This document shows, piece by piece, positions 1-64,000 of a DNA stretch of 64,000 nucleotides. The stretch is taken from assembly GCF_002873135.1 (NCBI RefSeq), contig NZ_MCVI01000072.1, positions 62,001 to 126,000 of the forward strand, read 5' to 3'. How positions within the stretch are numbered: the first letter of the stretch is position 1; each line of letters opens with the position of its first letter. This stretch comes from Shewanella sp. 10N.286.48.A6 (GTDB lineage Bacteria; Pseudomonadota; Gammaproteobacteria; Enterobacterales; Shewanellaceae). A program made the translations under genes and the position numbers. The notes beneath the pieces were generated by a model. That model was not told the origin of the DNA. It ran no database searches and saw nothing but the letters and a program-made list of their open reading frames with translations.

Positions 1-1040
1 ATTATTATCCTTGCGTAGAGCAACTACCCTTGCTTACCGTGGATAATGCTGCTGAAAATCATTACATAGATCGTTATGTGAGTTTATTTGATTCGCCATG
101 GTTAACTGGTAAGCGCATTGGCATTTATCAACATTCAAGTGCTGGGCGCGATTTATATCCACTCATTTTTGAAAAGCTGGGTGCCGAGGTTATATCCATT
201 GGTCGCAGTGATACCTTTGTGCCTATTGATACTGAAGCAGTTAGTGAAGCAGATTGTCAAAAAGCGATCGAGTGGACGCACGAGTATCAGCTTGATGCGT
301 TATTTTCCACTGATGGTGATGGTGACAGACCATTGCTCGCTGATGAGCAAGGTAACTGGCTGCGTGGTGACATTCTGGGGTTACTTTCCGCCAAGGCGTT
401 AGATATCGATGGATTAGTTGTACCCGTTAGCTGTAATACCGCCATAGAACTAAGCCACTATTTTGATCTAGTCGTAAGAACTAAAATTGGCTCCCCCCAT
501 GTGATAGCCGCGTTTTCTGAGGTAGAAAGGCAAAGTAGTCGTATTGCTGGATTTGAAGCTAATGGGGGCTTCTTGCTGGAGTCTACTATCGAGGTTAATG
601 GACATAGTTTGTCTGCACTACCTACTCGCGATGCAGTACTGCCTGTTTTGATGGTACTTCATAGCGCTTTGAGTAAAACTTCTTCCAACTCTATTGCAGA
701 ATTAGTAGCACAATTACCCCAACGCTTTACCCATAGCGACCGTTTGACAGATTTTAGCACTGAACGCAGTAAGCACATTATTAAATTAGGTTTACAGCAG
801 CCAGAGTATTTACTTGAGCAATTAAACCTATCTGAAAATAAATTAGTAGAAGTTAATTCTAAAGATGGACTACGCTTAAGTTTTACTAATGGCAATATTG
901 TTCATTTACGACCATCGGGTAATGCTCCGGAATTTAGATGTTACGCCGAAAGTGATTCTATATCCAAAGCTAAAAAATTAGTTGAACATACTTTGTATCA
1001 GTTATTGAACATCAATTTAAATGCATCGTTAGTTAATTAG
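1..1040 (+). CDS. Phosphomannomutase/phosphoglucomutase, 5'-truncated by window edge
   Basis: Interconverts mannose-6-P and mannose-1-P (or the glucose equivalents) to supply nucleotide sugars for the polysaccharide genes that follow. The frame is open to the left edge (first full codon at 3), so the TTG at 30 is not the start and the catalytic phosphoserine domain lies outside the window. Seen here are the metal-binding loop DGDGDR (about 311-328), the sugar-binding segment EANGGF (about 559-576) and the phosphate-binding loop RPSGN near the C-terminus, in the order expected of the alpha-D-phosphohexomutase family. About 345 codons are present; the family is usually near 450-470 residues. 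The stop lies 9 bp before the next gene, so it is probably the same operon. Substrate preference (mannose or glucose) cannot be told from this part. Confidence 0.9.
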   Translation, partial: YYPCVEQLPLLTVDNAAENHYIDRYVSLFDSPWLTGKRIGIYQHSSAGRDLYPLIFEKLGAEVISIGRSDTFVPIDTEAVSEADCQKAIEWTHEYQLDALFSTDGDGDRPLLADEQGNWLRGDILGLLSAKALDIDGLVVPVSCNTAIELSHYFDLVVRTKIGSPHVIAAFSEVERQSSRIAGFEANGGFLLESTIEVNGHSLSALPTRDAVLPVLMVLHSALSKTSSNSIAELVAQLPQRFTHSDRLTDFSTERSKHIIKLGLQQPEYLLEQLNLSENKLVEVNSKDGLRLSFTNGNIVHLRPSGNAPEFRCYAESDSISKAKKLVEHTLYQLLNINLNASLVN

Positions 1041-1049
1041 GTGAGCTAA

Positions 1050-2450
1050 ATGGAAAGTCCATCAACACTTCAATTTGTCGGTACCCGTTCTAGTTTCTTA
1101 TTGCGTATCTTTGATATTGCCATTATTGCCGCCGCATTAATGATCATGATGCATAGCTATAATATTACTTTCAATAAGGACTACTTATTAGTGCTGATTG
1201 GGGTGTTATTTTTTTATAGTTATATAGGGGAATCTTTAGGGTTATACCGTTCTTGGCGCTTGGGGCGGTTTTCTACCATGTGCAGAATTATGTGTTTAAA
1301 TGTAACTCTCGCCTTTTTACTCATGACATTATTATTATTCGTATTTAAATACAGTGAAGTTTATTCTCGGGTAACAGTGGGAGGCTGGTATGTCTTAACA
1401 CTTATATCTTTAGTGAGTTGGCGACTGTGTGTGCGTGAGTTTAAACGTTTTCGTCGTAAAAAAGGTTATAGCGTCCAAAAAGTAGCCATTGTAGGTTTAA
1501 CTGAGGCGGGGCAACGCTTATATACTCAAATACAGAAACATGATGAGTTAGGTTTCGAGTGTGTGGGTTTTTATGATGATAGAGACCCAAATCGTATCGA
1601 AAATTTAGATTTGTCATGTTTAAAAGGCACGGTGAATGATGCGGTTTATGTTGCTCGCCGAGGGGATATTCAAAAGTTATATGTTTGTTTACCTATGATT
1701 GCAGAGCAGCGAATTGCCGATATTATTTTAGCTCTTGGCGATAGTACTGTTGATGTATTAATTACCCCAGACTTTTTATTGAAGAACCTAATGCATGCTC
1801 GTATCGGGAGCGTGGGGGAAGTTGATACCTTAAGTGTGTTTGAATCCCCCGTAAATGGGATGATGCGCTTTTATAAACGTAGTTTTGATCTCATGTTTAG
1901 TTTTGTAGCCTTGATTATATTAAGCCCTGTTTTATTAGTTATTGCTCTGTTAGTTAAATTAAATTCAAAAGGTCCTATTATTTTTAAACAAGATAGGTAC
2001 GGACTTGATGGGCGTAAAATTAAAGTTTGGAAATTTCGCTCTATGACGGTGACTGAAAATAGCGATGTCGTTATTCAAGCTAAGAAGGGAGATGCTCGAA
2101 TAACCAGTATCGGCGGCTTTTTACGTAAAAGCTCGCTGGATGAATTGCCACAATTTTTTAATGTGCTAATGGGGGATATGTCAGTGGTTGGCCCAAGACC
2201 ACATGCGATTGCCCATAATGAAGAATATAGACATTTAGTTTCCTATTACATGCTTCGTCATAAAGTATTACCTGGTATTACGGGCTGGGCCCAGATAAAT
2301 GGCTGGCGTGGTGAAACCGATACCCTTGATAAAATGGAAAAAAGAATCGAATTCGACTTGGCTTATATAAGAAATTGGTCTATTTGGTTAGATGTGAAAA
2401 TTGTCTTTATGACATGCTTTAAAGGTTTTGTCGGTAAACATGTTTACTAA
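1050..2450 (+). CDS. Undecaprenyl-phosphate glycosyl-1-phosphate transferase (WcaJ/VpsL-like)
   Basis: Priming enzyme that moves a sugar-1-phosphate from a nucleotide sugar to undecaprenyl phosphate in the inner membrane, starting a repeat unit. It has 466 residues: four hydrophobic segments in the first 130, a Rossmann-like CoA-binding-type central domain, then a hydrophobic helix near 280-300 and the bacterial sugar transferase domain. Family marks are visible: KRSFDL (about 276), KFRSM, DELPQF, GPRPH and the PGITGWAQ-NGWRGET stretch, which is typical of the glucose/galactose-type long transferases. It sits 9 bp after the mutase gene and 30 bp before a beta-barrel gene. The same position is held by vpsL in the Vibrio vps-II operon. 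The sugar transferred is inferred, not shown. Confidence 0.9.
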   Translation: MESPSTLQFVGTRSSFLLRIFDIAIIAAALMIMMHSYNITFNKDYLLVLIGVLFFYSYIGESLGLYRSWRLGRFSTMCRIMCLNVTLAFLLMTLLLFVFKYSEVYSRVTVGGWYVLTLISLVSWRLCVREFKRFRRKKGYSVQKVAIVGLTEAGQRLYTQIQKHDELGFECVGFYDDRDPNRIENLDLSCLKGTVNDAVYVARRGDIQKLYVCLPMIAEQRIADIILALGDSTVDVLITPDFLLKNLMHARIGSVGEVDTLSVFESPVNGMMRFYKRSFDLMFSFVALIILSPVLLVIALLVKLNSKGPIIFKQDRYGLDGRKIKVWKFRSMTVTENSDVVIQAKKGDARITSIGGFLRKSSLDELPQFFNVLMGDMSVVGPRPHAIAHNEEYRHLVSYYMLRHKVLPGITGWAQINGWRGETDTLDKMEKRIEFDLAYIRNWSIWLDVKIVFMTCFKGFVGKHVY

Positions 2451-2480
2451 AAATCACAATCAAAGGAATAGGTGATAACA

Positions 2481-3677
2481 ATGAGAACAAAGCTAAATAT
2501 ATTTACACTATTAGTCATCTCAGCTGGGATAGCAAATGTGAGTGCTGAAGAAAAAGCTGGGGTAATTACCACTGAGTCCGGTGTTGATTTTATTCCAGCA
2601 TTAAATGCAGGCTTAAAATATGACGATAATATTGCCAGTAGAAGTACAAATGAAGAAGAAAGTTGGATATTAACCGTAGCCCCTGCGGTGCAGGCAAAGA
2701 TGCTCGATGGGAATAACATTTATACTATTGATGCCGGTATTGAGTACGGTGATTATTTCGATAGTAGCGACGATAACTACCTTGATGCACTATTAAAAGC
2801 TCGCGCTCAGGTAGAGTTAAATCAAAGCAATCGTTTCAATCTTGAAGCTAAGTATTTTTACGGTCACGAAGATCGTGGTACTGGTGTGTTCGATTTTGGC
2901 TTTGATGATGGACTGCCAACAGAACCTGCTACCTATGATATTTTTCAAGGTGGTGGTTATTATGAGTATGGCGCTAAATCAACGCCGGCAAGAGTTAGGA
3001 TTAATGGTTTATATGATTCTAAGGAATATACAAACTTTAAAGAATTAACCCAGTTCCGTAATAAAGATAACGTTAAATTAGGGGCTACCGTTTTTTATGA
3101 TACTCGAGCAGCCACTAGTATTTTTCTTGATTACCAATATATTCAAACCGCTTATGACGTCATGGATCCTGGCGGAGATAGAGACAGTGATACCCAAAAT
3201 TTACAGTTAGGTGTTGAGTGGGAAGCAACCAGTACCACTGAGGGTTCTATTAGGATCGGCTATCAGAAAAAAGCATTTGATAATCAAGAGCGGGAAGATT
3301 TTAGCGGTGTAGCTTGGGATGCCAAGTTAACTTGGAAACCATTGACCTATAGTCAGTTTGACTTCTATACCGGTCGCAGTAGTGAGGACCCTGATACATT
3401 TGGTGATTATGTTCGTGAGACCACTTACGGGGTTAAATGGAACCATGATTGGAGCGACTTGTTTGGTACCACTCTCGGGTACGATCGAATACAAGACGAT
3501 TACACAGGCTTTGAGCGTGAAGATACCACCAATGTTTATCGCGTTTCGTTCAATTTTGAAGTGTTGCGCTGGATGACGCTAAGAGCAGGTGCAGATATTG
3601 CTGACAATACATCAATACAAGAACGCTTTGATTACGATCGTAATATCTATTTTATCACTGCCGAAATGACCTTGTAA
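2481..3677 (+). CDS. Outer-membrane beta-barrel protein of polysaccharide export (BBP2_2/VpsM-like)
   Basis: Predicted outer-membrane barrel of 398 residues. The ATG at 2481 is preferred over the in-frame GTG at 2472 because AGGTG (2470-2474) is well spaced to it and a clean signal peptide follows (MRTKLNIFTLLVISAGIANVSA, cleavage before EEK). The rest alternates short hydrophilic turns rich in Asp/Asn/Gly with aromatic strands and ends in an amphipathic strand, as barrel proteins do. It resembles the PF10082 family found in polysaccharide loci. The position between the priming transferase and a Wza-like protein matches vpsM. The likely role is an outer-membrane passage for the polymer, because the neighbouring Wza-like protein is short. 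Exact strand number cannot be counted by eye. Confidence 0.82.
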   Translation: MRTKLNIFTLLVISAGIANVSAEEKAGVITTESGVDFIPALNAGLKYDDNIASRSTNEEESWILTVAPAVQAKMLDGNNIYTIDAGIEYGDYFDSSDDNYLDALLKARAQVELNQSNRFNLEAKYFYGHEDRGTGVFDFGFDDGLPTEPATYDIFQGGGYYEYGAKSTPARVRINGLYDSKEYTNFKELTQFRNKDNVKLGATVFYDTRAATSIFLDYQYIQTAYDVMDPGGDRDSDTQNLQLGVEWEATSTTEGSIRIGYQKKAFDNQEREDFSGVAWDAKLTWKPLTYSQFDFYTGRSSEDPDTFGDYVRETTYGVKWNHDWSDLFGTTLGYDRIQDDYTGFEREDTTNVYRVSFNFEVLRWMTLRAGADIADNTSIQERFDYDRNIYFITAEMTL

Positions 3678-3691
3678 TTATTGGTGCAATC

Positions 3692-4228
3692 ATGAGATTT
3701 CTATTTTTAAGTCTAGTTTTAGCTCTTGTATCCATGATGCTGACATCGACTGCAGAGGCGGTCGAGTCTGATGATAGTTACCTATTAGGGGCTGGTGATA
3801 CCATTATTATTCAAGTGTATGGTGAGGACGCCTTAACCTTGGAAACTCAACTCACCAATAGTGGCACCATTAATTTTCCTTTTTTAGGCCCAATTAAACT
3901 TAACGGTTTGACCATAAAACAAGTGGAGCAAATTGTTTATAAGGGTCTTAAAGGGGATTATTTTGTTGAGCCTAGTGTCTATGTCGGAATGGTGGAATAT
4001 CGACCTTTTTATATTCACGGCGAGGTTAAAAAACCGGGTGGCTATCCATATCAGCCAGGAATGACTGTTAACCAAGCCATCGCACTAGCCGGTGGGCTGA
4101 CTGAGCGGGCTTCAGAAGACAAAATCAATATTTCCCGAGAAGGCGCAAAGGTAAACTCCAAGCGTGGCAACATTAACAGTAAGATTTTTGCTGGTGATAC
4201 TATTACCATTGAACAGAGGTTCTTTTAA
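3692..4228 (+). CDS. Short polysaccharide export protein (Wza/VpsN-like, Poly_export + SLBB)
   Basis: Periplasmic export component of 178 residues. It has a signal peptide (about 1-23, ending AEA) with no lipobox cysteine, a Poly_export domain from the YLLGAGDTI segment (about 30-105) and a single SLBB beta-grasp domain from about 110 (the FYIHGEVKKPGGYPY segment). Full-length Wza is near 380 residues and has a C-terminal helix that crosses the outer membrane. Here the protein ends soon after one SLBB domain, so it has no such helix. The preceding beta-barrel may provide the outer-membrane pore. It lies 14 bp after that barrel and its stop abuts the ATG of the kinase gene, so translation is probably coupled. 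Confidence 0.9.
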   Translation: MRFLFLSLVLALVSMMLTSTAEAVESDDSYLLGAGDTIIIQVYGEDALTLETQLTNSGTINFPFLGPIKLNGLTIKQVEQIVYKGLKGDYFVEPSVYVGMVEYRPFYIHGEVKKPGGYPYQPGMTVNQAIALAGGLTERASEDKINISREGAKVNSKRGNINSKIFAGDTITIEQRFF

Positions 4229-6544
4229 ATGACTCAGCAGGAAAGGCGAGCCAACCCATTGCCTCAAATTCAAATGGATCAGCTAATTGATTTCAAAAAG
4301 CTAATAAAACCTGTTATGCGTTTTAAATGGCGCATATTAACCTTTGCGATGTTGATTACTGCTTTGGTTATTTTTGTCGTATTGAAAATGACGCCAATAT
4401 ACAGTGCAAAGTCTACCTTATTGATCGAATCAGAACAGGCTAATGCTATTAAAATAGATGAAGTTTATGGTATTAATTCAGGGCAGCAAGAATATTATTT
4501 AACTCAATTTGAAATTATAAAATCACGCTCAATTGCAGAGCGAGTATTTAACGAATTAGATTTAATAAATCACCCTGCATTTGTCTCAGAACCAAGTTTG
4601 CTTAGTCAACTAGCCTATTTACTCGATTTTATTCCAAAAGAATATATTCCCGAAGAGTACCTACCTGATGACTTATTGCCTGAAGGGAGTGCTACAGAAA
4701 ATGTTGACCAAGAAATTGTTAAGCAACAATTAATCGATACCTTTGCCGAAGATATCAGTATTTCACCGGTTAGAAAAACGCAATTGGTCCATATTCGTTA
4801 TGAAAGCTCAGATCCCGCCTTGGCCGCATTAGTGGCTAATGTGGTGGGAGATACCTATATTTTAAGTCAATTGGAAGCAAAGGTTGGCATGACACAAAAG
4901 GCCAATACTTGGTTAGGTGGAAGGCTAGAAGAGCTAAGATTAAAGCTAGATGAATCTGAAACACGCTTAGAATCTTTTAAGCGGGCGAATGGTCTGGTTG
5001 ATGTTGAAGGGGTCACAGCGTTAGATGCTAAAGAGCTCGAACGATTAAGTGATGAAATTGCCATGGCACGCTCACGCAAAGCGCAGGCAGAGAGTTTTAT
5101 TACCGTGGTCAGGCGCTACGGTGCGACTGATATCAGCCGTTTAGAAAGCTTACCTGAAGTAACCTCCCATCCCTCGATTCAAAATGTTAAGCGTGAAGTG
5201 GTGATTGTTGAAAGAAAAGTTTCTGAGCTTGAGCAAATTTATGGGCCAAAGCATCCAAAAATGATCGCGGCAAAAGCTGAGCTTAAATCAGTACAGAGTA
5301 ATTTACATAGCCAAATAGCAAGATTAGTGAGAGGTATTGAAGAAGAAGCGCAAACAGCAGGACGTAAGCTGAAGGGGTTAGAAGCGCAGTTTAATAAATC
5401 AAAAGGCTCTTTTCAAAACCTGAGCACTATAGATACTGATTTCCGTCGCATGCTGCGTGAAGTTGATACTAATCAACAATTGTTTGATAGCTTTCTTGCT
5501 CGTCAAAAAGAAACCGAAGTGACCGGCAGTTTTGACTCGCCTATCGCCCGCTTTACTGACAGAGCGATTGTGCCAATCTATCCTACTAAACCCAATAAAA
5601 AGCTGATTGTAATATTGACCTTTTTTGCCAGCTTAGGCTTTGGGGTGGTCATGGTGTTAGTGCTTGATGGATTAAATGACACCATCAAAAATAGCGATGA
5701 TGTAGAAAAAATATTATCGCAACGGGCACTTGGTTATATACCTAAAGCCAAGAAAAGAGCCAGCTATAAAGAGATTAATTTCGCCTTTTATGACAGTAAC
5801 CAGCCTTTACATGCTGAAGCTGTGCGGACAATTAGAACCTCGATGTCTTTAATGGCGATGGGGACAGATTTCTCCACGATTGAGGTCACATCGTCGACGC
5901 CTAATGAAGGTAAAACCAGCGTGTCAATGAACTTAGGCTTTGCATTTTCTACTATGGAAAAAGTGCTGATAATCGATGCGGATTTACGTAAATCAAGTAT
6001 GGGTGAGCGTTTTGGCTTGCCTTCTTACCAACCAGGGCTTGCAAATTTCTTATCTGGTACCGAAAGTCTCCCTCACTGTATCGTTGCCGATGTTAAACCG
6101 AACGTTGACTTTATGCCCGCAGGAGCCGTGCCACTTAACCCGCAGGAGCTTCTGTCTTCTAGCCAGTTTCCTAAATTGTTAACCTTACTTAAAACCCAAT
6201 ACACTAAAATCATTATTGATACACCTCCAATACATGCCGTCAGTGACGCATTGATTATTACTTCGTTATGTGATGCAACGGTATTAGTGGTAAAAGCCGC
6301 TCATACGCGTAATGAAGTGATTAAATTAAGCTTAGCAAAATTAAATCAAGCGAGAAGTAAAGTCTTTGGCGTGATACTGAACCAGTTTAATACGAAAGAT
6401 GCTGAACATTATCAAGGTGATTATGGCTACTATAAAGCTTACGGCGCGGATCAGACTCCTAAAGATAAACCGGTGCAATTTGCAGATTATGCCGCCAAAG
6501 ATAAGCCTAAGCCGTTTTCTGACTTGGACAATATAAAAGTATGA
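4229..6544 (+). CDS. Polysaccharide co-polymerase / tyrosine autokinase (Wzc/VpsO-like)
   Basis: Inner-membrane protein that controls chain length and export through cycles of tyrosine autophosphorylation. It has 771 residues: Wzz domain with a first membrane helix near 35-55, a long periplasmic coiled-coil region (about 200-400), a GNVR-like segment, a second helix near 455-475, then a cytoplasmic BY-kinase. Kinase marks are Walker A STPNEGKTS (about 555-563), Walker A' VLIIDADLR, Walker B IIIDTPP, and a C-terminal tyrosine cluster (GDYGYYKAYG, about 730-740) that is the autophosphorylation site in this family. The ATG directly follows the wza-like stop. Its own stop overlaps the start of the phosphatase gene (ATGA), a kinase/phosphatase pair. 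Confidence 0.93.
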   Translation: MTQQERRANPLPQIQMDQLIDFKKLIKPVMRFKWRILTFAMLITALVIFVVLKMTPIYSAKSTLLIESEQANAIKIDEVYGINSGQQEYYLTQFEIIKSRSIAERVFNELDLINHPAFVSEPSLLSQLAYLLDFIPKEYIPEEYLPDDLLPEGSATENVDQEIVKQQLIDTFAEDISISPVRKTQLVHIRYESSDPALAALVANVVGDTYILSQLEAKVGMTQKANTWLGGRLEELRLKLDESETRLESFKRANGLVDVEGVTALDAKELERLSDEIAMARSRKAQAESFITVVRRYGATDISRLESLPEVTSHPSIQNVKREVVIVERKVSELEQIYGPKHPKMIAAKAELKSVQSNLHSQIARLVRGIEEEAQTAGRKLKGLEAQFNKSKGSFQNLSTIDTDFRRMLREVDTNQQLFDSFLARQKETEVTGSFDSPIARFTDRAIVPIYPTKPNKKLIVILTFFASLGFGVVMVLVLDGLNDTIKNSDDVEKILSQRALGYIPKAKKRASYKEINFAFYDSNQPLHAEAVRTIRTSMSLMAMGTDFSTIEVTSSTPNEGKTSVSMNLGFAFSTMEKVLIIDADLRKSSMGERFGLPSYQPGLANFLSGTESLPHCIVADVKPNVDFMPAGAVPLNPQELLSSSQFPKLLTLLKTQYTKIIIDTPPIHAVSDALIITSLCDATVLVVKAAHTRNEVIKLSLAKLNQARSKVFGVILNQFNTKDAEHYQGDYGYYKAYGADQTPKDKPVQFADYAAKDKPKPFSDLDNIKV

Positions 6545-7266
6545 TTGATTTACATTGCCATGTATTAGCCAATATCGACGATGGAGCTAAATCCGTTGAT
6601 GAAGCACTGAGTTTAATGGCTTTAGCACAGGAGCAAGGGGTAACCCGCATGGTGGCAACCCCGCATATCCATCTAGGCATATATGACAATGATATCAACT
6701 CAATATCTGCAGCTTATAAGGCGCTTTCACAAGCCCTAGTTAGCTCTAACATTGCTATTGAATTGCGCGCGGCAGCGGAAGTGCGGATTTCACCAGAAAT
6801 CGTCTTGTTTGTTGAGCAACATAAATTGCCTTTTATTGGTCATTATCAGCAAAAAGATGTCCTACTATTAGAGTTACCCAGTAGCCATATCCCAGCGGGA
6901 ACAGATAGGTTAATTAGCTGGTTATTGAGTAAAAATGTATTACCGATGATTGCTCACCCTGAACGTAATAGAGAGCTGCAAAACCACCCCCATAGAATTA
7001 AGCCCTTTGTCCAAGCTGGCTGTTTATTTCAGTTAACAGCAGCGTCGCTAATTGGCGATTTTGGCTCGGCGCCGCAGCAATTGAGTGAGCAATTTTTAAA
7101 AGAGCGTTTTTATTCCATCATCGCTTCAGATTGCCATTCCTTAAAACGTCGCCCACCTAAAATTGCCCAAGCAAAGCAATTGGTTAGTAGCTTAGTTGAT
7201 GAAGAGTACGCTTTTGCATTAACGACAGAGATGCCCAGAACTATTTCTAATTCGCTATTTCAATAA
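6541..7266 (+). CDS. PHP-family tyrosine-protein phosphatase (CpsB/CapC/YwqE-like)
   Basis: Metal-dependent phosphatase expected to remove phosphate from the tyrosine cluster of the adjacent Wzc-like kinase. The 241-residue sequence shows PHP metal ligands in order: DLHCH at the N-terminus, TPHIH (about 41-45), a Glu in the ELPS region, HPERN (about 138-142) and SDCH near 199-202. It overlaps the kinase stop by four bases. Many Proteobacteria use a low-molecular-weight Cys phosphatase (Wzb) here, and the PHP type is better known from Gram-positive capsule loci, so this pairing is a variant. The domain call is firm; the exact substrate is inferred from gene order. Confidence 0.9.
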   Translation: MIDLHCHVLANIDDGAKSVDEALSLMALAQEQGVTRMVATPHIHLGIYDNDINSISAAYKALSQALVSSNIAIELRAAAEVRISPEIVLFVEQHKLPFIGHYQQKDVLLLELPSSHIPAGTDRLISWLLSKNVLPMIAHPERNRELQNHPHRIKPFVQAGCLFQLTAASLIGDFGSAPQQLSEQFLKERFYSIIASDCHSLKRRPPKIAQAKQLVSSLVDEEYAFALTTEMPRTISNSLFQ

Positions 7267-7286
7267 TCATAAGGTGATGACATAAA

Positions 7287-8006
7287 ATGTTGAAGTTTAA
7301 AATGATAAAAAACTTCACTTGGTCAAGGCAAAGGCTGATATATGTATTTTTACTCCTTTTGCTAGCGGCGATATTGCCGGTTATTGTGCAAAAAGGCATG
7401 GCCAGTGCGTATCATTTTAAATCCCGATTCTATATTGATCATTGGCAGAAAAATAACCCTCCTACCCAGCTTCAATACTCAGCGGCATTATTGGCCGCTG
7501 ATAATGCTTATAACCTTGATAGTAAAAACCCTCACTATTTATTGACCTTGGCAAAAGTCATGGAGTGGGGCGTATATGCAAATTTTGCCGCTGCCAATAA
7601 CGCACTATTTAACCAGTTATATACCAATGCCATTTCCCAAAGGCCGACATGGCCTAATGCTTATAGTGATTACGCATATAATTTAGCCTTCATTCAGCAT
7701 GATGTGTCACAAGTATGGCCTTTATTAGATAAGGCTGTACTGTACGGTCCTTATACCCCTGAAGTATTGCATCAAATTCTAGCCATCGGTTTTGCATATT
7801 GGCCTCAGTTAACCCTAGTACAAAAGAAAAACGTTTTTGAAACGGCGCGGATTTCAGCTATGGCTAGCTGGGACGTGCGCACTGATTTGAAGCGCTTAGC
7901 CACGCAATATGACATGACGCCAATAGTATGTACCTACTTTAAATTTATCACCCCAGAGTTTACTCCCAAAGATAAAAACTGGGTTGAAAAGGAACTGTGT
8001 CGTTAA
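7287..8006 (+). CDS. Membrane-anchored helical-repeat protein of polysaccharide locus (VpsP-like)
   Basis: Protein of 239 residues with one N-terminal membrane helix (about 15-35) and a mostly helical exported remainder with TPR-like spacing (for example AALLAADNAYNLDSKNPHYL and a later NAYSDYAYNLA segment). No catalytic motif is visible. Position and layout recall VpsP, a protein of unknown role in the Vibrio vps-II operon; this is a judgement from context and general form, not an alignment. It starts 20 bp after the phosphatase gene behind an AAGGTGAT ribosome-binding site. Its TAA overlaps the ATG of the ligase-like gene (TAATG), so the two are probably co-translated. A scaffold role in polymerisation or ligation is possible but unproven. 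Confidence 0.7.
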   Translation: MLKFKMIKNFTWSRQRLIYVFLLLLLAAILPVIVQKGMASAYHFKSRFYIDHWQKNNPPTQLQYSAALLAADNAYNLDSKNPHYLLTLAKVMEWGVYANFAAANNALFNQLYTNAISQRPTWPNAYSDYAYNLAFIQHDVSQVWPLLDKAVLYGPYTPEVLHQILAIGFAYWPQLTLVQKKNVFETARISAMASWDVRTDLKRLATQYDMTPIVCTYFKFITPEFTPKDKNWVEKELCR

Positions 8007-9373
8007 TGGATACTCTTGCCAAACCAACGAAGGTTTTCAGCGGACGCTTTGATCATTTTATGATATTGGCTCTGTGTGTGGTGATTATTTGGATGCCAAT
8101 CCCTTTAGGCAGTAATCGTATTTGGGCGTTGGCGATCCTTGAATTTACAACAATATCACTGGGGATAGTACATCTTGGCTATTGCCTGAAGCATGATAGT
8201 GCATTTTTTCGCTACCAGTGGCAAAAGCAATTATTGCTCCCCCCAGGGCTGTTATTGATATATTTATTTTTACAGTATCTTAATTGGCTTCCAGGTATTG
8301 ATAGTGTCGACCCTTACCAGACTCAACAACAACTCCTTAAGACTCTGTGTTATTCAATTTTTATTTTCTTATTAAGCCAATATTGTCAGCATTCTAAAAC
8401 TTTAAGGTGGCTGTTTATAGCAATTATCTTATCAGGGTGTTTGCAGGCTTTTTATGGGGTGATTCTGAATCTACTGCAGTTAGATGCCTCGCCCATTTTA
8501 GGTTTTAGTGATGGCGAAAAGGCCCGTGGATCCTTTGTGTATCAAAATCATTTTGCTAATTATTTAGCCTTATGTTTAAGCATTGCGTTTGGTTGGCTGT
8601 TATCAGAGCTTAAAACCACTAAGCACGATCAAGATAAGCGCGCCATGCTTATCGGGATGATATCAACACTATTAAGTCGAAAATTAATTTTACGTTTAGC
8701 AATCGTGTTGATGGTTATAGGACTAATAATGAGCCGTTCGCGGATGGGCAATGCGGGCTTTTTTGCTGCTTTAGGCCTGATGTCGGTTATTGCATTATTT
8801 ATTTACCGCCGCCCGCCGACATTGTTTAAACCCTTAGTTATCAGTATTTTTATTTTAGATTTGATTATTGTTGGTTCGATTTTTGGGATTGAAAAAGTTA
8901 AGCAGCGCTTAGCTGAGACCAGCTTTGCTTCAGAAACCCGCGATAATGTGGTTATTGATAGCTTACCTATCATTCAAGATAATCTTTTTACAGGTACAGG
9001 AGGAGGCAGCTTTTATACGGTTTTTCCGCAATACCAACCCCAGTTTTACTCTGGTTTTTATGATCATGCCCATAATGAATATGTGCAATTTGTAATTGAG
9101 TATGGTGTTGTTATGACGGTGATATTAGGCGCTTGGGTGTTGTATTCGTTTTGGCTTGCTTGTCGAACAATGTATCTACGCAATAACAAGCTTTATAAGG
9201 GTATCGCATTTGGTTGTGCTATGGCTATCGTATATATGCTCTTGCATATCTCGGTTGATTTCCATCTACAAGCACCAGCCAATACGTTACTGTTTTTAAC
9301 CATAATAACCCTGTGTTGGTCGGTTCGTTATTTACCTTCTGAGCCTCAGCGAAAGGCTCGAAAATCATTTTAG
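8006..9373 (+). CDS. O-antigen ligase / polysaccharide polymerase-like membrane protein (Wzy_C)
   Basis: Multi-spanning protein of 455 residues with about eleven hydrophobic segments. A large periplasmic loop in the second half contains the GTGGGSFYTVFPQYQPQ stretch and the DHAHNEYVQ motif, both characteristic of the O-antigen ligase/Wzy_C family. It therefore polymerises or ligates lipid-linked glycan in the periplasmic leaflet. Two starts are possible: GTG at 7997, very close to AAAAGGA, and ATG at 8006, which overlaps the previous stop. The ATG is chosen because of the TAATG junction and better spacing. No flippase or other polymerase is seen in the window, so this may be the Wzy of the cluster; ligase and polymerase cannot be told apart by sequence. 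Confidence 0.85.
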   Translation: MDTLAKPTKVFSGRFDHFMILALCVVIIWMPIPLGSNRIWALAILEFTTISLGIVHLGYCLKHDSAFFRYQWQKQLLLPPGLLLIYLFLQYLNWLPGIDSVDPYQTQQQLLKTLCYSIFIFLLSQYCQHSKTLRWLFIAIILSGCLQAFYGVILNLLQLDASPILGFSDGEKARGSFVYQNHFANYLALCLSIAFGWLLSELKTTKHDQDKRAMLIGMISTLLSRKLILRLAIVLMVIGLIMSRSRMGNAGFFAALGLMSVIALFIYRRPPTLFKPLVISIFILDLIIVGSIFGIEKVKQRLAETSFASETRDNVVIDSLPIIQDNLFTGTGGGSFYTVFPQYQPQFYSGFYDHAHNEYVQFVIEYGVVMTVILGAWVLYSFWLACRTMYLRNNKLYKGIAFGCAMAIVYMLLHISVDFHLQAPANTLLFLTIITLCWSVRYLPSEPQRKARKSF

Positions 9374-9420
9374 TTTTACTTTTACTATACAATTTAGCGC
9401 TAGTTAAATAAGGATATTTT

Positions 9421-10311
9421 ATGAAAGTTGTCATTCCCGTTGCAGGTTTAGGCACGCGTATGTTGCCAGCTACCAAAGCCATACCTAAAGAAATGTTACC
9501 CATTGTTGATAAACCCTTAATTCAATATATTGTTGATGAATGTGTCAGTGCGGGAATTAAAGAAATTGTATTGGTGACTCATGCCAGTAAAAATGCAATT
9601 GAAAACCACTTTGATAAATCTTACGAGTTAGAGTCAACCTTAGAAAAACGGGTTAAACGTCAGTTATTACATGAAGTGCAGTCTATTTGCCCTAAAAATG
9701 TCACCATTATGCATGTGCGTCAGGGTGAGGCTAAGGGCTTAGGCCATGCGATATTATGTGCAAAACCCTGTATTGGAAATAATCCATTTGCAGTGGTGTT
9801 GCCCGATGTCATTTTAGATGCCTACTCAGCGGATCAGCGAACTGAAAACTTAGCTTCTATGCTGGTGCGTTATCAGGAGTCCCAAGCCAATCAAATTATG
9901 GTGGCCCCTGTACCTGATGAGCAAGTGAATAAGTACGGCATTGCAGATTGCGCTGGTGAAACCGTGATGGCTGGAGAGTCAGTCAAAGTGTATAAAATGG
10001 TTGAAAAGCCTGCAGTGGGTCAAGCGCCGTCAAACTTAGCCGTGGTTGGTCGTTACGTGTTGTCCGAAAAAATTTGGGATTTACTAGCCCAAACGCCGCC
10101 GGGCGCAGGGGATGAAATTCAATTAACTGATGCTATTGATATGCTGATTAAATCAGATGCGGTGGAAGCTTTTAATATGACGGGTAAATCCCATGACTGT
10201 GGCGATAAGCTTGGTTATATGAAAGCGTTTGTTGAATACGGTTTGCGAGATGCTAAATATGGCGGCGATTTTAGTCGTGAAATTAAACTGTTATTAACCG
10301 AATACGACTAA
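9421..10311 (+). CDS. galU: UTP--glucose-1-phosphate uridylyltransferase
   Basis: Makes UDP-glucose from UTP and glucose-1-phosphate in the cytoplasm, feeding polysaccharide and LPS synthesis. Its 296 residues match the bacterial GalU length. The nucleotide-binding start [20 protein letters not shown] and the motifs [36 protein letters not shown] and [11 protein letters not shown] are all present. It is preceded by AAGGATATTTT before the ATG at 9421 and follows the ligase-like gene by 47 bp, which fits the last gene of the polysaccharide operon. A hairpin with a T-run follows about 90 bp downstream. Confidence 0.96.
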
Positions 10312-10401
10312 TGTAAGTTAATGAAATTGTGATTTATATACTGTTATATGCGGTGCTACCGAGCCAGCCCTAGCGTCTTTGCTTGAAAAGGCTGACAAAC
10401 T

Positions 10402-10466
10402 AAAACCTAATCTTCGATACTGTTGCGGCAATAACGCTAAAATGGTGTTTGAGGTTAGGTTTTTTT
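10402..10466 (+). terminator. Probable terminator after galU
   Basis: AAAACCTAATC (10402-10412) can pair with GGTTAGGTTTT (10453-10463) with one G-U pair, followed by more T to 10466. The 40-base loop is long for an intrinsic terminator, so this is moderate evidence that the polysaccharide operon ends here. Confidence 0.5.
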
Positions 10467-10571
10467 GTACCTAAAATTTATGCTAATAATATATAAAACA
10501 GAGTTTTATGTTGTGTGGTCGAGGTATGGGTAAATAGCCTAATCAAAGCCATTATATTGTTGGATAGTCCT

Positions 10572-10618
10572 CCGCTAAACCGCTAAACCGCTAAACCGCT
10601 AAACCGCTAAACCGCTAA
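10572..10618. repeat. Octamer tandem repeat, unit CCGCTAAA
   Basis: Five perfect head-to-tail copies of CCGCTAAA (10572-10611) followed by a sixth partial copy CCGCTAA that diverges at its last base. It lies in the gap between galU and aspT, outside any coding sequence. Such short arrays change copy number by replication slippage. Confidence 0.95.
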
Positions 10619-11072
10619 GCTTGCTGATACTTCATAATCATTTAGTCGGTGAGTTAAGCTAACTTTACTTGGCGCTCAATTCTGAACGCGAAGGCATAGT
10701 TCGCCATTTCCTATCTAATTCGTCTATTTTTTAGCTTTTTAATTTATTTTAATAAGTCTAGCAATCTTAGAAATCAACTACCCCTAAGTGAGTATGGCTT
10801 AAGGTTATAGTTATCAAGGGGTTTTTATTGGTATTTGATGGTTTGACTTTATTTTGCCTTTTACGAAGGGTTAGATCCATCAAAATGTATTAATCGGATT
10901 GTATGTTTATCCCTATGATGTTTTCCAAGGAAGCGAAAGACACAAGGTATCACTGGTCAAACGGTCGGATTGAAAGGTTCAATCTGGATTCAGCAGTGTT
11001 AATTCTAGCAAATATGCCAGTCAGTTCGCTCCACCTAATTCTTAATATGTAAACTTAACCTGTAAGGCAGCA

Positions 11073-12782
11073 ATGATTATGAATATCATCCAAAATCTTT
11101 TTGCTATTTCGCCCTATATTGCGTTGTTTATTACTCTGGCACTTGGTTATCTGATCGGCAAAATTACCATAGGACGTTTTGTTCTTGGTGGTATTGCAGG
11201 TACCTTGTTGATGGGAGTATTAATTGGCCAATTTGGTGTGCAAATAGACCCAGGAGTCAAAACCATCTTCTTCGCATTATTTATTTATGCGGTAGGTTAT
11301 CAAGGTGGGCCTCAATTCTTTGGCGCGCTTAACTTCAAAACTATCAACATTTTACTTTCCGCTGTCGTGATGACGGTAACCGGTTTAATTACGGTATTAG
11401 TGGCAGCTAAGTTATTTAGCTTAGACAGTGGTACTGCAGCAGGTCTTGCTGCCGGTGGCTTAACGCAATCAGCCATTATTGGTACTGCTGGTGATGCGAT
11501 ATCTCAATTAGGTGGCATGACCGAAGAAGCTAAAAGCTTGATGCAAACCAATGTGGCTGTGGGTTACGCCGTAACATACATCTTTGGTTCGTTAGGCCCA
11601 ATTTTAATGGTGTCATGGTTAATTCCGACCTTTATGAAATGGGATATCCGCGAAGAAGCACTAAAGCTAGCTGAAAAAATGTCTGACGGTAAGCCTGAGC
11701 TGGCGCCAGGTGAATTTAATGCGATGACAGATCTTGTGTCACGTGCTTATAAAATTCCTACAGACAGTCGATTAATTGGTCAAGATATTCAAACTGTAAA
11801 CGGTGATCTGCTTGATACCGCTATCGAAATGATTTCACGTGATGGTCAAAACATTGAAGTTGATAAATCAGTGGTGATAAAAGCGGGTGACATCTTAGTG
11901 GTAACCGGTCTTCGCCAAGCTATCGCTGGACACATAGAGTCTGCCAAGCATGAAGTGGCATTACCACGTGGCACCGTATTAATTGAAGAAAATCGTCAAC
12001 TTGTTGCTAATGACAAGCAATTAATTGGTAAAACACTTGCACAGATTAAAGCTGAAACTAACGTGGATACCTTACGTGGTGTATATGTTACCGACGTGAT
12101 CCGTGGTGGTAACTCGCAAAATATTTCAGCCGATTTTATCGTCCATAAAAATGACATTATTCAAGTCACTGGCTCTGCAAAAGATATTAACCGTATCGAA
12201 AAAGGCATCGGTAAGCGTTTAGTTTCATTATTTTCAACTGACTACGTACTGTTTGGTTTAGGTATGGTAGGTGGCTTATTAATTGGTCTGATTAACTTCG
12301 AAATAGCCGGTATTCCAGTGACAATTGGTTCAGGTGCAGGTTGTTTGATTTCAGGTTTATTTGTGGGCTGGTTACGTAGTCGTAAACCAAATATGGGATC
12401 ACTGCCACTGGGCGCTTCAAACTTCTTACGTGACTTTGGTTTAGCGGTATTTGTTGGGGTTGTCGGTTTACAAGCAGGACCTCAGGCAATCGATATGGTT
12501 AAAGAAAACGGTTTAACCTTATTGTTCCTAGGTGTCGCGGTAACCATTATTCCACAAATTATCTCTTTCTTTATCTCTTACTACGTATTGAAGATTAAGA
12601 ACCCGATTGAAGCACTCGCTTGTGTTGCAGGTGGCCGCAGCGCTAATCCAGGCTTTGCAGCTCTACTTGAAAAAGCAGGTAATGCAACACCGGTATTTGC
12701 TTTCACGGTCACTTACGCCATTGCCAATGTATTACTCACTCTTTGGGGTCCAATCATTGTCGGCATTATTTCAACCCAATAA
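11073..12782 (+). CDS. aspT: Aspartate:alanine antiporter (AspT)
   Basis: Inner-membrane exchanger that takes in aspartate and releases alanine. With the next enzyme this consumes an internal proton and builds proton motive force. It has 569 residues: an N-terminal block of membrane helices, a large central cytoplasmic region with two TrkA_C-like (RCK-C) domains (about 205-380, including the KAGDILVVTG and HKNDIIQVTGSA segments), then a second helix block. This is the AAEx/AspT duplication layout. The conserved GGLTQSAIIGTAG and GGRSANPGF segments are visible in the two halves. ATG at 11073 follows AAGG; an ATG at 11079 is an alternative start. asdA follows after 90 bp. Confidence 0.93.
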   Translation: MIMNIIQNLFAISPYIALFITLALGYLIGKITIGRFVLGGIAGTLLMGVLIGQFGVQIDPGVKTIFFALFIYAVGYQGGPQFFGALNFKTINILLSAVVMTVTGLITVLVAAKLFSLDSGTAAGLAAGGLTQSAIIGTAGDAISQLGGMTEEAKSLMQTNVAVGYAVTYIFGSLGPILMVSWLIPTFMKWDIREEALKLAEKMSDGKPELAPGEFNAMTDLVSRAYKIPTDSRLIGQDIQTVNGDLLDTAIEMISRDGQNIEVDKSVVIKAGDILVVTGLRQAIAGHIESAKHEVALPRGTVLIEENRQLVANDKQLIGKTLAQIKAETNVDTLRGVYVTDVIRGGNSQNISADFIVHKNDIIQVTGSAKDINRIEKGIGKRLVSLFSTDYVLFGLGMVGGLLIGLINFEIAGIPVTIGSGAGCLISGLFVGWLRSRKPNMGSLPLGASNFLRDFGLAVFVGVVGLQAGPQAIDMVKENGLTLLFLGVAVTIIPQIISFFISYYVLKIKNPIEALACVAGGRSANPGFAALLEKAGNATPVFAFTVTYAIANVLLTLWGPIIVGIISTQ

Positions 12783-12790
12783 TTACCCTA

Positions 12791-12829
12791 GATAGTCGAT
12801 GAGAGTGACGTCTCCTCTTATCGACTATC
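12791..12829 (+). other. Intercistronic hairpin between aspT and asdA
   Basis: A 15-bp inverted repeat, arms 12791-12805 and 12815-12829, with one G-U pair in RNA and a 9-base loop. No T-run follows, so it is not a normal intrinsic terminator. It may set the relative level or stability of the two messages. Confidence 0.7.
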
Positions 12830-12872
12830 ACCCCAAATTCACCCTTTTAAATTGATAAATAGGTAAAATATT

Positions 12873-14483
12873 ATGACTACATCAAATACTCAAACTGTAC
12901 CAACAATCGATTTCACTAAATTTGCCAACTTAAGCCCATTTGAATTAAAAGATAAATTGATTGAAGTGGCTAAAACCGTTCCAGATCGTATTTTATTGGA
13001 TGCGGGCCGCGGTAACCCCAACTTCTTGGCCACCTTACCTCGTAAAGCATTCTTACGTTTAGGCGATTTTGCTATCGAAGAATCAGAGCGCAGCTACTCA
13101 TACTTAAACGAAGGTTTTGGTGGTATTCCGGATGGTGTTGGCGTGGTAGAGCGTTTTGATACCTTTGCTAAAGAAAACCTAAACAGAGATGGCGTTAAGT
13201 TTTTACAAAAAGCAATTAGCTATGCTAATGACCGTTTAGGTATTGATAAGCAAGCTTTTTTACACGAATTTGTAAACGCGTTTTTAGCCTGTAACTACCC
13301 TGTGCCTTCACGTATGTTAACCAACATTGAAAAAGTGGTTAAGCAGTACATAGGTGAAGAAATGTATGGCCCAATGCCAATGACAACTGACTTTGACCTG
13401 TTCGCTACTGAAGGTGGCACTGCGTCTATGACTTATACTTTTGCGACAATGTTCAACAATGGTTTACTTAAAAAAGGCGACAAAGTGGCGTTAGTGACGC
13501 CTATCTTTACCCCTTATTTAGAGATTCCAGAGCTTGCTGAATATGAGTTAGAAATTGTTGAATTACGCTTAGACGAAAATACATGGCAGTTACCACAATC
13601 AGAAATTGAAAAATTAGCTGATACCGGTATCAAACTATTGTGTGTGGTTAACCCTGCCAATCCTGCATCGGTTAAGTTTTCAAACGATACGTTAGACCGT
13701 TTAACTGACTTTGTTAACACACAGCGCAAAGATTTGTTCATCATCACTGATGACGTATATGGCACATTTGCAGACAACTTTATTTCGCTATTTGCCAAAC
13801 TGCCATACAACACCTTATGTGTGTATTCATTCTCAAAATACTTTGGTGCAACCGGCTGGCGTTTAGGTACTATCGGTATTCATTATGAAAACGTATTTGA
13901 TGATGCAATGCGTGCGTTACCAGAAGCGCATCAATTACAGTTAGATAACCGTTATAAAACACTGACACCTGAACCAAGAGACATTAAGTTTATTGACCGT
14001 ATCGTTGCCGACAGTCGTGCTGTAGCCCTAAACCACACAGCTGGTTTAGCATTACCACAACAGGTGCAAATGGCATTATTTTCATTAAGTTGTTTAATGG
14101 ACTTGGAAGATAATTACAAAGCAGCTTGTAAACGTATTATTCGTGAACGTTACATCACATTGTATAAAAACATGGGTGTTGAAATTGAAGAAAACGAAGA
14201 CCGTGTTGATTACTACACCCTACTAGAGTTAGATGCTTTAGGTGGTAAACTTTATGGCGATGAGTTTGTACAATGGTTTAAAGATAACAATAAAGGTCAA
14301 GACTTCCTCTTTGTGTTAGCGTACAAAACAGGGGTAATTTTATTACCAGGTAAAGGATTTGATGTTGTTCATGCTTCAGTGCGTGTATCACTAGCTAACC
14401 TAACTCACTACGATTATGAGTTAATTGGTCGTGCGACAAGAGTCGTACTTGATGGCTACTTTGCAGAGTATCAAGCAAGCTAG
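12873..14483 (+). CDS. asdA: Aspartate 4-decarboxylase / aspartate aminotransferase, PLP-dependent
   Basis: Turns L-aspartate into L-alanine and CO2 in the cytoplasm; family members also show aspartate aminotransferase activity. At 536 residues it has the usual length of this subgroup of fold-type I PLP enzymes, longer than common aminotransferases. The PLP lysine motif SFSKYFGATGWRLG is clear (about 316-329). Other family segments are NPANPAS, ITDDVYGTF and the N-terminal LDAGRGNPNFL. It pairs with aspT directly upstream, the same arrangement known from Tetragenococcus and Comamonas. ATG at 12873 is preceded by TAGGTAAAATATT. A strong terminator follows. Confidence 0.95.
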   Translation: MTTSNTQTVPTIDFTKFANLSPFELKDKLIEVAKTVPDRILLDAGRGNPNFLATLPRKAFLRLGDFAIEESERSYSYLNEGFGGIPDGVGVVERFDTFAKENLNRDGVKFLQKAISYANDRLGIDKQAFLHEFVNAFLACNYPVPSRMLTNIEKVVKQYIGEEMYGPMPMTTDFDLFATEGGTASMTYTFATMFNNGLLKKGDKVALVTPIFTPYLEIPELAEYELEIVELRLDENTWQLPQSEIEKLADTGIKLLCVVNPANPASVKFSNDTLDRLTDFVNTQRKDLFIITDDVYGTFADNFISLFAKLPYNTLCVYSFSKYFGATGWRLGTIGIHYENVFDDAMRALPEAHQLQLDNRYKTLTPEPRDIKFIDRIVADSRAVALNHTAGLALPQQVQMALFSLSCLMDLEDNYKAACKRIIRERYITLYKNMGVEIEENEDRVDYYTLLELDALGGKLYGDEFVQWFKDNNKGQDFLFVLAYKTGVILLPGKGFDVVHASVRVSLANLTHYDYELIGRATRVVLDGYFAEYQAS

Positions 14484-14537
14484 TTAATCAATACCGCAGT
14501 TAATCAGTCAAATATTGACTGATGATTGAGAAATGAA

Positions 14538-14565
14538 AATGCCAATCTTTTGATTGGCATTTTTT
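14538..14565 (+). terminator. Intrinsic terminator after asdA
   Basis: Perfect 10-bp stem AATGCCAATC (14538-14547) with GATTGGCATT (14552-14561), a TTTT loop and T-run to 14565. Confidence 0.9.
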
Positions 14566-14702
14566 ATGCTTGATTGAAAAATTTTGTACTATATTTCACA
14601 GTTATACAAAGTATTAAAACAGCAACAAAGCTTAATTGGGCAAGATTGCGACATGGTGTATTAGCTGCGTGATACTAGAGCAAATGAATTAAGGGAGTAT
14701 CT

Positions 14703-15848
14703 ATGGGAACGATCAGGTTGAATTCTATTGTTATTGGCCCATTGCTGTGTATGCTGCTGACGCCTATGGCTGCTGTTGCTAATGATAATGCTGAAGATAG
14801 CGTTGCCAATGAGCCAAGCTCATTAGTGCCAAATTTAAAAGAAAACCAAGCACCTTTAACCGTGAATAAAGGCAATTTTGTGGCAGCGCCCATTCCGTTT
14901 TCAAATCCGACCATTGATTCAGGTTTAGGCGGATTAGTGGGCTACTTTTATCCACAAACCGCAGAGCAAAAAGCGGTACAACCTCCTTCTGTTACCGGTA
15001 TCGCAGGGTTTTATTCCAGTAATGACAGTTGGGGCGCGGCAGTTGGCCATGCCAGTTATTGGGATAATAATAACTGGCATTTAAAAGGTGGGGTCGCCTA
15101 TGCCGATTTAAAGCTGCCGTTAGTGTCAACCGAGTTGCTTGGTTTACCTATCGACGTTGATTGGGGTATTTCTGGCTACGGTGCACTGCTTGAATTGGAG
15201 CGACGCATTAGTGGTAATTGGTTTGTCGGAGTTAATGGGGTATTCATTGATTTTGAACAAGACTTTAATGTTAACATTAGCTCCATCGATTTCGATTTAC
15301 GAAATGAAATTGTCTCCGCAGGACTTGGTGCTGGGATTATTTATGATTCTCGTGATGTGCCTACTAACCCTTATGATGGTTATTACTTTAAGCTCAACGG
15401 CACTTTTTTTGATGATGCCATTGGCAGTGATACCAACTTTGAATCTTATTCATTAGAGTTTGATGGTTATTTTCCTGTGCATGAGTCGATAACCGTGGCT
15501 TATAAATTAAAAGGCTGTTTGAAAGAGGGTAACGTGCCGCTATGGGCAGCTTGTCGTTTAGGGTTACGTGGTTTTTCATCCACTGAATATATGGCCTTAG
15601 GTGCCATTGAAACAGAAGCTGAAGCCCGTTGGCGTTTTCATAAGCGCTGGGGATTAGTGGGTTTTATTGGCGCAGGTAAATTGGATGATGTGAATCATGC
15701 GGATAAATCTGATGATATCATTCCTTCATACGGTATTGGCGTGCGCTTTATGCTACAACCAGCAGAGCGAATCAATTTACGCTTAGATTATGCTCGCTCA
15801 TCCAATAATAATGATGCGCTTTATCTTTCTGTCGGGGAAGCATTTTAA
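14703..15848 (+). CDS. Outer-membrane beta-barrel protein, BamA/TamA (surface antigen) family without POTRA domains
   Basis: Exported protein of 381 residues: signal peptide about 1-26 (ending AVA), a short low-complexity linker, then a C-terminal barrel of about 300 residues. The segment IYDSRDVPTNPYDGYYFKLNG followed later by LRGFSS resembles the conserved RGF loop of the Omp85/Bac_surface_Ag barrel. The N-terminal POTRA repeats of BamA and TamA are absent, so this is one of the short single-barrel members with unknown cargo. ATG at 14703 has GGGAG upstream. It stands alone between asdA and pdxY; neighbours give no hint of role. Confidence 0.8.
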   Translation: MGTIRLNSIVIGPLLCMLLTPMAAVANDNAEDSVANEPSSLVPNLKENQAPLTVNKGNFVAAPIPFSNPTIDSGLGGLVGYFYPQTAEQKAVQPPSVTGIAGFYSSNDSWGAAVGHASYWDNNNWHLKGGVAYADLKLPLVSTELLGLPIDVDWGISGYGALLELERRISGNWFVGVNGVFIDFEQDFNVNISSIDFDLRNEIVSAGLGAGIIYDSRDVPTNPYDGYYFKLNGTFFDDAIGSDTNFESYSLEFDGYFPVHESITVAYKLKGCLKEGNVPLWAACRLGLRGFSSTEYMALGAIETEAEARWRFHKRWGLVGFIGAGKLDDVNHADKSDDIIPSYGIGVRFMLQPAERINLRLDYARSSNNNDALYLSVGEAF

Positions 15849-15965
15849 TATCGTTATTTTAGTCTATGACTTACATTAGATGTTGTTTATATTGGTTGTC
15901 GTTAACTGATATTCTTTAAATGTAGATAGTTAATTATTCTTAAAACATAAATAAAAGAGAGTGTT

Positions 15966-16820
15966 ATGAAAGGTGTCATTTCGATCCAGTCGCATGTTGT
16001 TTACGGGCATGCAGGAAATAGTTCAGCAGTATTTCCTATGCAGCGTATGGGTTTAGAAGTTTGGCCTATTCATACAGTGCAGTTTTCAAATCATACTCAG
16101 TACCAACAGGGCTGGACTGGGCGGGCTTTTTCTGCCGATGATATTAATGAGCTGGTGGCGGGTATTGGTAACATAGGTAAGCTTGCAGATTGTCAGGCGG
16201 TGCTATCAGGTTACCAAGGTAGTGCTGAGCAGTGCCAAGCAGTGATCCAAACCATTCAAACGGTTAAAGAGATCAATCCTCAGGCTATTTATGTGTGTGA
16301 TCCTGTAATGGGTGACCCTGAAAAGGGCTGTATTTTGGCTGATGGTATTACTGAGCAATTAATTAAACAAGTTATGCCTCTGGCTGATGTGATTGTACCT
16401 AATCAATTTGAGCTGAGTCAGTTCACTCAAATGGATATTACCAATCTTGAGCAAGCTAAAGCAGCTTGCCAAAAAGCATTGTCTTTAGGGCCTGATATTG
16501 TGTTGGTTAAGCATTTACACAGCATCGCTGATGAGACATTCACCATGATGCTGGCAACCCAAGAGGGTTGTTATATCAGTCAGCGTCCACAACTTGAGTT
16601 CGTAAAACAGCCAGTTGGTGTTGGTGATTTAATTTCGGCGTTATTTACCGCAAGTTTAGTGCAAGGCTTATCTGCTGTTGAGGCATTTGAACATGCAACA
16701 GATGCTTGTTATGGCGTGTTAAAAGAGACCGCCCATCAGCGCCAGTGGGAGCTACAAACTATTGCAGCCCAGCAAGAGCTGGTCACACCTTCAGAGCACT
16801 TTAAAGCGATTAAAGTTTAG
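15966..16820 (+). CDS. pdxY: Pyridoxal/pyridoxamine kinase PdxY
   Basis: Phosphorylates pyridoxal with ATP in the B6 salvage route. The 284 residues match PdxY of enterics. Seen are the start [16 protein letters not shown], the substrate loop, YVCDPVMGD (about 111-119), VPNQFEL and the C-terminal anion-hole region [12 protein letters not shown] with the catalytic Asp, as in the PfkB-like B6 kinases. ATG at 15966 lies after AGAGAG. It is a single-gene unit with its own terminator. The B6-dependent AsdA is encoded nearby but with an unrelated gene between them. Confidence 0.95.
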
Positions 16821-16926
16821 TGGTTTAGGTTTATAGGTTGAGCTTTAATGATTTGGCTTTAATAAATAAGTATCGCAATGTTTAGTTATAAGGCCTTTGA
16901 CCTAACTGAATAAATCAGAGCTAAAT

Positions 16927-16961
16927 AAAAACCACGCTAATTAGATTAAGCGTGGTTTTTT
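16927..16961. terminator. Bidirectional terminator between pdxY and yghU
   Basis: Perfect 12-bp stem AAAAACCACGCT (16927-16938) with AGCGTGGTTTTT (16949-16960). T-runs on both strands fit the two converging genes. Confidence 0.9.
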
Positions 16962-17011
16962 GTTTAAATGGCATAGCTATTATCTGAATTAAGAGTTTTA
17001 AGACGCTTAAT

Positions 17012-17869
17012 TTACGGCTGTTTATTCAGTACCTCATCAATATCAGCTGCACTGTGGCGATTAGGCAGTTGCTCCCATTCTTCGCCCCATGAGCGATTGA
17101 CGATACGACCACGCTTTACTGCTTGGCGCTGGGCAATAATATTGGCCCAACGAACTAAGTTCGGATAGCTTGCGACATCTAAAAACTCTGCAGCATCATA
17201 AAGATGGCCCAGCACCAAACTGCCGTACCATGGCCAAATTGCCATATCGGCAATGGTGTATTCATCACCGGCAATAAAGGCATGTTTCGCTAATTGCTTA
17301 TCAAGCACATCAAGTTGACGTTTGGTTTCCATAGCGAAGCGATTAATCGGGTATTCAAATTTTTCTGGGGCATATGCATAAAAGTGACCAAAGCCGCCCC
17401 CCAGATAAGGCGCTGCTCCTTGAAGCCAAAATAACCAATTTAGCGTTTCTGTGCGCAGAGCAAAGTCTTTTGGTATGAAGTGACCGAACTTATCTGCTAA
17501 ATAAACTAAAATCGCGCCAGACTCAAATACTCGCACCGCTTTAGCACCTGAGTTATCGGATAATGCTGGAATTTTAGAGTTTGGATTGATATCAACAAAG
17601 CCTGATGAGAACTGCTCACCTTCGCCAATATTAATCAAGTAAGCATCGTATTCTGCCTCTTTTACCCCTTTGGCTAGTAGCTCTTCTAGCATGATGGTGA
17701 CTTTCTGGCCATTTGGTGTGGCTAATGAATGCAGCTGAATTGGGTTGCTGCCAATAGCTAATTCTTTTTGGTGACGAGCGCCTGAGTCTGGTCGGTTAAT
17801 ACTTGCCCATTGACCACCGTTTTCTTGATTCATGGTCCAGACTTTTGGTGGTACATATTCGTTGCTCAT
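17012..17869 (-). CDS. yghU: Glutathione-dependent disulfide-bond oxidoreductase, GST superfamily (YghU)
   Basis: Cytoplasmic glutathione-linked enzyme of the Nu-class GST group, which reduces disulfides with two bound glutathiones. It has 285 residues: an N-terminal extension ending NRPDSGARHQKEL, a thioredoxin-like domain from about 45 (TPNGQKVTIMLEEL; ESGAILVYLADK) and an all-helical C-terminal domain (EYTIADMAIWPW N-capping motif). This layout and the extension are typical of YghU. TAAGGAAACATC precedes the ATG at 17869, a good ribosome-binding site. It is convergent with pdxY. No partner gene is apparent. Confidence 0.93.
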   Translation of the reverse strand: MSNEYVPPKVWTMNQENGGQWASINRPDSGARHQKELAIGSNPIQLHSLATPNGQKVTIMLEELLAKGVKEAEYDAYLINIGEGEQFSSGFVDINPNSKIPALSDNSGAKAVRVFESGAILVYLADKFGHFIPKDFALRTETLNWLFWLQGAAPYLGGGFGHFYAYAPEKFEYPINRFAMETKRQLDVLDKQLAKHAFIAGDEYTIADMAIWPWYGSLVLGHLYDAAEFLDVASYPNLVRWANIIAQRQAVKRGRIVNRSWGEEWEQLPNRHSAADIDEVLNKQP

Positions 17870-18072
17870 GATGTTTCCTTATCTGTGTCACTATTCTGTT
17901 TTAAAAGCATGTGTTTTAAAAGCGTGCGTTGTTATATGCGCGGGTATAAATCAGATATTGGGACTAATACGAAATTAACAATGATAAAGCTCATAACCAT
18001 TGGTTATTGTTCAGCTGCGAATATCATATGGATTGACTGTTACTTTAAAGTGGGTTCATTACATAACTTAAA

Positions 18073-18106
18073 GATAAAAAATGCCAGTCAATTGAACTGG
18101 CATTTT
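18073..18106 (-). terminator. Intrinsic terminator after the M13 peptidase gene
   Basis: 11-bp stem AAAATGCCAGT (18078-18088) with ACTGGCATTTT (18096-18106). Read on the minus strand it ends in a T-run, about 45 bp past the peptidase stop. Confidence 0.85.
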
Positions 18107-18147
18107 GGGTTTTTAATCAAGTTTGATTAACTCTGATTATTGCTTAA

Positions 18148-20220
18148 CTACCAAATACGCACACGTTGATCTTCTGGTAGGTACAGCTTGTCACCAGGTT
18201 TAACATCAAAGGCTTTGTACCATGCATCATGGTTACGTGGCGCTAATGCGCGGTAACGCCCTGGCGCGTGAGTACCTGCACGAAGCTGACTTAACATACT
18301 TTGCTCAGTACGTTTTTCTTTCCACACTTGCGCCCATGCTAAAAAGAAGCGTTGATCGCCTGTAAGGCCATCAATAATCGGCGCTTCTTTGCCGTTTAAA
18401 CTCAGTTGATAAGCGTTATACGCCATGGCTAAGCCGCCAACATCACCGATATTTTCACCAAGGCTATTACGGCCATTAACGAAGTTTTCTGGGATTGGCT
18501 CATATAAACTGTATTGCGCTGCTAGCTGGTCAGCTTTAGCATCAAATGCCGCTCTATCTGAGTCGGTCCACCAATTACGCTGAATACCGTTGGCGTCCGA
18601 TTTTGAGCCCTGGTCATCAAAACCATGGCCCATTTCGTGGCCAATAACGGCGCCAATGCCGCCGTAGTTCACTGCGGCATCTGCGTTAGGGTCAAAGAAT
18701 GGTGGCTGTAAAATTGCGGCTGGGAATACAATCTCGTTGAATGAACTATTGTAATAGGCATTGACAAATTGTGGCGTCATGCCCCAACGGTTACGGTCGG
18801 TTTTTTGTAGCTCTTTAGCGACGCTGTCAGCATGAAAATATTGACGTAGGTTGTGGATGTTCGCCACTAAATCTTTGCTTGTCAGTGATAAACCATCAAA
18901 CTGTTGCCATACATCTGGGTAACCAATTTTTGGTTTAAATGCGGCAAGTTTAGCGTGTGCATTGACTTTAGTTTCAGCACTCATCCAATCTAGGCCATCA
19001 ATACGTTGACCCAGTGAAGTACGTAAGTTCTCAACTAATTCCGCCATTTGCTGTTTTGATGATTCAGGGAAATAACGTGCCACATACACTTTACCAATCG
19101 CAAAACCTAATGATTGCGTGCCCGACATTTCAGCGACTGCGCGTTTCCAGCGTGGTTTAGGCTCTTCTTGCCCGCTTAACTCTTTACCGTAAAAAGCAAA
19201 GCTGGTGTTGTAGATGTCTTCAGATAATAATTCTGCATTATTACTGATGGTGTGGAACTTAAGGTAATCCTGCCAAACATTAAGTGGTTGCTGATTAATT
19301 AAGACAATCATTGCTTTAACTGGCTCAGGCTGTGAGATATTTAATTGTGGAACTTGATAGCCCGTTTGTTCGATAAATAAATCCCAATTAAAGCCTGGGT
19401 ATTGCGCTGCTAAATCAGCACGTTTAACTTGGTTGAGGGTCAGGTCGCGGTTACGGCGCTTTTCTCTTGGCCATTGACCTTCAGCAATTTTTGTTTCTAA
19501 TGCCAGTATGGCTTCAGCGCGAGCGCTGCCATCTTTGATACCAGTGAAAGCCAGCATGGCTGTAATGTGCTCAACATAGGCTTTGCGGATGTTAATGAAT
19601 CTTTCACTGTCTTCTAGATAATAAGAACGGTCGGGTAAACCTAGACCACCTGCGCCAATAGACATTTCATATTGATCTGGATTGATGCGATTAAACCACA
19701 TGCCACCATAAATTGGCGATGCAGCATCGGTTAACCAAGTTTGACCGAAGACTTTGGTTAAGTCGTCGGTGTTGTTAATGTTGTTGATGCTATCAAGGGT
19801 TGCTTGAATTGGGCTGACACCCAGCTTATTAATGGTGTTAGTGTCCATGTAAGCATTATAAAAATCAGCGATAAGTTGCTCTTCAGCATTTAAGTCATTG
19901 CGGCTGGTTATATCATCAATGATTTCTTTAACTTGGGTTTCACTGCGCTCAGCTAATGCTGTAAATGCGCCATAACGAGTTTTATCTGCTGGCATGTCAA
20001 AGTTGTCATACCAAGTACCACTGGCATACATAAAGAAGTCATCACCGGGTTTAACTGCTTCATTGCGGGCGCTTAAATCAACCCCAAAGCTACCAAGCTC
20101 AGCTGCGCCTTTGGCTTGGGCAGTGACTTCTGCTGCTTCATTAGTGACTTTGACATCAGATGTACCGCATGCGCTTAAAAAACTGGAGGCGAGGGCGAGG
20201 GCGATTAAGGACTTTTTCAT
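18148..20220 (-). CDS. M13-family zinc metallopeptidase (PepO/neprilysin-like), lipoprotein
   Basis: Envelope endopeptidase of 690 residues acting on short peptides. The N-terminus MKKSLIALALASSFLSACG ends in a lipobox, so it is probably an outer-membrane or periplasmic lipoprotein. The Peptidase_M13 N-terminal domain spans about 50-430. The catalytic domain carries HEMGH (about 527-531), the downstream GENIGDVGG with the third zinc ligand, an NAYY substrate-binding motif before it, and a C-terminal CxxW-free tail typical of bacterial members. RBS AGGAAGAAG precedes the ATG at 20220. Divergent from a small membrane protein gene. Confidence 0.93.
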   Translation of the reverse strand: MKKSLIALALASSFLSACGTSDVKVTNEAAEVTAQAKGAAELGSFGVDLSARNEAVKPGDDFFMYASGTWYDNFDMPADKTRYGAFTALAERSETQVKEIIDDITSRNDLNAEEQLIADFYNAYMDTNTINKLGVSPIQATLDSINNINNTDDLTKVFGQTWLTDAASPIYGGMWFNRINPDQYEMSIGAGGLGLPDRSYYLEDSERFINIRKAYVEHITAMLAFTGIKDGSARAEAILALETKIAEGQWPREKRRNRDLTLNQVKRADLAAQYPGFNWDLFIEQTGYQVPQLNISQPEPVKAMIVLINQQPLNVWQDYLKFHTISNNAELLSEDIYNTSFAFYGKELSGQEEPKPRWKRAVAEMSGTQSLGFAIGKVYVARYFPESSKQQMAELVENLRTSLGQRIDGLDWMSAETKVNAHAKLAAFKPKIGYPDVWQQFDGLSLTSKDLVANIHNLRQYFHADSVAKELQKTDRNRWGMTPQFVNAYYNSSFNEIVFPAAILQPPFFDPNADAAVNYGGIGAVIGHEMGHGFDDQGSKSDANGIQRNWWTDSDRAAFDAKADQLAAQYSLYEPIPENFVNGRNSLGENIGDVGGLAMAYNAYQLSLNGKEAPIIDGLTGDQRFFLAWAQVWKEKRTEQSMLSQLRAGTHAPGRYRALAPRNHDAWYKAFDVKPGDKLYLPEDQRVRIW

Positions 20221-20461
20221 TATTATCTTCTTCCTTGTTGGTAATTAAAGTATTTATAGAGCGTTTTTTAGATAAAAATTAGCTAACAATATTGTTAAGC
20301 CAAGGGGAAATGTCAACCTTGTAATTGTTAGCAAGTTTGAGCAAAGCATTGTTGGGCGTTAAGTTATTCGGCTAGAAGTAGTAACACCATGCTTTAAAGC
20401 TTGTTTGGGCGGTGAGTTTTAACCGCAGTTAACGGGCGCATATTAATCTGCGCGTAGTTTG

Positions 20462-20480
20462 TGTATAACTAGTTTATACA
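20462..20480. promoter_or_regulatory. 19-bp palindrome upstream of a small membrane protein gene
   Basis: TGTATAACTAGTTTATACA has perfect 7-bp arms around a 5-base centre and ends 27 bp before the ATG at 20508. Its place in a divergent intergenic region suggests an operator for a dimeric repressor. The regulator is unknown. Confidence 0.4.
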
Positions 20481-20507
20481 ATTCAGTTTCAGCTTTTTAG
20501 GCTAATT

Positions 20508-20828
20508 ATGTCCAGCAACCCAATTGCTAATAAACAATCAATTATCATCATTTTAAGCTTGCTGTTAGCAACGGTTTCAGCGGTGATCTATATTACCAAG
20601 GCTCACCAAAGCCATAGCCCCGAAACTTGGACATCATTTGTTTATAAAAATGGTTATGAGTCAGCCAGTTATTTGATGCAAGATGGTTTTAATGATTATG
20701 CTTCATGCAAAATTTACTCCCAAGATATGTCTGTCACTTATCAGAATGCCCCTTGGCAATGTGGGTCTAAATGCCGCTTTGATTCAATGAGGCAAGGTTT
20801 TGAATGCGAGTCGATGATTAACGATTAA
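20508..20828 (+). CDS. Small membrane-anchored protein of unknown function
   Basis: 106 residues. One N-terminal hydrophobic helix (about 13-32) is followed by a short exported domain with four cysteines (ASC, WQC, SKC, FEC), which may form two disulfides in the periplasm. No family is recognised. The start is ATG at 20508; the coding frame is supported by length, a clear helix and cysteine spacing rather than by a known homolog. A palindrome just upstream may control it. It is followed by a NUDIX gene 80 bp away with no sign of functional link. Confidence 0.65.
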   Translation: MSSNPIANKQSIIIILSLLLATVSAVIYITKAHQSHSPETWTSFVYKNGYESASYLMQDGFNDYASCKIYSQDMSVTYQNAPWQCGSKCRFDSMRQGFECESMIND

Positions 20829-20908
20829 TCAGTAGTTGCCGCTAACCTCTTAGATTGAAATCAAGTTATTTGCCACGTATCATGCGCTTTTTCATCATAT
20901 TGAATATT

Positions 20909-21445
20909 ATGCGCCACTTAAAAACCTGTCATCACTCTGACACACCTATCGAGTTTGTTGCTGCTAATCAACCATATATGCTGACGCGAATTGCTGCTAG
21001 AGCAATTGTATTAAAAGGTAATAATATTTTGATGTTATATACCGAGCGTTATCACGATTACAGCTTGCCAGGTGGCGGTGTTGATGCCCATGAAGATATT
21101 GAGCAAGGGTTGATCCGCGAGTTACAAGAAGAAACCGGTGCGAAATCTATTAGCAATATTACCGCATTTGGGGTTTATGAAGAGTATCGCCCTTGGGAGC
21201 GTGATGGCTATAAAGTGATAAACATGCTGAGCTACTGTTTTAGCTGTGAGATAGATAGTGAGCTGGGTGAGACCCGATTTGAAGCCCACGAAATTAGCAA
21301 CGGCATGCAGCCTGTATGGATTGATATTGATGAAGCGATTCAGCACAACCTTAATACCATTGCCAATAGCGCTAAAAAAGGTTTATCCATTGAACGTGAA
21401 ACCTTTTTACTTAAGCTAATTAAAGCTGAGCTTATCAATAGCTAG
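20909..21445 (+). CDS. NUDIX hydrolase
   Basis: Hydrolyses a nucleoside-diphosphate derivative; substrate unknown. The NUDIX box is intact: GGGVDAHED followed by RELQEETGA, matching the GX5EX7REUXEEXGU pattern. The start is uncertain. The frame is open from TTG at 20855, with ATGs at 20882, 20909 and 20978, none with a good ribosome-binding site. The ATG at 20909 is chosen because the residues before it (FFIILNI) do not look like part of the soluble fold. From there the product has 178 residues. Neighbours do not suggest a pathway. Confidence 0.85.
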   Translation: MRHLKTCHHSDTPIEFVAANQPYMLTRIAARAIVLKGNNILMLYTERYHDYSLPGGGVDAHEDIEQGLIRELQEETGAKSISNITAFGVYEEYRPWERDGYKVINMLSYCFSCEIDSELGETRFEAHEISNGMQPVWIDIDEAIQHNLNTIANSAKKGLSIERETFLLKLIKAELINS

Positions 21446-21975
21446 CTTTGAGCTAAGAGGATACTTGGGGTCGTAGAGTTAGTGTTGAGCTAATAATGGT
21501 TACTCAACATATTCCTTTAACGCCCAGCAAATAACGTAGGGGCGTCGTCATTGCGGCGAGTATGGTTATAACTGCTTAGTGCTTAATTGCTCAGCTCTTT
21601 AATAAATAGCTACCTTGCTACTTTTTGAGATGTGAACGTTCTTTTGAATTTCCAAGTATGGACGGCGATCACAAAAATGGCTTTTGCTTGCAGGTTTATT
21701 AATTAGTAATTAAGCAACAGTTTTGAAATACAGTTTTCATAGAGACTGACTAAATTATTGAAATAGCTGTTTTATTAGTGGCTTAAGCTTTATTGATAGG
21801 GGCGATTTGATGTCACACGAATGATTATTTCTTTTGGTTGGTAATATATCTACAGTTTAATGATTTGAGTAACGCAACCCCGACCTTGGTATAACTCTGG
21901 ATAGCTTGACCAATGTTAGTAACTACCTGACACTCTATGCTAACCAAATACCCTACCAAGTATGGATAATAAAAA
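21446..21975. other. 530-bp intergenic region before the CstA-family gene
   Basis: No coding sequence is supported on either strand. It should contain the promoter of the carbon-starvation gene. TGTGA-like and TCACA-like words occur (21631-21635, 21669-21673) but are not spaced as a CRP site. Confidence 0.5.
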
Positions 21976-23442
21976 ATGCTAATTTTCTTTATTTGTATTG
22001 CGATGTTAGTCCTCGCTTATAAATTCTACAGCCCTTTTGTTGAGCGCCAAGCGGGCATTGACCCAAATGCAAAAACACCTCAAACACGTTTTGACGATGG
22101 GGTTGATTACGTCAAAGTTCATCCCGTTAGAGCGTACCTTATTCAATTTTTAAACGTTGCTGGTGTCGGGCCAATCTTTGGTCCTATCCTGGGGGCATTA
22201 TACGGTCCAATCGCCTTAGTGTGGATTGTATTGGGTAATATTATTGGCGGCGCGGTGCATGATTACTTCTCTGGAGTTATGAGCATCAAAGAAGACGGTA
22301 AAAGCTTACCTGAAATCGCCGGTCACTATTTTAATGTGTACTTTAAAGGGGTGATGTTGGTATTCACTGCGATGTTATTGTTCTTCGTTGGTGTGGTGTT
22401 CATTATGAGTCCTGCGGGACTGTTAAGTAACTTAGAGTTATTTGAAGGTACCATCTTGGCTAACAATACCTTTTGGGTATTGGTTATTTTAGGCTATTAC
22501 TTCTTAGCGACACTGTTACCCATTGATAAAATTATCACTAAATTGTACCCATTATTTGGTCTACTCATGATTGTGATGACAGTATCAATTGCAGTGGCAC
22601 TGCTTATCAGTGCGCCGCAATTGCCCGAGGTTGCAGATATTTTTGCTTATTTTGACCATAGCCATTACAACAATGATTTACTGGAGCCAAATCCTGATGG
22701 TTTACCAGTATGGCCGTTATTATTTGTCACCATAACTTGTGGTGCCATTAGTGGTTTCCATTCTACTCAAGCCCCTATTATGGCTCGCTGTTTAACCAAT
22801 GAAAAATATGTTCGCCCAGTTTATTATGGCGCAATGATGTCTGAAGGTATTGTTGCTTGCGTATGGGCAACAGCAGGTATTGCGGCTTTCCCTGGTGGAT
22901 ATGTTGAGCTTAAGAGTATTCTTGATGCGGGTGGGCCTGGCCTTGTAGTGAACCAAGTTGCGAGCACTTATCTTGGCGTTGCTGGTGGTATTATGGCGAT
23001 TATTGCTGTAGCAATTTTCCCGATAACCTCAGGGGATACCGCGTTCCGTTCATTACGTTTGACCATCATTGATGCGTTTAAAATCCCGCAAAGTATGCGT
23101 AACCGTTTGCTATTAGCCATTCCAATTCTGGTGATTGCATACTTTATGACTAAGATTGATTTCTCATTAATCTGGCGCTATTTTGCCTTCTCCAACATGT
23201 TACTTTCAACCAGTGTACTGTGGTTGGCAACTAAGTACTTATTTAACCGTGGTACTTTCCATTGGATTGTGAGTTTACCTGCAATCGTCGGTACTTCTAT
23301 CACAGTCTCTTATATTATGACTGCGGGTGTTGGCCTTGGTTTACCACAAGAGTTAAGCCAGCCAGTGGGTATCGCTGTTGGGATTATATGTTTAGTAGGG
23401 CTGATTATTGCCCACAGTAAACGTAAAGTCGCGCACGCTTAA
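21976..23442 (+). CDS. CstA-family carbon-starvation / peptide or pyruvate transporter (short form)
   Basis: Inner-membrane transporter of 488 residues with about twelve to thirteen hydrophobic segments. Family signatures are visible: VHPVRAYLIQFLNVAGVGPIFGPILGALYGP near the N-terminus, GNIIGGAVHDYFSG, CGAISGFHSTQ, and ITSGDTAFRSLRL. Enteric CstA and BtsT are about 700 residues; this is the shorter form lacking the extended C-terminal part. CstA members take up peptides or pyruvate, so the substrate here is open. Stands alone with a long upstream region and its own terminator. No LytS/LytR-type two-component system of the BtsSR kind is adjacent. Confidence 0.9.
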   Translation: MLIFFICIAMLVLAYKFYSPFVERQAGIDPNAKTPQTRFDDGVDYVKVHPVRAYLIQFLNVAGVGPIFGPILGALYGPIALVWIVLGNIIGGAVHDYFSGVMSIKEDGKSLPEIAGHYFNVYFKGVMLVFTAMLLFFVGVVFIMSPAGLLSNLELFEGTILANNTFWVLVILGYYFLATLLPIDKIITKLYPLFGLLMIVMTVSIAVALLISAPQLPEVADIFAYFDHSHYNNDLLEPNPDGLPVWPLLFVTITCGAISGFHSTQAPIMARCLTNEKYVRPVYYGAMMSEGIVACVWATAGIAAFPGGYVELKSILDAGGPGLVVNQVASTYLGVAGGIMAIIAVAIFPITSGDTAFRSLRLTIIDAFKIPQSMRNRLLLAIPILVIAYFMTKIDFSLIWRYFAFSNMLLSTSVLWLATKYLFNRGTFHWIVSLPAIVGTSITVSYIMTAGVGLGLPQELSQPVGIAVGIICLVGLIIAHSKRKVAHA

Positions 23443-23544
23443 TAGGCTCTGATATCGGCTAATTCTGCAATGATTTAAACGATAGATGATAACAATTAGG
23501 TGATCGCAGTTAAGCAATCACATAAAAGATGTTATTTAAGCCCC

Positions 23545-23572
23545 AAAAACCGATGTATGCATCGGTTTTTTT
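23545..23572 (+). terminator. Intrinsic terminator after the CstA-family gene
   Basis: 11-bp stem AAAAACCGATG (23545-23555) with CATCGGTTTTT (23560-23570), TATG loop, T-run to 23572. Confidence 0.9.
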
Positions 23573-23683
23573 ATGCCTAAATTGGGACGTACAGCAAGTT
23601 AAAAAGCCAGCTTAGAAGTCAGTTGATGATCAGTAATAGCGATTAGCCATTCTATTCACTGAGTGTGGTCAATTTGACGTATC

Positions 23684-23725
23684 CCAAAAAACGAAGGGCA
23701 AGGTAGATGCTGCTATCATGCCCTT
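23684..23725 (-). terminator. Probable terminator of the GGDEF-EAL gene
   Basis: On the minus strand AAGGGCA (23725-23719) pairs with TGCCCTT (23700-23694), followed two bases later by six T. The loop is 18 bases. It lies 25 bp past the stop at 23750. Confidence 0.55.
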
Positions 23726-23749
23726 TATTAGGGCTAGCTGCGGTTAGGT

Positions 23750-25675
23750 TTATTCATCTTTATTGATAATCGGATTACACACTCCTGTGCCCGTTAATGC
23801 AATATGGTTGAGGTTGTTTTTAATCACTTTAGAACCAACATTGAATGAGGTTTCAGGTCGACTGATGAGGTAACCTTGCACACAATGAATGCCCAGTTTT
23901 TTGATTAATTCAAATTGAGAGGCCACTTCAACGCCTTCAGCAACCACTTTTAAATCAAGGGTTTTCCCCAAGTTACTAATCGAATCTAAAATCTTTTCGT
24001 ATTTAGGGTTAATAGTAGCTTGGTCAATAAACAGCTTATCAATTTTGATCACATCAACGGGTAAATTAGCCAATGTTGAAAGGGAGCTAAAGCCAGTGCC
24101 AAAATCATCGATGGCAATTAATACCCCTTGGCGGCGTAGTTTTTGTAAATCATTAATAATAGTGTCAGATGCATGGATTAAACATGATTCTGTTATTTCC
24201 AATAATAATGCTCTAGCTGGTAAGCCTGTTTTCGCTAAGGTGTCCATAATCCAGTCGTATAACGGCACATGCTTTAATTGCACCCCTGAGATATTCACTG
24301 AAATTCGGACTTTATTCATGCCGGCATTGTGCCAAGCTGACATTTGGCGACAGGCTTCAAATAAAATCCAGTTACCCAGTTCAATGATCAAGTTTGAGTC
24401 TTCTGCGATTGGGATAAATTCAGTTGGGGTGATTGGGCCTTCAATAGGGTGATTCCAACGGACTAAGCATTCGAAGTAATCGATACTGCAGTCATCAACG
24501 CTGACAATCGGTTGAAATGATAAGCTGAAATTTTGGCTGGCAATGGCTAAACGCATTTCTTCGAGTAGGTAGTGATAGCGGCGAATTTTATTACCCATTT
24601 CTGGCGAATAGACACGAAAAATACCGCGACCATCGGCTTTGGCGCGGTACATGGCCACATCGGCCATTTGTAATAGTGTATTGGGGTTTGATGCGCTGTC
24701 AGGGTAGCTAGCAATGCCAATGCTAGCACCAATTTTTATGATTTTATTACCAAGTACGAAATCTCGTTCAACTTCTTGTAGCACGTTTTTAGCGACTTCC
24801 ACTGCACGGTTGTCATCGTCAATGTGATCAATAAAAATAGAGAATTCATCACCGCCTAAGCGGGATAGATTTAGCTCTAAATTTACCCCAGAGCCGATAT
24901 AGCTAAGGTCATGGTTTCTGATCACTGTGGATAATCGATTGGCAACTTGAATGAGCACTTCATCGCCAAAGCTGTGGCCAAAGGAGTCATTAACCTGTTT
25001 AAATCCATCTAAGTCTATGAATAGTAAGGCTTGTTTGGTGCCATCTTTTTGGGCGCGTTGTAACTGTTTTTCTAAGTGTTCAAGGTAGGCATGGCGATCG
25101 ACAAGACCGGTGAGCTTGTCTTGAAATATAGTTAACTGGGTATCAATATTTTGTTGTTTTACATGCCTATTTAACTCATTTAATGCCACGCTAATGTGTG
25201 ACAGAGTATTGTTAGTGTGATTGTTTGGCTGCTTTATTTTGAAGGTCGCTAACAATTTATCGGTTTCATTACTGATAAATTCAAGTGATGCACTGTTCTT
25301 CTTATCAGAACTGGCTTTGATATAAAAAGGGATAAAGCAGGCAAATAGAAACATGAGTAGTAATGGCACATTACTGAACATCATCATAGCGCCAAACACG
25401 TCTGTGACCTTGACTACGGTGAGTTCATTGTCATCCCGAGCCAGTACCGCAAAGTAATGCTGCCCAGATTTCACGATATCATTTTCTAAAAACAGCCACT
25501 TTTCCCAATTGGAATTAGTATCTATGACATTGGCAGGTGCAATCTTAATTACGTTGTGGTGAAAATTTTCAGTATGAATAGCATCGATACCCTGGCTAAA
25601 ACTTAACACCAGTAATACGTTCATCATCATCAAAAAGCTAATTAACATGAATACGAACTTTGAAATTTTAGTCAT
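23750..25675 (-). CDS. Membrane GGDEF-EAL protein (cyclic-di-GMP turnover)
   Basis: 641 residues: a membrane helix at about 8-28, a periplasmic segment (about 30-95), a second helix (about 97-118), a short linker, a GGDEF domain and a C-terminal EAL domain. The cyclase motif RLGGDEF is intact (about 268-274). No RxxD inhibitory site is seen just before it. In the EAL domain the signature reads ECL (about 400-402), keeping the Glu. ITES, DDFGTG, VIKIDK, VVAEGVE and QGYLISRP are kept, so phosphodiesterase activity is likely. Both activities are therefore possible. The small periplasmic part may sense a signal. It is a single gene, divergent from nothing within 500 bp. Confidence 0.93.
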   Translation of the reverse strand: MTKISKFVFMLISFLMMMNVLLVLSFSQGIDAIHTENFHHNVIKIAPANVIDTNSNWEKWLFLENDIVKSGQHYFAVLARDDNELTVVKVTDVFGAMMMFSNVPLLLMFLFACFIPFYIKASSDKKNSASLEFISNETDKLLATFKIKQPNNHTNNTLSHISVALNELNRHVKQQNIDTQLTIFQDKLTGLVDRHAYLEHLEKQLQRAQKDGTKQALLFIDLDGFKQVNDSFGHSFGDEVLIQVANRLSTVIRNHDLSYIGSGVNLELNLSRLGGDEFSIFIDHIDDDNRAVEVAKNVLQEVERDFVLGNKIIKIGASIGIASYPDSASNPNTLLQMADVAMYRAKADGRGIFRVYSPEMGNKIRRYHYLLEEMRLAIASQNFSLSFQPIVSVDDCSIDYFECLVRWNHPIEGPITPTEFIPIAEDSNLIIELGNWILFEACRQMSAWHNAGMNKVRISVNISGVQLKHVPLYDWIMDTLAKTGLPARALLLEITESCLIHASDTIINDLQKLRRQGVLIAIDDFGTGFSSLSTLANLPVDVIKIDKLFIDQATINPKYEKILDSISNLGKTLDLKVVAEGVEVASQFELIKKLGIHCVQGYLISRPETSFNVGSKVIKNNLNHIALTGTGVCNPIINKDE

Positions 25676-26181
25676 AAAGAGTCTTAGTAAAGTGTGCCGA
25701 TTGAAAATCGTATAATGTTCGCATTTTGTTTACGGTAGTTGGCAATTTTGTTTCAATGATGTAGCAGCTGAATTATAAGCTCATTAATACGGGGATACAA
25801 GATTTTTTGGGTTATCGAATTGTTAAAAAGCGCAATAAATATAATGTGTTACGAATGTGACAAAGCTTTTTCTGTGGACGAGGGGAGCGTTTTAACCAGA
25901 TTTGTAACTGGCTTTAAATTGGCTTTTTTTACAGTGCAATAAGGTGAAGTAATAATATGAATTAGCATTATATTCGGCACTATAGCCAATTGGCTTTGAC
26001 CCGTCAGTTATTTGCCCAACATAGATGGCACAAAAGTATTAAGGTAATAGCACTGCTTAGGTTAACTTTATCGCGTCACTGTTACAAAAATCCCACCGCC
26101 CATTAATGGCGATAGGATTTATTAATCGGCGAGGCATGGTCTAGGTAGTTACACCTTGTCTAGCTCAGTTGTAATTGCCAG
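25676..26181. other. 506-bp intergenic region
   Basis: No coding sequence is supported. It contains a 12-bp perfect palindrome AGCCAATTGGCT (25984-25995) and several ATTGGCTTT-like words, the upstream control region of the GGDEF-EAL gene, and the sequence after the cynS stop. No clear terminator for cynS was found. Confidence 0.5.
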
Positions 26182-26622
26182 TTACCATTTCTTATAAGGT
26201 AAAAATTTACCATTCATGGTCACTAATACGCGATCGCCTTTGGGATCTTCAATTTTATCAATGTTTAAACTAAAATCGATTGCGCTCATTATCCCGTCAC
26301 CAAATTTTTCATGGATCACAGCTTTCATCGGCATACCATACACCTGCATGATCTCGTAAAAGCGATACACCAATGGATCGGTAGGCACTGTCGGGCCTAA
26401 GCCTTTAAGTTGGGAGTTGGTTAGTGGCATCATTTGCTCTGCTTCGATACCTAAGGCTTGTGCAATTTGAATTGCTTCAGCTTCAGATGCACAGGCTTGG
26501 CCGTAGCATAATGCCGCCACCCAGACCTCATCTCGGCCCACCATCTGACCTATATCATTGAAGGTGAGTTTTTGTGCTTTTTTGGCAGCTAAAATTGTTT
26601 TACTTAGGGTGTTGATTTCCAT
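26182..26622 (-). CDS. cynS: Cyanate hydratase (cyanase)
   Basis: Breaks down cyanate with bicarbonate to ammonia and CO2. The 146-residue sequence has the N-terminal helix-turn-helix-like fold and the C-terminal catalytic domain. The catalytic residues are at Arg87, Glu90 (in [11 protein letters not shown]) and Ser113 (in SAIDFS), matching Arg96, Glu99 and Ser122 of the E. coli enzyme, with a somewhat shorter N-terminus. CTGGAGCTGCACT gives a good ribosome-binding site before the ATG at 26622. It lies 50 bp downstream of the kinase-phosphatase gene on the same strand, so the two are probably one operon. No cynT carbonic anhydrase, cynX or cyanate ABC transporter is nearby. Confidence 0.95.
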
Positions 26623-26672
26623 AGTGCAGCTCCAGTTTAAGTGACATAGTTAAGGTAAAGTTAATTAGCACA

Positions 26673-28394
26673 TCAGCGAAATATTAATAGCAAGATGATG
26701 AGACTTAAGATTGCACAAATCCCTTGCCAGAACTTAACAGGCTCGCGCTCGATAAGTGGGGCACGGGTTTTATTTAAAAAAGCTTGAGTGGGATGACGCA
26801 AGTCGTATAAGTATTCTGATAATTCACTGTAGCGTTTATAAGGATTAGGATGGAGCGCTTTTTTTAACGCATCATCAATCCAGGCCGGGATGTCGCGCTC
26901 ATCATCCAATACTGATTGATATACCAAGCGGTTTTGCGCCGCTTTGGTCCTTGCTTGGGACATCTTACCGTCGAAGGGTAATTTGCCGCTGAGCATTTGA
27001 TAGGTGATCACCGCCAGTGAAAAGTTATCAGCCATATGGGTGATAACTTCACCTACAAAGTATTCGGGGGCGGTATACTGCACTGTGCCGAGAATATCGG
27101 CATGTACGATTGGGGATGATATTTCAGCAAGACCAGCTACTTTGGTGGCGCCAAAATCTATGATTTTTACCATGCCATTAATGTCAATCATGATGTTTTC
27201 AGGGCGTAAATCTTGATGGATCATTTCTTGCCGATGAAAAGCCCGCAAGCCTTTAGCTATTTGCTCGACAATATCACGCACGGTTTCAATAGCGGGTTGT
27301 GGATTATCTAACATCCACTGGCTCAGGGTAATGCCTTCGATGTATTCCATGGCTACATAGAGATAATTACGCTGTTTAGTGGGCGGACAAGGCTTAAGGA
27401 TATGGGCATTATTTAGCCTTCTGGCAATCCACTCTTCCATTAAAAATCGTTCAAGATAAGCAGTATCACCTTGTAAATCTATTGATGGTGTTTTAATGAC
27501 AACTTTTTCTAGGTTGTCGATATCCATGGCCAAGTACACATGGCTGCGACTGCTATGGTGCAAAGCCCTGAGGATTTGATAGCCGTCAAAATTCATTCTG
27601 GCATCAAGAATAGGTGGAAAAGGTTGTTCGGTGAGTTTTTGTAAAGCTTCATCAGCGCTTTGCAGCGGCAAGTCATCAATGCGGATAATTTGAATGGTTA
27701 AATTGTCTTGGCTGCCATTGGCCAGTGCAACCTCTGCAATGACTTGGGCGGCAATATCTAAGGCTTGATGATGTAATTTTATTAATGAGTTAATTTCGTC
27801 TTCGGAAATAAATTCATAAATGCCATCGGTTGTTAAGATAAAAGTATCACCGACTTCTAGTGCCTTAGCATCATAATCGATTTCTAAGAAGGGGCTGATA
27901 CCTAGGCCGCGGTTAAGGTAGCTTTTATGAGCGTTTATCCACAGGCGGTGATCTTCAGTAAGCTGAGTTATTTCATTATCCCGCAACCGATAAATGCGGC
28001 TATCACCAATATGAAATATATGGGCAGTGGTCGATTTGAAGACCATCGCGCTTAAAGTGCATACATAACCACGATCGTTATCAAATCGATGTTCACTTTT
28101 TTGGGATTGGGAATAGAGCCAAGAGTTTGTGGCGGTTAGCACCTGAGCGGCGGACTTTTTAACCGACCAAGATTCTGGCGTGCAACTATAGTCATCTAAA
28201 AAGCCCCTTACGCTAGATTCACTGGCAATTTGGCTCACATCACTACTACTGATCCCATCAGCAATGGCAATAGCAATGCCCTTAGAGGTCAATAGTGGTT
28301 GCTTTGGGATCGTGGCGCCATGAAAATCTTGATTGATTTCCTTAATGCCTTTGTTGGAATATTGGCCTATTGAAACGGTGAGCTTTCGAGTCAT
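26673..28394 (-). CDS. Fused PP2C protein phosphatase / Ser-Thr protein kinase, tail-anchored
   Basis: 573 residues with two opposite activities. The PP2C part (about 1-240) shows ADGISSS, HIGDSRIYRL, TTDGIYEF and SQDNLT metal-site motifs. The Hanks-type kinase part (about 270-530) shows the VVIKTP lysine, the catalytic loop HQDLRPENIM (HRDLKPEN variant with Gln replacing Arg), and DFGATK. A hydrophobic C-terminal helix (about 553-572) anchors it in the inner membrane. Proteins of this two-domain type sit beside nitrate/nitrite assimilation genes in other Proteobacteria (for example PA1782 next to nasA and nirB in Pseudomonas aeruginosa). Here the partner is cyanase. A nitrogen-linked signal role is inferred. 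Confidence 0.92.
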   Translation of the reverse strand: MTRKLTVSIGQYSNKGIKEINQDFHGATIPKQPLLTSKGIAIAIADGISSSDVSQIASESSVRGFLDDYSCTPESWSVKKSAAQVLTATNSWLYSQSQKSEHRFDNDRGYVCTLSAMVFKSTTAHIFHIGDSRIYRLRDNEITQLTEDHRLWINAHKSYLNRGLGISPFLEIDYDAKALEVGDTFILTTDGIYEFISEDEINSLIKLHHQALDIAAQVIAEVALANGSQDNLTIQIIRIDDLPLQSADEALQKLTEQPFPPILDARMNFDGYQILRALHHSSRSHVYLAMDIDNLEKVVIKTPSIDLQGDTAYLERFLMEEWIARRLNNAHILKPCPPTKQRNYLYVAMEYIEGITLSQWMLDNPQPAIETVRDIVEQIAKGLRAFHRQEMIHQDLRPENIMIDINGMVKIIDFGATKVAGLAEISSPIVHADILGTVQYTAPEYFVGEVITHMADNFSLAVITYQMLSGKLPFDGKMSQARTKAAQNRLVYQSVLDDERDIPAWIDDALKKALHPNPYKRYSELSEYLYDLRHPTQAFLNKTRAPLIEREPVKFWQGICAILSLIILLLIFR

Positions 28395-28803
28395 ATATTT
28401 TCTTATTAAGCTAAAAGTAATGGCTCATCAGCGCCAATCATAAATACTTGCTTTTAAGTGCAACTAACATTCCAAAACGTGGCCAGTGCGCAATGTTAAC
28501 TCAGTCAAAAGGCTAACAAGTTATAGCGTTGCAGCATTACTATTGCCTAGCGGTAACTAAGTTAAACCAATGAAAGTCTGTGATGGCGCTCAGTTGGTCG
28601 TTTGCTTTGTTACGTAATGGTGCAGTGCGAATAATTAACGCACTTAAATAGATCGAAATAGCGGCTGTGACTGGCTTATTGGCTTTGGGGTTAAAACATT
28701 ATCCATTAGCAATAGTTAATTTAACGGGCTGTGTTTTATATAACGGTTTATATCTTTAAAATCAGTATAATTATACTTAAGCTAATTAACTGTGGAACAC
28801 GCT
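28395..28803. other. 409-bp divergent intergenic region
   Basis: Lies between the start of the kinase-phosphatase/cynS operon (minus) and a small membrane protein gene (plus). No coding sequence is supported and no named operator could be recognised. Promoters for both directions must lie here. Confidence 0.45.
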
Positions 28804-29178
28804 GTGCTTACAAAAATACTGGTAACCTTGTTAGTGATCGTCGCTTGTGTGCTGTACATACGCAGCGGTCGTGGCACAAAGAAAAAGCCGGCTTTAGTGT
28901 CAATGGGCAGTGATTCTTCACCGCTATTTTCAAAGTTGATTATTTATCCGATGATCGCCGTTTCGATGCTAGTAACTGCAGCCTTTTGGGGCTGGTCATG
29001 GTATGACGATAATAAAATTGTGCAAGTGACCATTTCATCGCCTGTTGAAGCGATGTCGGCAACTTATTATGTGCGCAAAAAAGACATTGAAGCGCAGCGT
29101 ATTACCACTGTGGATGGCATTCAAATTCGCTTATCTAACCAAGAGCGTATAACGGTAGCGGCACCTACTACGAAGTGA
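28804..29178 (+). CDS. Small membrane protein of unknown function
   Basis: 124 residues from the GTG at 28804, preceded by GTGGA with seven bases spacing; the GTG at 28792 is an alternative without a ribosome-binding site. Two hydrophobic segments are seen (about 3-18 and 47-66), with a basic loop RGTKKKP between them, then a polar C-terminal domain of about 60 residues that contains a VTISSPVEAMSATYYV stretch. The family is not recognised. It is followed directly by the tandem repeat region at 29221. A gene is supported by length, start and membrane pattern only. Confidence 0.65.
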   Translation: MLTKILVTLLVIVACVLYIRSGRGTKKKPALVSMGSDSSPLFSKLIIYPMIAVSMLVTAAFWGWSWYDDNKIVQVTISSPVEAMSATYYVRKKDIEAQRITTVDGIQIRLSNQERITVAAPTTK

Positions 29179-29220
29179 TTTTCAGCTCGACTCGATGAAC
29201 AAGTTATTTAGTTTTTCGTT

Positions 29221-29560
29221 TGCCATTGCAAACAAAACCTCATAAAGCATTTGAGTAGTGGGATTTGGTATTTGTCTTTATGTACTAGCAATCAGAAACA
29301 AATGGGCGGCATTACTGCCGCTGCAATACCTTATTGATATCAAAGCTGAACACTTGATTGCCATTGCAAACAAAACCTCATAAAGCGTTTGAGTAGTGGA
29401 TTTTGGTATTTGTCTTTATGTACTAGCAATCAGAAACAAATGGGCGGCATTACTGCCGCTGCAATACCTTATTGATATCAAAGCTGAACACTTGATTGCC
29501 ATTGCAAACAAAACGTCATAAATCTTTTGAGTAGTGGGCTTTGGTATTTGTCTTTATGTA
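29221..29560. repeat. 138-bp tandem repeat: two copies plus the lysR 3' end
   Basis: Copy A 29221-29358 and copy B 29359-29496 are nearly identical (a few substitutions near A 29248-29265 and its B equivalent). A third, more diverged copy begins at 29497 and is the genuine 3' end of the LysR gene. Read on the minus strand, A and B still encode the LysR-like tail HKDKYQNPLLKRFMRFCLQW; in copy B it is followed by SSVQL and a stop, whereas copy A diverges at that point. Each unit also holds the small hairpin GCGGCA-TTAC-TGCCGC. The 138-bp period equals 46 codons. Confidence 0.93.
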
Positions 29561-30380
29561 CCAGCAGCCAAAAGCTGCGCGGCATTTCAATTGGTTGTTT
29601 GAGTAAACTAACTCGGCCACTTTCTATAGCATATTGCGCGGCTAAGGTGGATAAGCAACCTAAGCCCAGCCCTGCTGAGACACTGCTAATTAACGCCTCT
29701 GTGGTATTAAGCTCAAAGGCCAGTTGCCAGTGTTTAAGTTGTGGTGCCAGCGTATTGATAAAGCATTCTCGCGATCCGGAACCAGGCTCTCTTAACACCC
29801 AATCATGATTGTCTAAATCGTTAATAGTTACCTTTTCAAGCTTAGCTAGAGGGTGCTCAGAAGCACTAATAACACACATGTTATCGGCACTGAAGGGCAC
29901 AGAGAGGAGATCTGGGTGGTAATTATCTCGTTCAATTAAGGCGACATCTAGTTCAAAATCAAGCAGTTTTTGGCAAATAGTGGCGGAGTTTGAAATGAAT
30001 AAACTTTGGCTGAAGTGTTGCTGTTGCTGGCGAAACTGGCTCAGTAAATAAGGGCTAACATGGTTGCCTATGGTGTCACTACTACCAAGCCTGAGTTTAC
30101 CGCTATTGGCGTGCTCATCATCAAAGAGGGTATTGATTTGCTGGGCGCGATCCAGTAATTCATCGGCCAAAGGCAGCAGTTTTTGACCTTCTTGATTAAG
30201 GATAAGTCGATTATTTACGCGATCAAATAGTGGCTGTCCTAAGTGTTTTTCAAGCTCTGCTAGCGCCATGCTTACCGCCGCTTTTGATAAGTATAGTTTT
30301 TCAGCTGCTGCAGTTAAGGTGTTGTGCTGAGTAATAGCGTTAAATACATTGAGCTGCCGCAAAGATATCAGTATCGCCAT
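29478..30380 (-). CDS. LysR-family transcriptional regulator
   Basis: 300-residue DNA-binding regulator. The winged helix-turn-helix is at about 1-60 (SLRQLNVFNAI, LTAAAEKLYLSKAAVSMALAELE), followed by the LysR substrate-binding domain (GKLRLGSSDTIGNHV onward; GLGLGCLS near the C-terminus). The in-frame ORF runs to 30413, but the family start falls at ATG 30380, with a GGGGA upstream. It is divergent from a TDT-family transporter 257 bp away, which is the likely target. Its 3' end (last 36 or so codons) is the parent of the two tandem copies that follow at 29221-29496. Effector unknown. Confidence 0.9.
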   Translation of the reverse strand: MAILISLRQLNVFNAITQHNTLTAAAEKLYLSKAAVSMALAELEKHLGQPLFDRVNNRLILNQEGQKLLPLADELLDRAQQINTLFDDEHANSGKLRLGSSDTIGNHVSPYLLSQFRQQQQHFSQSLFISNSATICQKLLDFELDVALIERDNYHPDLLSVPFSADNMCVISASEHPLAKLEKVTINDLDNHDWVLREPGSGSRECFINTLAPQLKHWQLAFELNTTEALISSVSAGLGLGCLSTLAAQYAIESGRVSLLKQPIEMPRSFWLLVHKDKYQSPLLKRFMTFCLQWQSSVQL

Positions 30381-30511
30381 GGTGTTATCATCCCCGCTTT
30401 TCATGGTTATCATTAGCGCTGACTTAGGTTTAACGCCAGTTTGCTTTTATTGTCAGTTGTTTTGTTGATGGCCTAATTGTACGTTCAATTAAACTTAACG
30501 CATGTTTTAAA

Positions 30512-30535
30512 TAATTGGATATATCTGAACAATTA
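30512..30535. promoter_or_regulatory. Candidate LysR operator
   Basis: Perfect inverted repeat TAATTG (30512-30517) and CAATTA (30530-30535) with a 12-base centre, in the divergent lysR/TDT region. It has the T-N11-A-like form expected of LysR-type sites. Which promoter it overlaps is not known. Confidence 0.4.
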
Positions 30536-30581
30536 GCAAGAGTAATATCAACTCAAGCTAAAAAGTTGAAACTCTTTTATT

Positions 30582-30598
30582 GCAATCTCTTTGATTGC
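30582..30598 (+). other. Small hairpin in the TDT gene leader
   Basis: GCAATC (30582-30587) pairs with GATTGC (30593-30598) around TCTTT, 39 bp before the ATG at 30638. It may be an operator half or an RNA hairpin; no T-run follows. Confidence 0.35.
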
Positions 30599-30637
30599 TA
30601 ACAAAGGGGTTTATCCGAGAGTTAAGTTGAGGCCACC

Positions 30638-31606
30638 ATGATAAACATCGCTAAAGCTAAATTAATGACCGCTCCAACCCCTATGGCAGGCTTAGCATTG
30701 GCGATTGCTAGCTTAGGTTGGTGCTGGGAGAATCTCGCCGATTTTCAGGGTTATGGTCAATGGGGCAGCGCTGCTATTGCGAGCCTATTATTACTGGTGT
30801 TAACGCTGAAGTTTTTATTGCTGTCTCATACCTTAAAGGCAGATTTAGCGCACCCTGTGGTTGGCAGTGTAGTACCGACCTTTGCCATGGCCACCATGGT
30901 AGTATCTAACTCAGTTGGGCATTTTTACCCTCAAGTCGGTGATGCTGTATGGTTATTTGCAGTAGGGCTTCATATCGTATTTTTAATTAGCTTTTTATAT
31001 CACCGCGCTAAAGCATTTGAGCTACATCATATGGTGCCAAGTTGGTTTGTGCCGCCGGTGGGGATTATCGTGGCCGATGTGTCTTTTTCAGGTAACCCGC
31101 AATTGACATTAATCGCCCATATCGCCTTGGTATTTGGCATGTTTGCCTATGCCTTGATGCTGCCGGTGATGATTTATCGTTTGATATTTACCCATGAAGT
31201 GCCTGATGCGGCTAAACCGACCATGGCAATTTTAGCGGCGCCAGCAAGCTTATCACTAGCGGGTTATTTAACGGTAACGGCTACGCCATCACCCATTATC
31301 ATTGCCTTACTATTTGGCATTGCAGTGCTGATGACCAGTATTATTTATTTAGCCTTCTTTAAGTTACTAACCCTCCCTTTTAGCCCTGGCTATGCCGCGT
31401 TTACTTTCCCTATGGTCATAGGCGCGACAGCATTATTTAAAATGATCAGCTGGATGCAAAGCATTAATATGGCTGAGCAATACATTCAGCAAGTGCGGAT
31501 ACTGGCTATTATAGAATTATCGATAGCCACCGTGGTAGTGGTGTATGTGGCCGCGTGCTATTTACACTTTTACCAACCCCGAAGGGCAAAATCCGCGCAA
31601 GTTTAG
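30638..31606 (+). CDS. TDT/SLAC1-family transporter (TehA-like)
   Basis: Inner-membrane protein of 322 residues with about ten hydrophobic segments in the voltage-dependent anion channel fold. Segments such as PTPMAGLALAIASLGW near the N-terminus, the HPVVGSVVPTFAMATMVVS region, and MVPSWFVPPVGIIVADVS match the TDT family, whose members carry dicarboxylates, sulfite, or anions and include TehA. The substrate cannot be read from the sequence. A GAGG box precedes the ATG at 30638. A LysR regulator is divergent from it, a common pairing in this family. Its last four bases overlap the end of the convergent acylase gene. Confidence 0.88.
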   Translation: MINIAKAKLMTAPTPMAGLALAIASLGWCWENLADFQGYGQWGSAAIASLLLLVLTLKFLLLSHTLKADLAHPVVGSVVPTFAMATMVVSNSVGHFYPQVGDAVWLFAVGLHIVFLISFLYHRAKAFELHHMVPSWFVPPVGIIVADVSFSGNPQLTLIAHIALVFGMFAYALMLPVMIYRLIFTHEVPDAAKPTMAILAAPASLSLAGYLTVTATPSPIIIALLFGIAVLMTSIIYLAFFKLLTLPFSPGYAAFTFPMVIGATALFKMISWMQSINMAEQYIQQVRILAIIELSIATVVVVYVAACYLHFYQPRRAKSAQV

Positions 31607-33960
31607 CGCGGCTTAATGGTTAATGTGTGCTCAATAGTTTGTGGCAATAATGGCGTAGCTTGATTATTAACATATTGCTGATAGCCACTACGATAATAAG
31701 GCGATAACGGGTGGCCAGATTGCCCACCAGGAATGCTCATGATGGCATCTTGCTCATTGCCCGGTTGTACAATAAATCGCTGTGAGGCGCCAAATGAGGC
31801 ACCTTGCACCGCTGGCATAAAGCTGTCGCCATAACCTTGTGCAGCAGGCATATCTAACCAATGGCTCAGTAAGGGCATCTGTTTTGAAAATGGGTGCTTA
31901 ATGTCGAGCTTATTTACCTCACCCCAGCGTAAATCAGCTAGCTGATTATCTTGACTGTGCTGTTTAAGTAAGGCGGTTTTAGCCTGTTTGTAGGCGCTGA
32001 TGGCAAATTCATCCCAACTTTGGAATTGCTTAGGTAGCCAGCTTTTAGGCTGCTGATTGATCAGTTGCCACATAGGCGTTTCTAAATAGCGCTTAATCAC
32101 AGCTAAGCTGCTGCCTTGGCTTGTTAGATTAGTTTCAATCGGCGCAAAGCTTTGATCTATCATGGCGGCGCGAAAATGTTTTACTAAGCTATAGCCCACC
32201 GAGTCTGCACAGGCACAATCGCCCCATTGATTGATGAACTTAACATCTTCAGCGAACCGTTTGGGTTGTTGGCTTAGCAGATTAAGTAGGTATTGCTGCC
32301 AAGGCTGTAAAAATCGTGCTTGATTATCTAGCTGCAAATTAAAAAAATCAGTTTCAGTAAATTGCTCTTGCTCATGTAATCTGTCCCGAATTTGCGTAGC
32401 GCGGGCCCCAAGAGCATAGCCGCCATCACCGAATTGGGCTAAATCTTGGGTGGAGAGCACCCGTGAATTAGCGGTCCAAATACGATGGCTGAGTGGGTTA
32501 ATGACACTTGGGACATTGGGTTGGGGTTGCTGCCAAGCTTGGGTTTGCACTTCAGTTGCTGTTTGAGCGACATTGGCAGGATTACTACGACTTGGTAGCG
32601 CGCCAGCTATCTTCCAGCCCGCGTTACCTTGGCTGTCTGCTAACAACATATTTTGTGCTGGAATACCGATACTGCTGGCTAATGCCATGGCTTGATCGAC
32701 TGTGGTTGTTTGCTCTAGTTCAATTAAGCCCATATTAATCGCATAGTCTTGATGGGCGACCCATGATAGTGCGTAGTTTTTATCATTAACGGTTTTTACC
32801 GGGCCATATTCACTGACTTGTACTGTATGCATCACTTCTGAGCTGGGCAGTTTAATCGGCTCATATTCAAGCGCTATTTCAGTGTTGGCGTCAATTTCAA
32901 CCCAGTCAGCGGTGTCCACATAACTGTTGGTAAATCCCCAAGCGAGCTTGCCATTAGAGCCCACAACAATGGCTGGCGCGCCGGGTAATGAGACGCCAGT
33001 TATTTGCGCCGATGGATTGGTATTATTTGGGACATTATTGGTTTTAGCATCGCTAATGCTGGGGTAATTTAATTGCGCTCGATACCAGATAATAGGTACG
33101 GCAAACGATAAGTGCATATCATCAGATAACATTGCCCGGCCAGACTTGGTAAGTTCTCCGGTCACTGCCCAGTTATTGCTGCCGACCTCTAATGGGGCGG
33201 TGATTGTGCTGCTGTTTGCTTGAGCCAAAAGCTGGGGCTCAAGTGTTGGGATATCGCCGTCAAAGTAGGGGATTTGGCTATCATCAAGAGCTGCCTGATG
33301 GTGGCTTGTTTGGGTTAAAAATGCCAGCATATCGGGGCCAAAGGTTTGTTTTATTTGGGTTAAGGCCATATCTCGCTTAATGGTATTGCCTTGTAAATCA
33401 AGATACATACTAAATATGACCAATAAGCTGTCGGTTTCATGCCATGGTTGAGGACTTGATTGGGTGAGTAGGTATTCAAATGAGGACAGAGTTTGCGCCT
33501 TCAGTGCGGCATTTACCCCTTTAGTGTAAACCCTAAGGGTTTGCTTTTCTTTTGTGGTTAAGCCATCAAATATCATTTGTGCCCGTTTGCGTAGCTGATG
33601 AAAGCGGCGGTTTTTATCGCGCTCAAGTGCCTTTTCACCAAATATTTCAGCCAGTTCACCTGCGGCATTGCGTCGTAATAAGTCCATTTGAAAAAAGCGG
33701 TCTTGGCTGTGGGCATAGCCAAGGGCATAAGAGGCATCAAGGCGGTTGCTGGCGCTGATAATCGCCGTGCCGAGTTCATCACGTTCAATGGTGACAGGCG
33801 CTGTTATATCTTGGCTATTAAAGCTTGTATTTAAGCTGGGCATACTTAGGCGCAATACACTATAAATGGCTAATAACACCAGCATGATCAGTACGACTAG
33901 GCTGGTGAGCGTGTATTTGGTGACGTTAGATTGCAACACCTTGGTAAAGCTAATAGACAT
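31603..33960 (-). CDS. Penicillin acylase-family Ntn hydrolase (possible AHL acylase)
   Basis: 785-residue periplasmic or membrane-anchored amidase with an N-terminal hydrophobic helix (about 16-37). It is made as a precursor that cuts itself. The A-chain region (about 50-240) has RDELGTAIISA and YALGYAHSQDRFFQMDLLRR, and the autocleavage nucleophile is Ser261 in GSNNWAV. The B-chain has WGFTNSYVDTADW and PGGQSGHPLSPYY near the end. Family members hydrolyse penicillins, acyl-homoserine lactones or other acyl amides; which one applies here is unknown. The stop overlaps the end of the TDT gene on the other strand by four bases. Alone on its strand. Confidence 0.9.
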   Translation of the reverse strand: MSISFTKVLQSNVTKYTLTSLVVLIMLVLLAIYSVLRLSMPSLNTSFNSQDITAPVTIERDELGTAIISASNRLDASYALGYAHSQDRFFQMDLLRRNAAGELAEIFGEKALERDKNRRFHQLRKRAQMIFDGLTTKEKQTLRVYTKGVNAALKAQTLSSFEYLLTQSSPQPWHETDSLLVIFSMYLDLQGNTIKRDMALTQIKQTFGPDMLAFLTQTSHHQAALDDSQIPYFDGDIPTLEPQLLAQANSSTITAPLEVGSNNWAVTGELTKSGRAMLSDDMHLSFAVPIIWYRAQLNYPSISDAKTNNVPNNTNPSAQITGVSLPGAPAIVVGSNGKLAWGFTNSYVDTADWVEIDANTEIALEYEPIKLPSSEVMHTVQVSEYGPVKTVNDKNYALSWVAHQDYAINMGLIELEQTTTVDQAMALASSIGIPAQNMLLADSQGNAGWKIAGALPSRSNPANVAQTATEVQTQAWQQPQPNVPSVINPLSHRIWTANSRVLSTQDLAQFGDGGYALGARATQIRDRLHEQEQFTETDFFNLQLDNQARFLQPWQQYLLNLLSQQPKRFAEDVKFINQWGDCACADSVGYSLVKHFRAAMIDQSFAPIETNLTSQGSSLAVIKRYLETPMWQLINQQPKSWLPKQFQSWDEFAISAYKQAKTALLKQHSQDNQLADLRWGEVNKLDIKHPFSKQMPLLSHWLDMPAAQGYGDSFMPAVQGASFGASQRFIVQPGNEQDAIMSIPGGQSGHPLSPYYRSGYQQYVNNQATPLLPQTIEHTLTIKPR

Positions 33961-34087
33961 GGTTATGACCCTAAAGAATATTCGAGTCTATGATAACCAA
34001 GGTTACTAGTTTGTTAACAGCATTTTATTGCTTATAGCAAAATAACTTAACGTTATAAAATAGCGTTTATAAATTAGGGTTAGTTAA

Positions 34088-34828
34088 TCATTGCTGATTA
34101 ATTTTGGCTTTAAATTTAGCGCGAGTTTCTTGATTGGCTTTACTGTACCAATAATCGAGCATTTCAGTGATTTCTGCCTGATCTTGAGCAATTGTCTTAG
34201 GTGTCATCGCTGTCGGAGCTAATGCTGGCGCAGCCGCGACAGTGGCAGGTGCTGCTGTGGTCGTTGACGCAGGAGTTATCGTTGCTGTCGAGGTTATTGT
34301 TGGTGCAGCAGTTAACGCTGGCTTAGTCGCGAGATTGGCGTTGTCGACACTTAGCGGCGTAAAGCTCATGGCGGCAGGTTTATTGCTAAGGTTGTACTGG
34401 CTGAGCTCAAGCTCAAAATCGCGGCCTAATTGCAGCCCATCTTTTAGGAGTAAATCTTGTATAAACTCCACAGGTAGACCTTGGCTATTGGTAAGGGTTA
34501 ATTGGGGCGATTTATTAAAGCTATTGGCGGCATTTCGATTGCGTATGCTTGGCAGTTTAAGGCGATAGGTATCATTACTGGCGCTAAACTTTACGATCAC
34601 CGCTTCAGATTTAAATTGCGTTTGCATGCCGCTATCACGGTAATTAACCTGATAGCGAAATAGCAGCTGATTGTCACCTTCAACCAAAGTCACTTCATCA
34701 GTATCCAATTGTTGGCCATTCAATAGCAATACATCAACACTACTAGGAATATCTAATACGCTAGCGGCAAAGCTTGTAGGGCTGGTGATGACGACGAGGA
34801 GTCCGATGATAAGTGGATGTAATTTCAT
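34088..34828 (-). CDS. DUF2057/UPF0319 (YccT-like) exported protein
   Basis: 246 residues from ATG 34828; the frame is open to 34873 but the start with a proper signal peptide (MKLHPLIIGLLVVITSPTSFA) is chosen. The next 150 residues fit the YccT/DUF2057 pattern (VDVLLLNGQQLD, EGDNQLLFRYQVNYRD, GLPVEFIQDLLLKDGLQLGRD). Then comes an Ala/Thr/Pro-rich linker (about 170-212) and a C-terminal segment with a TEMLDYWYSKANQETRAKFK helix. The family function is poorly known; YccT has been linked to curli regulation in enterics. The linker is low-complexity and likely to vary between strains. Confidence 0.82.
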   Translation of the reverse strand: MKLHPLIIGLLVVITSPTSFAASVLDIPSSVDVLLLNGQQLDTDEVTLVEGDNQLLFRYQVNYRDSGMQTQFKSEAVIVKFSASNDTYRLKLPSIRNRNAANSFNKSPQLTLTNSQGLPVEFIQDLLLKDGLQLGRDFELELSQYNLSNKPAAMSFTPLSVDNANLATKPALTAAPTITSTATITPASTTTAAPATVAAAPALAPTAMTPKTIAQDQAEITEMLDYWYSKANQETRAKFKAKINQQ

Positions 34829-34972
34829 GGTGTTCTCATTATGGCTAGAAGTGGGTATGGTCACTATTGGCATTGAATGATGCTGAGCGAGCAGTGACTA
34901 TTTGTTCAAAACAATGCTTAATCGTTCCATTAAGTTATAGCAAAGCTCGCCTGAGTTACAACTTAGGCATAA

Positions 34973-35614
34973 CTAACTTTTAGGAATTTGATAATCAAAA
35001 AACTTGCGATGTTCAGGGCCTGCTAAGTTGGTGTTCACTTTATTAGGGTGCTTATATTCGCCCCAGCTTGCCACATGGGTGCCAACATTAAGCTGTGGAA
35101 ACTCAGCAGTGGGGCTGTCATGTATACCAATGAAGTTGAGTAAAGTTTGCAGGCTATTGTTATCGCTAAGTTTTATCGATAGAAAGTCATCTCGATGCTT
35201 AAAGTAATGGTAAACAGCTTGTTGATGCGCAAGGTAGCAAGCTTTTAAACGCGCTTCATCTAGCAGATTATCAGCGTCTAACGGGCCAAAAGTTTGTTTG
35301 AAACAGCGCTTAAGGATCGGATGGAAGGTGCCGGTTTTATCGGCAAGGTTTGGCCTCATTTTTGTGAGCAGCATTTGTATTGACGCAACCCAAGTGTCGA
35401 TAGGTCGGTCGATGTAGACAAATTTGGCATCGGGAAATAACTGATCTAACTGTGGGTAATCACAAAAACAGGGCACATCTGAAACCACATCGGCCACTTC
35501 AAAAGCGCGTTTGGTTAAACCGATATGGGCGACTTTTAATCCCTGTTCAAGTAAGGCAGCACTCACGCTGGTGGTGCCAGTTCTGGGCAAACCAATGATA
35601 AACACTTTGGACAT
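34973..35614 (-). CDS. Sulfotransferase-family protein
   Basis: 213-residue protein with the PAPS-binding fold. The 5'-phosphosulfate loop GLPRTGTTS is at about 8-16 and the 3'-phosphate-binding segment YIDRPIDTWVAS follows at about 67-78. The length suits a small bacterial sulfotransferase of the P-loop type (PF17784/PF13469-like). Acceptor unknown: possibly a cell-surface glycan or small molecule. No adjacent glycan gene supports a particular acceptor. The start is ATG 35614. It is monocistronic, between the DUF2057 gene and the parvulin gene. Confidence 0.8.
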   Translation of the reverse strand: MSKVFIIGLPRTGTTSVSAALLEQGLKVAHIGLTKRAFEVADVVSDVPCFCDYPQLDQLFPDAKFVYIDRPIDTWVASIQMLLTKMRPNLADKTGTFHPILKRCFKQTFGPLDADNLLDEARLKACYLAHQQAVYHYFKHRDDFLSIKLSDNNSLQTLLNFIGIHDSPTAEFPQLNVGTHVASWGEYKHPNKVNTNLAGPEHRKFFDYQIPKS

Positions 35615-35709
35615 GATTGCTCTCGATTAATACTCAAGAAACAATGATGTTAGGCTTGGGTATGGTGAGTTAAATGTGCGCCGAAAACGCAATAAACTAA
35701 GGTGGCTCC

Positions 35710-35988
35710 TTAGGTGCGGTACAAAATTTTTATCACATGCCAACCGAACTTGGTTTTAACTAAATGGGGGGTAATAAGCTCACCAGTAAAACAGACTCTA
35801 TCGAATTGTGGCACCATTTGACCTTTTTTAAATTCACCTAAGTTACCGCCACTTTTTCCTGAAGGGCACGATGAATGTTTTCTTGCTAGCACATCAAATT
35901 TAGCGCCATTATCAAGTTGCTTGATTAAGTCTTCTGCTTGGGTTTTGTGTTTAACTAATATGTGCAGTGCTGCAGCGGTTCTGGCCAT
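35710..35988 (-). CDS. ppiC: Parvulin-type peptidyl-prolyl isomerase (PpiC)
   Basis: 92-residue cytoplasmic single-domain isomerase that speeds cis/trans turning of prolyl bonds. The family motif [15 protein letters not shown] opens the protein, with [27 protein letters not shown] in the middle and [10 protein letters not shown] at the end. Length and layout equal E. coli PpiC. GATTGGAGAGTCCCC provides a good ribosome-binding site before ATG 35988. It is divergent from the DsbA-family gene at 36137. Confidence 0.95.
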
Positions 35989-36136
35989 GGGGACTCTCCA
36001 ATCAATAATGGCCAGATTATACCTTGTTTAATGGCAAAATTTGAATCGAATTTAATCGCCCGAGTTTGACTCTGATTTTTAGTTGAATTGATGGTATAAC
36101 AGCTAGCTTAGTCCCTTTAAAACAGATGAGTGATAC

Positions 36137-36808
36137 ATGCCTCAACGACTCAGCAGCCCGTTAGTGGATCAGCCATTAGCCCGTAAGCAAGTGCAATTGT
36201 TTTACGTTTACGACCCTATGTGCAGCTGGTGCTGGGGATATCGCCCCACTTGGCTGGCATTAGCTGAGCAAATCAAGCTGCAGTTGCCTCAGGTGCAACT
36301 GACATACCTGTTAGGCGGCTTAGCCCCAGACTCCGATGTGCCAATGCCACTAGAAATGCAGCAATTTTTAGCTAACACCTGGCAAAAAATAGCGACGCAG
36401 CTAGGAACCCAATTTAATTTTGATTTTTGGCGTCAATGCAAGCCAAGGCGTTCGACTTATCCCGCCTGTCGGGCTTGCCTTGTGGCAAGGCACTATGGTT
36501 TAGAGCAGCAAATGCTGTTTGCCATTCAACAAGGCTATTATTTGCAGGCGCAAAACCCCTCAGATGACAGCACACTCATTGCATTCGCAAGCCAACTGGG
36601 TATTGATGAAGCAGACTTTAGGGCGAAATTAACCTCCAGTGCCACGCAGCAGCAATTACTGTCAGAGCTTAATGTTGCTCAGTCTTTACCTATTGAGGGT
36701 TTTCCGTCACTGGTATTGGCGATTGATCAGCAAAGCTATTGTGTTCCATTGGATTATAAAGATGTTAATGTCAGTCTAAAAGCGATTAACAAGCTGTTAG
36801 CTGAGTAA
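36137..36808 (+). CDS. DsbA-family thiol oxidoreductase-like protein
   Basis: 223 residues with a thioredoxin fold carrying an inserted helical domain. The active-site motif CSWCWG (about 31-36) and the cis-proline loop GFPSLVL (about 194-200) are seen. There is no signal peptide, so it is probably cytoplasmic, as in FrnE-like or 2-hydroxychromene isomerase-like members. An RxxxPACRA segment in the middle (about 109-117) holds two further cysteines. The substrate is unknown. ATG at 36137, divergent from ppiC. A strong bidirectional terminator follows. Confidence 0.87.
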   Translation: MPQRLSSPLVDQPLARKQVQLFYVYDPMCSWCWGYRPTWLALAEQIKLQLPQVQLTYLLGGLAPDSDVPMPLEMQQFLANTWQKIATQLGTQFNFDFWRQCKPRRSTYPACRACLVARHYGLEQQMLFAIQQGYYLQAQNPSDDSTLIAFASQLGIDEADFRAKLTSSATQQQLLSELNVAQSLPIEGFPSLVLAIDQQSYCVPLDYKDVNVSLKAINKLLAE

Positions 36809-36841
36809 CTATCAGTTATTTTTGGTTAATGACAGGCACAA

Positions 36842-36870
36842 AAAAACCAGTTGCAAGGCAACTGGTTTTT
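36842..36870. terminator. Bidirectional terminator
   Basis: 13-bp perfect stem AAAAACCAGTTGC (36842-36854) with GCAACTGGTTTTT (36858-36870), AAG loop. It serves the converging DsbA-family and cytochrome genes. Confidence 0.88.
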
Positions 36871-36954
36871 ATTGCTCTTTATAGAGCGCTTACACTTGAT
36901 TAACTAGTTTGGCCAAATCTGGATTATGGTCAAGCTACATCAAGGTTAAGGAGC

Positions 36955-37185
36955 TTATTTTACTGTGTGGCAATCAGCACATTCAGTAATAGTAAGATCT
37001 GGTGTATGTAGATCAGTATCTAACTCGTGAGCGTCAGTTAGGCTGTGACAATCATTACAAGTTTCGATGTTTGCTTCCATTTCAGCATGCTCTTCAACAT
37101 TGATAGCATTGTGACAATCAACACAATCAACAGCAAAAGCAGAACCTGCAAACATAAGTGCAGCAATCATAGATAAATATTTCAT
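36955..37185 (-). CDS. Small tri-heme c-type cytochrome
   Basis: 76-residue periplasmic electron carrier. The signal peptide is about 1-18 (ending AFA). The mature part of about 58 residues has exactly three CXXCH motifs (CVDCH, CNDCH, CADCH) and three further His (in EEH, DAH and DLH) that could be the distal ligands, so all three hemes may be bis-histidine. The usual small tetraheme cytochrome of Shewanella has about 90 mature residues and four hemes, so this is a different, smaller protein. GGAG precedes the ATG at 37185 by five bases. No reductase gene is adjacent. The likely role is electron transfer in respiration or periplasmic storage. Confidence 0.88.
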   Translation of the reverse strand: MKYLSMIAALMFAGSAFAVDCVDCHNAINVEEHAEMEANIETCNDCHSLTDAHELDTDLHTPDLTITECADCHTVK

Positions 37186-37570
37186 AGTAACTCCATCATC
37201 AGTTAAGGGGCTTAATCGCCCATGCTAAGAACCTAAGTTGGCCTTAACAAACTGCGCATACTCAATGAACCAATATCTTAATGAAAATAAATCCGTTACT
37301 TTAAAACTAAGAACACTGAAAATTGGATAGCACATTTTTTAAATTAGTCTTTGTAATACAGCCTAAACTGCCTTACTCGAAGACTATCTTATCGATTTAT
37401 GTTAATTGAAACTTAAAATTGCCCTTAAAGCTACAGTTTTGCATTTTCTAGCTTAGTTAATTCTCAAGGTTGTGATCTGCTTAATAAAATTCTAGAAAAT
37501 TAAAATGTGTTAACCCTATCCGAGTTCAGAATTAACAGGGGGAAATTTTTGGAGAAAGCGGCTTAATCAT
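37186..37570. other. 385-bp intergenic region
   Basis: No coding sequence is supported. It holds the cytochrome promoter region on the minus strand. A single TGTGATC word (37470-37476) resembles one half of a CRP site, but no second half is spaced correctly. Confidence 0.4.
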
Positions 37571-38215
37571 TTAGGCGCGACAGATCTTAATCCATTTATC
37601 TGGTAGTGGATTAAGTAATGGCTGGAGCTGCGAAACATCATGATAAAGCCAGTTGTTAATCTCGGTAGACGGAATAAACAATGGCATGCGGTGGTGATAC
37701 TGAGCGCATTTATCATTAGGGTTAATGGTAAGTGTAACCAGTTGATTTTCTTCAGGGTACAGTATGCCAGCCATAAACAATGGCTTATTAGCTGCGTGAC
37801 TGAAACGATACTTTTGTTTTTTAGTCTGGCGTTCATCGCGCCACTCAAACCAAGCACTACAAGGGATGATACAGCGCTGCTGTTTAAAGGCATTGGCAAA
37901 GGTTGCTTTGTCGGCCGCGGTTTCTCCTTGGGCATTAATAATGATTTTTTTAGACCAATTAGGTTTTATCCCCCAAAGGCTATTTATGACAGTTAAAGGC
38001 GGAATATTTGCCGAGTGACTTATTGTTGCAATTGCAGTGCTACTAGGGTCTGCGGCATTTATTGATGGGGTTGTTTCAGGGCAAGTACGAGTGATGCAGG
38101 TAACAGTATCTGTTGGGCGTAAATCAAGGTTTGTTTGTATCGACAGTGGCATATCAAACAAGTCATCAAGTGTTTGCTTCATGCCATCAAATAGCATTTC
38201 AATTCTGCCACACAT
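37571..38215 (-). CDS. SRAP-domain protein (HMCES/YedK family, abasic-site crosslinker)
   Basis: 214-residue protein that forms a covalent bond with abasic sites in single-stranded DNA through its N-terminal Cys. The start is set at the second ATG (38215) so that Cys follows Met (MCGR), as the chemistry needs Cys2. Seen in order: MCGR, NAQGET (about 95-100), SAWFEW with the conserved Glu (about 120-125) and HHRMPLF with the conserved His (about 176-182). A Ser/Thr/Pro/Ala-rich insertion of about 25 residues (about 45-72) sits between early strands and is not usual. Alone on its strand; a DNA repair setting is not seen around it. Confidence 0.9.
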   Translation of the reverse strand: MCGRIEMLFDGMKQTLDDLFDMPLSIQTNLDLRPTDTVTCITRTCPETTPSINAADPSSTAIATISHSANIPPLTVINSLWGIKPNWSKKIIINAQGETAADKATFANAFKQQRCIIPCSAWFEWRDERQTKKQKYRFSHAANKPLFMAGILYPEENQLVTLTINPNDKCAQYHHRMPLFIPSTEINNWLYHDVSQLQPLLNPLPDKWIKICRA

Positions 38216-38218
38216 CAT

Positions 38219-38531
38219 TTCGGCCCCTTTTTAATTCCATTCACTTAAAGTAGCATTTTTTCCCATGAGTTTGACTAATGATTTGTGTCGAGTAGCTTTG
38301 AAAATTTGCTTAAATAGCATTCTCGACTTTAAAAATTCAAACGAGCGTATAAATTTTTCAAAAATTTTTTGCTTCAGCGCACACGTGTAAGTTTATGAAA
38401 TGCTGGTATTATTTTTTAAATGTTACTTTGTTGTTGTAATTATTGGGTTTATTTTTAATTAGAATGTTTGATCTAATTTAATTTTTGTGACGTAATGCAC
38501 ACTATTAGTCTGGTCTGATGAGTGTAAAACT
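38219..38531. other. 313-bp intergenic region before the fadE-like gene
   Basis: AT-rich with several T-runs and no coding sequence. It contains the FadR-like site near the start codon (38510-38522) and a TTCAAACG word (38334-38341) that resembles half of a PsrA site. Confidence 0.45.
38510..38522. promoter_or_regulatory. Candidate FadR operator at the fadE-like gene
   Basis: CTGGTCTGATGAG differs at two places from the palindrome CTGGTCNGACCAG that forms the core of enteric FadR sites. It ends nine bases before the ATG at 38532, fitting repression of a fatty-acid degradation gene. No FadR gene is in the window. Confidence 0.45.
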
Positions 38532-40769
38532 ATGAGCTTAAGAACAACATTTAAAAAAGTATTGCCAAGTATTTCGACGACAGAACAAGAAGCGTTAGAT
38601 GCCGGAGATGTTTGGTTAGAAGGGTCTATTTATCAGGGCATTCCTGATTTTGCCGCCTTACGTGACATTCCTGGGGCAACGCTGTCAGCTGATGAGCAAG
38701 CTTTCCTCGATGGCCCGGTGCAAACATTAATCGAAATGGTTGATGATTTTGAGATTCAAAATGGTAAACACTTACCAGACAATATTCTTACTTACTTAAA
38801 AGAAAACAAATTCTTCTCCTTAATTATTCCTAAGTCTTACGGTGGACTTGAGTTTAGCCCTTATGCTAACTCAACTATCGTAGCGACCATTGCTGCTAAA
38901 AGTTCTGCGGTTGCTGTTACGGTCATGGTGCCTAACTCTTTAGGTCCTGGCGAGTTATTAATGCACTACGGTTTAGATAGCCAACGTGACTTTTGGTTGC
39001 CTCGTTTAGCTAACGGCCAAGAAATTCCATGTTTTGCGTTAACAAGCCCTGAAGCGGGTTCTGATGCTGGTGGTATTCCTGATATTGGTACCGTCACCAT
39101 GGGTGAGTACCAAGGTGAACAAGTTCTCGGTTTATCAGTAACTTGGGATAAGCGTTATATCACCTTAGCGCCAATCGCTACGGTACTCGGTTTAGCGTTT
39201 AAAGTTGAAGATCCACAAGGTTTATTAGGCGGCAAAGAACAGCTTGGTATTACTTGTGCGCTTATTCCTAAGGCGCACCCTGGTGTGCAATTAGGTAACC
39301 GTCATGATCCTATGGGCTGTCGTTTTTATAACGGTACTACCCGTGGTGAGAATGTGTTTATTCCAATGGACTTTATTATTGGTGGTCAAAGCAACATAGG
39401 TCGCGGCTGGCAAATGCTGGTTAGCTGTTTAGGTGCTGGCCGTGGTATTTCGCTGCCGGCTTTAGGTGTTTCAGTTAGCCAATGTTCATTTAAGTCTTCT
39501 GCTGAATATGCCGCTGTGCGTGAACAGTTTGGTTTATCAATTGGTAAGTTTGAAGGTATTCAAGAAAAGCTTGCAGATATTGCCGGTAAAACTTACTTGC
39601 AAGAGGCGATGCGAGTGCTAACCACTGAAGGATTAGGTTTAGGCTTAAAACCTTCTGTAGTAACAGCTATTGCTAAGTATCACATGACAGAGCTTGGACG
39701 TGATGTTCTTGATTCTGCTATGGATATTCAAGCTGGTAAAGCGATTCAACGTGGACCACAAAATACCTTAGCATCAGGTTATGTGGCGCAACCTATTGCA
39801 ATTACCGTTGAAGGTGCCAACATTCTAACCCGTAACTTGATGATTTTTGGTCAAGGGGTGATGCGTTGTCATCCTCACTTACAAAGTATGGTTGAATCAA
39901 TTCATAGTGATGCAAGTGATGCTGATAAAACCTTTAACCGTATTTTCAGACAAACCGTAGGTTACAGTGTTGGTAATAGTTTACGCGCATTCAAATTAGG
40001 CGTATTGCCATTTACTGCTCCTGCTTCATCTGCATTGCCTGAAGTTATTGGTTACGAAAAATCAGTACACAAGCTTGCATCTAAACTGGCTGTTTATGCT
40101 GACTTCTCGTTGCTTGTATTAGGCGGCAAGCTTAAACAGGCTGAAATGATCTCAGCACGTCTAGGTGATGTAATGAGTTACCTTTATGCGGCGATGGCAT
40201 CGATTCGTTTTTACGAGCAAAAAGTGTCAGCAGATGAGCGCATGCAAGCTAAGCCATACTTTGATTACGCGACTCGTTGGGCGCTATGTAAAGCTGAAGA
40301 AGCACTACTAGGCTTCCTAGAGAACTTCCCATCTAAGCCGACTCGTCAGTTCATGCGTTTAATCACCATGACTTACTCAGCTAAAATGCCAAAAGTGAAT
40401 GATGATTTGGTCAGAGAGCTTGCCCATCAAGCCCAGCTTGATACCACATTTAAAAAGCAGTTAACTCATTTAATTAAGCCTGTTGCTGGTGATGGTAACT
40501 ACATTAATGAGCAAGCTTACTTAGCTAAAATGGCATGTTTACCTATGCTAGCTAAAGTGAAAAAGGCCCTTAAACAGCGTGTATTTAAAGCTGGGGTTCG
40601 TTTCTCGTTAACACTGGATGCCGCGCTTGAAGCTAAGGTTATTACAGCCGATGAGCATAAGCAGCTGCAAGATTACAACTTAAAGCGTGAACGTGCGATC
40701 CGAGTTGATGAGTTTGATTTTGATATGAACATAATTACCGATAAAGCGGATTTAAAAATCGCTAACTAA
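38532..40769 (+). CDS. Acyl-CoA dehydrogenase, FadE family (soluble form)
   Basis: FAD enzyme of fatty-acid beta-oxidation, first step. 745 residues with the acyl-CoA dehydrogenase N-terminal, middle (CFALTSPEAGSDAGG, about 168-182) and C-terminal domains, and the FadE-type C-terminal extension of about 250 residues. ITVEGANILTRNLMIFGQG near residue 425-443 is the conserved active-site stretch of FadE. E. coli FadE is 814 residues and starts with two membrane helices; those are absent here. A candidate FadR site overlaps the leader. A terminator follows. Chain-length range is unknown. Confidence 0.93.
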   Translation: MSLRTTFKKVLPSISTTEQEALDAGDVWLEGSIYQGIPDFAALRDIPGATLSADEQAFLDGPVQTLIEMVDDFEIQNGKHLPDNILTYLKENKFFSLIIPKSYGGLEFSPYANSTIVATIAAKSSAVAVTVMVPNSLGPGELLMHYGLDSQRDFWLPRLANGQEIPCFALTSPEAGSDAGGIPDIGTVTMGEYQGEQVLGLSVTWDKRYITLAPIATVLGLAFKVEDPQGLLGGKEQLGITCALIPKAHPGVQLGNRHDPMGCRFYNGTTRGENVFIPMDFIIGGQSNIGRGWQMLVSCLGAGRGISLPALGVSVSQCSFKSSAEYAAVREQFGLSIGKFEGIQEKLADIAGKTYLQEAMRVLTTEGLGLGLKPSVVTAIAKYHMTELGRDVLDSAMDIQAGKAIQRGPQNTLASGYVAQPIAITVEGANILTRNLMIFGQGVMRCHPHLQSMVESIHSDASDADKTFNRIFRQTVGYSVGNSLRAFKLGVLPFTAPASSALPEVIGYEKSVHKLASKLAVYADFSLLVLGGKLKQAEMISARLGDVMSYLYAAMASIRFYEQKVSADERMQAKPYFDYATRWALCKAEEALLGFLENFPSKPTRQFMRLITMTYSAKMPKVNDDLVRELAHQAQLDTTFKKQLTHLIKPVAGDGNYINEQAYLAKMACLPMLAKVKKALKQRVFKAGVRFSLTLDAALEAKVITADEHKQLQDYNLKRERAIRVDEFDFDMNIITDKADLKIAN

Positions 40770-40800
40770 TATCGCTAAAATCAGCCTTGTTTAGGATGTT

Positions 40801-40826
40801 AAAAGCCGCTTTTAAGCGGCTTTTTT
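40801..40826 (+). terminator. Intrinsic terminator after the fadE-like gene
   Basis: AAAAGCCGCTT (40801-40811) pairs with AAGCGGCTTTT (40814-40824), T-run to 40826. The innermost pairs must open to make a loop. Confidence 0.85.
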
Positions 40827-41014
40827 GCGTTTAGGGCTTATGTTGGCAAGATTAATGTTTGATTAATTGTCGATTAAATTGTAACCGGCTCACAATTTTG
40901 TATTAAAGCTGTATTTTAAGCGCGTCTTAATCATCAAAGTTTGATCTTAGTTCGTTTTTTGCTCAGCGCTAGGGCGTATAAATTAATGATGGTCACTAAC
41001 TTTGTGGAGGAATA

Positions 41015-41593
41015 ATGACTCGTGCTTATAACAGCAAATTGGCGTTAATACTCAAGGTGACTTTTATTTGCTTGCTGCCCAGTGTTGGTCATGGTGCTGA
41101 GGCCATTGTGGGCGGCGTTGTGGGTTATGCCGATTATAGCGCTTCTTCTGTGGGGCTTTCTGATACTCAAGAAAGTGGCATTAATTATCAATATAGAACA
41201 GCGATAACGTTAAACCCAAGTAACCGTTTATACGGTGCTTATTCCTATAATTCTGATGATATGACTCAGCATGAAGGACTATTAGTCTCCTATGACCGAC
41301 TGTTTTCGGTTGATGATGTACATGATATAAAATGGTTTATTGGTGCTTCTGCAGGGTTTAGCGGTAATGAAATTCAATTAACCGATTTAGATCGAAGTTA
41401 TCAAGACTCTGGCAGCAGCTATGTTTATGGCGGACAAGTGGGTTTTCTATTTGATTTGGGACATGATTTTACATCTGAGATAGGTTTTCGTTATTTAAGG
41501 CATAATGTCACTTCTTCGATGGAATATAACAGTGCTGCGTTATCAGTTAATGATGCTGAGCAAATTTACTTCGGCATTGATTTTACCTTTTAA
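41015..41593 (+). CDS. Small outer-membrane beta-barrel protein of unknown function
   Basis: 192 residues. The signal peptide ends about residue 27 (GHG-AEA). The rest alternates strands with aromatic ends and Asp/Ser-rich turns (for example GYADYSASSVGL, RTAITLNPSNRLYGAYSYNSDD, YFGIDFTF at the end). The last residue is Phe, as is usual for outer-membrane barrels, and about eight strands would fit. GGAGG lies four bases before the ATG at 41015. The family is not named. Convergent with a TM2-domain gene pair. Confidence 0.8.
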   Translation: MTRAYNSKLALILKVTFICLLPSVGHGAEAIVGGVVGYADYSASSVGLSDTQESGINYQYRTAITLNPSNRLYGAYSYNSDDMTQHEGLLVSYDRLFSVDDVHDIKWFIGASAGFSGNEIQLTDLDRSYQDSGSSYVYGGQVGFLFDLGHDFTSEIGFRYLRHNVTSSMEYNSAALSVNDAEQIYFGIDFTF

Positions 41594-41607
41594 TCGCTTG
41601 TAATAAA

Positions 41608-41639
41608 AAAGCCATATCAAAATGAATTGATACGGCTTT
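41608..41639. terminator. Probable bidirectional terminator
   Basis: Arms 41608-41620 and 41627-41639 pair over 13 bp with one A-C mismatch. It lies between converging genes with A/T runs on both sides. Confidence 0.7.
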
Positions 41640-41688
41640 AAAACTAAGCGGGTTAACTTTTTTAGCCCACTATTAATTTAGTCATCAA

Positions 41689-41934
41689 TTAACTTGCTTT
41701 GATAAACTTGCCTTCAGAATCTTTAAAACTACCAACGGCTATGATAATAAAGTCGATTAGTGTCCAAATACCAAAACCACCTAAAGTTAATAGCATTAGG
41801 ATACCAGTACCAATTTTACCTGCATAAAAACGGTGCGCACCGAACATACCTAGGAAAAAACATAATAGTAGCGTTGGTACGAATCCTTTGTCGCTTACTT
41901 GGACATCTGCAGTTGCTGTTTGTACTTCTGACAT
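41689..41934 (-). CDS. TM2-domain membrane protein
   Basis: 81 residues from ATG 41934, chosen because GAGGGA lies at good spacing upstream; the frame is open to 41949. The TM2 domain covers most of the protein: first helix with [20 protein letters not shown], the polar [11 protein letters not shown] turn, a second helix and a C-terminal [17 protein letters not shown]. The family is widespread and its molecular role is not well known. Another TM2 protein lies immediately upstream on the same strand with a 15-bp gap, so this is a pair. Confidence 0.88.
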
Positions 41935-41949
41935 AAATAAATCCCTCAA

Positions 41950-42252
41950 TTATAATTTTTGTCCTGGATAGGTAATCAACTTACCTTTCCCGTCCCTATA
42001 GCTTCCAACTAGAAGCATAAAAGTGACCACTATAGTGTGAATAACATCGATAACGATGAGACCTAAACCAAGTAGCGCGAGGGTGACGTCTTCAAACTGC
42101 ATGAGTGTTAGCCCTACAATGGCTAAAGATAAATCAAATACACCATGGCTAATACGGCCGCAGTAAAAATGATGAATTCCTAGCACTCCGAAAATACCGG
42201 AGAGGATAACTGCTACAGCGTAGTTTTTTTCTGATTTGACAGAATCAGTCAC
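41950..42252 (-). CDS. TM2-like membrane protein
   Basis: 100 residues starting at GTG 42252, which has a perfect AGGAGG (42259-42264) six bases upstream; the ORF extends to 42294 but without a ribosome-binding site. Three hydrophobic stretches are seen; the first holds the TM2 turn GIHHFYCGRISHG, and the end reads LVGSYRDGKGKLI, which parallels [10 protein letters not shown] in the neighbour. It is probably a diverged paralogue, with about one extra helix. Co-transcribed with the TM2 gene at 41689. Confidence 0.85.
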   Translation of the reverse strand: MTDSVKSEKNYAVAVILSGIFGVLGIHHFYCGRISHGVFDLSLAIVGLTLMQFEDVTLALLGLGLIVIDVIHTIVVTFMLLVGSYRDGKGKLITYPGQKL

Positions 42253-42336
42253 TTTCAACCTCCTTGATGAAAATCTTAAAGTTTTATATAGCAAAGGCTT
42301 ACCTTTATCAATCTAAAGTTGTTAATAAATAAGTTA

Positions 42337-42351
42337 ATTTGTGTCACAAAT
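42337..42351. promoter_or_regulatory. 15-bp palindrome in a divergent promoter region
   Basis: ATTTGTG-T-CACAAAT, perfect arms of seven, about 85 bp upstream of the TM2 gene start (minus) and 187 bp before the amidohydrolase gene (plus). It could be an operator for either. The spacing is not that of a CRP site. Confidence 0.35.
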
Positions 42352-42537
42352 CTAGGTTTAATAAGAAATTTGAATAACGATAGGTTAAATCAATGAGAGC
42401 TTATATCCGAGCTGCAGGCTATACATGAATGGTTTTTCGATAATGTTTCTGTTAACGCTAATGTGAAAAAGTTGTAAATTATGATTAAGTTAGGCATGTT
42501 AACCTTCGGGTAAAATTAAAAATATAAGAAGGGTTAT

Positions 42538-43896
42538 ATGTCATATCTAGCAATAGCAGCAACTAGACGAATTCAATATTATTTGAGTCATAAAAAATCG
42601 TTTAACCTAGCGATTATAGTCGGTTTATGTAGCGTAATACCTTCAATACAATCAGCCGATTTTAAAGTCATCCACGCTGGCGAATTACTTTCCATTGCAG
42701 GTGAAAAAACCACTAAACAACAATCAATATTGATTAAAGATGGTCAAATCAGCGCCATCAACAGTGGCTATATTGAGCTTCCATCCAGCCAAATAACTGA
42801 AGCAGATACCCTTGAATATATTGACCTCAAAGACAGCTTTGTCATGGCGGGTTTAATGGATATGCACGTGCATTTACAAGGGGAGTTAGGGCCCAATAAT
42901 GACAGCGAAGCATTACGCATGTCAGATGCCGATGTGGCAATGAAAAGTGCTTATTTTGCAAATAAAACACTGTTAGCTGGTTTTACCACAGTAAGAGATT
43001 TAGGCGCCAAGCCTGAGCAGATTTATGCGCTTCGTGATGCGGTTAACAAAGGCTGGTTGGCAGGCCCTCGAATTATTGCCTCAGGCGGCGTCTCTGTCAC
43101 TGGTGGTCATGGTGATGTGGATGGGAAAAGCCCTGACTTACTGGATATGCTAACCTCTAAAACCATTTGTGATGGTCCCTTTGATTGCCGCCGTGCTACG
43201 CGTCGAGCGATAAAATATGGCGCTGATGTGATTAAGATTACCTCTACAGGCGGCGTGTTGTCAGATACCAATACCGGCACAGGCCAGCAGATGGCCAATG
43301 ACGAGTTAAAAGAAGTCATTGATGCAGCGCATGCATTAGGGCGTAAAGTCGCCAGCCATGCCCATGCGGCTGAAGGGATTAATGCGGCTCTGAGAGCAGG
43401 TGTTGATAGCATTGAACATGGCAGTTACGCCAATAAAGAATCGATTAAACTATTTAAAAAGTCAGGGGCTTACTTAGTGCCAACCCTGTTAGCGGGTGAC
43501 ACTGTGGTTCAAATGGCTAAAAGTGATGGCAACTTTATGTCTGAAGCAATTAAAGCCAAAGCGATTAGGGTCGGTCATGATATGCAAAACAACTTTGGTA
43601 ATGCCTATAAAGCGGGGGTTAACATTGCTTTTGGTACAGATAGCGGCGTATCACGCCACGGCGATAATGCTAAGGAGGCTGTGCTGATGAGTCAGGCGGG
43701 GATGAGCAATCAAGATATCTTAGTCAGTGCGACCATTAACGCTGCTGACCTTATTGATATGAGCGATACTCTAGGCACGCTAGCACAAGGTAAGCATGCT
43801 GACATTATTGCAATGAAAGCGAGCCCCCTTGAAAGTATTGATGCCTTACTTGATATTCATTTTGTCATGAAATCAGGTAAAGTACATAAGCAATAA
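42538..43896 (+). CDS. Amidohydrolase-family protein, exported (dipeptidase/imidazolonepropionase-like)
   Basis: 452 residues, with a long N-terminal basic stretch then a hydrophobic segment ending IQSA (about 22-39) that looks like a signal peptide. A metal-dependent hydrolase barrel follows. Visible are DMHVH (first metal ligands, about 103-107), the likely carbamylated Lys in VIKITSTGG (about 230-238), SHAHA (about 264-268), IEHGSY and FGTDSG with the catalytic Asp. This layout fits the Zn-dependent peptidase/amidase subgroup that acts on Xaa-Pro or acyl-lysine/arginine peptides. AAGAAGGG precedes ATG 42538. Terminator after the gene. Confidence 0.88.
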   Translation: MSYLAIAATRRIQYYLSHKKSFNLAIIVGLCSVIPSIQSADFKVIHAGELLSIAGEKTTKQQSILIKDGQISAINSGYIELPSSQITEADTLEYIDLKDSFVMAGLMDMHVHLQGELGPNNDSEALRMSDADVAMKSAYFANKTLLAGFTTVRDLGAKPEQIYALRDAVNKGWLAGPRIIASGGVSVTGGHGDVDGKSPDLLDMLTSKTICDGPFDCRRATRRAIKYGADVIKITSTGGVLSDTNTGTGQQMANDELKEVIDAAHALGRKVASHAHAAEGINAALRAGVDSIEHGSYANKESIKLFKKSGAYLVPTLLAGDTVVQMAKSDGNFMSEAIKAKAIRVGHDMQNNFGNAYKAGVNIAFGTDSGVSRHGDNAKEAVLMSQAGMSNQDILVSATINAADLIDMSDTLGTLAQGKHADIIAMKASPLESIDALLDIHFVMKSGKVHKQ

Positions 43897-43917
43897 CCTT
43901 GGCTAATCATTATCACC

Positions 43918-43940
43918 AAGGCTCCCGAAGGAGCCTTTTT
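43918..43940 (+). terminator. Intrinsic terminator after the amidohydrolase gene
   Basis: 8-bp stem AAGGCTCC (43918-43925) with GGAGCCTT (43930-43937), CGAA tetraloop, T-run to 43940. It is close to the end of the converging transporter gene. Confidence 0.88.
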
Positions 43941-43954
43941 AATGGATGGTTAAT

Positions 43955-46165
43955 TTAGTCAACCCAATGCAGTACATCACGAATAATCGACCATCGCGGC
44001 ACTGGTGTGGTTGCGCCTTTTCCTAGCATCCAATAATCATAAAATTGTTGCTGGTGGCCATCGACTCGGCGCAGTTTTTGCCAGTTATTAATGTAGTTTA
44101 ATAGTGACTGATTAGGTTGGGCGACAGCATAAGCCACAGGATAGCGATTTTTACCTTCTAAAATGGCAATGCCGTAGCCTGGGAAGAATAATGTCCAAGC
44201 TGAACCTGCTTCAGCGCTGATCACCACCGCATCGTATTTGGGCGCTTTTTGCCTAAAGAAATCTTTATAACCGTCAATTTTAACAAAATTAATATGAGGC
44301 AGTTTTTTCTTGGCATCGGCAATTTTATCATCATGTTCAACATAGGCGATGGTGGTATTTTCCATTTCGAGAATGGACTCATCAGTTTTGAAGCTATTAA
44401 CCCGATGATCTTGAGTGGCAATGGCGATGTTAAGCTCTAGCACTGGTTCGCCATAACTAAGCCTGTCCATTTGTTTGATATCCATTGACAGCCCCGACAT
44501 GGCGACATCAAAAAAACCAGCCTGTAATGACGCTGCGAGCTTATCTTTTTTGAACGGGATAAACTCTACCTCGACTTTCAAGTCCTCCGCCAACTTAGTG
44601 GCCATTGCAATATCAAAGCCCACTAACTGGCCGGCATTATTGTAGTAACTAAAAGGCACATTACTGGGAATGTAACCGACTCTTAGTAAGCCACGTTGGC
44701 GAATGGAATGGACGCTGGCGATTGCTTGAGTGGGCGTTTTACCGATTTCAGGGTATTGGCGAGTCACTTTCGTGGGCACTTTGTCAGCCACTTTCATGTT
44801 GGCGATCACCTCACTGGTGATATCAGGGCTATGTATAAATAATCCCATACCTATGCGGCAAACAACAATGGTGACCGCGGTACTGGCTAAAAGCCCAACC
44901 GACATTTTAATTAATTGCGGCGGACGAATTTTCAGTGTCCCTTGGAATAAGCACACGGTTAATAGGGTGAGGGCGAATAGGTTCATTACTGCGGCAATAG
45001 AGTTGAACTTGCCTGTGATAAAGCCTGACATGACAAATAGTTGGAATAAGTCTGAAGGTAGTTGCACTAAGTCCAACATAAAAGGAATGGCGACATACAC
45101 ACTACCAAATAAAGATAATAAGCCACTAACAGACAATGATGGCATAGCGCTGATATCAACAGGGGTGCCATTAAACCAGCCAGCAAAGTAGACAAACAAG
45201 ATAACGGTTAATTTACCGATATTGGGGAAGGTAAATGCAATAGGCACCAAAATCTCAATCAGGGTGACGCCATCTTCAGTTAAGTTATTATGCTCACGCA
45301 TAATTTGCTTACACTCAGCAATAATTACCGGAATAACAATAAAGATATTACCTGTGGCAAAGGCGGTAACTAAACTGGCTTTACTTATGTTAACCGTCTG
45401 CCTATAAGTGATTGGCGTTAATGACGAAACTATCCAAGGTAGCACTGCAAATGTGAGCAATAAGCACAAAGCAAAGTAACTAATAAGGTAAACCTGCATA
45501 CTGGCAAACTCATCCACTCCCATAGTGCCTGCTGCCGATGCTGACATGGCAAAAATACCAATAGGCAACACTTTAACCAAGCCTTGGGTGATCCGAGAAA
45601 AGGCTTCTGTGATGGTATGCATGAAGGTTAACACCAGCTTTTTATTGTCGCCCTCCATACTAATTAACGCGAGACCCAAGGCAATACTGAATACCACCAT
45701 GGCAGGAACATAGCCTTCCGCCATCGACTCAAACGGGTTTGAAGGAATATAGAGCTTAAAATAATTAATCGGCTGGGCAGGTTCGATAATACTGGTGCTG
45801 AAAAACGATGCTGATTCAATAAACGGAAAAGACAATGGCATTAACGCAGTGAGAACTAAACCGACTAACCACAGCAATAACATAATGGCGCCAGCGCGGC
45901 TAAAAATTAATATGGCCGTGCTTTTTTGCAGTTTGCCTATACCGCCAATAAGCGATACCACTATGTAAGGCAATACGGTCATTTGCATTAATAAAATAAC
46001 GCCATTACCGATAGCGCTAAGCCAGCCTACGGACTCGCCAAAGAATATCCCCACAGCAAAGCCGACAAACATAGCTACTAGCATTTGGGTTGAACTGGTC
46101 ATCGCAAGTAATTTTTTAAACACAGTTATGTTCCATTTATTATCTGGGCTTGAGGGTAAACTCAC
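43955..46165 (-). CDS. Dicarboxylate/amino-acid:cation symporter fused to a periplasmic solute-binding domain
   Basis: 736 residues in one frame. The first about 430 are a DAACS/GltP-like secondary transporter with eight to nine hydrophobic segments (AMFVGFAVGIFFGE at the start; MTVLPYIVVSLIGGI; FVMSGFITGKFNS near the end). After a last helix (about 430-450) comes a family-3 solute-binding (SBP_bac_3) domain, about 485-715, opening RQRGLLRVGYIPSNVPFSYY and continuing GQLVGFDIAMATKLAEDL. The usual NMDGT motif of the transporter reads FPNIGKLT here and the serine-rich loop is ATGNIFIVI, so substrate and ion coupling probably differ from GltP. Starts at GTG 46165. Both parts are full length, so this is a true fusion. 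Confidence 0.9.
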   Translation of the reverse strand: MSLPSSPDNKWNITVFKKLLAMTSSTQMLVAMFVGFAVGIFFGESVGWLSAIGNGVILLMQMTVLPYIVVSLIGGIGKLQKSTAILIFSRAGAIMLLLWLVGLVLTALMPLSFPFIESASFFSTSIIEPAQPINYFKLYIPSNPFESMAEGYVPAMVVFSIALGLALISMEGDNKKLVLTFMHTITEAFSRITQGLVKVLPIGIFAMSASAAGTMGVDEFASMQVYLISYFALCLLLTFAVLPWIVSSLTPITYRQTVNISKASLVTAFATGNIFIVIPVIIAECKQIMREHNNLTEDGVTLIEILVPIAFTFPNIGKLTVILFVYFAGWFNGTPVDISAMPSLSVSGLLSLFGSVYVAIPFMLDLVQLPSDLFQLFVMSGFITGKFNSIAAVMNLFALTLLTVCLFQGTLKIRPPQLIKMSVGLLASTAVTIVVCRIGMGLFIHSPDITSEVIANMKVADKVPTKVTRQYPEIGKTPTQAIASVHSIRQRGLLRVGYIPSNVPFSYYNNAGQLVGFDIAMATKLAEDLKVEVEFIPFKKDKLAASLQAGFFDVAMSGLSMDIKQMDRLSYGEPVLELNIAIATQDHRVNSFKTDESILEMENTTIAYVEHDDKIADAKKKLPHINFVKIDGYKDFFRQKAPKYDAVVISAEAGSAWTLFFPGYGIAILEGKNRYPVAYAVAQPNQSLLNYINNWQKLRRVDGHQQQFYDYWMLGKGATTPVPRWSIIRDVLHWVD

Positions 46166-46312
46166 ATTAACCGTTAGCAGGCTAATGTTTTGATAATGCT
46201 ACAAAGTTGTTGCTCAAGTTTAATATTAACAGTGTTAGTTTGGATTAGGGATAATTTGTACAATAAATATCTTACTGAATTTATTTATATGCAGTGTTTT
46301 TGAAACGGCTAA

Positions 46313-46338
46313 AAAGCCACTGTAAATACAGTGGCTTT
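46313..46338 (-). terminator. Intrinsic terminator of pyrD
   Basis: 12-bp stem, arms 46313-46324 and 46327-46338 (AAAGCCACTGTA with TACAGTGGCTTT). On the minus strand it runs into TTTTTA, 64 bp past the pyrD stop. Confidence 0.85.
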
Positions 46339-46347
46339 AAAGGGGAA

Positions 46348-46356
46348 GGGGGGGGG
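46348..46356. repeat. Run of nine G
   Basis: Homopolymer G9 (46348-46356), preceded by GGGGAA. Non-coding, next to the pyrD terminator. Such runs are prone to slippage or assembly error. Confidence 0.9.
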
Positions 46357-46401
46357 AGTTTCAATACAGATATTCAGAGGCTTAATGTGCCACTGGTATC
46401 A

Positions 46402-47334
46402 TTAAAGCGGTTTTAATTTGCCTTTAGCGTCATTAATACACTGGTAACCTTTACCGCGCATGAAGTCAGCGAGTTCTGTTTCAATACGCTCAAAGCAAGC
46501 TTCACCTTCTTTTTCAAAACAGGTCGCGATTTGTACCGCATCAGCACCGGCGAGTAGGTATTCAAAGGCATCGATTCCGGTTTTTATCCCGCCAACGCCA
46601 ATGATTTGTACGTCATCATCCAGCAGTTCACGAAAGGCGCGCACATTGGCTAAACCGACAGGTTTAATATAATCACCACACAAACCACCAAAGCCGCCTT
46701 TAGGCTTGATTATGGGCTGCTCAGTGTACGGGTCGATAACTAAAGTGTTGCCGATTGAGTTAATGCAGGTGATAAATTTTACTGGATATTTTTTGATGAC
46801 ATTGGCTGCTGCCACAAAATGTGACATATCAAAATAAGGCGCCAGTTTAATCCCAATTGGTTTATTGCCTAGCGCTGTTAGGGCAGCGAGTGCTTTGTCA
46901 GTTTGTTCAAAGTCATAGGCGACCTGCGCTTTACCGGGGATATTAGGGCAAGAGAAGTTAACTTCAATTAGGTCAACATCACTGTTTTGAAAGGCGCTGA
47001 CCATTTCAATATTATCTTCAATGCTAAAGCCTGAAATGCTTACAACAACAGGTTTACCTAATGCTTTTAATTGAGGCACCATTGCTAAATAAGCTTTATA
47101 ACCTAAATTGGGTAAGCCCATCGATTGAATCGAACCTAATGGTAAATCTTTATAGCGTGGCTCAGGATTGCCTTCGCGCGCTTCCATGGTACAAGATTTA
47201 GTGACCACAGCAGCCGAATGAGATTGGGCAATCGTGTGCAGTTCATCCCAAGTGGTGCACTTGGGGCCAGAGGCATTCATTAAGTAACTGTCTAAGCTAA
47301 TACCAGCAATTTCAGTGGATAAATCGATGTTCAT
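46402..47334 (-). CDS. Dihydroorotate dehydrogenase class 1A (fumarate-type)
   Basis: 310-residue soluble flavoenzyme of pyrimidine synthesis, oxidising dihydroorotate. The active-site base is a Cys, at about residue 129 in NFSCPNIPGK, matching Cys130 of the Lactococcus PyrDA enzyme. Class 2 enzymes of Gammaproteobacteria use Ser and have an N-terminal membrane helix, absent here. Class 1A enzymes use fumarate as electron acceptor. Other marks are NASGPKCTTWDEL, SMGLPNLGYKAYL, KLAPYFD and IIGVGGIKTG. The start at ATG 47334 has AGAGGA seven bases upstream; the ORF runs on to 47361. Alone on its strand. Confidence 0.92.
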   Translation of the reverse strand: MNIDLSTEIAGISLDSYLMNASGPKCTTWDELHTIAQSHSAAVVTKSCTMEAREGNPEPRYKDLPLGSIQSMGLPNLGYKAYLAMVPQLKALGKPVVVSISGFSIEDNIEMVSAFQNSDVDLIEVNFSCPNIPGKAQVAYDFEQTDKALAALTALGNKPIGIKLAPYFDMSHFVAAANVIKKYPVKFITCINSIGNTLVIDPYTEQPIIKPKGGFGGLCGDYIKPVGLANVRAFRELLDDDVQIIGVGGIKTGIDAFEYLLAGADAVQIATCFEKEGEACFERIETELADFMRGKGYQCINDAKGKLKPL

Positions 47335-47569
47335 GAAGCGTCCTCTTGGTGGAATAAACAATAAAAAAGCATGTGTAAATTGCGAGGTAGTTTATGCAGC
47401 GGGACAATAGAGGTATTGATTAAAAACAATAAATATGACAAATGTGTGATTATTTTTTAAGAGTGTTAACTAGAGCGTATAAATGCTGCTGTTCTTTATG
47501 CGCTGTTCTTTATACCACCGAGTAAGGCAGCGATGAACTGTTGCTGTTAATCGCCACTTACGTTTATAG

Positions 47570-48298
47570 CTATTTTAATTTGTAAATGACCTCAACACGC
47601 TCCTCGACACTGACTTGACCGTATTGATAGCTTTCGGCCGTGTCACTTTGCATTGCCGCCATACGCATCATCACAGGTTGTACCGGCTGCTGAGTTAAGT
47701 AACGGATTTTCCAAACACCATCAAGCTCACGCTCAAACCCTTGGGCCAATGATTGGGCTTTTTGTTTGGCATCTTTAATAGCGGCTTGTCTTGCTTGTTC
47801 AATCGCTGCAGTTTCGTTTGATGATTTCAAACTGATATTTTGCACCTGATTAATGCCTTCTTCTAATGCGGAATCTAAAATGTCATTAAGCTTAGGCAAC
47901 TGCTTGATGGTAACAATCACTTGTCTGTTAGCGCGGTAACCCACTAACTCTTTGGGTTGTTTCGAGGGGTAATGGTATTGCGGCTGAATGCTCAAATTAG
48001 CGCTAGATATCGCATTTTTATCGACTCCAGCATCCTTGAGTCGCTTGATGAATTTAGCGACGGCTTGATCAACAGCGACTTTAGCTTGCTTAGCATCATC
48101 TTTAGTTAGGCTGACTTGAACTGAAATTACCGCCATATCAGGGGCTATTTTTAAATGGCTCGTACCAACCGTTTCAATATGTGGAAAATTATAGTCAGCA
48201 GCAATAGCATTTTGAGACAGTGAACCAAATAGTAATCCTGTTGCTAGCAAACCATTCATTAAGGTTGTTTTTATAATGCGATGTGTTGATGTTGTCAT
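47570..48298 (-). CDS. SIMPL-domain exported protein (YggE-like)
   Basis: 242 residues from ATG 48298 (GGAG five to seven bases upstream); the ORF runs to 48310. A signal peptide ends about residue 34 (NAIA-ADYNF). The SIMPL/DUF541 domain then covers the rest: IETVGTSHLKIAPDMAVISVQVS, GVDKNAISSANLSIQPQYHY, VGYRANRQVIVTI, ARQAAIKDAKQKAQSLA. E. coli YggE is linked to lowered oxidative stress; otherwise the function is unknown. Alone on its strand between pyrD and an amidohydrolase gene. Confidence 0.9.
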   Translation of the reverse strand: MTTSTHRIIKTTLMNGLLATGLLFGSLSQNAIAADYNFPHIETVGTSHLKIAPDMAVISVQVSLTKDDAKQAKVAVDQAVAKFIKRLKDAGVDKNAISSANLSIQPQYHYPSKQPKELVGYRANRQVIVTIKQLPKLNDILDSALEEGINQVQNISLKSSNETAAIEQARQAAIKDAKQKAQSLAQGFERELDGVWKIRYLTQQPVQPVMMRMAAMQSDTAESYQYGQVSVEERVEVIYKLK

Positions 48299-48480
48299 GT
48301 CGTGCTCCAAACAATAAATGAGGTTGGTAGTAACCTTGTTATAGCTATAAACGAGAGCAAATTTGAAAAGGGTTAATTTATTGAATTTTATTTTTGACGC
48401 GATAAAACCTAATTAAGAAAAGTCAGTTTTTAATAAGCACTTTTTAGGCGTTTGGCGTTTAATGCAAAATATAGGCGTAA

Positions 48481-48510
48481 AAAAGCCTAGTTAAATTAAT
48501 CGCTAGGTTT
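48481..48510 (-). terminator. Possible terminator of the YtcJ-like amidohydrolase gene
   Basis: CCTAG (48486-48490) pairs with CTAGG (48503-48507), extended by A/T pairs with one mismatch. On the minus strand it runs into a T-run. It is a weak stem, 36 bp past the stop. Confidence 0.45.
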
Positions 48511-48542
48511 TTAGGTTAGGCATATTAAAAATGATTGCGGCG

Positions 48543-50198
48543 TTATTCTACTCGCTCACCATCAACCCAAGTTTCCAGCACCTTAGTTTTCCAAATATCT
48601 TCAGGGTTAATAGCAAAGATATCTTTATCAATCAGAATAAAATCTGCTTTACGCTTAGGGACAAGTTGGCCAATCATTTGCTCTTGATGGGCGGCAAAAG
48701 CGGCGTGGGTGGTAAATGTGGCTAATGCTTCGGTTAAATTCATGCTTTCGCGGCGATACCAGCCATCAACAGGTTGATTGTCGTGATCTTGACGAGTTAC
48801 CGAGGCGTGCAGGCCATAAAAAGGATTTGGCGACTCAATGGGGAAGTCAGAGCCTGCGGCAATAATCGTATTGGCATTAAGTAGCTTACGCCAAGCGTAG
48901 GCGCCTTTTATACGGGCATTACCAATTCGGTCTAATGCCATGTTTTTATCACTTGTGGCATGGGTTGCTTGCATTGATGCGATAACATTGAGTTGCGCAA
49001 AACGTGGAATATCGGCTAATTGCAACACTTGGGCATGTTCAATTCGATGGCGTAAATGACGGCTGTTACTTGCGGCGATATTGGCTTGGTAGTGATCCAA
49101 CACTATTTGATTGGCATTATCGCCAATGGCATGGGTATTGACCTGAAAGCCTGCATCCATCGCTTGTTGAATCGTATCGCCCAACTCTTTTTCAGAATAG
49201 AGCAATAAACCTTTATGGCCAGCTAAATCGCTATAGTCTTCAATCAATGCAGCGCCGCGACTGCCAAGGGCGCCGTCGGCGGATATTTTTACGCTGCTGA
49301 TGTGTAATTTATCTGAGCCTGAAGCCATCGGCCCTGCCTGCATCATCTTGTCAAATTCAGGGTCTTGAGCATCTATCATGGCGTACACGCGAATTGGCAG
49401 TTTATCGGCATAATCAAGTGCCTGATAAGCCGCGATAGTGTCACTGCCAATACCTGCATCATGGACACTTGTTAATCCCTGCTTAGCCAGCGAAGTAAGA
49501 GCTGTTAGCAGTATTTCTTGTTGCTCGTCGATAGAAGGTTGTGGGATTTTAGTAGTGATCAGGCTCATGGCATTATCAATAAATACCCCTGTCGGCTGAC
49601 CATCAGCATATTTGATAATTTCACCACCTTCAGGGCTGGTGGTGGCAGAGCTAATACCAGCGATTTTCATCGCAGCGCTATTTGCCCAGCCAGCATGGCC
49701 ATCAATGCGAACTAACCATACAGGGGTATCGGGAAAGACTTTATCCAGTGATGCAGCCACGGGAAAGTTTTGTTGTGGCCATAACACTTGGTTCCAGCCG
49801 CGTCCTTGTATCCATTGCATTGTTGGTTGTAATTGCCTAAATGCTACAACAGTTTCAACGGCTTGTTGTTCAGTCACGCTGCCACGTAACTGGGCTCGCA
49901 TCAGGCTTAATCCATAGCTTAAAACATGACCATGCGCATCGATAAGGCCTGGTAGTAAGGTTTTGCCTTGTCCATCAATTCTTACAATACTGGTGTTAGT
50001 ACTGTAGGGAAGATGTTCATTTTCAAGGTAGATTTTTTCAATGACATCGCCGTTAAATTGTAATGCCTTAAACTCAACTAATTTACCATTACTGACAGTG
50101 TAGCCATTGATATTATTGATAAGTTTACTTTGGGCAAGGCTTGTTAACGGGGGAAGGCAAAGGCAAGTAAGTAATAGTAATTTATAGTTCTTAAGCAT
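48543..50198 (-). CDS. Amidohydrolase family 3 protein (YtcJ-like), exported
   Basis: 551 residues. The signal peptide is about 1-22 (MLKNYKLLLLTCLCLPPLTSLA). The metal-dependent hydrolase follows, with GLIDAHGHVLSYG (first ligands, about 80-92), KISADGALGSRGA, THAIGDNANQ, RIEHAQVL and GSDFPIESPNPFYG in order, the pattern of the YtcJ/NfdA-type N-substituted formamide deformylase-like group. Substrate unknown. It is the second exported amidohydrolase in the window, unrelated in detail to the one at 42538. It lies divergent from a diguanylate cyclase gene. Confidence 0.88.
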   Translation of the reverse strand: MLKNYKLLLLTCLCLPPLTSLAQSKLINNINGYTVSNGKLVEFKALQFNGDVIEKIYLENEHLPYSTNTSIVRIDGQGKTLLPGLIDAHGHVLSYGLSLMRAQLRGSVTEQQAVETVVAFRQLQPTMQWIQGRGWNQVLWPQQNFPVAASLDKVFPDTPVWLVRIDGHAGWANSAAMKIAGISSATTSPEGGEIIKYADGQPTGVFIDNAMSLITTKIPQPSIDEQQEILLTALTSLAKQGLTSVHDAGIGSDTIAAYQALDYADKLPIRVYAMIDAQDPEFDKMMQAGPMASGSDKLHISSVKISADGALGSRGAALIEDYSDLAGHKGLLLYSEKELGDTIQQAMDAGFQVNTHAIGDNANQIVLDHYQANIAASNSRHLRHRIEHAQVLQLADIPRFAQLNVIASMQATHATSDKNMALDRIGNARIKGAYAWRKLLNANTIIAAGSDFPIESPNPFYGLHASVTRQDHDNQPVDGWYRRESMNLTEALATFTTHAAFAAHQEQMIGQLVPKRKADFILIDKDIFAINPEDIWKTKVLETWVDGERVE

Positions 50199-50581
50199 GA
50201 TTAAACCGGTCCATGTTCTTATTATTTGTGTTTTTAGCGTATCTTAAATACAAAATGCCACACTGTTACCAAAATGTTAACTGCTTTATTTTGAAAAGAG
50301 ACCTTTGACTCTAGGGCTGTAGCACTTTGGTGGTTAATATTCATCTCGAAAGCGCAATGCACCCTCTTTATTTAGTAGGCAGTTGGCTAAACCTTGAATA
50401 TCGATGGTTGCGATGAACTGGTATACTTTAAATTATGTAATAGGTTAATATATAACAATATTTATATTAATTAACCTTATCGTTTTCAGTGAATTCCAAC
50501 GCCAATGTCTTTTATGGCAAAGAGCTTCGAGAACTGAATAAAATGAATCGAATGTGATTTTGACAACTGTTTGGGTGTGCT
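50199..50581. other. 383-bp divergent intergenic region
   Basis: No coding sequence is supported. It lies between the YtcJ-like gene (minus) and the diguanylate cyclase gene (plus). AT-rich around 50430-50480, which may hold the cyclase promoter. No named operator is recognised. Confidence 0.45.
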
Positions 50582-51433
50582 ATGGATTATGTTGCTTTAT
50601 TTTTGGTGCTGGTTGGAAGCATCGGGCTGGTGTTATCGTTACGCCCAGCTTATGCCATCTGTGCTTATTCTCAGTTTAGTAATAAAGGCTGGTTGACGCT
50701 GTTATTGTTAATTGGATTATTTATTGTCAGTTACCTCAGTTATTTATCTTTATTATTTAGCTCTACCAGTGAGATTGATTTTATACAATTAGTGGTGGCT
50801 GGTATTTTCTTCGCTGGCGGCGGGTTTGTGTACTTGGTGACGAACCTAAGTAAGCAAACAATTATGGATATTGATGTGTTATTGCAGCAAAAGCACCATC
50901 AAGCGAACCATGATTTGTTAACCACATTAGCCAATCGTCAGCACTTTTATCGCCATATGGATCAAATGTTAGCGCTAAAAAGTGAAGGTTTTTATTGCTT
51001 AATGTTAGACATTAACAATTTTAAAATGATTAATGACACGTTTGGGCACCCAGAAGGGGACCGAATTTTAACAGTGATTGCCCAGCGGATCTTGCAAGTC
51101 GTACCTGAAAATAGCTTAACGGCCCGTATTGGCGGTGATGAATTTGCGATTATTATTCCTGATACCGCCAATCTGAATATTTCTGATGTGGCGAAAGATA
51201 TTGAAACTGCACTATTAATTGACATTCCTTGTGCTGGACATTTGATTGTCATTGCCGCCAGTATTGGAATTTCTCAGTATCCAGAAGATGGGCAAGATAG
51301 CAAAACCTTAATTAAGCATGCCGATATCGCCATGTATCACGCAAAAAAGAATGAAATGCCCCATCAGTATTATCAATCTCATCTACCGACAACCACACTA
51401 CCTGAATCTGTTTTAGATGTTGAAAAGAGTTAA
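50582..51433 (+). CDS. Membrane diguanylate cyclase (GGDEF)
   Basis: 283 residues with three N-terminal hydrophobic segments (about 3-22, 36-60, 68-86), a short coiled linker (about 88-108) and a C-terminal GGDEF domain (about 112-265). The active-site motif RIGGDEFAII is intact (about 181-190). The substrate-binding DINNFKMINDTFGHPEGD is present. No RxxD inhibitory site is seen before GGDEF. It makes cyclic-di-GMP. No sensor domain beyond the membrane part is recognised. ATG 50582, single gene. Confidence 0.93.
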   Translation: MDYVALFLVLVGSIGLVLSLRPAYAICAYSQFSNKGWLTLLLLIGLFIVSYLSYLSLLFSSTSEIDFIQLVVAGIFFAGGGFVYLVTNLSKQTIMDIDVLLQQKHHQANHDLLTTLANRQHFYRHMDQMLALKSEGFYCLMLDINNFKMINDTFGHPEGDRILTVIAQRILQVVPENSLTARIGGDEFAIIIPDTANLNISDVAKDIETALLIDIPCAGHLIVIAASIGISQYPEDGQDSKTLIKHADIAMYHAKKNEMPHQYYQSHLPTTTLPESVLDVEKS

Positions 51434-51661
51434 GGGATCATTATTCTTAAAACTAGAATCGCGAGTGGTGAATATCGCTCATTCTGAAGAACCTAGGGCT
51501 CCTATTAACCAGATATGTATTTACCAAGGTTTTTAAATTATTGCGGTTTTTTGTTGTTAAGGCTTTAATTGGATTAAATCTACCCGCTCAAGCTGATTTG
51601 CTCTCACATTGTGGTTAATGAACTGCTATTCTAGTGACGAGATCATTGATAGAGAATTACT

Positions 51662-52027
51662 ATGGAAAAATCAGCTTTTTTAGATGCCATGGGCGTAACC
51701 CGTTGGCGCAGCGCTGATAGCCAAGGCAAGCCGTATTTAATTATTCATGATGACGGTGATGATATTAGCCAGCATAGTTTGGTTAAAAGCGTGTTGTCGC
51801 TATTACATATTGATGAGTCACAATGTGAGTTTGATACTGAAATGGTCAAAGGCATGCAGGTGATTTGGGATATGCGCAAAATGCGCGTCCGTCCACGAGT
51901 GGCTTGGATTATTACCGATCCTATTGAGGCGTTATTGCAAGGCCATCAAGGTAAGAGAGACCTGTGGCAACAGCTTGGTTTGCAGCTTGATAAAACGGCT
52001 TCGATTGATACAGATAAGTCAGCTTAG
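51662..52027 (+). CDS. holD: DNA polymerase III psi subunit
   Basis: 121-residue clamp-loader accessory protein that binds chi and links the holoenzyme to SSB. Short, poorly conserved family; the N-terminal segment FLDAMGVTRWR (about 6-16) matches the chi-binding start of HolD (LQQLGITQW in E. coli). The gene lies directly before rimI, the order holD-rimI known in enterics, which is the main support. ATG 51662 after GAGAATTACT. A short tandem repeat separates it from rimI. Confidence 0.82.
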   Translation: MEKSAFLDAMGVTRWRSADSQGKPYLIIHDDGDDISQHSLVKSVLSLLHIDESQCEFDTEMVKGMQVIWDMRKMRVRPRVAWIITDPIEALLQGHQGKRDLWQQLGLQLDKTASIDTDKSA

Positions 52028-52061
52028 AATTTAGTTACTGACATTGACGATATAAAACAGT

Positions 52062-52125
52062 GATTATTTAAAGCTTCGATTATTTAAAGCTTCGATTATT
52101 TAAAGCTTCGATTATTCAAACTTCC
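52062..52125. repeat. 16-bp tandem repeat between holD and rimI
   Basis: Three perfect copies of GATTATTTAAAGCTTC (52062-52077, 52078-52093, 52094-52109) and a fourth, diverged copy (52110-52125). It ends 17 bp before the rimI ATG. Confidence 0.95.
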
Positions 52126-52142
52126 ACTATTGAAGAAACCTT

Positions 52143-52616
52143 ATGACTTCAGCTTCTCCTCAAACAAGTTTAACAATTTCGTTATTATCTCCTGAAAACA
52201 CAGCTGCAATGTTTGAAATTGAGTCTGCTGCACATTCTCACCCTTGGAGTTTAGCAAGCTTAGAAGACTGTTTTGGCCGCTTATATCGCGTTTATGGAGT
52301 CTTTGATAAAGATGAGCTTATTGGTTTTGCCATTGTGCAGCAAATTGTCGATGAGCTGACGTTATTAGATATTTGTATTGCGCCGAATCAACAAGGAAAG
52401 GGTCTAGGAAAGCAGCTACTTAATCATGTTATCTATGATGCTAAAGTGAAACAGGCAGTGGTGGTGATGTTGGAGGTTCGACAGTCTAATCTTGCTGCAA
52501 TTGGCTTGTATAATACATTAGGTTTTGTTGAAGCAGGTCGCCGCACGGGTTATTACCCAAGCGTAACTGGCCGTGAAGATGCTATCTTGATGGATTACAG
52601 GTTATTGCCAGAATAA
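52143..52616 (+). CDS. rimI: Ribosomal protein bS18 N-alanine acetyltransferase
   Basis: GNAT enzyme of 157 residues that acetylates the N-terminal Ala of ribosomal protein S18. Acetyl-CoA-binding motif A is QQGKGLGKQLL (about 82-92), preceded by LLDICIAP; the motif B area LEVRQSNLAAIGLYNTLGFVEAGRRTGYY is typical for RimI. The gene order after holD matches enterics. ATG at 52143; the only upstream purine stretch (AAGAAACC) is a modest ribosome-binding site, and the tandem repeat lies just before it. Confidence 0.93.
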   Translation: MTSASPQTSLTISLLSPENTAAMFEIESAAHSHPWSLASLEDCFGRLYRVYGVFDKDELIGFAIVQQIVDELTLLDICIAPNQQGKGLGKQLLNHVIYDAKVKQAVVVMLEVRQSNLAAIGLYNTLGFVEAGRRTGYYPSVTGREDAILMDYRLLPE

Positions 52617-52676
52617 ATGACTGAATGAATCATATGCTGAGTAAATTAATATTGTTAAACCAATAAAGAGCGTTAA

Positions 52677-52895
52677 ATGAGAGAGTCGTTAAGAGCCAAA
52701 ATAATCCAAGTGTGCGATAAAAAAATTGCCGCCAAAGGCGATAATGTTGCTTTATCATTTTATGCCTTTTTTGCCAATAAGAACGATGACCCGATATTAT
52801 TGATGGAAGCTGCGACTTGGTGGATTGAAACTCATCAACTTGATCATTTCGTTAAAGCCCATGTGATTAAAGCAATGGTTCAAGCTGGTAAGTAA
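52677..52895 (+). CDS. Small soluble protein of unknown function
   Basis: 72 residues, mostly helical, acidic and basic patches mixed, no signal or membrane segment. ATG 52677 with AAAGAGCG upstream. It sits 60 bp after rimI on the same strand and just before a strong terminator, which supports it as a real last gene of the holD-rimI unit. Sequence segments such as WWIETHQLDHFVKAHVIKAM show no known motif. Family not recognised. Confidence 0.7.
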   Translation: MRESLRAKIIQVCDKKIAAKGDNVALSFYAFFANKNDDPILLMEAATWWIETHQLDHFVKAHVIKAMVQAGK

Positions 52896-52916
52896 TACTA
52901 TTAATAACAGACATTA

Positions 52917-52941
52917 AAAACGGCGCTCTAGGCGCCGTTTT
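52917..52941. terminator. Bidirectional terminator between the small gene and lipA
   Basis: 10-bp GC-rich stem AAAACGGCGC (52917-52926) with GCGCCGTTTT (52932-52941), TCTAG loop. Suits both converging units. Confidence 0.88.
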
Positions 52942-52965
52942 AGTCTCTTAGGAAGCAAATAAAGC

Positions 52966-53931
52966 TTACTTCACTTCTTTACCTTGCGCTTGTAAATCCG
53001 CATGGTAGCTTGAACGTACAAGCGGGCCACAGGCTGCATGGGTAAAGCCAATCTCGTCAGCTAATGCTTTTAGCTCATCAAACTCTGCTGGTGGCACGTA
53101 ACGCTCAACCGGTAAGTGGAACTTACTTGGTTGTAAGTATTGACCTAAGGTTAACATCTCGACGTTATGAGCACGTAAATCACGTAATACATCGGCGATT
53201 TCTTCGTTTGACTCCCCTAAGCCCATCATTAAACCTGACTTAGTTGGAACATCAGGGTGACGGTCTTTAAAGCGTTTTAGTAAATCCAATGACCACTGGT
53301 AATTTGCCCCAGGGCGCGCTTTACGGTAATGCATTGGCGCTGTTTCAAGGTTGTGGTTGAACACATCTGGTGGCTCAGTGGCTAAAATATCTAAAGCGGC
53401 GTCAATACGGCCACGGAAATCAGGCACTAAAATTTCAATTTTAATTTCAGGATTTAAGATGCGGATTTCACGAATACAATCAGCAAAGTGCTGTGCGCCG
53501 CCGTCACGTAAATCATCACGATCTACAGAGGTGATCACCACATATTTAAGCTTCATATCTTGAATGGTTTGCGCGAGTTTCTTAGGCTCAGCTGCATCAG
53601 GCTTTAGTGGACGGCCGTGGGCAACATCACAAAAAGGGCAACGACGAGTACAAATCGCCCCTAAGATCATAAAGGTGGCAGTACCGTGGTTAAAGCATTC
53701 AGCAAGGTTAGGGCATGAGGCTTCTTCACATACTGAGTGCAAACCGTTTTTACGCAGTGCTGATTTTATATCAGTAATTCGCTGGTTTGATGCAGGGAGT
53801 TTTACTCTTAACCAATCTGGTTTACGCAACATGGTTTCACGTTCAGATGGAACCACTTTAACAGGGATACGCGCGACTTTTTCAGCATCACGCAATTTAA
53901 CACCGGGTTGTAATCTTTCAGGCCTATTCAT
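52966..53931 (-). CDS. lipA: Lipoyl synthase
   Basis: Radical SAM enzyme of 321 residues that inserts two sulfurs into octanoyl groups on the lipoyl domains. Both iron-sulfur sites are complete: the auxiliary cluster [12 protein letters not shown] (CX4CX5C, about 67-78) and the radical SAM motif CTRRCPFC (CX3CX2C, about 94-101). The C-terminal RSSYHAD carries the Ser ligand of the auxiliary cluster. Other marks are [10 protein letters not shown] and GLGESNEE. It follows lipB by one base on the minus strand, so the two are co-transcribed. Confidence 0.97.
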
Positions 53932-53932
53932 T

Positions 53933-54583
53933 TTATTCTGCTAATCCTTGATGATGTACAAGTTCTTGGTAGCCTAATACTTGGCTTAATGTTTGAATCA
54001 GTTTGTCGCCAGCTTCAGTCACGGTTTGTGGGCCGCCTAAGGCTTTGCATTGCACCATTTCAAGTCCGGCATAACCACAAGGATTAATGCGCAGAAATGG
54101 TGCTAAATCCATATCGACGTTGAGGGCAAGGCCATGAAAAGAGCAGCCTTTACGAATGCGTAACCCTAATGACGCGAGTTTTCGCTCGTCAACATAGACA
54201 CCGGGTGCATCTGCTTTGGCGTAAGCATTGACATCGTACATGGCGAGCATATCAACGATGCTTTGCTCGATATTATTCACTAATTGTCTCACACCGAGTT
54301 TACTTCTTTTTATGTCAATGAGTGGATAGACAACCAGTTGGCCGGGGCCGTGATAAGTGACTTGTCCGCCGCGATCCACTTGGATCACTGGGATATCGCC
54401 AGGATTGAGAATGTGTTCACTTTTGCCTGCTTGGCCTTGGGTGAATACCGGTGAATGTTCAACTATCCATAGCTCGTCGTTGCTGTCACTGTCGCGATTG
54501 TCAGTGTAACTTTGCATGGCATGCCAGACCGACTCGTAATCTTGGCGGCCAAGATGCCTGATATGTAACGTCTGAGTTTGCAA
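53933..54583 (-). CDS. lipB: Octanoyltransferase LipB
   Basis: Moves octanoyl from acyl carrier protein to lipoyl domains. The frame is open up to ATG 54631, but the TTG at 54583 is chosen: GGGAGAG lies seven bases upstream, and the protein then begins [17 protein letters not shown], where LipB proteins normally begin. 216 residues result. Motifs are [17 protein letters not shown] (about 75-91), the catalytic Lys in [21 protein letters not shown], and the conserved Cys in [11 protein letters not shown]. lipA follows directly. ybeD lies upstream, as in E. coli. Confidence 0.94.
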
Positions 54584-54685
54584 GGGCAAGCTCTCCCTCA
54601 AAAAAGTTGGCTTATTATACGCACCTATCACTGAAATAACATCAAAGTGATAGGTGGATCACGTTTTATACCATTTTGAGCGGTG

Positions 54686-54952
54686 TTAAAGTACGCGGTT
54701 TACACCTTCAATTGCAGCAAGATCTGTATAAACTTGCTCAATATGTTCTTTACTGGTAACAGTAATACGAATTGATACTGCGTAGTAGGTGCCTTTGCTT
54801 GATGCTTTGACTGTTGGCGCATAATCGCCAGGTGCGAGTTTTTGCGCTACAGCAACGATGCGATCAGCTAAGGTATCGTCAGCATTACCGATGACTTTGA
54901 ATGGGCATGAATTTGGAAAATCCATTAGTTCGCCAAAGTTTGTTTCTAACAT
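54686..54952 (-). CDS. ybeD: DUF493 protein YbeD
   Basis: 88-residue ACT-like protein of unknown role, kept next to lipB in many Gammaproteobacteria. The start is ATG 54952, residue 68 of the longer frame that is open to 55153. From there the sequence [22 protein letters not shown] matches YbeD, while the upstream part is Cys/His-rich and does not. GAGAG precedes it. Middle segment [20 protein letters not shown] and the end IEGVNRVL are typical for the family. The dacA-ybeD-lipB order supports it. Confidence 0.93.
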
Positions 54953-55140
54953 GTGTTTGCTCTCTACGGTTGAATGCGCCTGTTTGTAGATATTACAGCA
55001 GGTACAGTTGAAGCTGTTATCACTTCTATATGGGGTAATTATACTGTAATACAAGTCTGCGAGCAGCGTTTGATGGTCATTTTTACTGCGCCATTGTAAT
55101 TTATTACCTAAGGCGTTAGTTTTGCGCTGCTGCTTCGATA

Positions 55141-55172
55141 ACAATAAAGCCACCCGAAGGTGGCTTTATTGT
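55141..55172 (-). terminator. Terminator between dacA and ybeD
   Basis: 14-bp stem, arms 55141-55154 and 55159-55172, CGAA loop. It lies between the dacA stop (55231) and the ybeD start (54952), so the ybeD-lipB-lipA group may have its own promoter in the next 190 bp. Confidence 0.8.
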
Positions 55173-55230
55173 AGATATCAGTTTGTTTAACTGACCATTT
55201 TGCTAATTATTTAGAAAATAGCTTAGCTTA

Positions 55231-56421
55231 TTATTCACCAAACCAGCCTTCAAACATTTGCTTGAAGTAATCCATCAATTTGCTAAACCAGCTGCCTTCA
55301 TTGACTTCATTTAAAGTGACTAATGGGAATTGAGCTATGTCTTTGCCATCTAATTGGAAGAAAACACGGCCAACAGTTTCGCCTTTCGCTAACGGCGCCG
55401 TTAGTGGCTTAGTTAGCTCAAAGTTTGCTTGTAAGTTTTTAGCTTGACCGCGATTAATGGTAATAGGCGTGTCGGTAACGACACCTAAATCAACCGTTTC
55501 ACGATCACCATACCAGATTTTTTGGGTAACAAAGGTGTCGCCAGCTTTATATGGGGTAATGGTTTCAAAGAAACGGAAACCGTAGTTAAGCAGCTTTTTG
55601 CTTTCAGCTTTACGGGCTGACTCGCTGTTAGTACCCATCACCACGGTAATGAGACGCATACCGTCATTGGTTGCTGAAGACACTAAGTTGTAACCCGCAC
55701 CTGATGTATGGCCAGTTTTGATGCCGTCAACATTAAGGCTGTTATCCCACAATAGGCCGTTACGGTTATATTGTTTAATGCCGTTAAAGGTGAAAGATTT
55801 TTCTGAATAAACACGGTATTCATCTGGCACATCACGAATTAACGCTGCGCCTAGCAATGCCATATCATAGGCGGTGGTTTTGTGATTATCAGAATCTAAA
55901 CCATGTGAGTTTTCAAAGTAACTTTGGGTCATGCCCAGTTGCTTTGACCATGAGTTCATTAAGTCAACAAAGCCATCTTCAGTGCCGGCGATATGTTCTG
56001 CCATTGCCACACAGGCATCGTTACCTGATTGAATAATAATGCCGCGGTTTAAATCTTCGACCGTGACAGTTTTACCCACTTCAATAAACATTTTTGACGA
56101 ATCTGGGAAGTTTTTAGACCAAGCTTTTTTACTGATGGTTACTTCATCATCTAAAGAAATATTACCGACTTTAACTTCATGACCAATAACATAACTGGTC
56201 ATCATTTTAGTTAAGCTAGCAGGGTTAAGTGATTCATAGGCATTGCTTTCAGCAATCACGCGCCCTGAATTGTAATCCATTAGAACATAAGCTTTAGCGG
56301 CGACAGTCGGCGCATTAGGCATAACCATAGGTGCATTAGCTGCGTTGGCTGCTTGAGATGAAAAAGATACCGCAGAAAGCAACAGCAAAGATTTTAGGGG
56401 AGTGTTAACAATATTCATCAT
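55231..56421 (-). CDS. dacA: D-alanyl-D-alanine carboxypeptidase (PBP5/6 type)
   Basis: 396-residue penicillin-binding protein that removes the last D-Ala from peptidoglycan stems. The signal peptide is about 1-27. Active-site motifs are S69-L-T-K72, SGN in QSGNDACV (about 132-134) and KTG in GIKTGHT. A C-terminal PBP5 domain II and an amphipathic helix at the end (FSKLMDYFKQMFEGWF) anchor it to the outer face of the inner membrane. Two ATGs in tandem (56421 and 56418). It follows rlpA in the cell-wall cluster. Confidence 0.96.
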   Translation of the reverse strand: MMNIVNTPLKSLLLLSAVSFSSQAANAANAPMVMPNAPTVAAKAYVLMDYNSGRVIAESNAYESLNPASLTKMMTSYVIGHEVKVGNISLDDEVTISKKAWSKNFPDSSKMFIEVGKTVTVEDLNRGIIIQSGNDACVAMAEHIAGTEDGFVDLMNSWSKQLGMTQSYFENSHGLDSDNHKTTAYDMALLGAALIRDVPDEYRVYSEKSFTFNGIKQYNRNGLLWDNSLNVDGIKTGHTSGAGYNLVSSATNDGMRLITVVMGTNSESARKAESKKLLNYGFRFFETITPYKAGDTFVTQKIWYGDRETVDLGVVTDTPITINRGQAKNLQANFELTKPLTAPLAKGETVGRVFFQLDGKDIAQFPLVTLNEVNEGSWFSKLMDYFKQMFEGWFGE

Positions 56422-56702
56422 TAAATTGGCACATCTCTGGTCAATGTAGAAGGTGACGTCGTTTAGGGTTTATTTTTAACTTACCGTGTTTGATGTGCTA
56501 GTGAAAGCACCAACAAACGCATTTATCAAAAATAGCATAAAAACCAAGCAAGATTATTACTTTAAAGCATCTTTAGTAGGTTTAAATGAATAAACGACAT
56601 AATTAAAAACATTATATCATTAGTCGCTGACAATTTGACATTAAGCTTCATTAACATAAATAAACTGTCAGGCAGGCTAATTTATTATTTTTCAAAAACT
56701 GG

Positions 56703-57518
56703 TTATTTTTTAGGGTACATCATATAGCTATTAGGGTGGCCATCTTGTTTTAGCTGCACTAATACTTTATTCGCTAAATAACGCTGTCCAATTGGCCCGA
56801 GTTGTAGGCGATAAAAGCCATTAGCCGCTTCAACTTTTGCCGGCACTTGGTACTTTTGTTCAAGCTCTTTTGCCAGCACATTAATCCGCAGCAGATCTTT
56901 AGAGGCCACCACTTGAATAAAATGCACGCTGGAGTCTTTTAGTTCATCTAGTGCCATTGATTCTGGTGACTCAATATGAATGGCTTCAATGCTGACTTTA
57001 GCGGTGCCTTGCTGCAACATACCAATTTTGTAGGCCGCTGCGTAGGATAAATCAATGATGCGCCCTTCATGGAATGGGCCACGATCATTGACTCTGACAA
57101 TCACTTGTTTGTTATTAGCCTCATTAGTGACTCGCACATAACTTGGTAATGGCAAGGTTTTATGGGCTGCTGACATGGAGTACATATCATAGGTTTCGCC
57201 GTTTGATGTTAGGTGGCCATGAAACTTTGACCCATACCAAGATGCGCCGCCCGTTTGTTTAAAACCTTTCGCGCTCGACATCACCTGATATGACTTGCCG
57301 CGCACAGTATAGTTTTGCTGGTTTCCTTGGCGACTATAGGGCTCATACTTTGGGTGGGCATCTTCAACCTTACTGACATCGGGGGCACTTTTAGGGGCGC
57401 GATCATCTTTGAGCTGATAGCGGTCATCTTGGCTAGTTGGCGTCGGTGAACTTGAACACGCAGCCAATGCACCGCACAACCCAACCACGGCGAGACTAAT
57501 GAGTGACTTTTTTAGCAT
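56703..57518 (-). CDS. rlpA: Septal-ring lytic transglycosylase-type lipoprotein RlpA
   Basis: 271 residues from ATG 57518, which gives a lipoprotein signal MLKKSLISLAVVGLCGALAAC; the longer frame to 57596 overlaps mltB. After a Ser/Pro-rich linker comes the double-psi beta-barrel (GGASWYGSKFHGHLTSNGE, about 90-108; VRVNDRGPFHEGRIIDLSYAAA with the catalytic Asp), and a C-terminal SPOR domain (VHFIQVVASKDLLRINVLA onward) that binds denuded glycan at the division site. It cuts naked glycan strands in some species. It lies between mltB and dacA. Confidence 0.94.
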   Translation of the reverse strand: MLKKSLISLAVVGLCGALAACSSSPTPTSQDDRYQLKDDRAPKSAPDVSKVEDAHPKYEPYSRQGNQQNYTVRGKSYQVMSSAKGFKQTGGASWYGSKFHGHLTSNGETYDMYSMSAAHKTLPLPSYVRVTNEANNKQVIVRVNDRGPFHEGRIIDLSYAAAYKIGMLQQGTAKVSIEAIHIESPESMALDELKDSSVHFIQVVASKDLLRINVLAKELEQKYQVPAKVEAANGFYRLQLGPIGQRYLANKVLVQLKQDGHPNSYMMYPKK

Positions 57519-57567
57519 GTCATATTTAATGTGACAGTTTATTTGACCGTTCATGTGAGTGCGCATC

Positions 57568-58599
57568 TTATTTGTTGTCATGTGCAGGGGCTGCACCTGA
57601 GTGGTACGCAGCTGCTAATTGCTGGCTAAATTGATATACCGCCATGGCATATAGTGGGCTGCGATTGTAGCGGGTAATCACATAAAAGTTATTAAGCCCT
57701 AACCAGTAGTCTGTTGCTTTGGGTTGCTCAAGTTTGATCAGTAATGCAGATTGCGAAGCATCAATATCTTTGGCAACCGCTAGGGATAAACTTGGGGTCA
57801 AGATATCAGCCACAGTTTGTGTCGGCTTGCCTTTAAGCCATACCTTGGCTTTAGGCGCGGTTTCAACGGTGTTATTTAATTTAAGGGCAACAGGTGCGCC
57901 TTTTTTCCAGCCGTGTTGGTGGAAATAATTAGCAACACTACCAATAGCATCCGGCTTACTATTCAATAGATCTCGGCGGCCATCACCGCTGAAATCAACC
58001 GCGTAGTGACGATAGCTTGAAGGAATAAACTGGCCATAACCCATAGCGCCAGCGTAAGAGCCTTTAAGGTTGTCATTATCTAATTGCTCTTCTTTAATTA
58101 ATGACATCAGGTTGCCAAATTCTTTCCTGAAAAAGGTGGCTCTAGGAGGATAGTAAAAGCCTAATGTATACAGCGCATCTTGTACTTTATAGTTACCCAT
58201 GTAGCCGCCGTAGTAGGTTTCGATACCGATAATGGCAACAATGATTTGCGGGTCAACTTGGAATTTTTCTGAGGCCTGCTTGATGGTTTCAGCATTTTGT
58301 TGCCAAAAGGCTAAGCCTTTTTCTAAACGGGAGTCAGTTAAAAAGATGGGATAGTATTGGTGCCAAGGTTTGGCTTCCCAAGGTTTGGAAATAGCATCAA
58401 GTACGGCTTGATTATGATTAGCAGATGATAGGAATTGCTGAACTTCTTGTTCGGTAAAGCCCTTGCTCACTTGTTCAGTGATAAAAGCCTGTTTTAGTGC
58501 GCTGACTTCTTGCTCTGTTGGCGGCGTTGGCGCCGCAAAAAGTGTTGTTGAACTGAGAAGTAATGCCAGCGCTGTTGCGATTTTAGTTGTTATTTGCAT
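57568..58599 (-). CDS. mltB: Membrane-bound lytic murein transglycosylase B
   Basis: 343 residues. N-terminal signal peptide ends at about residue 22 (LFA-APT) without a lipobox cysteine, so it is probably periplasmic and soluble, unlike the E. coli lipoprotein. The catalytic Glu is in AIIGIETYYGGYMGNYKV (about 123-140). Other SLT_2 marks are QFIPSSYRHYAVDFSGDGRRDL and the ending DYWLGLNNFYVITRYNRSP. It cleaves glycan strands to 1,6-anhydro ends. AGGA lies seven bases before ATG 58599. Follows rodA in the cluster, with a 95-bp gap. Confidence 0.95.
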   Translation of the reverse strand: MQITTKIATALALLLSSTTLFAAPTPPTEQEVSALKQAFITEQVSKGFTEQEVQQFLSSANHNQAVLDAISKPWEAKPWHQYYPIFLTDSRLEKGLAFWQQNAETIKQASEKFQVDPQIIVAIIGIETYYGGYMGNYKVQDALYTLGFYYPPRATFFRKEFGNLMSLIKEEQLDNDNLKGSYAGAMGYGQFIPSSYRHYAVDFSGDGRRDLLNSKPDAIGSVANYFHQHGWKKGAPVALKLNNTVETAPKAKVWLKGKPTQTVADILTPSLSLAVAKDIDASQSALLIKLEQPKATDYWLGLNNFYVITRYNRSPLYAMAVYQFSQQLAAAYHSGAAPAHDNK

Positions 58600-58694
58600 T
58601 TAAGGTCCTGTGTAATTGGACTACCGCTAAGTGATGTCAATTCAGCTGTGCGGCAGTTTTCCTTATTAAGTTATTTCATTAGGTTTGGCTGGGA

Positions 58695-59807
58695 TTACCT
58701 ATCCACAAAGCGTCTATGGGTTTGAATACTCATCAGAATGCCAAAACCTATCATCAATGTCATCATCGAGGTGCCGCCATAACTGATTAAAGGTAAGGGC
58801 ACTCCCACAACAGGTAAGATGCCAGATACCATACCAATATTGACGAAAATATAAACAAAGAAGGTTAAGGTAATACTGCCTGCCAGTAAGCGAGCAAAGG
58901 AGGTTTGCGCTCGCGATGCGATCACCAAGCCGCGGCCGATGATATACATATACAGGGCAAGTAACAGTAAACTGCCGATCAGGCCAAACTCTTCACCGAT
59001 AACAGCAAAGATAAAGTCGGTATGGCGCTCTGGTAAAAACTCAAGTTGTGATTGTGAGCCTTGCAGCCAGCCTTTACCCCATAGACCACCTGAGCCAATG
59101 GCGATTTTCGATTGAATAATATGATAACCCGCGCCGAGAGGGTCGCGCTCAGGATCAAACAAGGTCATCACCCTAGTGCGCTGATAGTCGTGCATTAAGA
59201 AGTACCACAGTACCGGTAAAAAGGCTAAAACCGCGGTCACACAACTGCCGACAATTACCCAGCTCATACCTGATAAAAACAGCACAAAAATCCCCGAAGC
59301 GGCGACCAAAATTGAGGTGCCTAAATCAGGTTGCTTAGCAATCAGTAACGTAGGAATTAGCAGAATAACCAAACCACCGGCTAAATAACGTTTTTTCGGT
59401 GGTAGCGGAAATTTACTGATGTACCACGCCATAGTAATAGGGAAGGCGAGTTTGATAAGTTCTGATGGCTGAAACTCCATAAAGCCTAAGTTTAGCCAGC
59501 GCTGTGCGCCCTTATTAATGGTGCCAAAAAAGTGTACCCCAAGCAGTAGGATGATACCTGCCACGTAAATGGGTAAAGCCCAGCGCCTGAGAATTTCAGG
59601 GTTTATTTGGGCAAAGATAAACATGACAAATAATGACAAGCCAAAGCGGGTTAATTGCCTTTCCATCATGGCAAAGTCTTCACCGCTGGCAGAATAAATC
59701 ACAAACAAGCCAAAAATCATTAGCGCGAGTAGGCCCAACAATAACGGTAAGTCTATGTGTAGTTTTTGCCAAATAGTCTGTTTGTGTGGGTGGTGTGAGG
59801 TATTCAT
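58695..59807 (-). CDS. rodA: Peptidoglycan glycosyltransferase RodA
   Basis: SEDS-family polymerase of 370 residues working with PBP2 in cell elongation. About ten membrane segments. The conserved [19 protein letters not shown] and [49 protein letters not shown], and [26 protein letters not shown] are typical and include the essential Asp. The start ATG 59807 overlaps the PBP2 stop (ATGA); the frame is open to 59822. Follows mrdA as in E. coli. Confidence 0.96.
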
Positions 59808-61660
59808 TGTTCCACCATCCATTGATCTCGTAACATGTATTCATCCAATAGCGCCCGGGCGACAGGTCCAGCATTGACTCCGCCCCAGCCAGCATTTTCA
59901 ATAACCACCGCGAGAACAATCTTAGGGTTTTCATAAGGCGCGTAGGCAATAATTAAGGCGTTATCTCGTAAAAACTCTGACACGGTATCAGCATCGTATT
60001 TTTCATCTTGGGCAACACTAAATACCTGCGCAGTACCGGTTTTCATTGCTGCGGTATATTTGGCATCAGTAAAGCGAGACTTATCAGCCGTTTTTCGCAT
60101 CGCTTCGTTAATGATTTCCCAGTTATTATCATCGTTTAATTTTATTGGTTCACGCTCATCAATCGGGGTATCGATTTTAGCGGTGTCATCTTTAAATGAT
60201 TTTAATAAATGCGGCGTATAACGGGTGCCGTGATTGGCTAAAATGGTGGCGGCATTAGCAAGCTGTAATGGTGTTGAGGTCCAGTAGCCTTGACCAATAC
60301 CCACCGAAATCGTATCACCAATATACCAAGGCTGATTGTAACGCATGCGCTTCCAATCTTTTGATGGCATGATGCCGTTAGCTTCTTCGTAGATATCAAT
60401 GCCACTTGATTCGCCAAAACCAAATTGGTTCATGAAATCAGCAATCTTATCGACACCGACTTTATAGGCTAAGTCATAAAAGAAGGTATCACAGGAGTCC
60501 ATGATGGCACTGTATACATCAACCCAGCCGTGGCCCCAGCGTTTCCAGTCGCGGTATTTACGTTCGACATTGGGGATTTGCCAAAAGCCTGGATCCCAGA
60601 TGCGGGTTTTTTCGCTAATGGCTTTTTGTTCTAAGCCCAGTAGTGCAATATGCGGTTTTACTGTTGATGCTGGTGAGTATTGGCCTTGGGTTGCACGGTT
60701 GATAAGAGGGCGTGATTTATCGTTTAGTAGTGCGTTATACGCCTTGCTGCTAATACCGTGAACAAATAAATTAGGGTCATAACTTGGGCTTGATACCATC
60801 GCAAGTACGCCGCCATCTTGTGGATCGATTGCAACCACTGAGCCGCGGCGACCATCTAATAGTTCCATAGCTTTTTGCTGTAGTTTTAAATCTAAGGTGA
60901 GGTAAATATCTTGCCCAGGCGTTGGCGGGGTCACCTTCAAGGTGCGGATCACGCGGCCACGGTTATTCACTTCTTCTTCAAGGTGACCAGGGGTGCCTAA
61001 TAATAGGCTCTCATAGAACTTTTCAATCCCCTGTTTGCCAATATCATTAGTGGCGGCGTAATTTTTCCAGGTACCCGATTTTTCAAGAGATGCGCGATCA
61101 CGGGTGTTAATTTTACCCACATAACCCAATACGTGAGTCATCAAATCTTCATAGGGGTAATGGCGTTTAAGGCCTGCTTCGACTCTAAAACCGGGGAATT
61201 GATGTTGGTTAACACTGAATGCGGCAACTTGCTCTTCAGTTAATCGGCTTTTGATGGTTAATGGTTTAAAGCGGCGATGATAACGTAATCTTTCAGTGAT
61301 ACTTTCACGCTCTTCTTCAGTAAGGGCAATAACCTCATTGAGTTTATCTAGGGTCGCAGTAATATCTTTAGACTTTTCTGGGATGACTTCTAGGGTATAA
61401 AACGGCTGGTTTTCAGCAAGCAGTTGGCCGTTACGGTCGTAGATTAAGCCGCGACTCGGGGCTACGGGCACAACGCGGATACGGTTGTCATTAGAGCGGG
61501 TTTCATAATCAGTGTATGAGACAACTTGCAGTTGATAAAGGTTAGACAGTAAAACACTGATGAGAATAAACACGCACAGGAAAGTGAACAAAGCACGACG
61601 TTTGAATAGCGACGCCTCGGCAGCGTGGTCGTGCATGGCAATGCGCTTTTTTGGCGACAC
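59804..61660 (-). CDS. mrdA: Penicillin-binding protein 2 (peptidoglycan transpeptidase)
   Basis: 618-residue class B PBP that cross-links new glycan during elongation. One N-terminal helix (about 26-46), a dimerisation/pedestal region (about 60-220), then the transpeptidase domain with SPASTVKP (SxxK, about 329-336), SCD (about 389-391) and KTGTAQ (about 544-549). The start GTG at 61660 is supported by GGAGA eight bases upstream; an ATG at 61636 is an alternative. ATGA overlap with rodA. It lies after rlmH in the conserved cluster. Confidence 0.96.
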
Positions 61661-61755
61661 TTAAGCTTTCTCCGATGAGATTCAGGCTAATAAATTCAGA
61701 TTTGTTATATTAGCTGAATTAGCTTTGCTTTTACCAGAGCCTTGACCAATAAGGT

Positions 61756-62226
61756 TTACTCTCTATGGTAGGGGTGGTTGTTATTTATACTCCATGCTCG
61801 ATAAAGGCTTTCGGCAACCAGTACTCGAACTAATGGATGGGGCAAAGTGAGGGCGGATAAACACCAGCTTTGGCTTGCAGCAGCTTTGCATGCTGGCGCA
61901 AGACCTTCAGGACCGCCAATCAATAAACTGACATCACGGCCATCAAGCTGCCATTTGCTGAGTTGCTCGGCAAGTTGTGGGGTTTCCCAGTTCTTACCAG
62001 GCAAGTCTAGGCTTACAATGTGATTGCCTTTGGGTACTGCTGCTAGCATTAGTTCGCCTTCTTTTTGAAGAATGCGTGCTATATCAGCATTTTTACCGCG
62101 CTTTCCTGCGGGGATCTCAATCAACTCTAACGCCATATCACGAGGAAAACGACGTTGGTATTCTTCAAATCCGCGGGTTACCCAATCTGGCATCTTGGTG
62201 CCAACAGCAATCAGTTGTAACTTCAT
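61756..62226 (-). CDS. rlmH: 23S rRNA (pseudouridine1915-N3)-methyltransferase
   Basis: 156-residue SPOUT methyltransferase that methylates pseudouridine 1915 in 23S rRNA. Typical start [20 protein letters not shown], a trefoil-knot SAM site [11 protein letters not shown] (about 102-112), and the C-terminal [25 protein letters not shown] plus NHPYHRE end. The ATG overlaps the rsfS stop by one base (TAATG). Order rsfS-rlmH-mrdA matches E. coli. Confidence 0.97.
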
Positions 62227-62555
62227 TATGCGTTGTTTTCAGACCATAGTTTTTCTAGATCATAAAACTCACGTGTTTGGTCTTGCATTACATGTAAGAT
62301 TACGCCACCTAGATCAACCAGTACCCATTCACTGCTCTCACGACCTTCAACACCTAATGGTTGTAAGCCTGCAGTTTTAGATTCAACGATCATATTTTCC
62401 GCAATTGCGCGAACGTGTGTTTTTGATGTGCCAGAGCAAATAACCATAAAATCAGTGATTTGTGATTGTTCTGCAACGTCTAATACCACAACGTCTTTGG
62501 CTTTCAGGTCATCGATTTTATCGATAACAAAATCTTTTAATTCCGTGCTCTGCAC
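62226..62555 (-). CDS. rsfS: Ribosomal silencing factor RsfS
   Basis: 109-residue protein that binds ribosomal protein uL14 and blocks joining of subunits when nutrients are short. The start is set at GTG 62555, with GAGGT seven bases upstream; the longer frame to 62618 adds an unlikely N-terminus. Family marks: [27 protein letters not shown] (about 16-42), [19 protein letters not shown], and [10 protein letters not shown] near the end. Part of the nadD-rsfS-rlmH-mrdA-rodA block. Confidence 0.96.
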
Positions 62556-62674
62556 GTCACTTACCTCGATATATAAAAATAACGGGGCATTATACGCAAA
62601 ATACCTATGCGAGCGCAATTGAAGCTGAAATTGATTTTAACAGCAGCGATTTTTGAGGCGGGAATTACGAGGGG

Positions 62675-63400
62675 TTAACGGTAAAGTTGATGTTGTAAAA
62701 TATAGGCTTGGATGCACGCTGGGAGTTTTTTATTTAATGAGCCTTTTGCTAATTTCAAAGAGCCATCAGCGGAAAAATGAGTGCTTTGTGCGAGTAGTTT
62801 AGTGCTTTGGGTGGGTAAGTGAGTTTCGTTAGCCATTAACTGAGTCAGCTGCGCCCTTATTTCAGTAGAGGAGATATCTTGCAAGGTCACTTCAACTGGG
62901 AATATATTGCCAACTTTAGCCTCAATCGACTCAGCTTGCTGACAATCTACTTGCTTTTGTTTAAGCAGTTGCATCATCGGATGGTCATGGCTCGCTGACC
63001 AACCTGGGCGGCGACAAACCACCAAATGGCACAGGGCAAATAATTGCTGCCATTGATACCATGACGCTAGCTGAATAAAAGAGTCTGTGCCCATTATGAA
63101 ATAAAATTGATGCTGGGGATAACGCTGGGTTAATAACTCAAGAGTGGTCACAGTGTAAGATGGACTATCACGATTAATTTCGATATCACACACTTCAAGC
63201 TCATCATATTGCTGACAAACTAACTCAGCCATAGCTAAGCGTTGCTCACTGCTAACTTTAGTGGTTTGTTTGTGAGGCGGGATATGATTAGGCATTAGCC
63301 AAATTTTGTCTAAATTGAGCTGTTGTTTTACTTCAATGGCAGGTTTGATATGACCATAATGAATGGGATCAAAGGTGCCGCCTAAAATCCCAATCTTCAT
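62675..63400 (-). CDS. nadD: Nicotinate-nucleotide adenylyltransferase
   Basis: Makes deamido-NAD from nicotinate mononucleotide and ATP. Motif [11 protein letters not shown] with HxGH (about 7-17), [20 protein letters not shown] and [10 protein letters not shown] are present. At 241 residues it is somewhat longer than E. coli NadD (213). The extra sequence is an insertion after [10 protein letters not shown] (about 185-215) that contains a repeated [13 protein letters not shown] stretch. Its ATG overlaps the holA stop (63397-63400). Confidence 0.95.
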
Positions 63401-64000
63401 GTTTGCAGTTCTATATGGGCTAATCGTCTGTGGGCATTAGGATCAAATAACAGACTTAAATGGCTGATAGCGGTCCAATCTTCTACCCCATGCTGCTTGA
63501 GGTTGCGCTCAATTTTTGAGGCAAAGGCTAGCATGTGTTCGATTTGACTGAGGCTCAGTCGGGTTAATGCCGCTTGATAAAAGGGTTTACGCTTATCCCA
63601 AATACGATGTTTAGACCATAAACTATTCAGTTGCTCGCCTTGCTCTACTGCAGATTTTAAACTGAGTAATACATTTAACTCTTTAAACAATGCCCACATT
63701 AGAATTGGCATCGCAGTGCCTTCAGCATTAAGCTGTACCAACATATGCTGGGCATGTTTTTGGTGGTTTCCTAGTAGCGCATCGGTTAACTGAAACACAG
63801 TAAAGCGCGACTGATCTTCAAAATAATCGTTTAAATGATCGCTGTGGATTGGCTTATCAGGGCTGAGTAATTGCAATAATTGCAAGGCTTGCTCAGCAGC
63901 CAACAAATTACCTTCAAACAAGTTAAACAGCATGGCTTTGGCGTCCATCTGTACCTGTAACTTGTAAAAATGAATGCGATTATCTAACCAGCGCTGAAAC
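63397..64000 (-). CDS. holA: DNA polymerase III delta subunit, 5' part cut by window edge
   Basis: C-terminal about 200 residues of the clamp-loader delta subunit. The frame is open from 63948 through the right edge (residues [18 protein letters not shown] continue upstream of the internal ATG at 63948), so the start lies outside the window. [18 protein letters not shown] (about 14-31 of the shown part) is the typical delta EGNLLAA helix. It overlaps nadD by four bases, the conserved holA-nadD order. Confidence 0.9.

Follow-up and report, generated by a model that had tools for sequence, protein, structure and literature searches.

Secondary uptake that depends on a solute-binding protein (SBP) is the principle of the TRAP and TTT transporters, whose carrier folds differ from that of DAACS. 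In ABC importers with a fused family-3 SBP, e.g., the glutamine permease with its SBP (6h30), the binding protein is covalently tied to the permease; these importers are ATP-driven and their permease fold is unrelated. According to the excerpted text of a 2025 report (PMC12344293), TRAP and TTT carriers, in which the SBP is a separate component, were previously the only secondary carriers known to use SBPs, and the report adds TAXI-GltS pairs and fusions, where the SBP is joined to a secondary, probably elevator-type carrier of a glutamate-symporter family. The same text sees in further classes a test of whether SBP coupling is made possible by the elevator mechanism as such.

Here, we describe a protein family in which a carrier of the DAACS fold and a family-3 SBP form one chain. 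The excerpts of PMC12344293 describe an SBP of the TAXI type, N-terminal, on a GltS carrier, whereas the SBP of the present fusion is of family 3 and C-terminal, on a DAACS fold. Among the listings of open-licence full texts that were searched, no description of a DAACS-SBP fusion was found. The sequences already carry both domain names in databases; the novelty lies in recognising them as a class with a rebuilt carrier site and a link to BshA. As DAACS ranks with the best-studied elevator families, a natural DAACS-SBP fusion makes the question of elevator mechanism and SBP coupling directly testable. If the fusion is a transporter, it adds a further class of SBP-dependent secondary carrier next to TRAP, TTT and TAXI-GltS.

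Domain layout and distribution of the fusion

The window, i.e., the whole stretch of DNA analysed, comprises 64,000 nucleotides of a Shewanella genome. The fusion gene and its parts are located as follows.

43955..46165, minus strand: fusion coding sequence, an uninterrupted reading frame that ends with TAA at 43957-43955 and encodes 736 aa if started at GTG 46165, 722 aa if started at GTG 46123
44936..46123, minus strand: DAACS/SDF carrier domain (residues 1-396), GltPh/EAAT/ASCT2 fold
44837..44923, minus strand: ninth transmembrane helix (401-429), from structure model and hydropathy, predicted to take the chain to the periplasm
44720..44836, minus strand: variable linker (430-468), conservation 1.50 bits against 2.31 overall
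44009..44719, minus strand: family-3 solute-binding domain (469-705), AncCDT-1-like fold, Q551 in place of the usual alpha-carboxylate Arg and S636 in place of the alpha-amino Asp
43958..44008, minus strand: C-terminal tail TPVPRWSIIRDVLHWVD (706-722), conserved, Arg-Trp in 61 of 62 relatives (one gap)

The database copy, P0001, begins at GTG 46123 and has 722 aa, which leaves the true start uncertain between this codon and GTG 46165; residue numbers follow P0001 unless the 736-aa frame is named. The continuous frame with a DAACS carrier and a family-3 SBP, as read in the original prediction, is borne out by this single 736-aa frame, in which both Pfam domains exceed their cut-offs: SDF matches residues 26-401 with 136.8 bits (cut-off 27.9; profile positions 3-382 of 387) and SBP_bac_3 matches residues 494-713 with 68.6 bits (cut-off 26.4). 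The Pfam scan of the chain returned no domain other than these two and no cytoplasmic output part. A structure model, proposed with the original prediction as a check, shows a GltPh/EAAT-like fold at residues 1-396 and an AncCDT-1-like fold at 469-705 (pTM 0.67; weak stretches are 118-135 and the tail). All of the best 50 Foldseek matches in the PDB were SBP-fold chains; the carrier match came from a separate comparison, with more than 30 solved DAACS entries among the matches. By profile and modelled fold, the carrier part is assigned to DAACS/SDF (PF00375) and the C-terminal part to the family-3 SBPs (PF00497). Residues 401-429 form a helix in the model, with a best Kyte-Doolittle mean of 1.99, and 61 of the 62 aligned relatives reach at least 1.6. 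The SBP is accordingly predicted to sit on the periplasmic side, in agreement with the earlier placement. The tail behind it, PRWSxIRDVLxW, is strongly conserved.

Each of the 120 homologues listed, out of 1779 with E <= 0.001, has both domains on one chain, so that the SBP is physically tied to the secondary carrier throughout. For TAXI-GltS, the excerpts of PMC12344293 count 14 fusions among approximately 10,000 GltS entries. A frameshift, sequencing error or assembly join of two genes, named at the outset as grounds for refutation, is ruled out, since all of the 120 listed homologues show the identical join; nothing was found in its favour, and we regard its probability as negligible.

By sequence, the fusion is a widespread family, found in scores of bacterial species. 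The search for the architecture across genomes, likewise proposed beforehand, yielded 391 stretches encoding relatives in 84,980 species genomes, of which 80 were kept; they stem from Shewanella, Oleispira, Neiella, Pseudoalteromonas, Thalassotalea, Ferrimonas and other Gammaproteobacteria, as well as from metagenome-derived genomes of Desulfobacterota. Partial two-domain proteins were assigned by their source names to Nitrospirota, Planctomycetota, Chromatiaceae and Entotheonella. Among named relatives, the protein of Shewanella sp. UCD-KL21 is nearest to that of the window (96%). At an E limit of 1e-60, the fusion occurs in 6 of 274 sampled genomes of the class and in 22 of 295 of the order, and the order sample lists 21 genomes of the same genus, 10 of them with a fusion; under the strict limits used for genome counts (1e-60, 1e-70) distant members may be missed. 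The protein had been called the most unusual in the window; it is no one-off but belongs to a widespread family with a rebuilt site in all 62 aligned members.

The window genome encodes seven SDF proteins, among which the fusion is the weakest SDF match, and a search of this genome for a second fusion found none. Two divergent fusions occur together in several genomes of Shewanella and Neiella (L048/L053, L049/L052, L051/L063, L025/L077, L028/L084, L030/L089, L041/L086), which may point to different solutes. Among 33 candidates for unfused close relatives (11 of SBP size and 22 of SDF size, each out of 120 listed), none was convincing; judged by eye, they are mostly contig-end or frame-shifted fragments of fusions. 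Two candidates that begin near TM9 (P0218, P0123) and three that end near TM8/TM9 (P0244, P0255, P0312) may be real unfused halves. Five other SBP-size matches, which start in the linker, have no evident signal peptide.

Carrier site and binding domain

The carrier site was compared between 62 near-full-length relatives and the six canonical paralogues of the window genome, with GltPh numbering anchored by the alignment. Proteins below 650 aa and those more than 80% alike were excluded, and the counts out of 62 thus apply to near-full-length fusions. We take the site positions to be sodium and substrate ligands, and GltPh N310, D312, N401 and D405 to be ligands of sodium. The altered elements are:

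45332..45370, minus strand: HP1 tip VTAFATGNIFIVI (252-264), replacing the serine-rich loop, from alignment and conservation
45212..45229, minus strand: TM7 motif FPNIGK (299-304), where NMDGT is usual; all 62 relatives have Pro at N310 and a Lys behind the Gly
45080..45118, minus strand: shortened HP2 tip LSLFGSVYVAIPF (336-348), from alignment and the spacing between the TM7 Gly and the LPxD Pro
44966..45025, minus strand: TM8 site (367-386), with G371 aligned to D394, A378 to N401 and L382 to D405

The fold of residues 1-396 resembles that of the DAACS/SLC1 carriers (GltPh, GltTk, the EAATs, ASCT2, DctA, GltP), and HP1, TM7, HP2 and TM8 align. In contrast to these carriers, the fusion has replaced sodium ligands, a shorter HP2, a lysine in TM7, a ninth helix and the C-terminal SBP. 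HP1 of the window protein reads TGNIF, confirming the predicted change of the serine-rich loop; the relatives carry TGN (G in 61, N in 61 of 62) instead of a serine run. The reported conversion of NMDGT is equally real, FPNIGK standing where the six canonical paralogues have NMDG, NMGG or NKGG. Position N310 is Pro, D312 a hydrophobic residue or Thr, N401 a small residue and D405 Leu or Ile in all 62 relatives, none of which retains any of the four sodium ligands; D312 is replaced by Gly in three of the six canonical paralogues, too. The lysine directly after the TM7 glycine is invariant; one gap decides whether it falls on position 314 or 315. From this glycine to the LPxD proline we count 53 residues in 60 of the 62 relatives (two were not measurable), compared to 60-61 in the six paralogues; the HP2 region is thus seven residues shorter in the 60 measured, and the alignment places six of the seven at the HP2 tip. 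The change of substrate motifs is not confined to NMDGT but extends to the sodium ligands of TM7 and TM8 and to HP2, and the SBP has likewise lost the contacts usual for alpha-amino acids. Since N310, D312, N401 and D405 are kept in none of the relatives, the carrier is regarded as a fold relative and is not claimed as a sodium symporter. We infer that the usual sodium coupling has been lost, and the family offers a natural experiment in sodium-site replacement on the SLC1 fold.

With 3.08 bits at the HP1 tip and 2.92 bits each at the TM7 motif and the HP2 tip (mean 2.31 bits), the altered tips are well conserved, so that the site looks re-purposed rather than decayed; a decayed carrier is disfavoured. 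The TM8 site (2.43 bits) barely exceeds the mean. The stretch 125-154 (3.05 bits) and TM2 (2.86 bits) are conserved as strongly as the carrier site, while TM9 (1.26 bits) and the linker show the lowest values in the chain.

The closest solved folds for the SBP are AncCDT-1 and cyclohexadienyl dehydratase, at 25-26% identity. In comparison with them, the fusion SBP has its Asp161-like contact replaced and, in the clade of the window protein, the Arg77-like contact as well. HisJ Arg77 and Asp161 are the usual amino-acid contacts of family-3 SBPs; the window SBP has kept neither (Q551, S636). Of 84 rows, 83 lack an Asp at the place that would bind the alpha-amino group, the window protein having Ser there. 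Clade B retains the alpha-carboxylate Arg in 8 of 8 rows, most rows of the Desulfobacterota group retain it (11 of 14), and so do 9 of 10 distant members; in the clade of the window protein there is no Arg, and 12 of 15 carry Q. Because of these replacements, binding of a standard alpha-amino acid appears unlikely. For the members with Arg, a carboxylate without alpha-amino group is a plausible ligand, whereas the SBP of the window clade might bind weakly or not at all, since its arginine is replaced.

Gene neighbourhood and the link to bshA

Neighbours were counted in 44 hand-picked loci of the 80; the remaining 36 are other Shewanella and Pseudoalteromonas loci, one Neiella locus and some second Shewanella copies. 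A bshA-like gene adjoins the fusion gene on the same strand in 13 of the 44. All four tested among these 13 match the BshA equivalog TIGR03999 with 366-430 bits (cut-off 273.7), a cut-off that is exceeded in all ten genomes with a bshA match. The fusion starts downstream of bshA, from overlapping it to 81 bases away in the ten loci compared. In the class sample, bshA occurs in one of 274 genomes, beside a fusion; in the order sample, it occurs in nine of 295, all nine fusion-bearing, and is adjacent in eight (3-148 bases between the matched stretches) and approximately 7.7 kb from the nearest fusion in the ninth (G291). The link appears in separate branches, namely in clade B, in the Neiella group and, beside the clade of the window protein, in Shewanella TC10, with at least three changes on the tree over 30 checked loci. 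Examples of bshA directly upstream of the fusion are L063:8758-12142, L082:8823-12139, L085:8813-12154, L092:8808-12169 and L048:8688-12145. In two close Shewanella relatives of the window genome (L015:10001-15998, L017:9947-15967), bshA lies between two fusion genes that are about 37% identical.

BshC is absent from all ten bshA-bearing genomes and a PIG-L deacetylase (BshB) from nine of them. This disfavours a bacillithiol pathway, and some other product is probable. DAACS relatives such as DctA transport C4-dicarboxylates. BshA normally couples GlcNAc and malate, according to the excerpted text of PMC6282198. On these two grounds, the ligand of the bshA-adjacent relatives may be a malate-like acid, which would then be glycosylated by BshA; the orphan bshA genes of Gammaproteobacteria thereby gain a functional lead. 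The proposal is not directly transferable to the window protein, because a search of its genome found no bshA and its SBP lacks the alpha-carboxylate arginine. On the side where some Shewanella carry further genes, the window has:

43897..43954, no strand: gap of 58 bases to the next gene

Shewanella TC10, KT0246, olleyana and electrodiphila have bshA and a second fusion gene on this side. The genes around the window fusion, which encode dihydroorotate-dehydrogenase-family, SIMPL and amidohydrolase proteins, give no substrate clue; the dehydrogenase lies 337 bases from the fusion in TC10 and 550 in olleyana. At 41689-42294 (minus strand), the window encodes two adjacent TM2-domain proteins (69.9 and 38.2 bits), and at 41015-41593 a 192-aa protein without Pfam match that resembles, by eye, a small exported barrel. 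Elsewhere in the family, genes for PAS-histidine kinases (L079:12222-13535, L088:3088-4440) and a GGDEF protein (L052:12210-14177) stand beside the fusion on the opposite strand, and in L062 a PAS-histidine-kinase/response-regulator protein is third from it, also on the opposite strand.

Mechanism and rival readings

We give slightly better than an even chance to the reading that the fusion is an SBP-dependent elevator-type secondary transporter on the DAACS fold. The carrier would form a trimer, as in known DAACS, and the tethered SBP, facing the periplasm behind the predicted ninth helix, would capture the solute, dock on the carrier and hand it over. Loading or closing of the site at the short HP2 gate may depend on the SBP, and the invariant TM7 lysine may replace a bound cation. 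Solute would be taken up without the usual sodium coupling; uptake is probably sodium-independent, as judged from the sequence. Against the transporter reading, bshA stands beside the fusion in only 13 of 44 loci and not in the window genome, and the conserved site fits a sensor as well. Further points against it are the equally strong conservation of 125-154 and TM2, the near-average TM8 site, the distant bshA of G291, the signalling genes beside a few relatives and the possibly weak or absent binding by the SBP of the window clade.

A sensor, or transceptor, is the main rival: the SBP would bind a ligand and the rebuilt, non-transporting carrier would relay a conformational signal across the membrane. 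The replaced sodium-site side chains, the shortened HP2, an SBP without the usual amino-acid contacts and the signalling genes near the four fusions named above all fit, and because some fusions adjoin such genes and the carrier site is altered, we credit this role with a modest probability, well below an even one. It is held back by the conserved tips of HP1, TM7 and HP2, by a chain with SDF and SBP domains and no cytoplasmic output part, and by the 44 loci, which show no family-wide signalling cluster among those neighbours that were annotated (the widest cluster, c2, is in six). An ordinary sodium- or proton-coupled symporter of dicarboxylates or amino acids, whose SBP merely raises affinity, would explain the near whole-length SDF match and the DAACS fold; we consider it improbable, as its sodium ligands are replaced in 62 of 62, its HP2 region is shortened and its SDF match is the weakest of seven in the genome. 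Still more doubtful is a carrier that serves merely as membrane anchor or export device for a binding protein or a cyclohexadienyl-dehydratase-like enzyme. Ancestral and modern cyclohexadienyl dehydratases are indeed among the closest solved relatives of the SBP, but conservation is much higher in the carrier core than in the helix adjoining the SBP, which is unexpected for a mere anchor.
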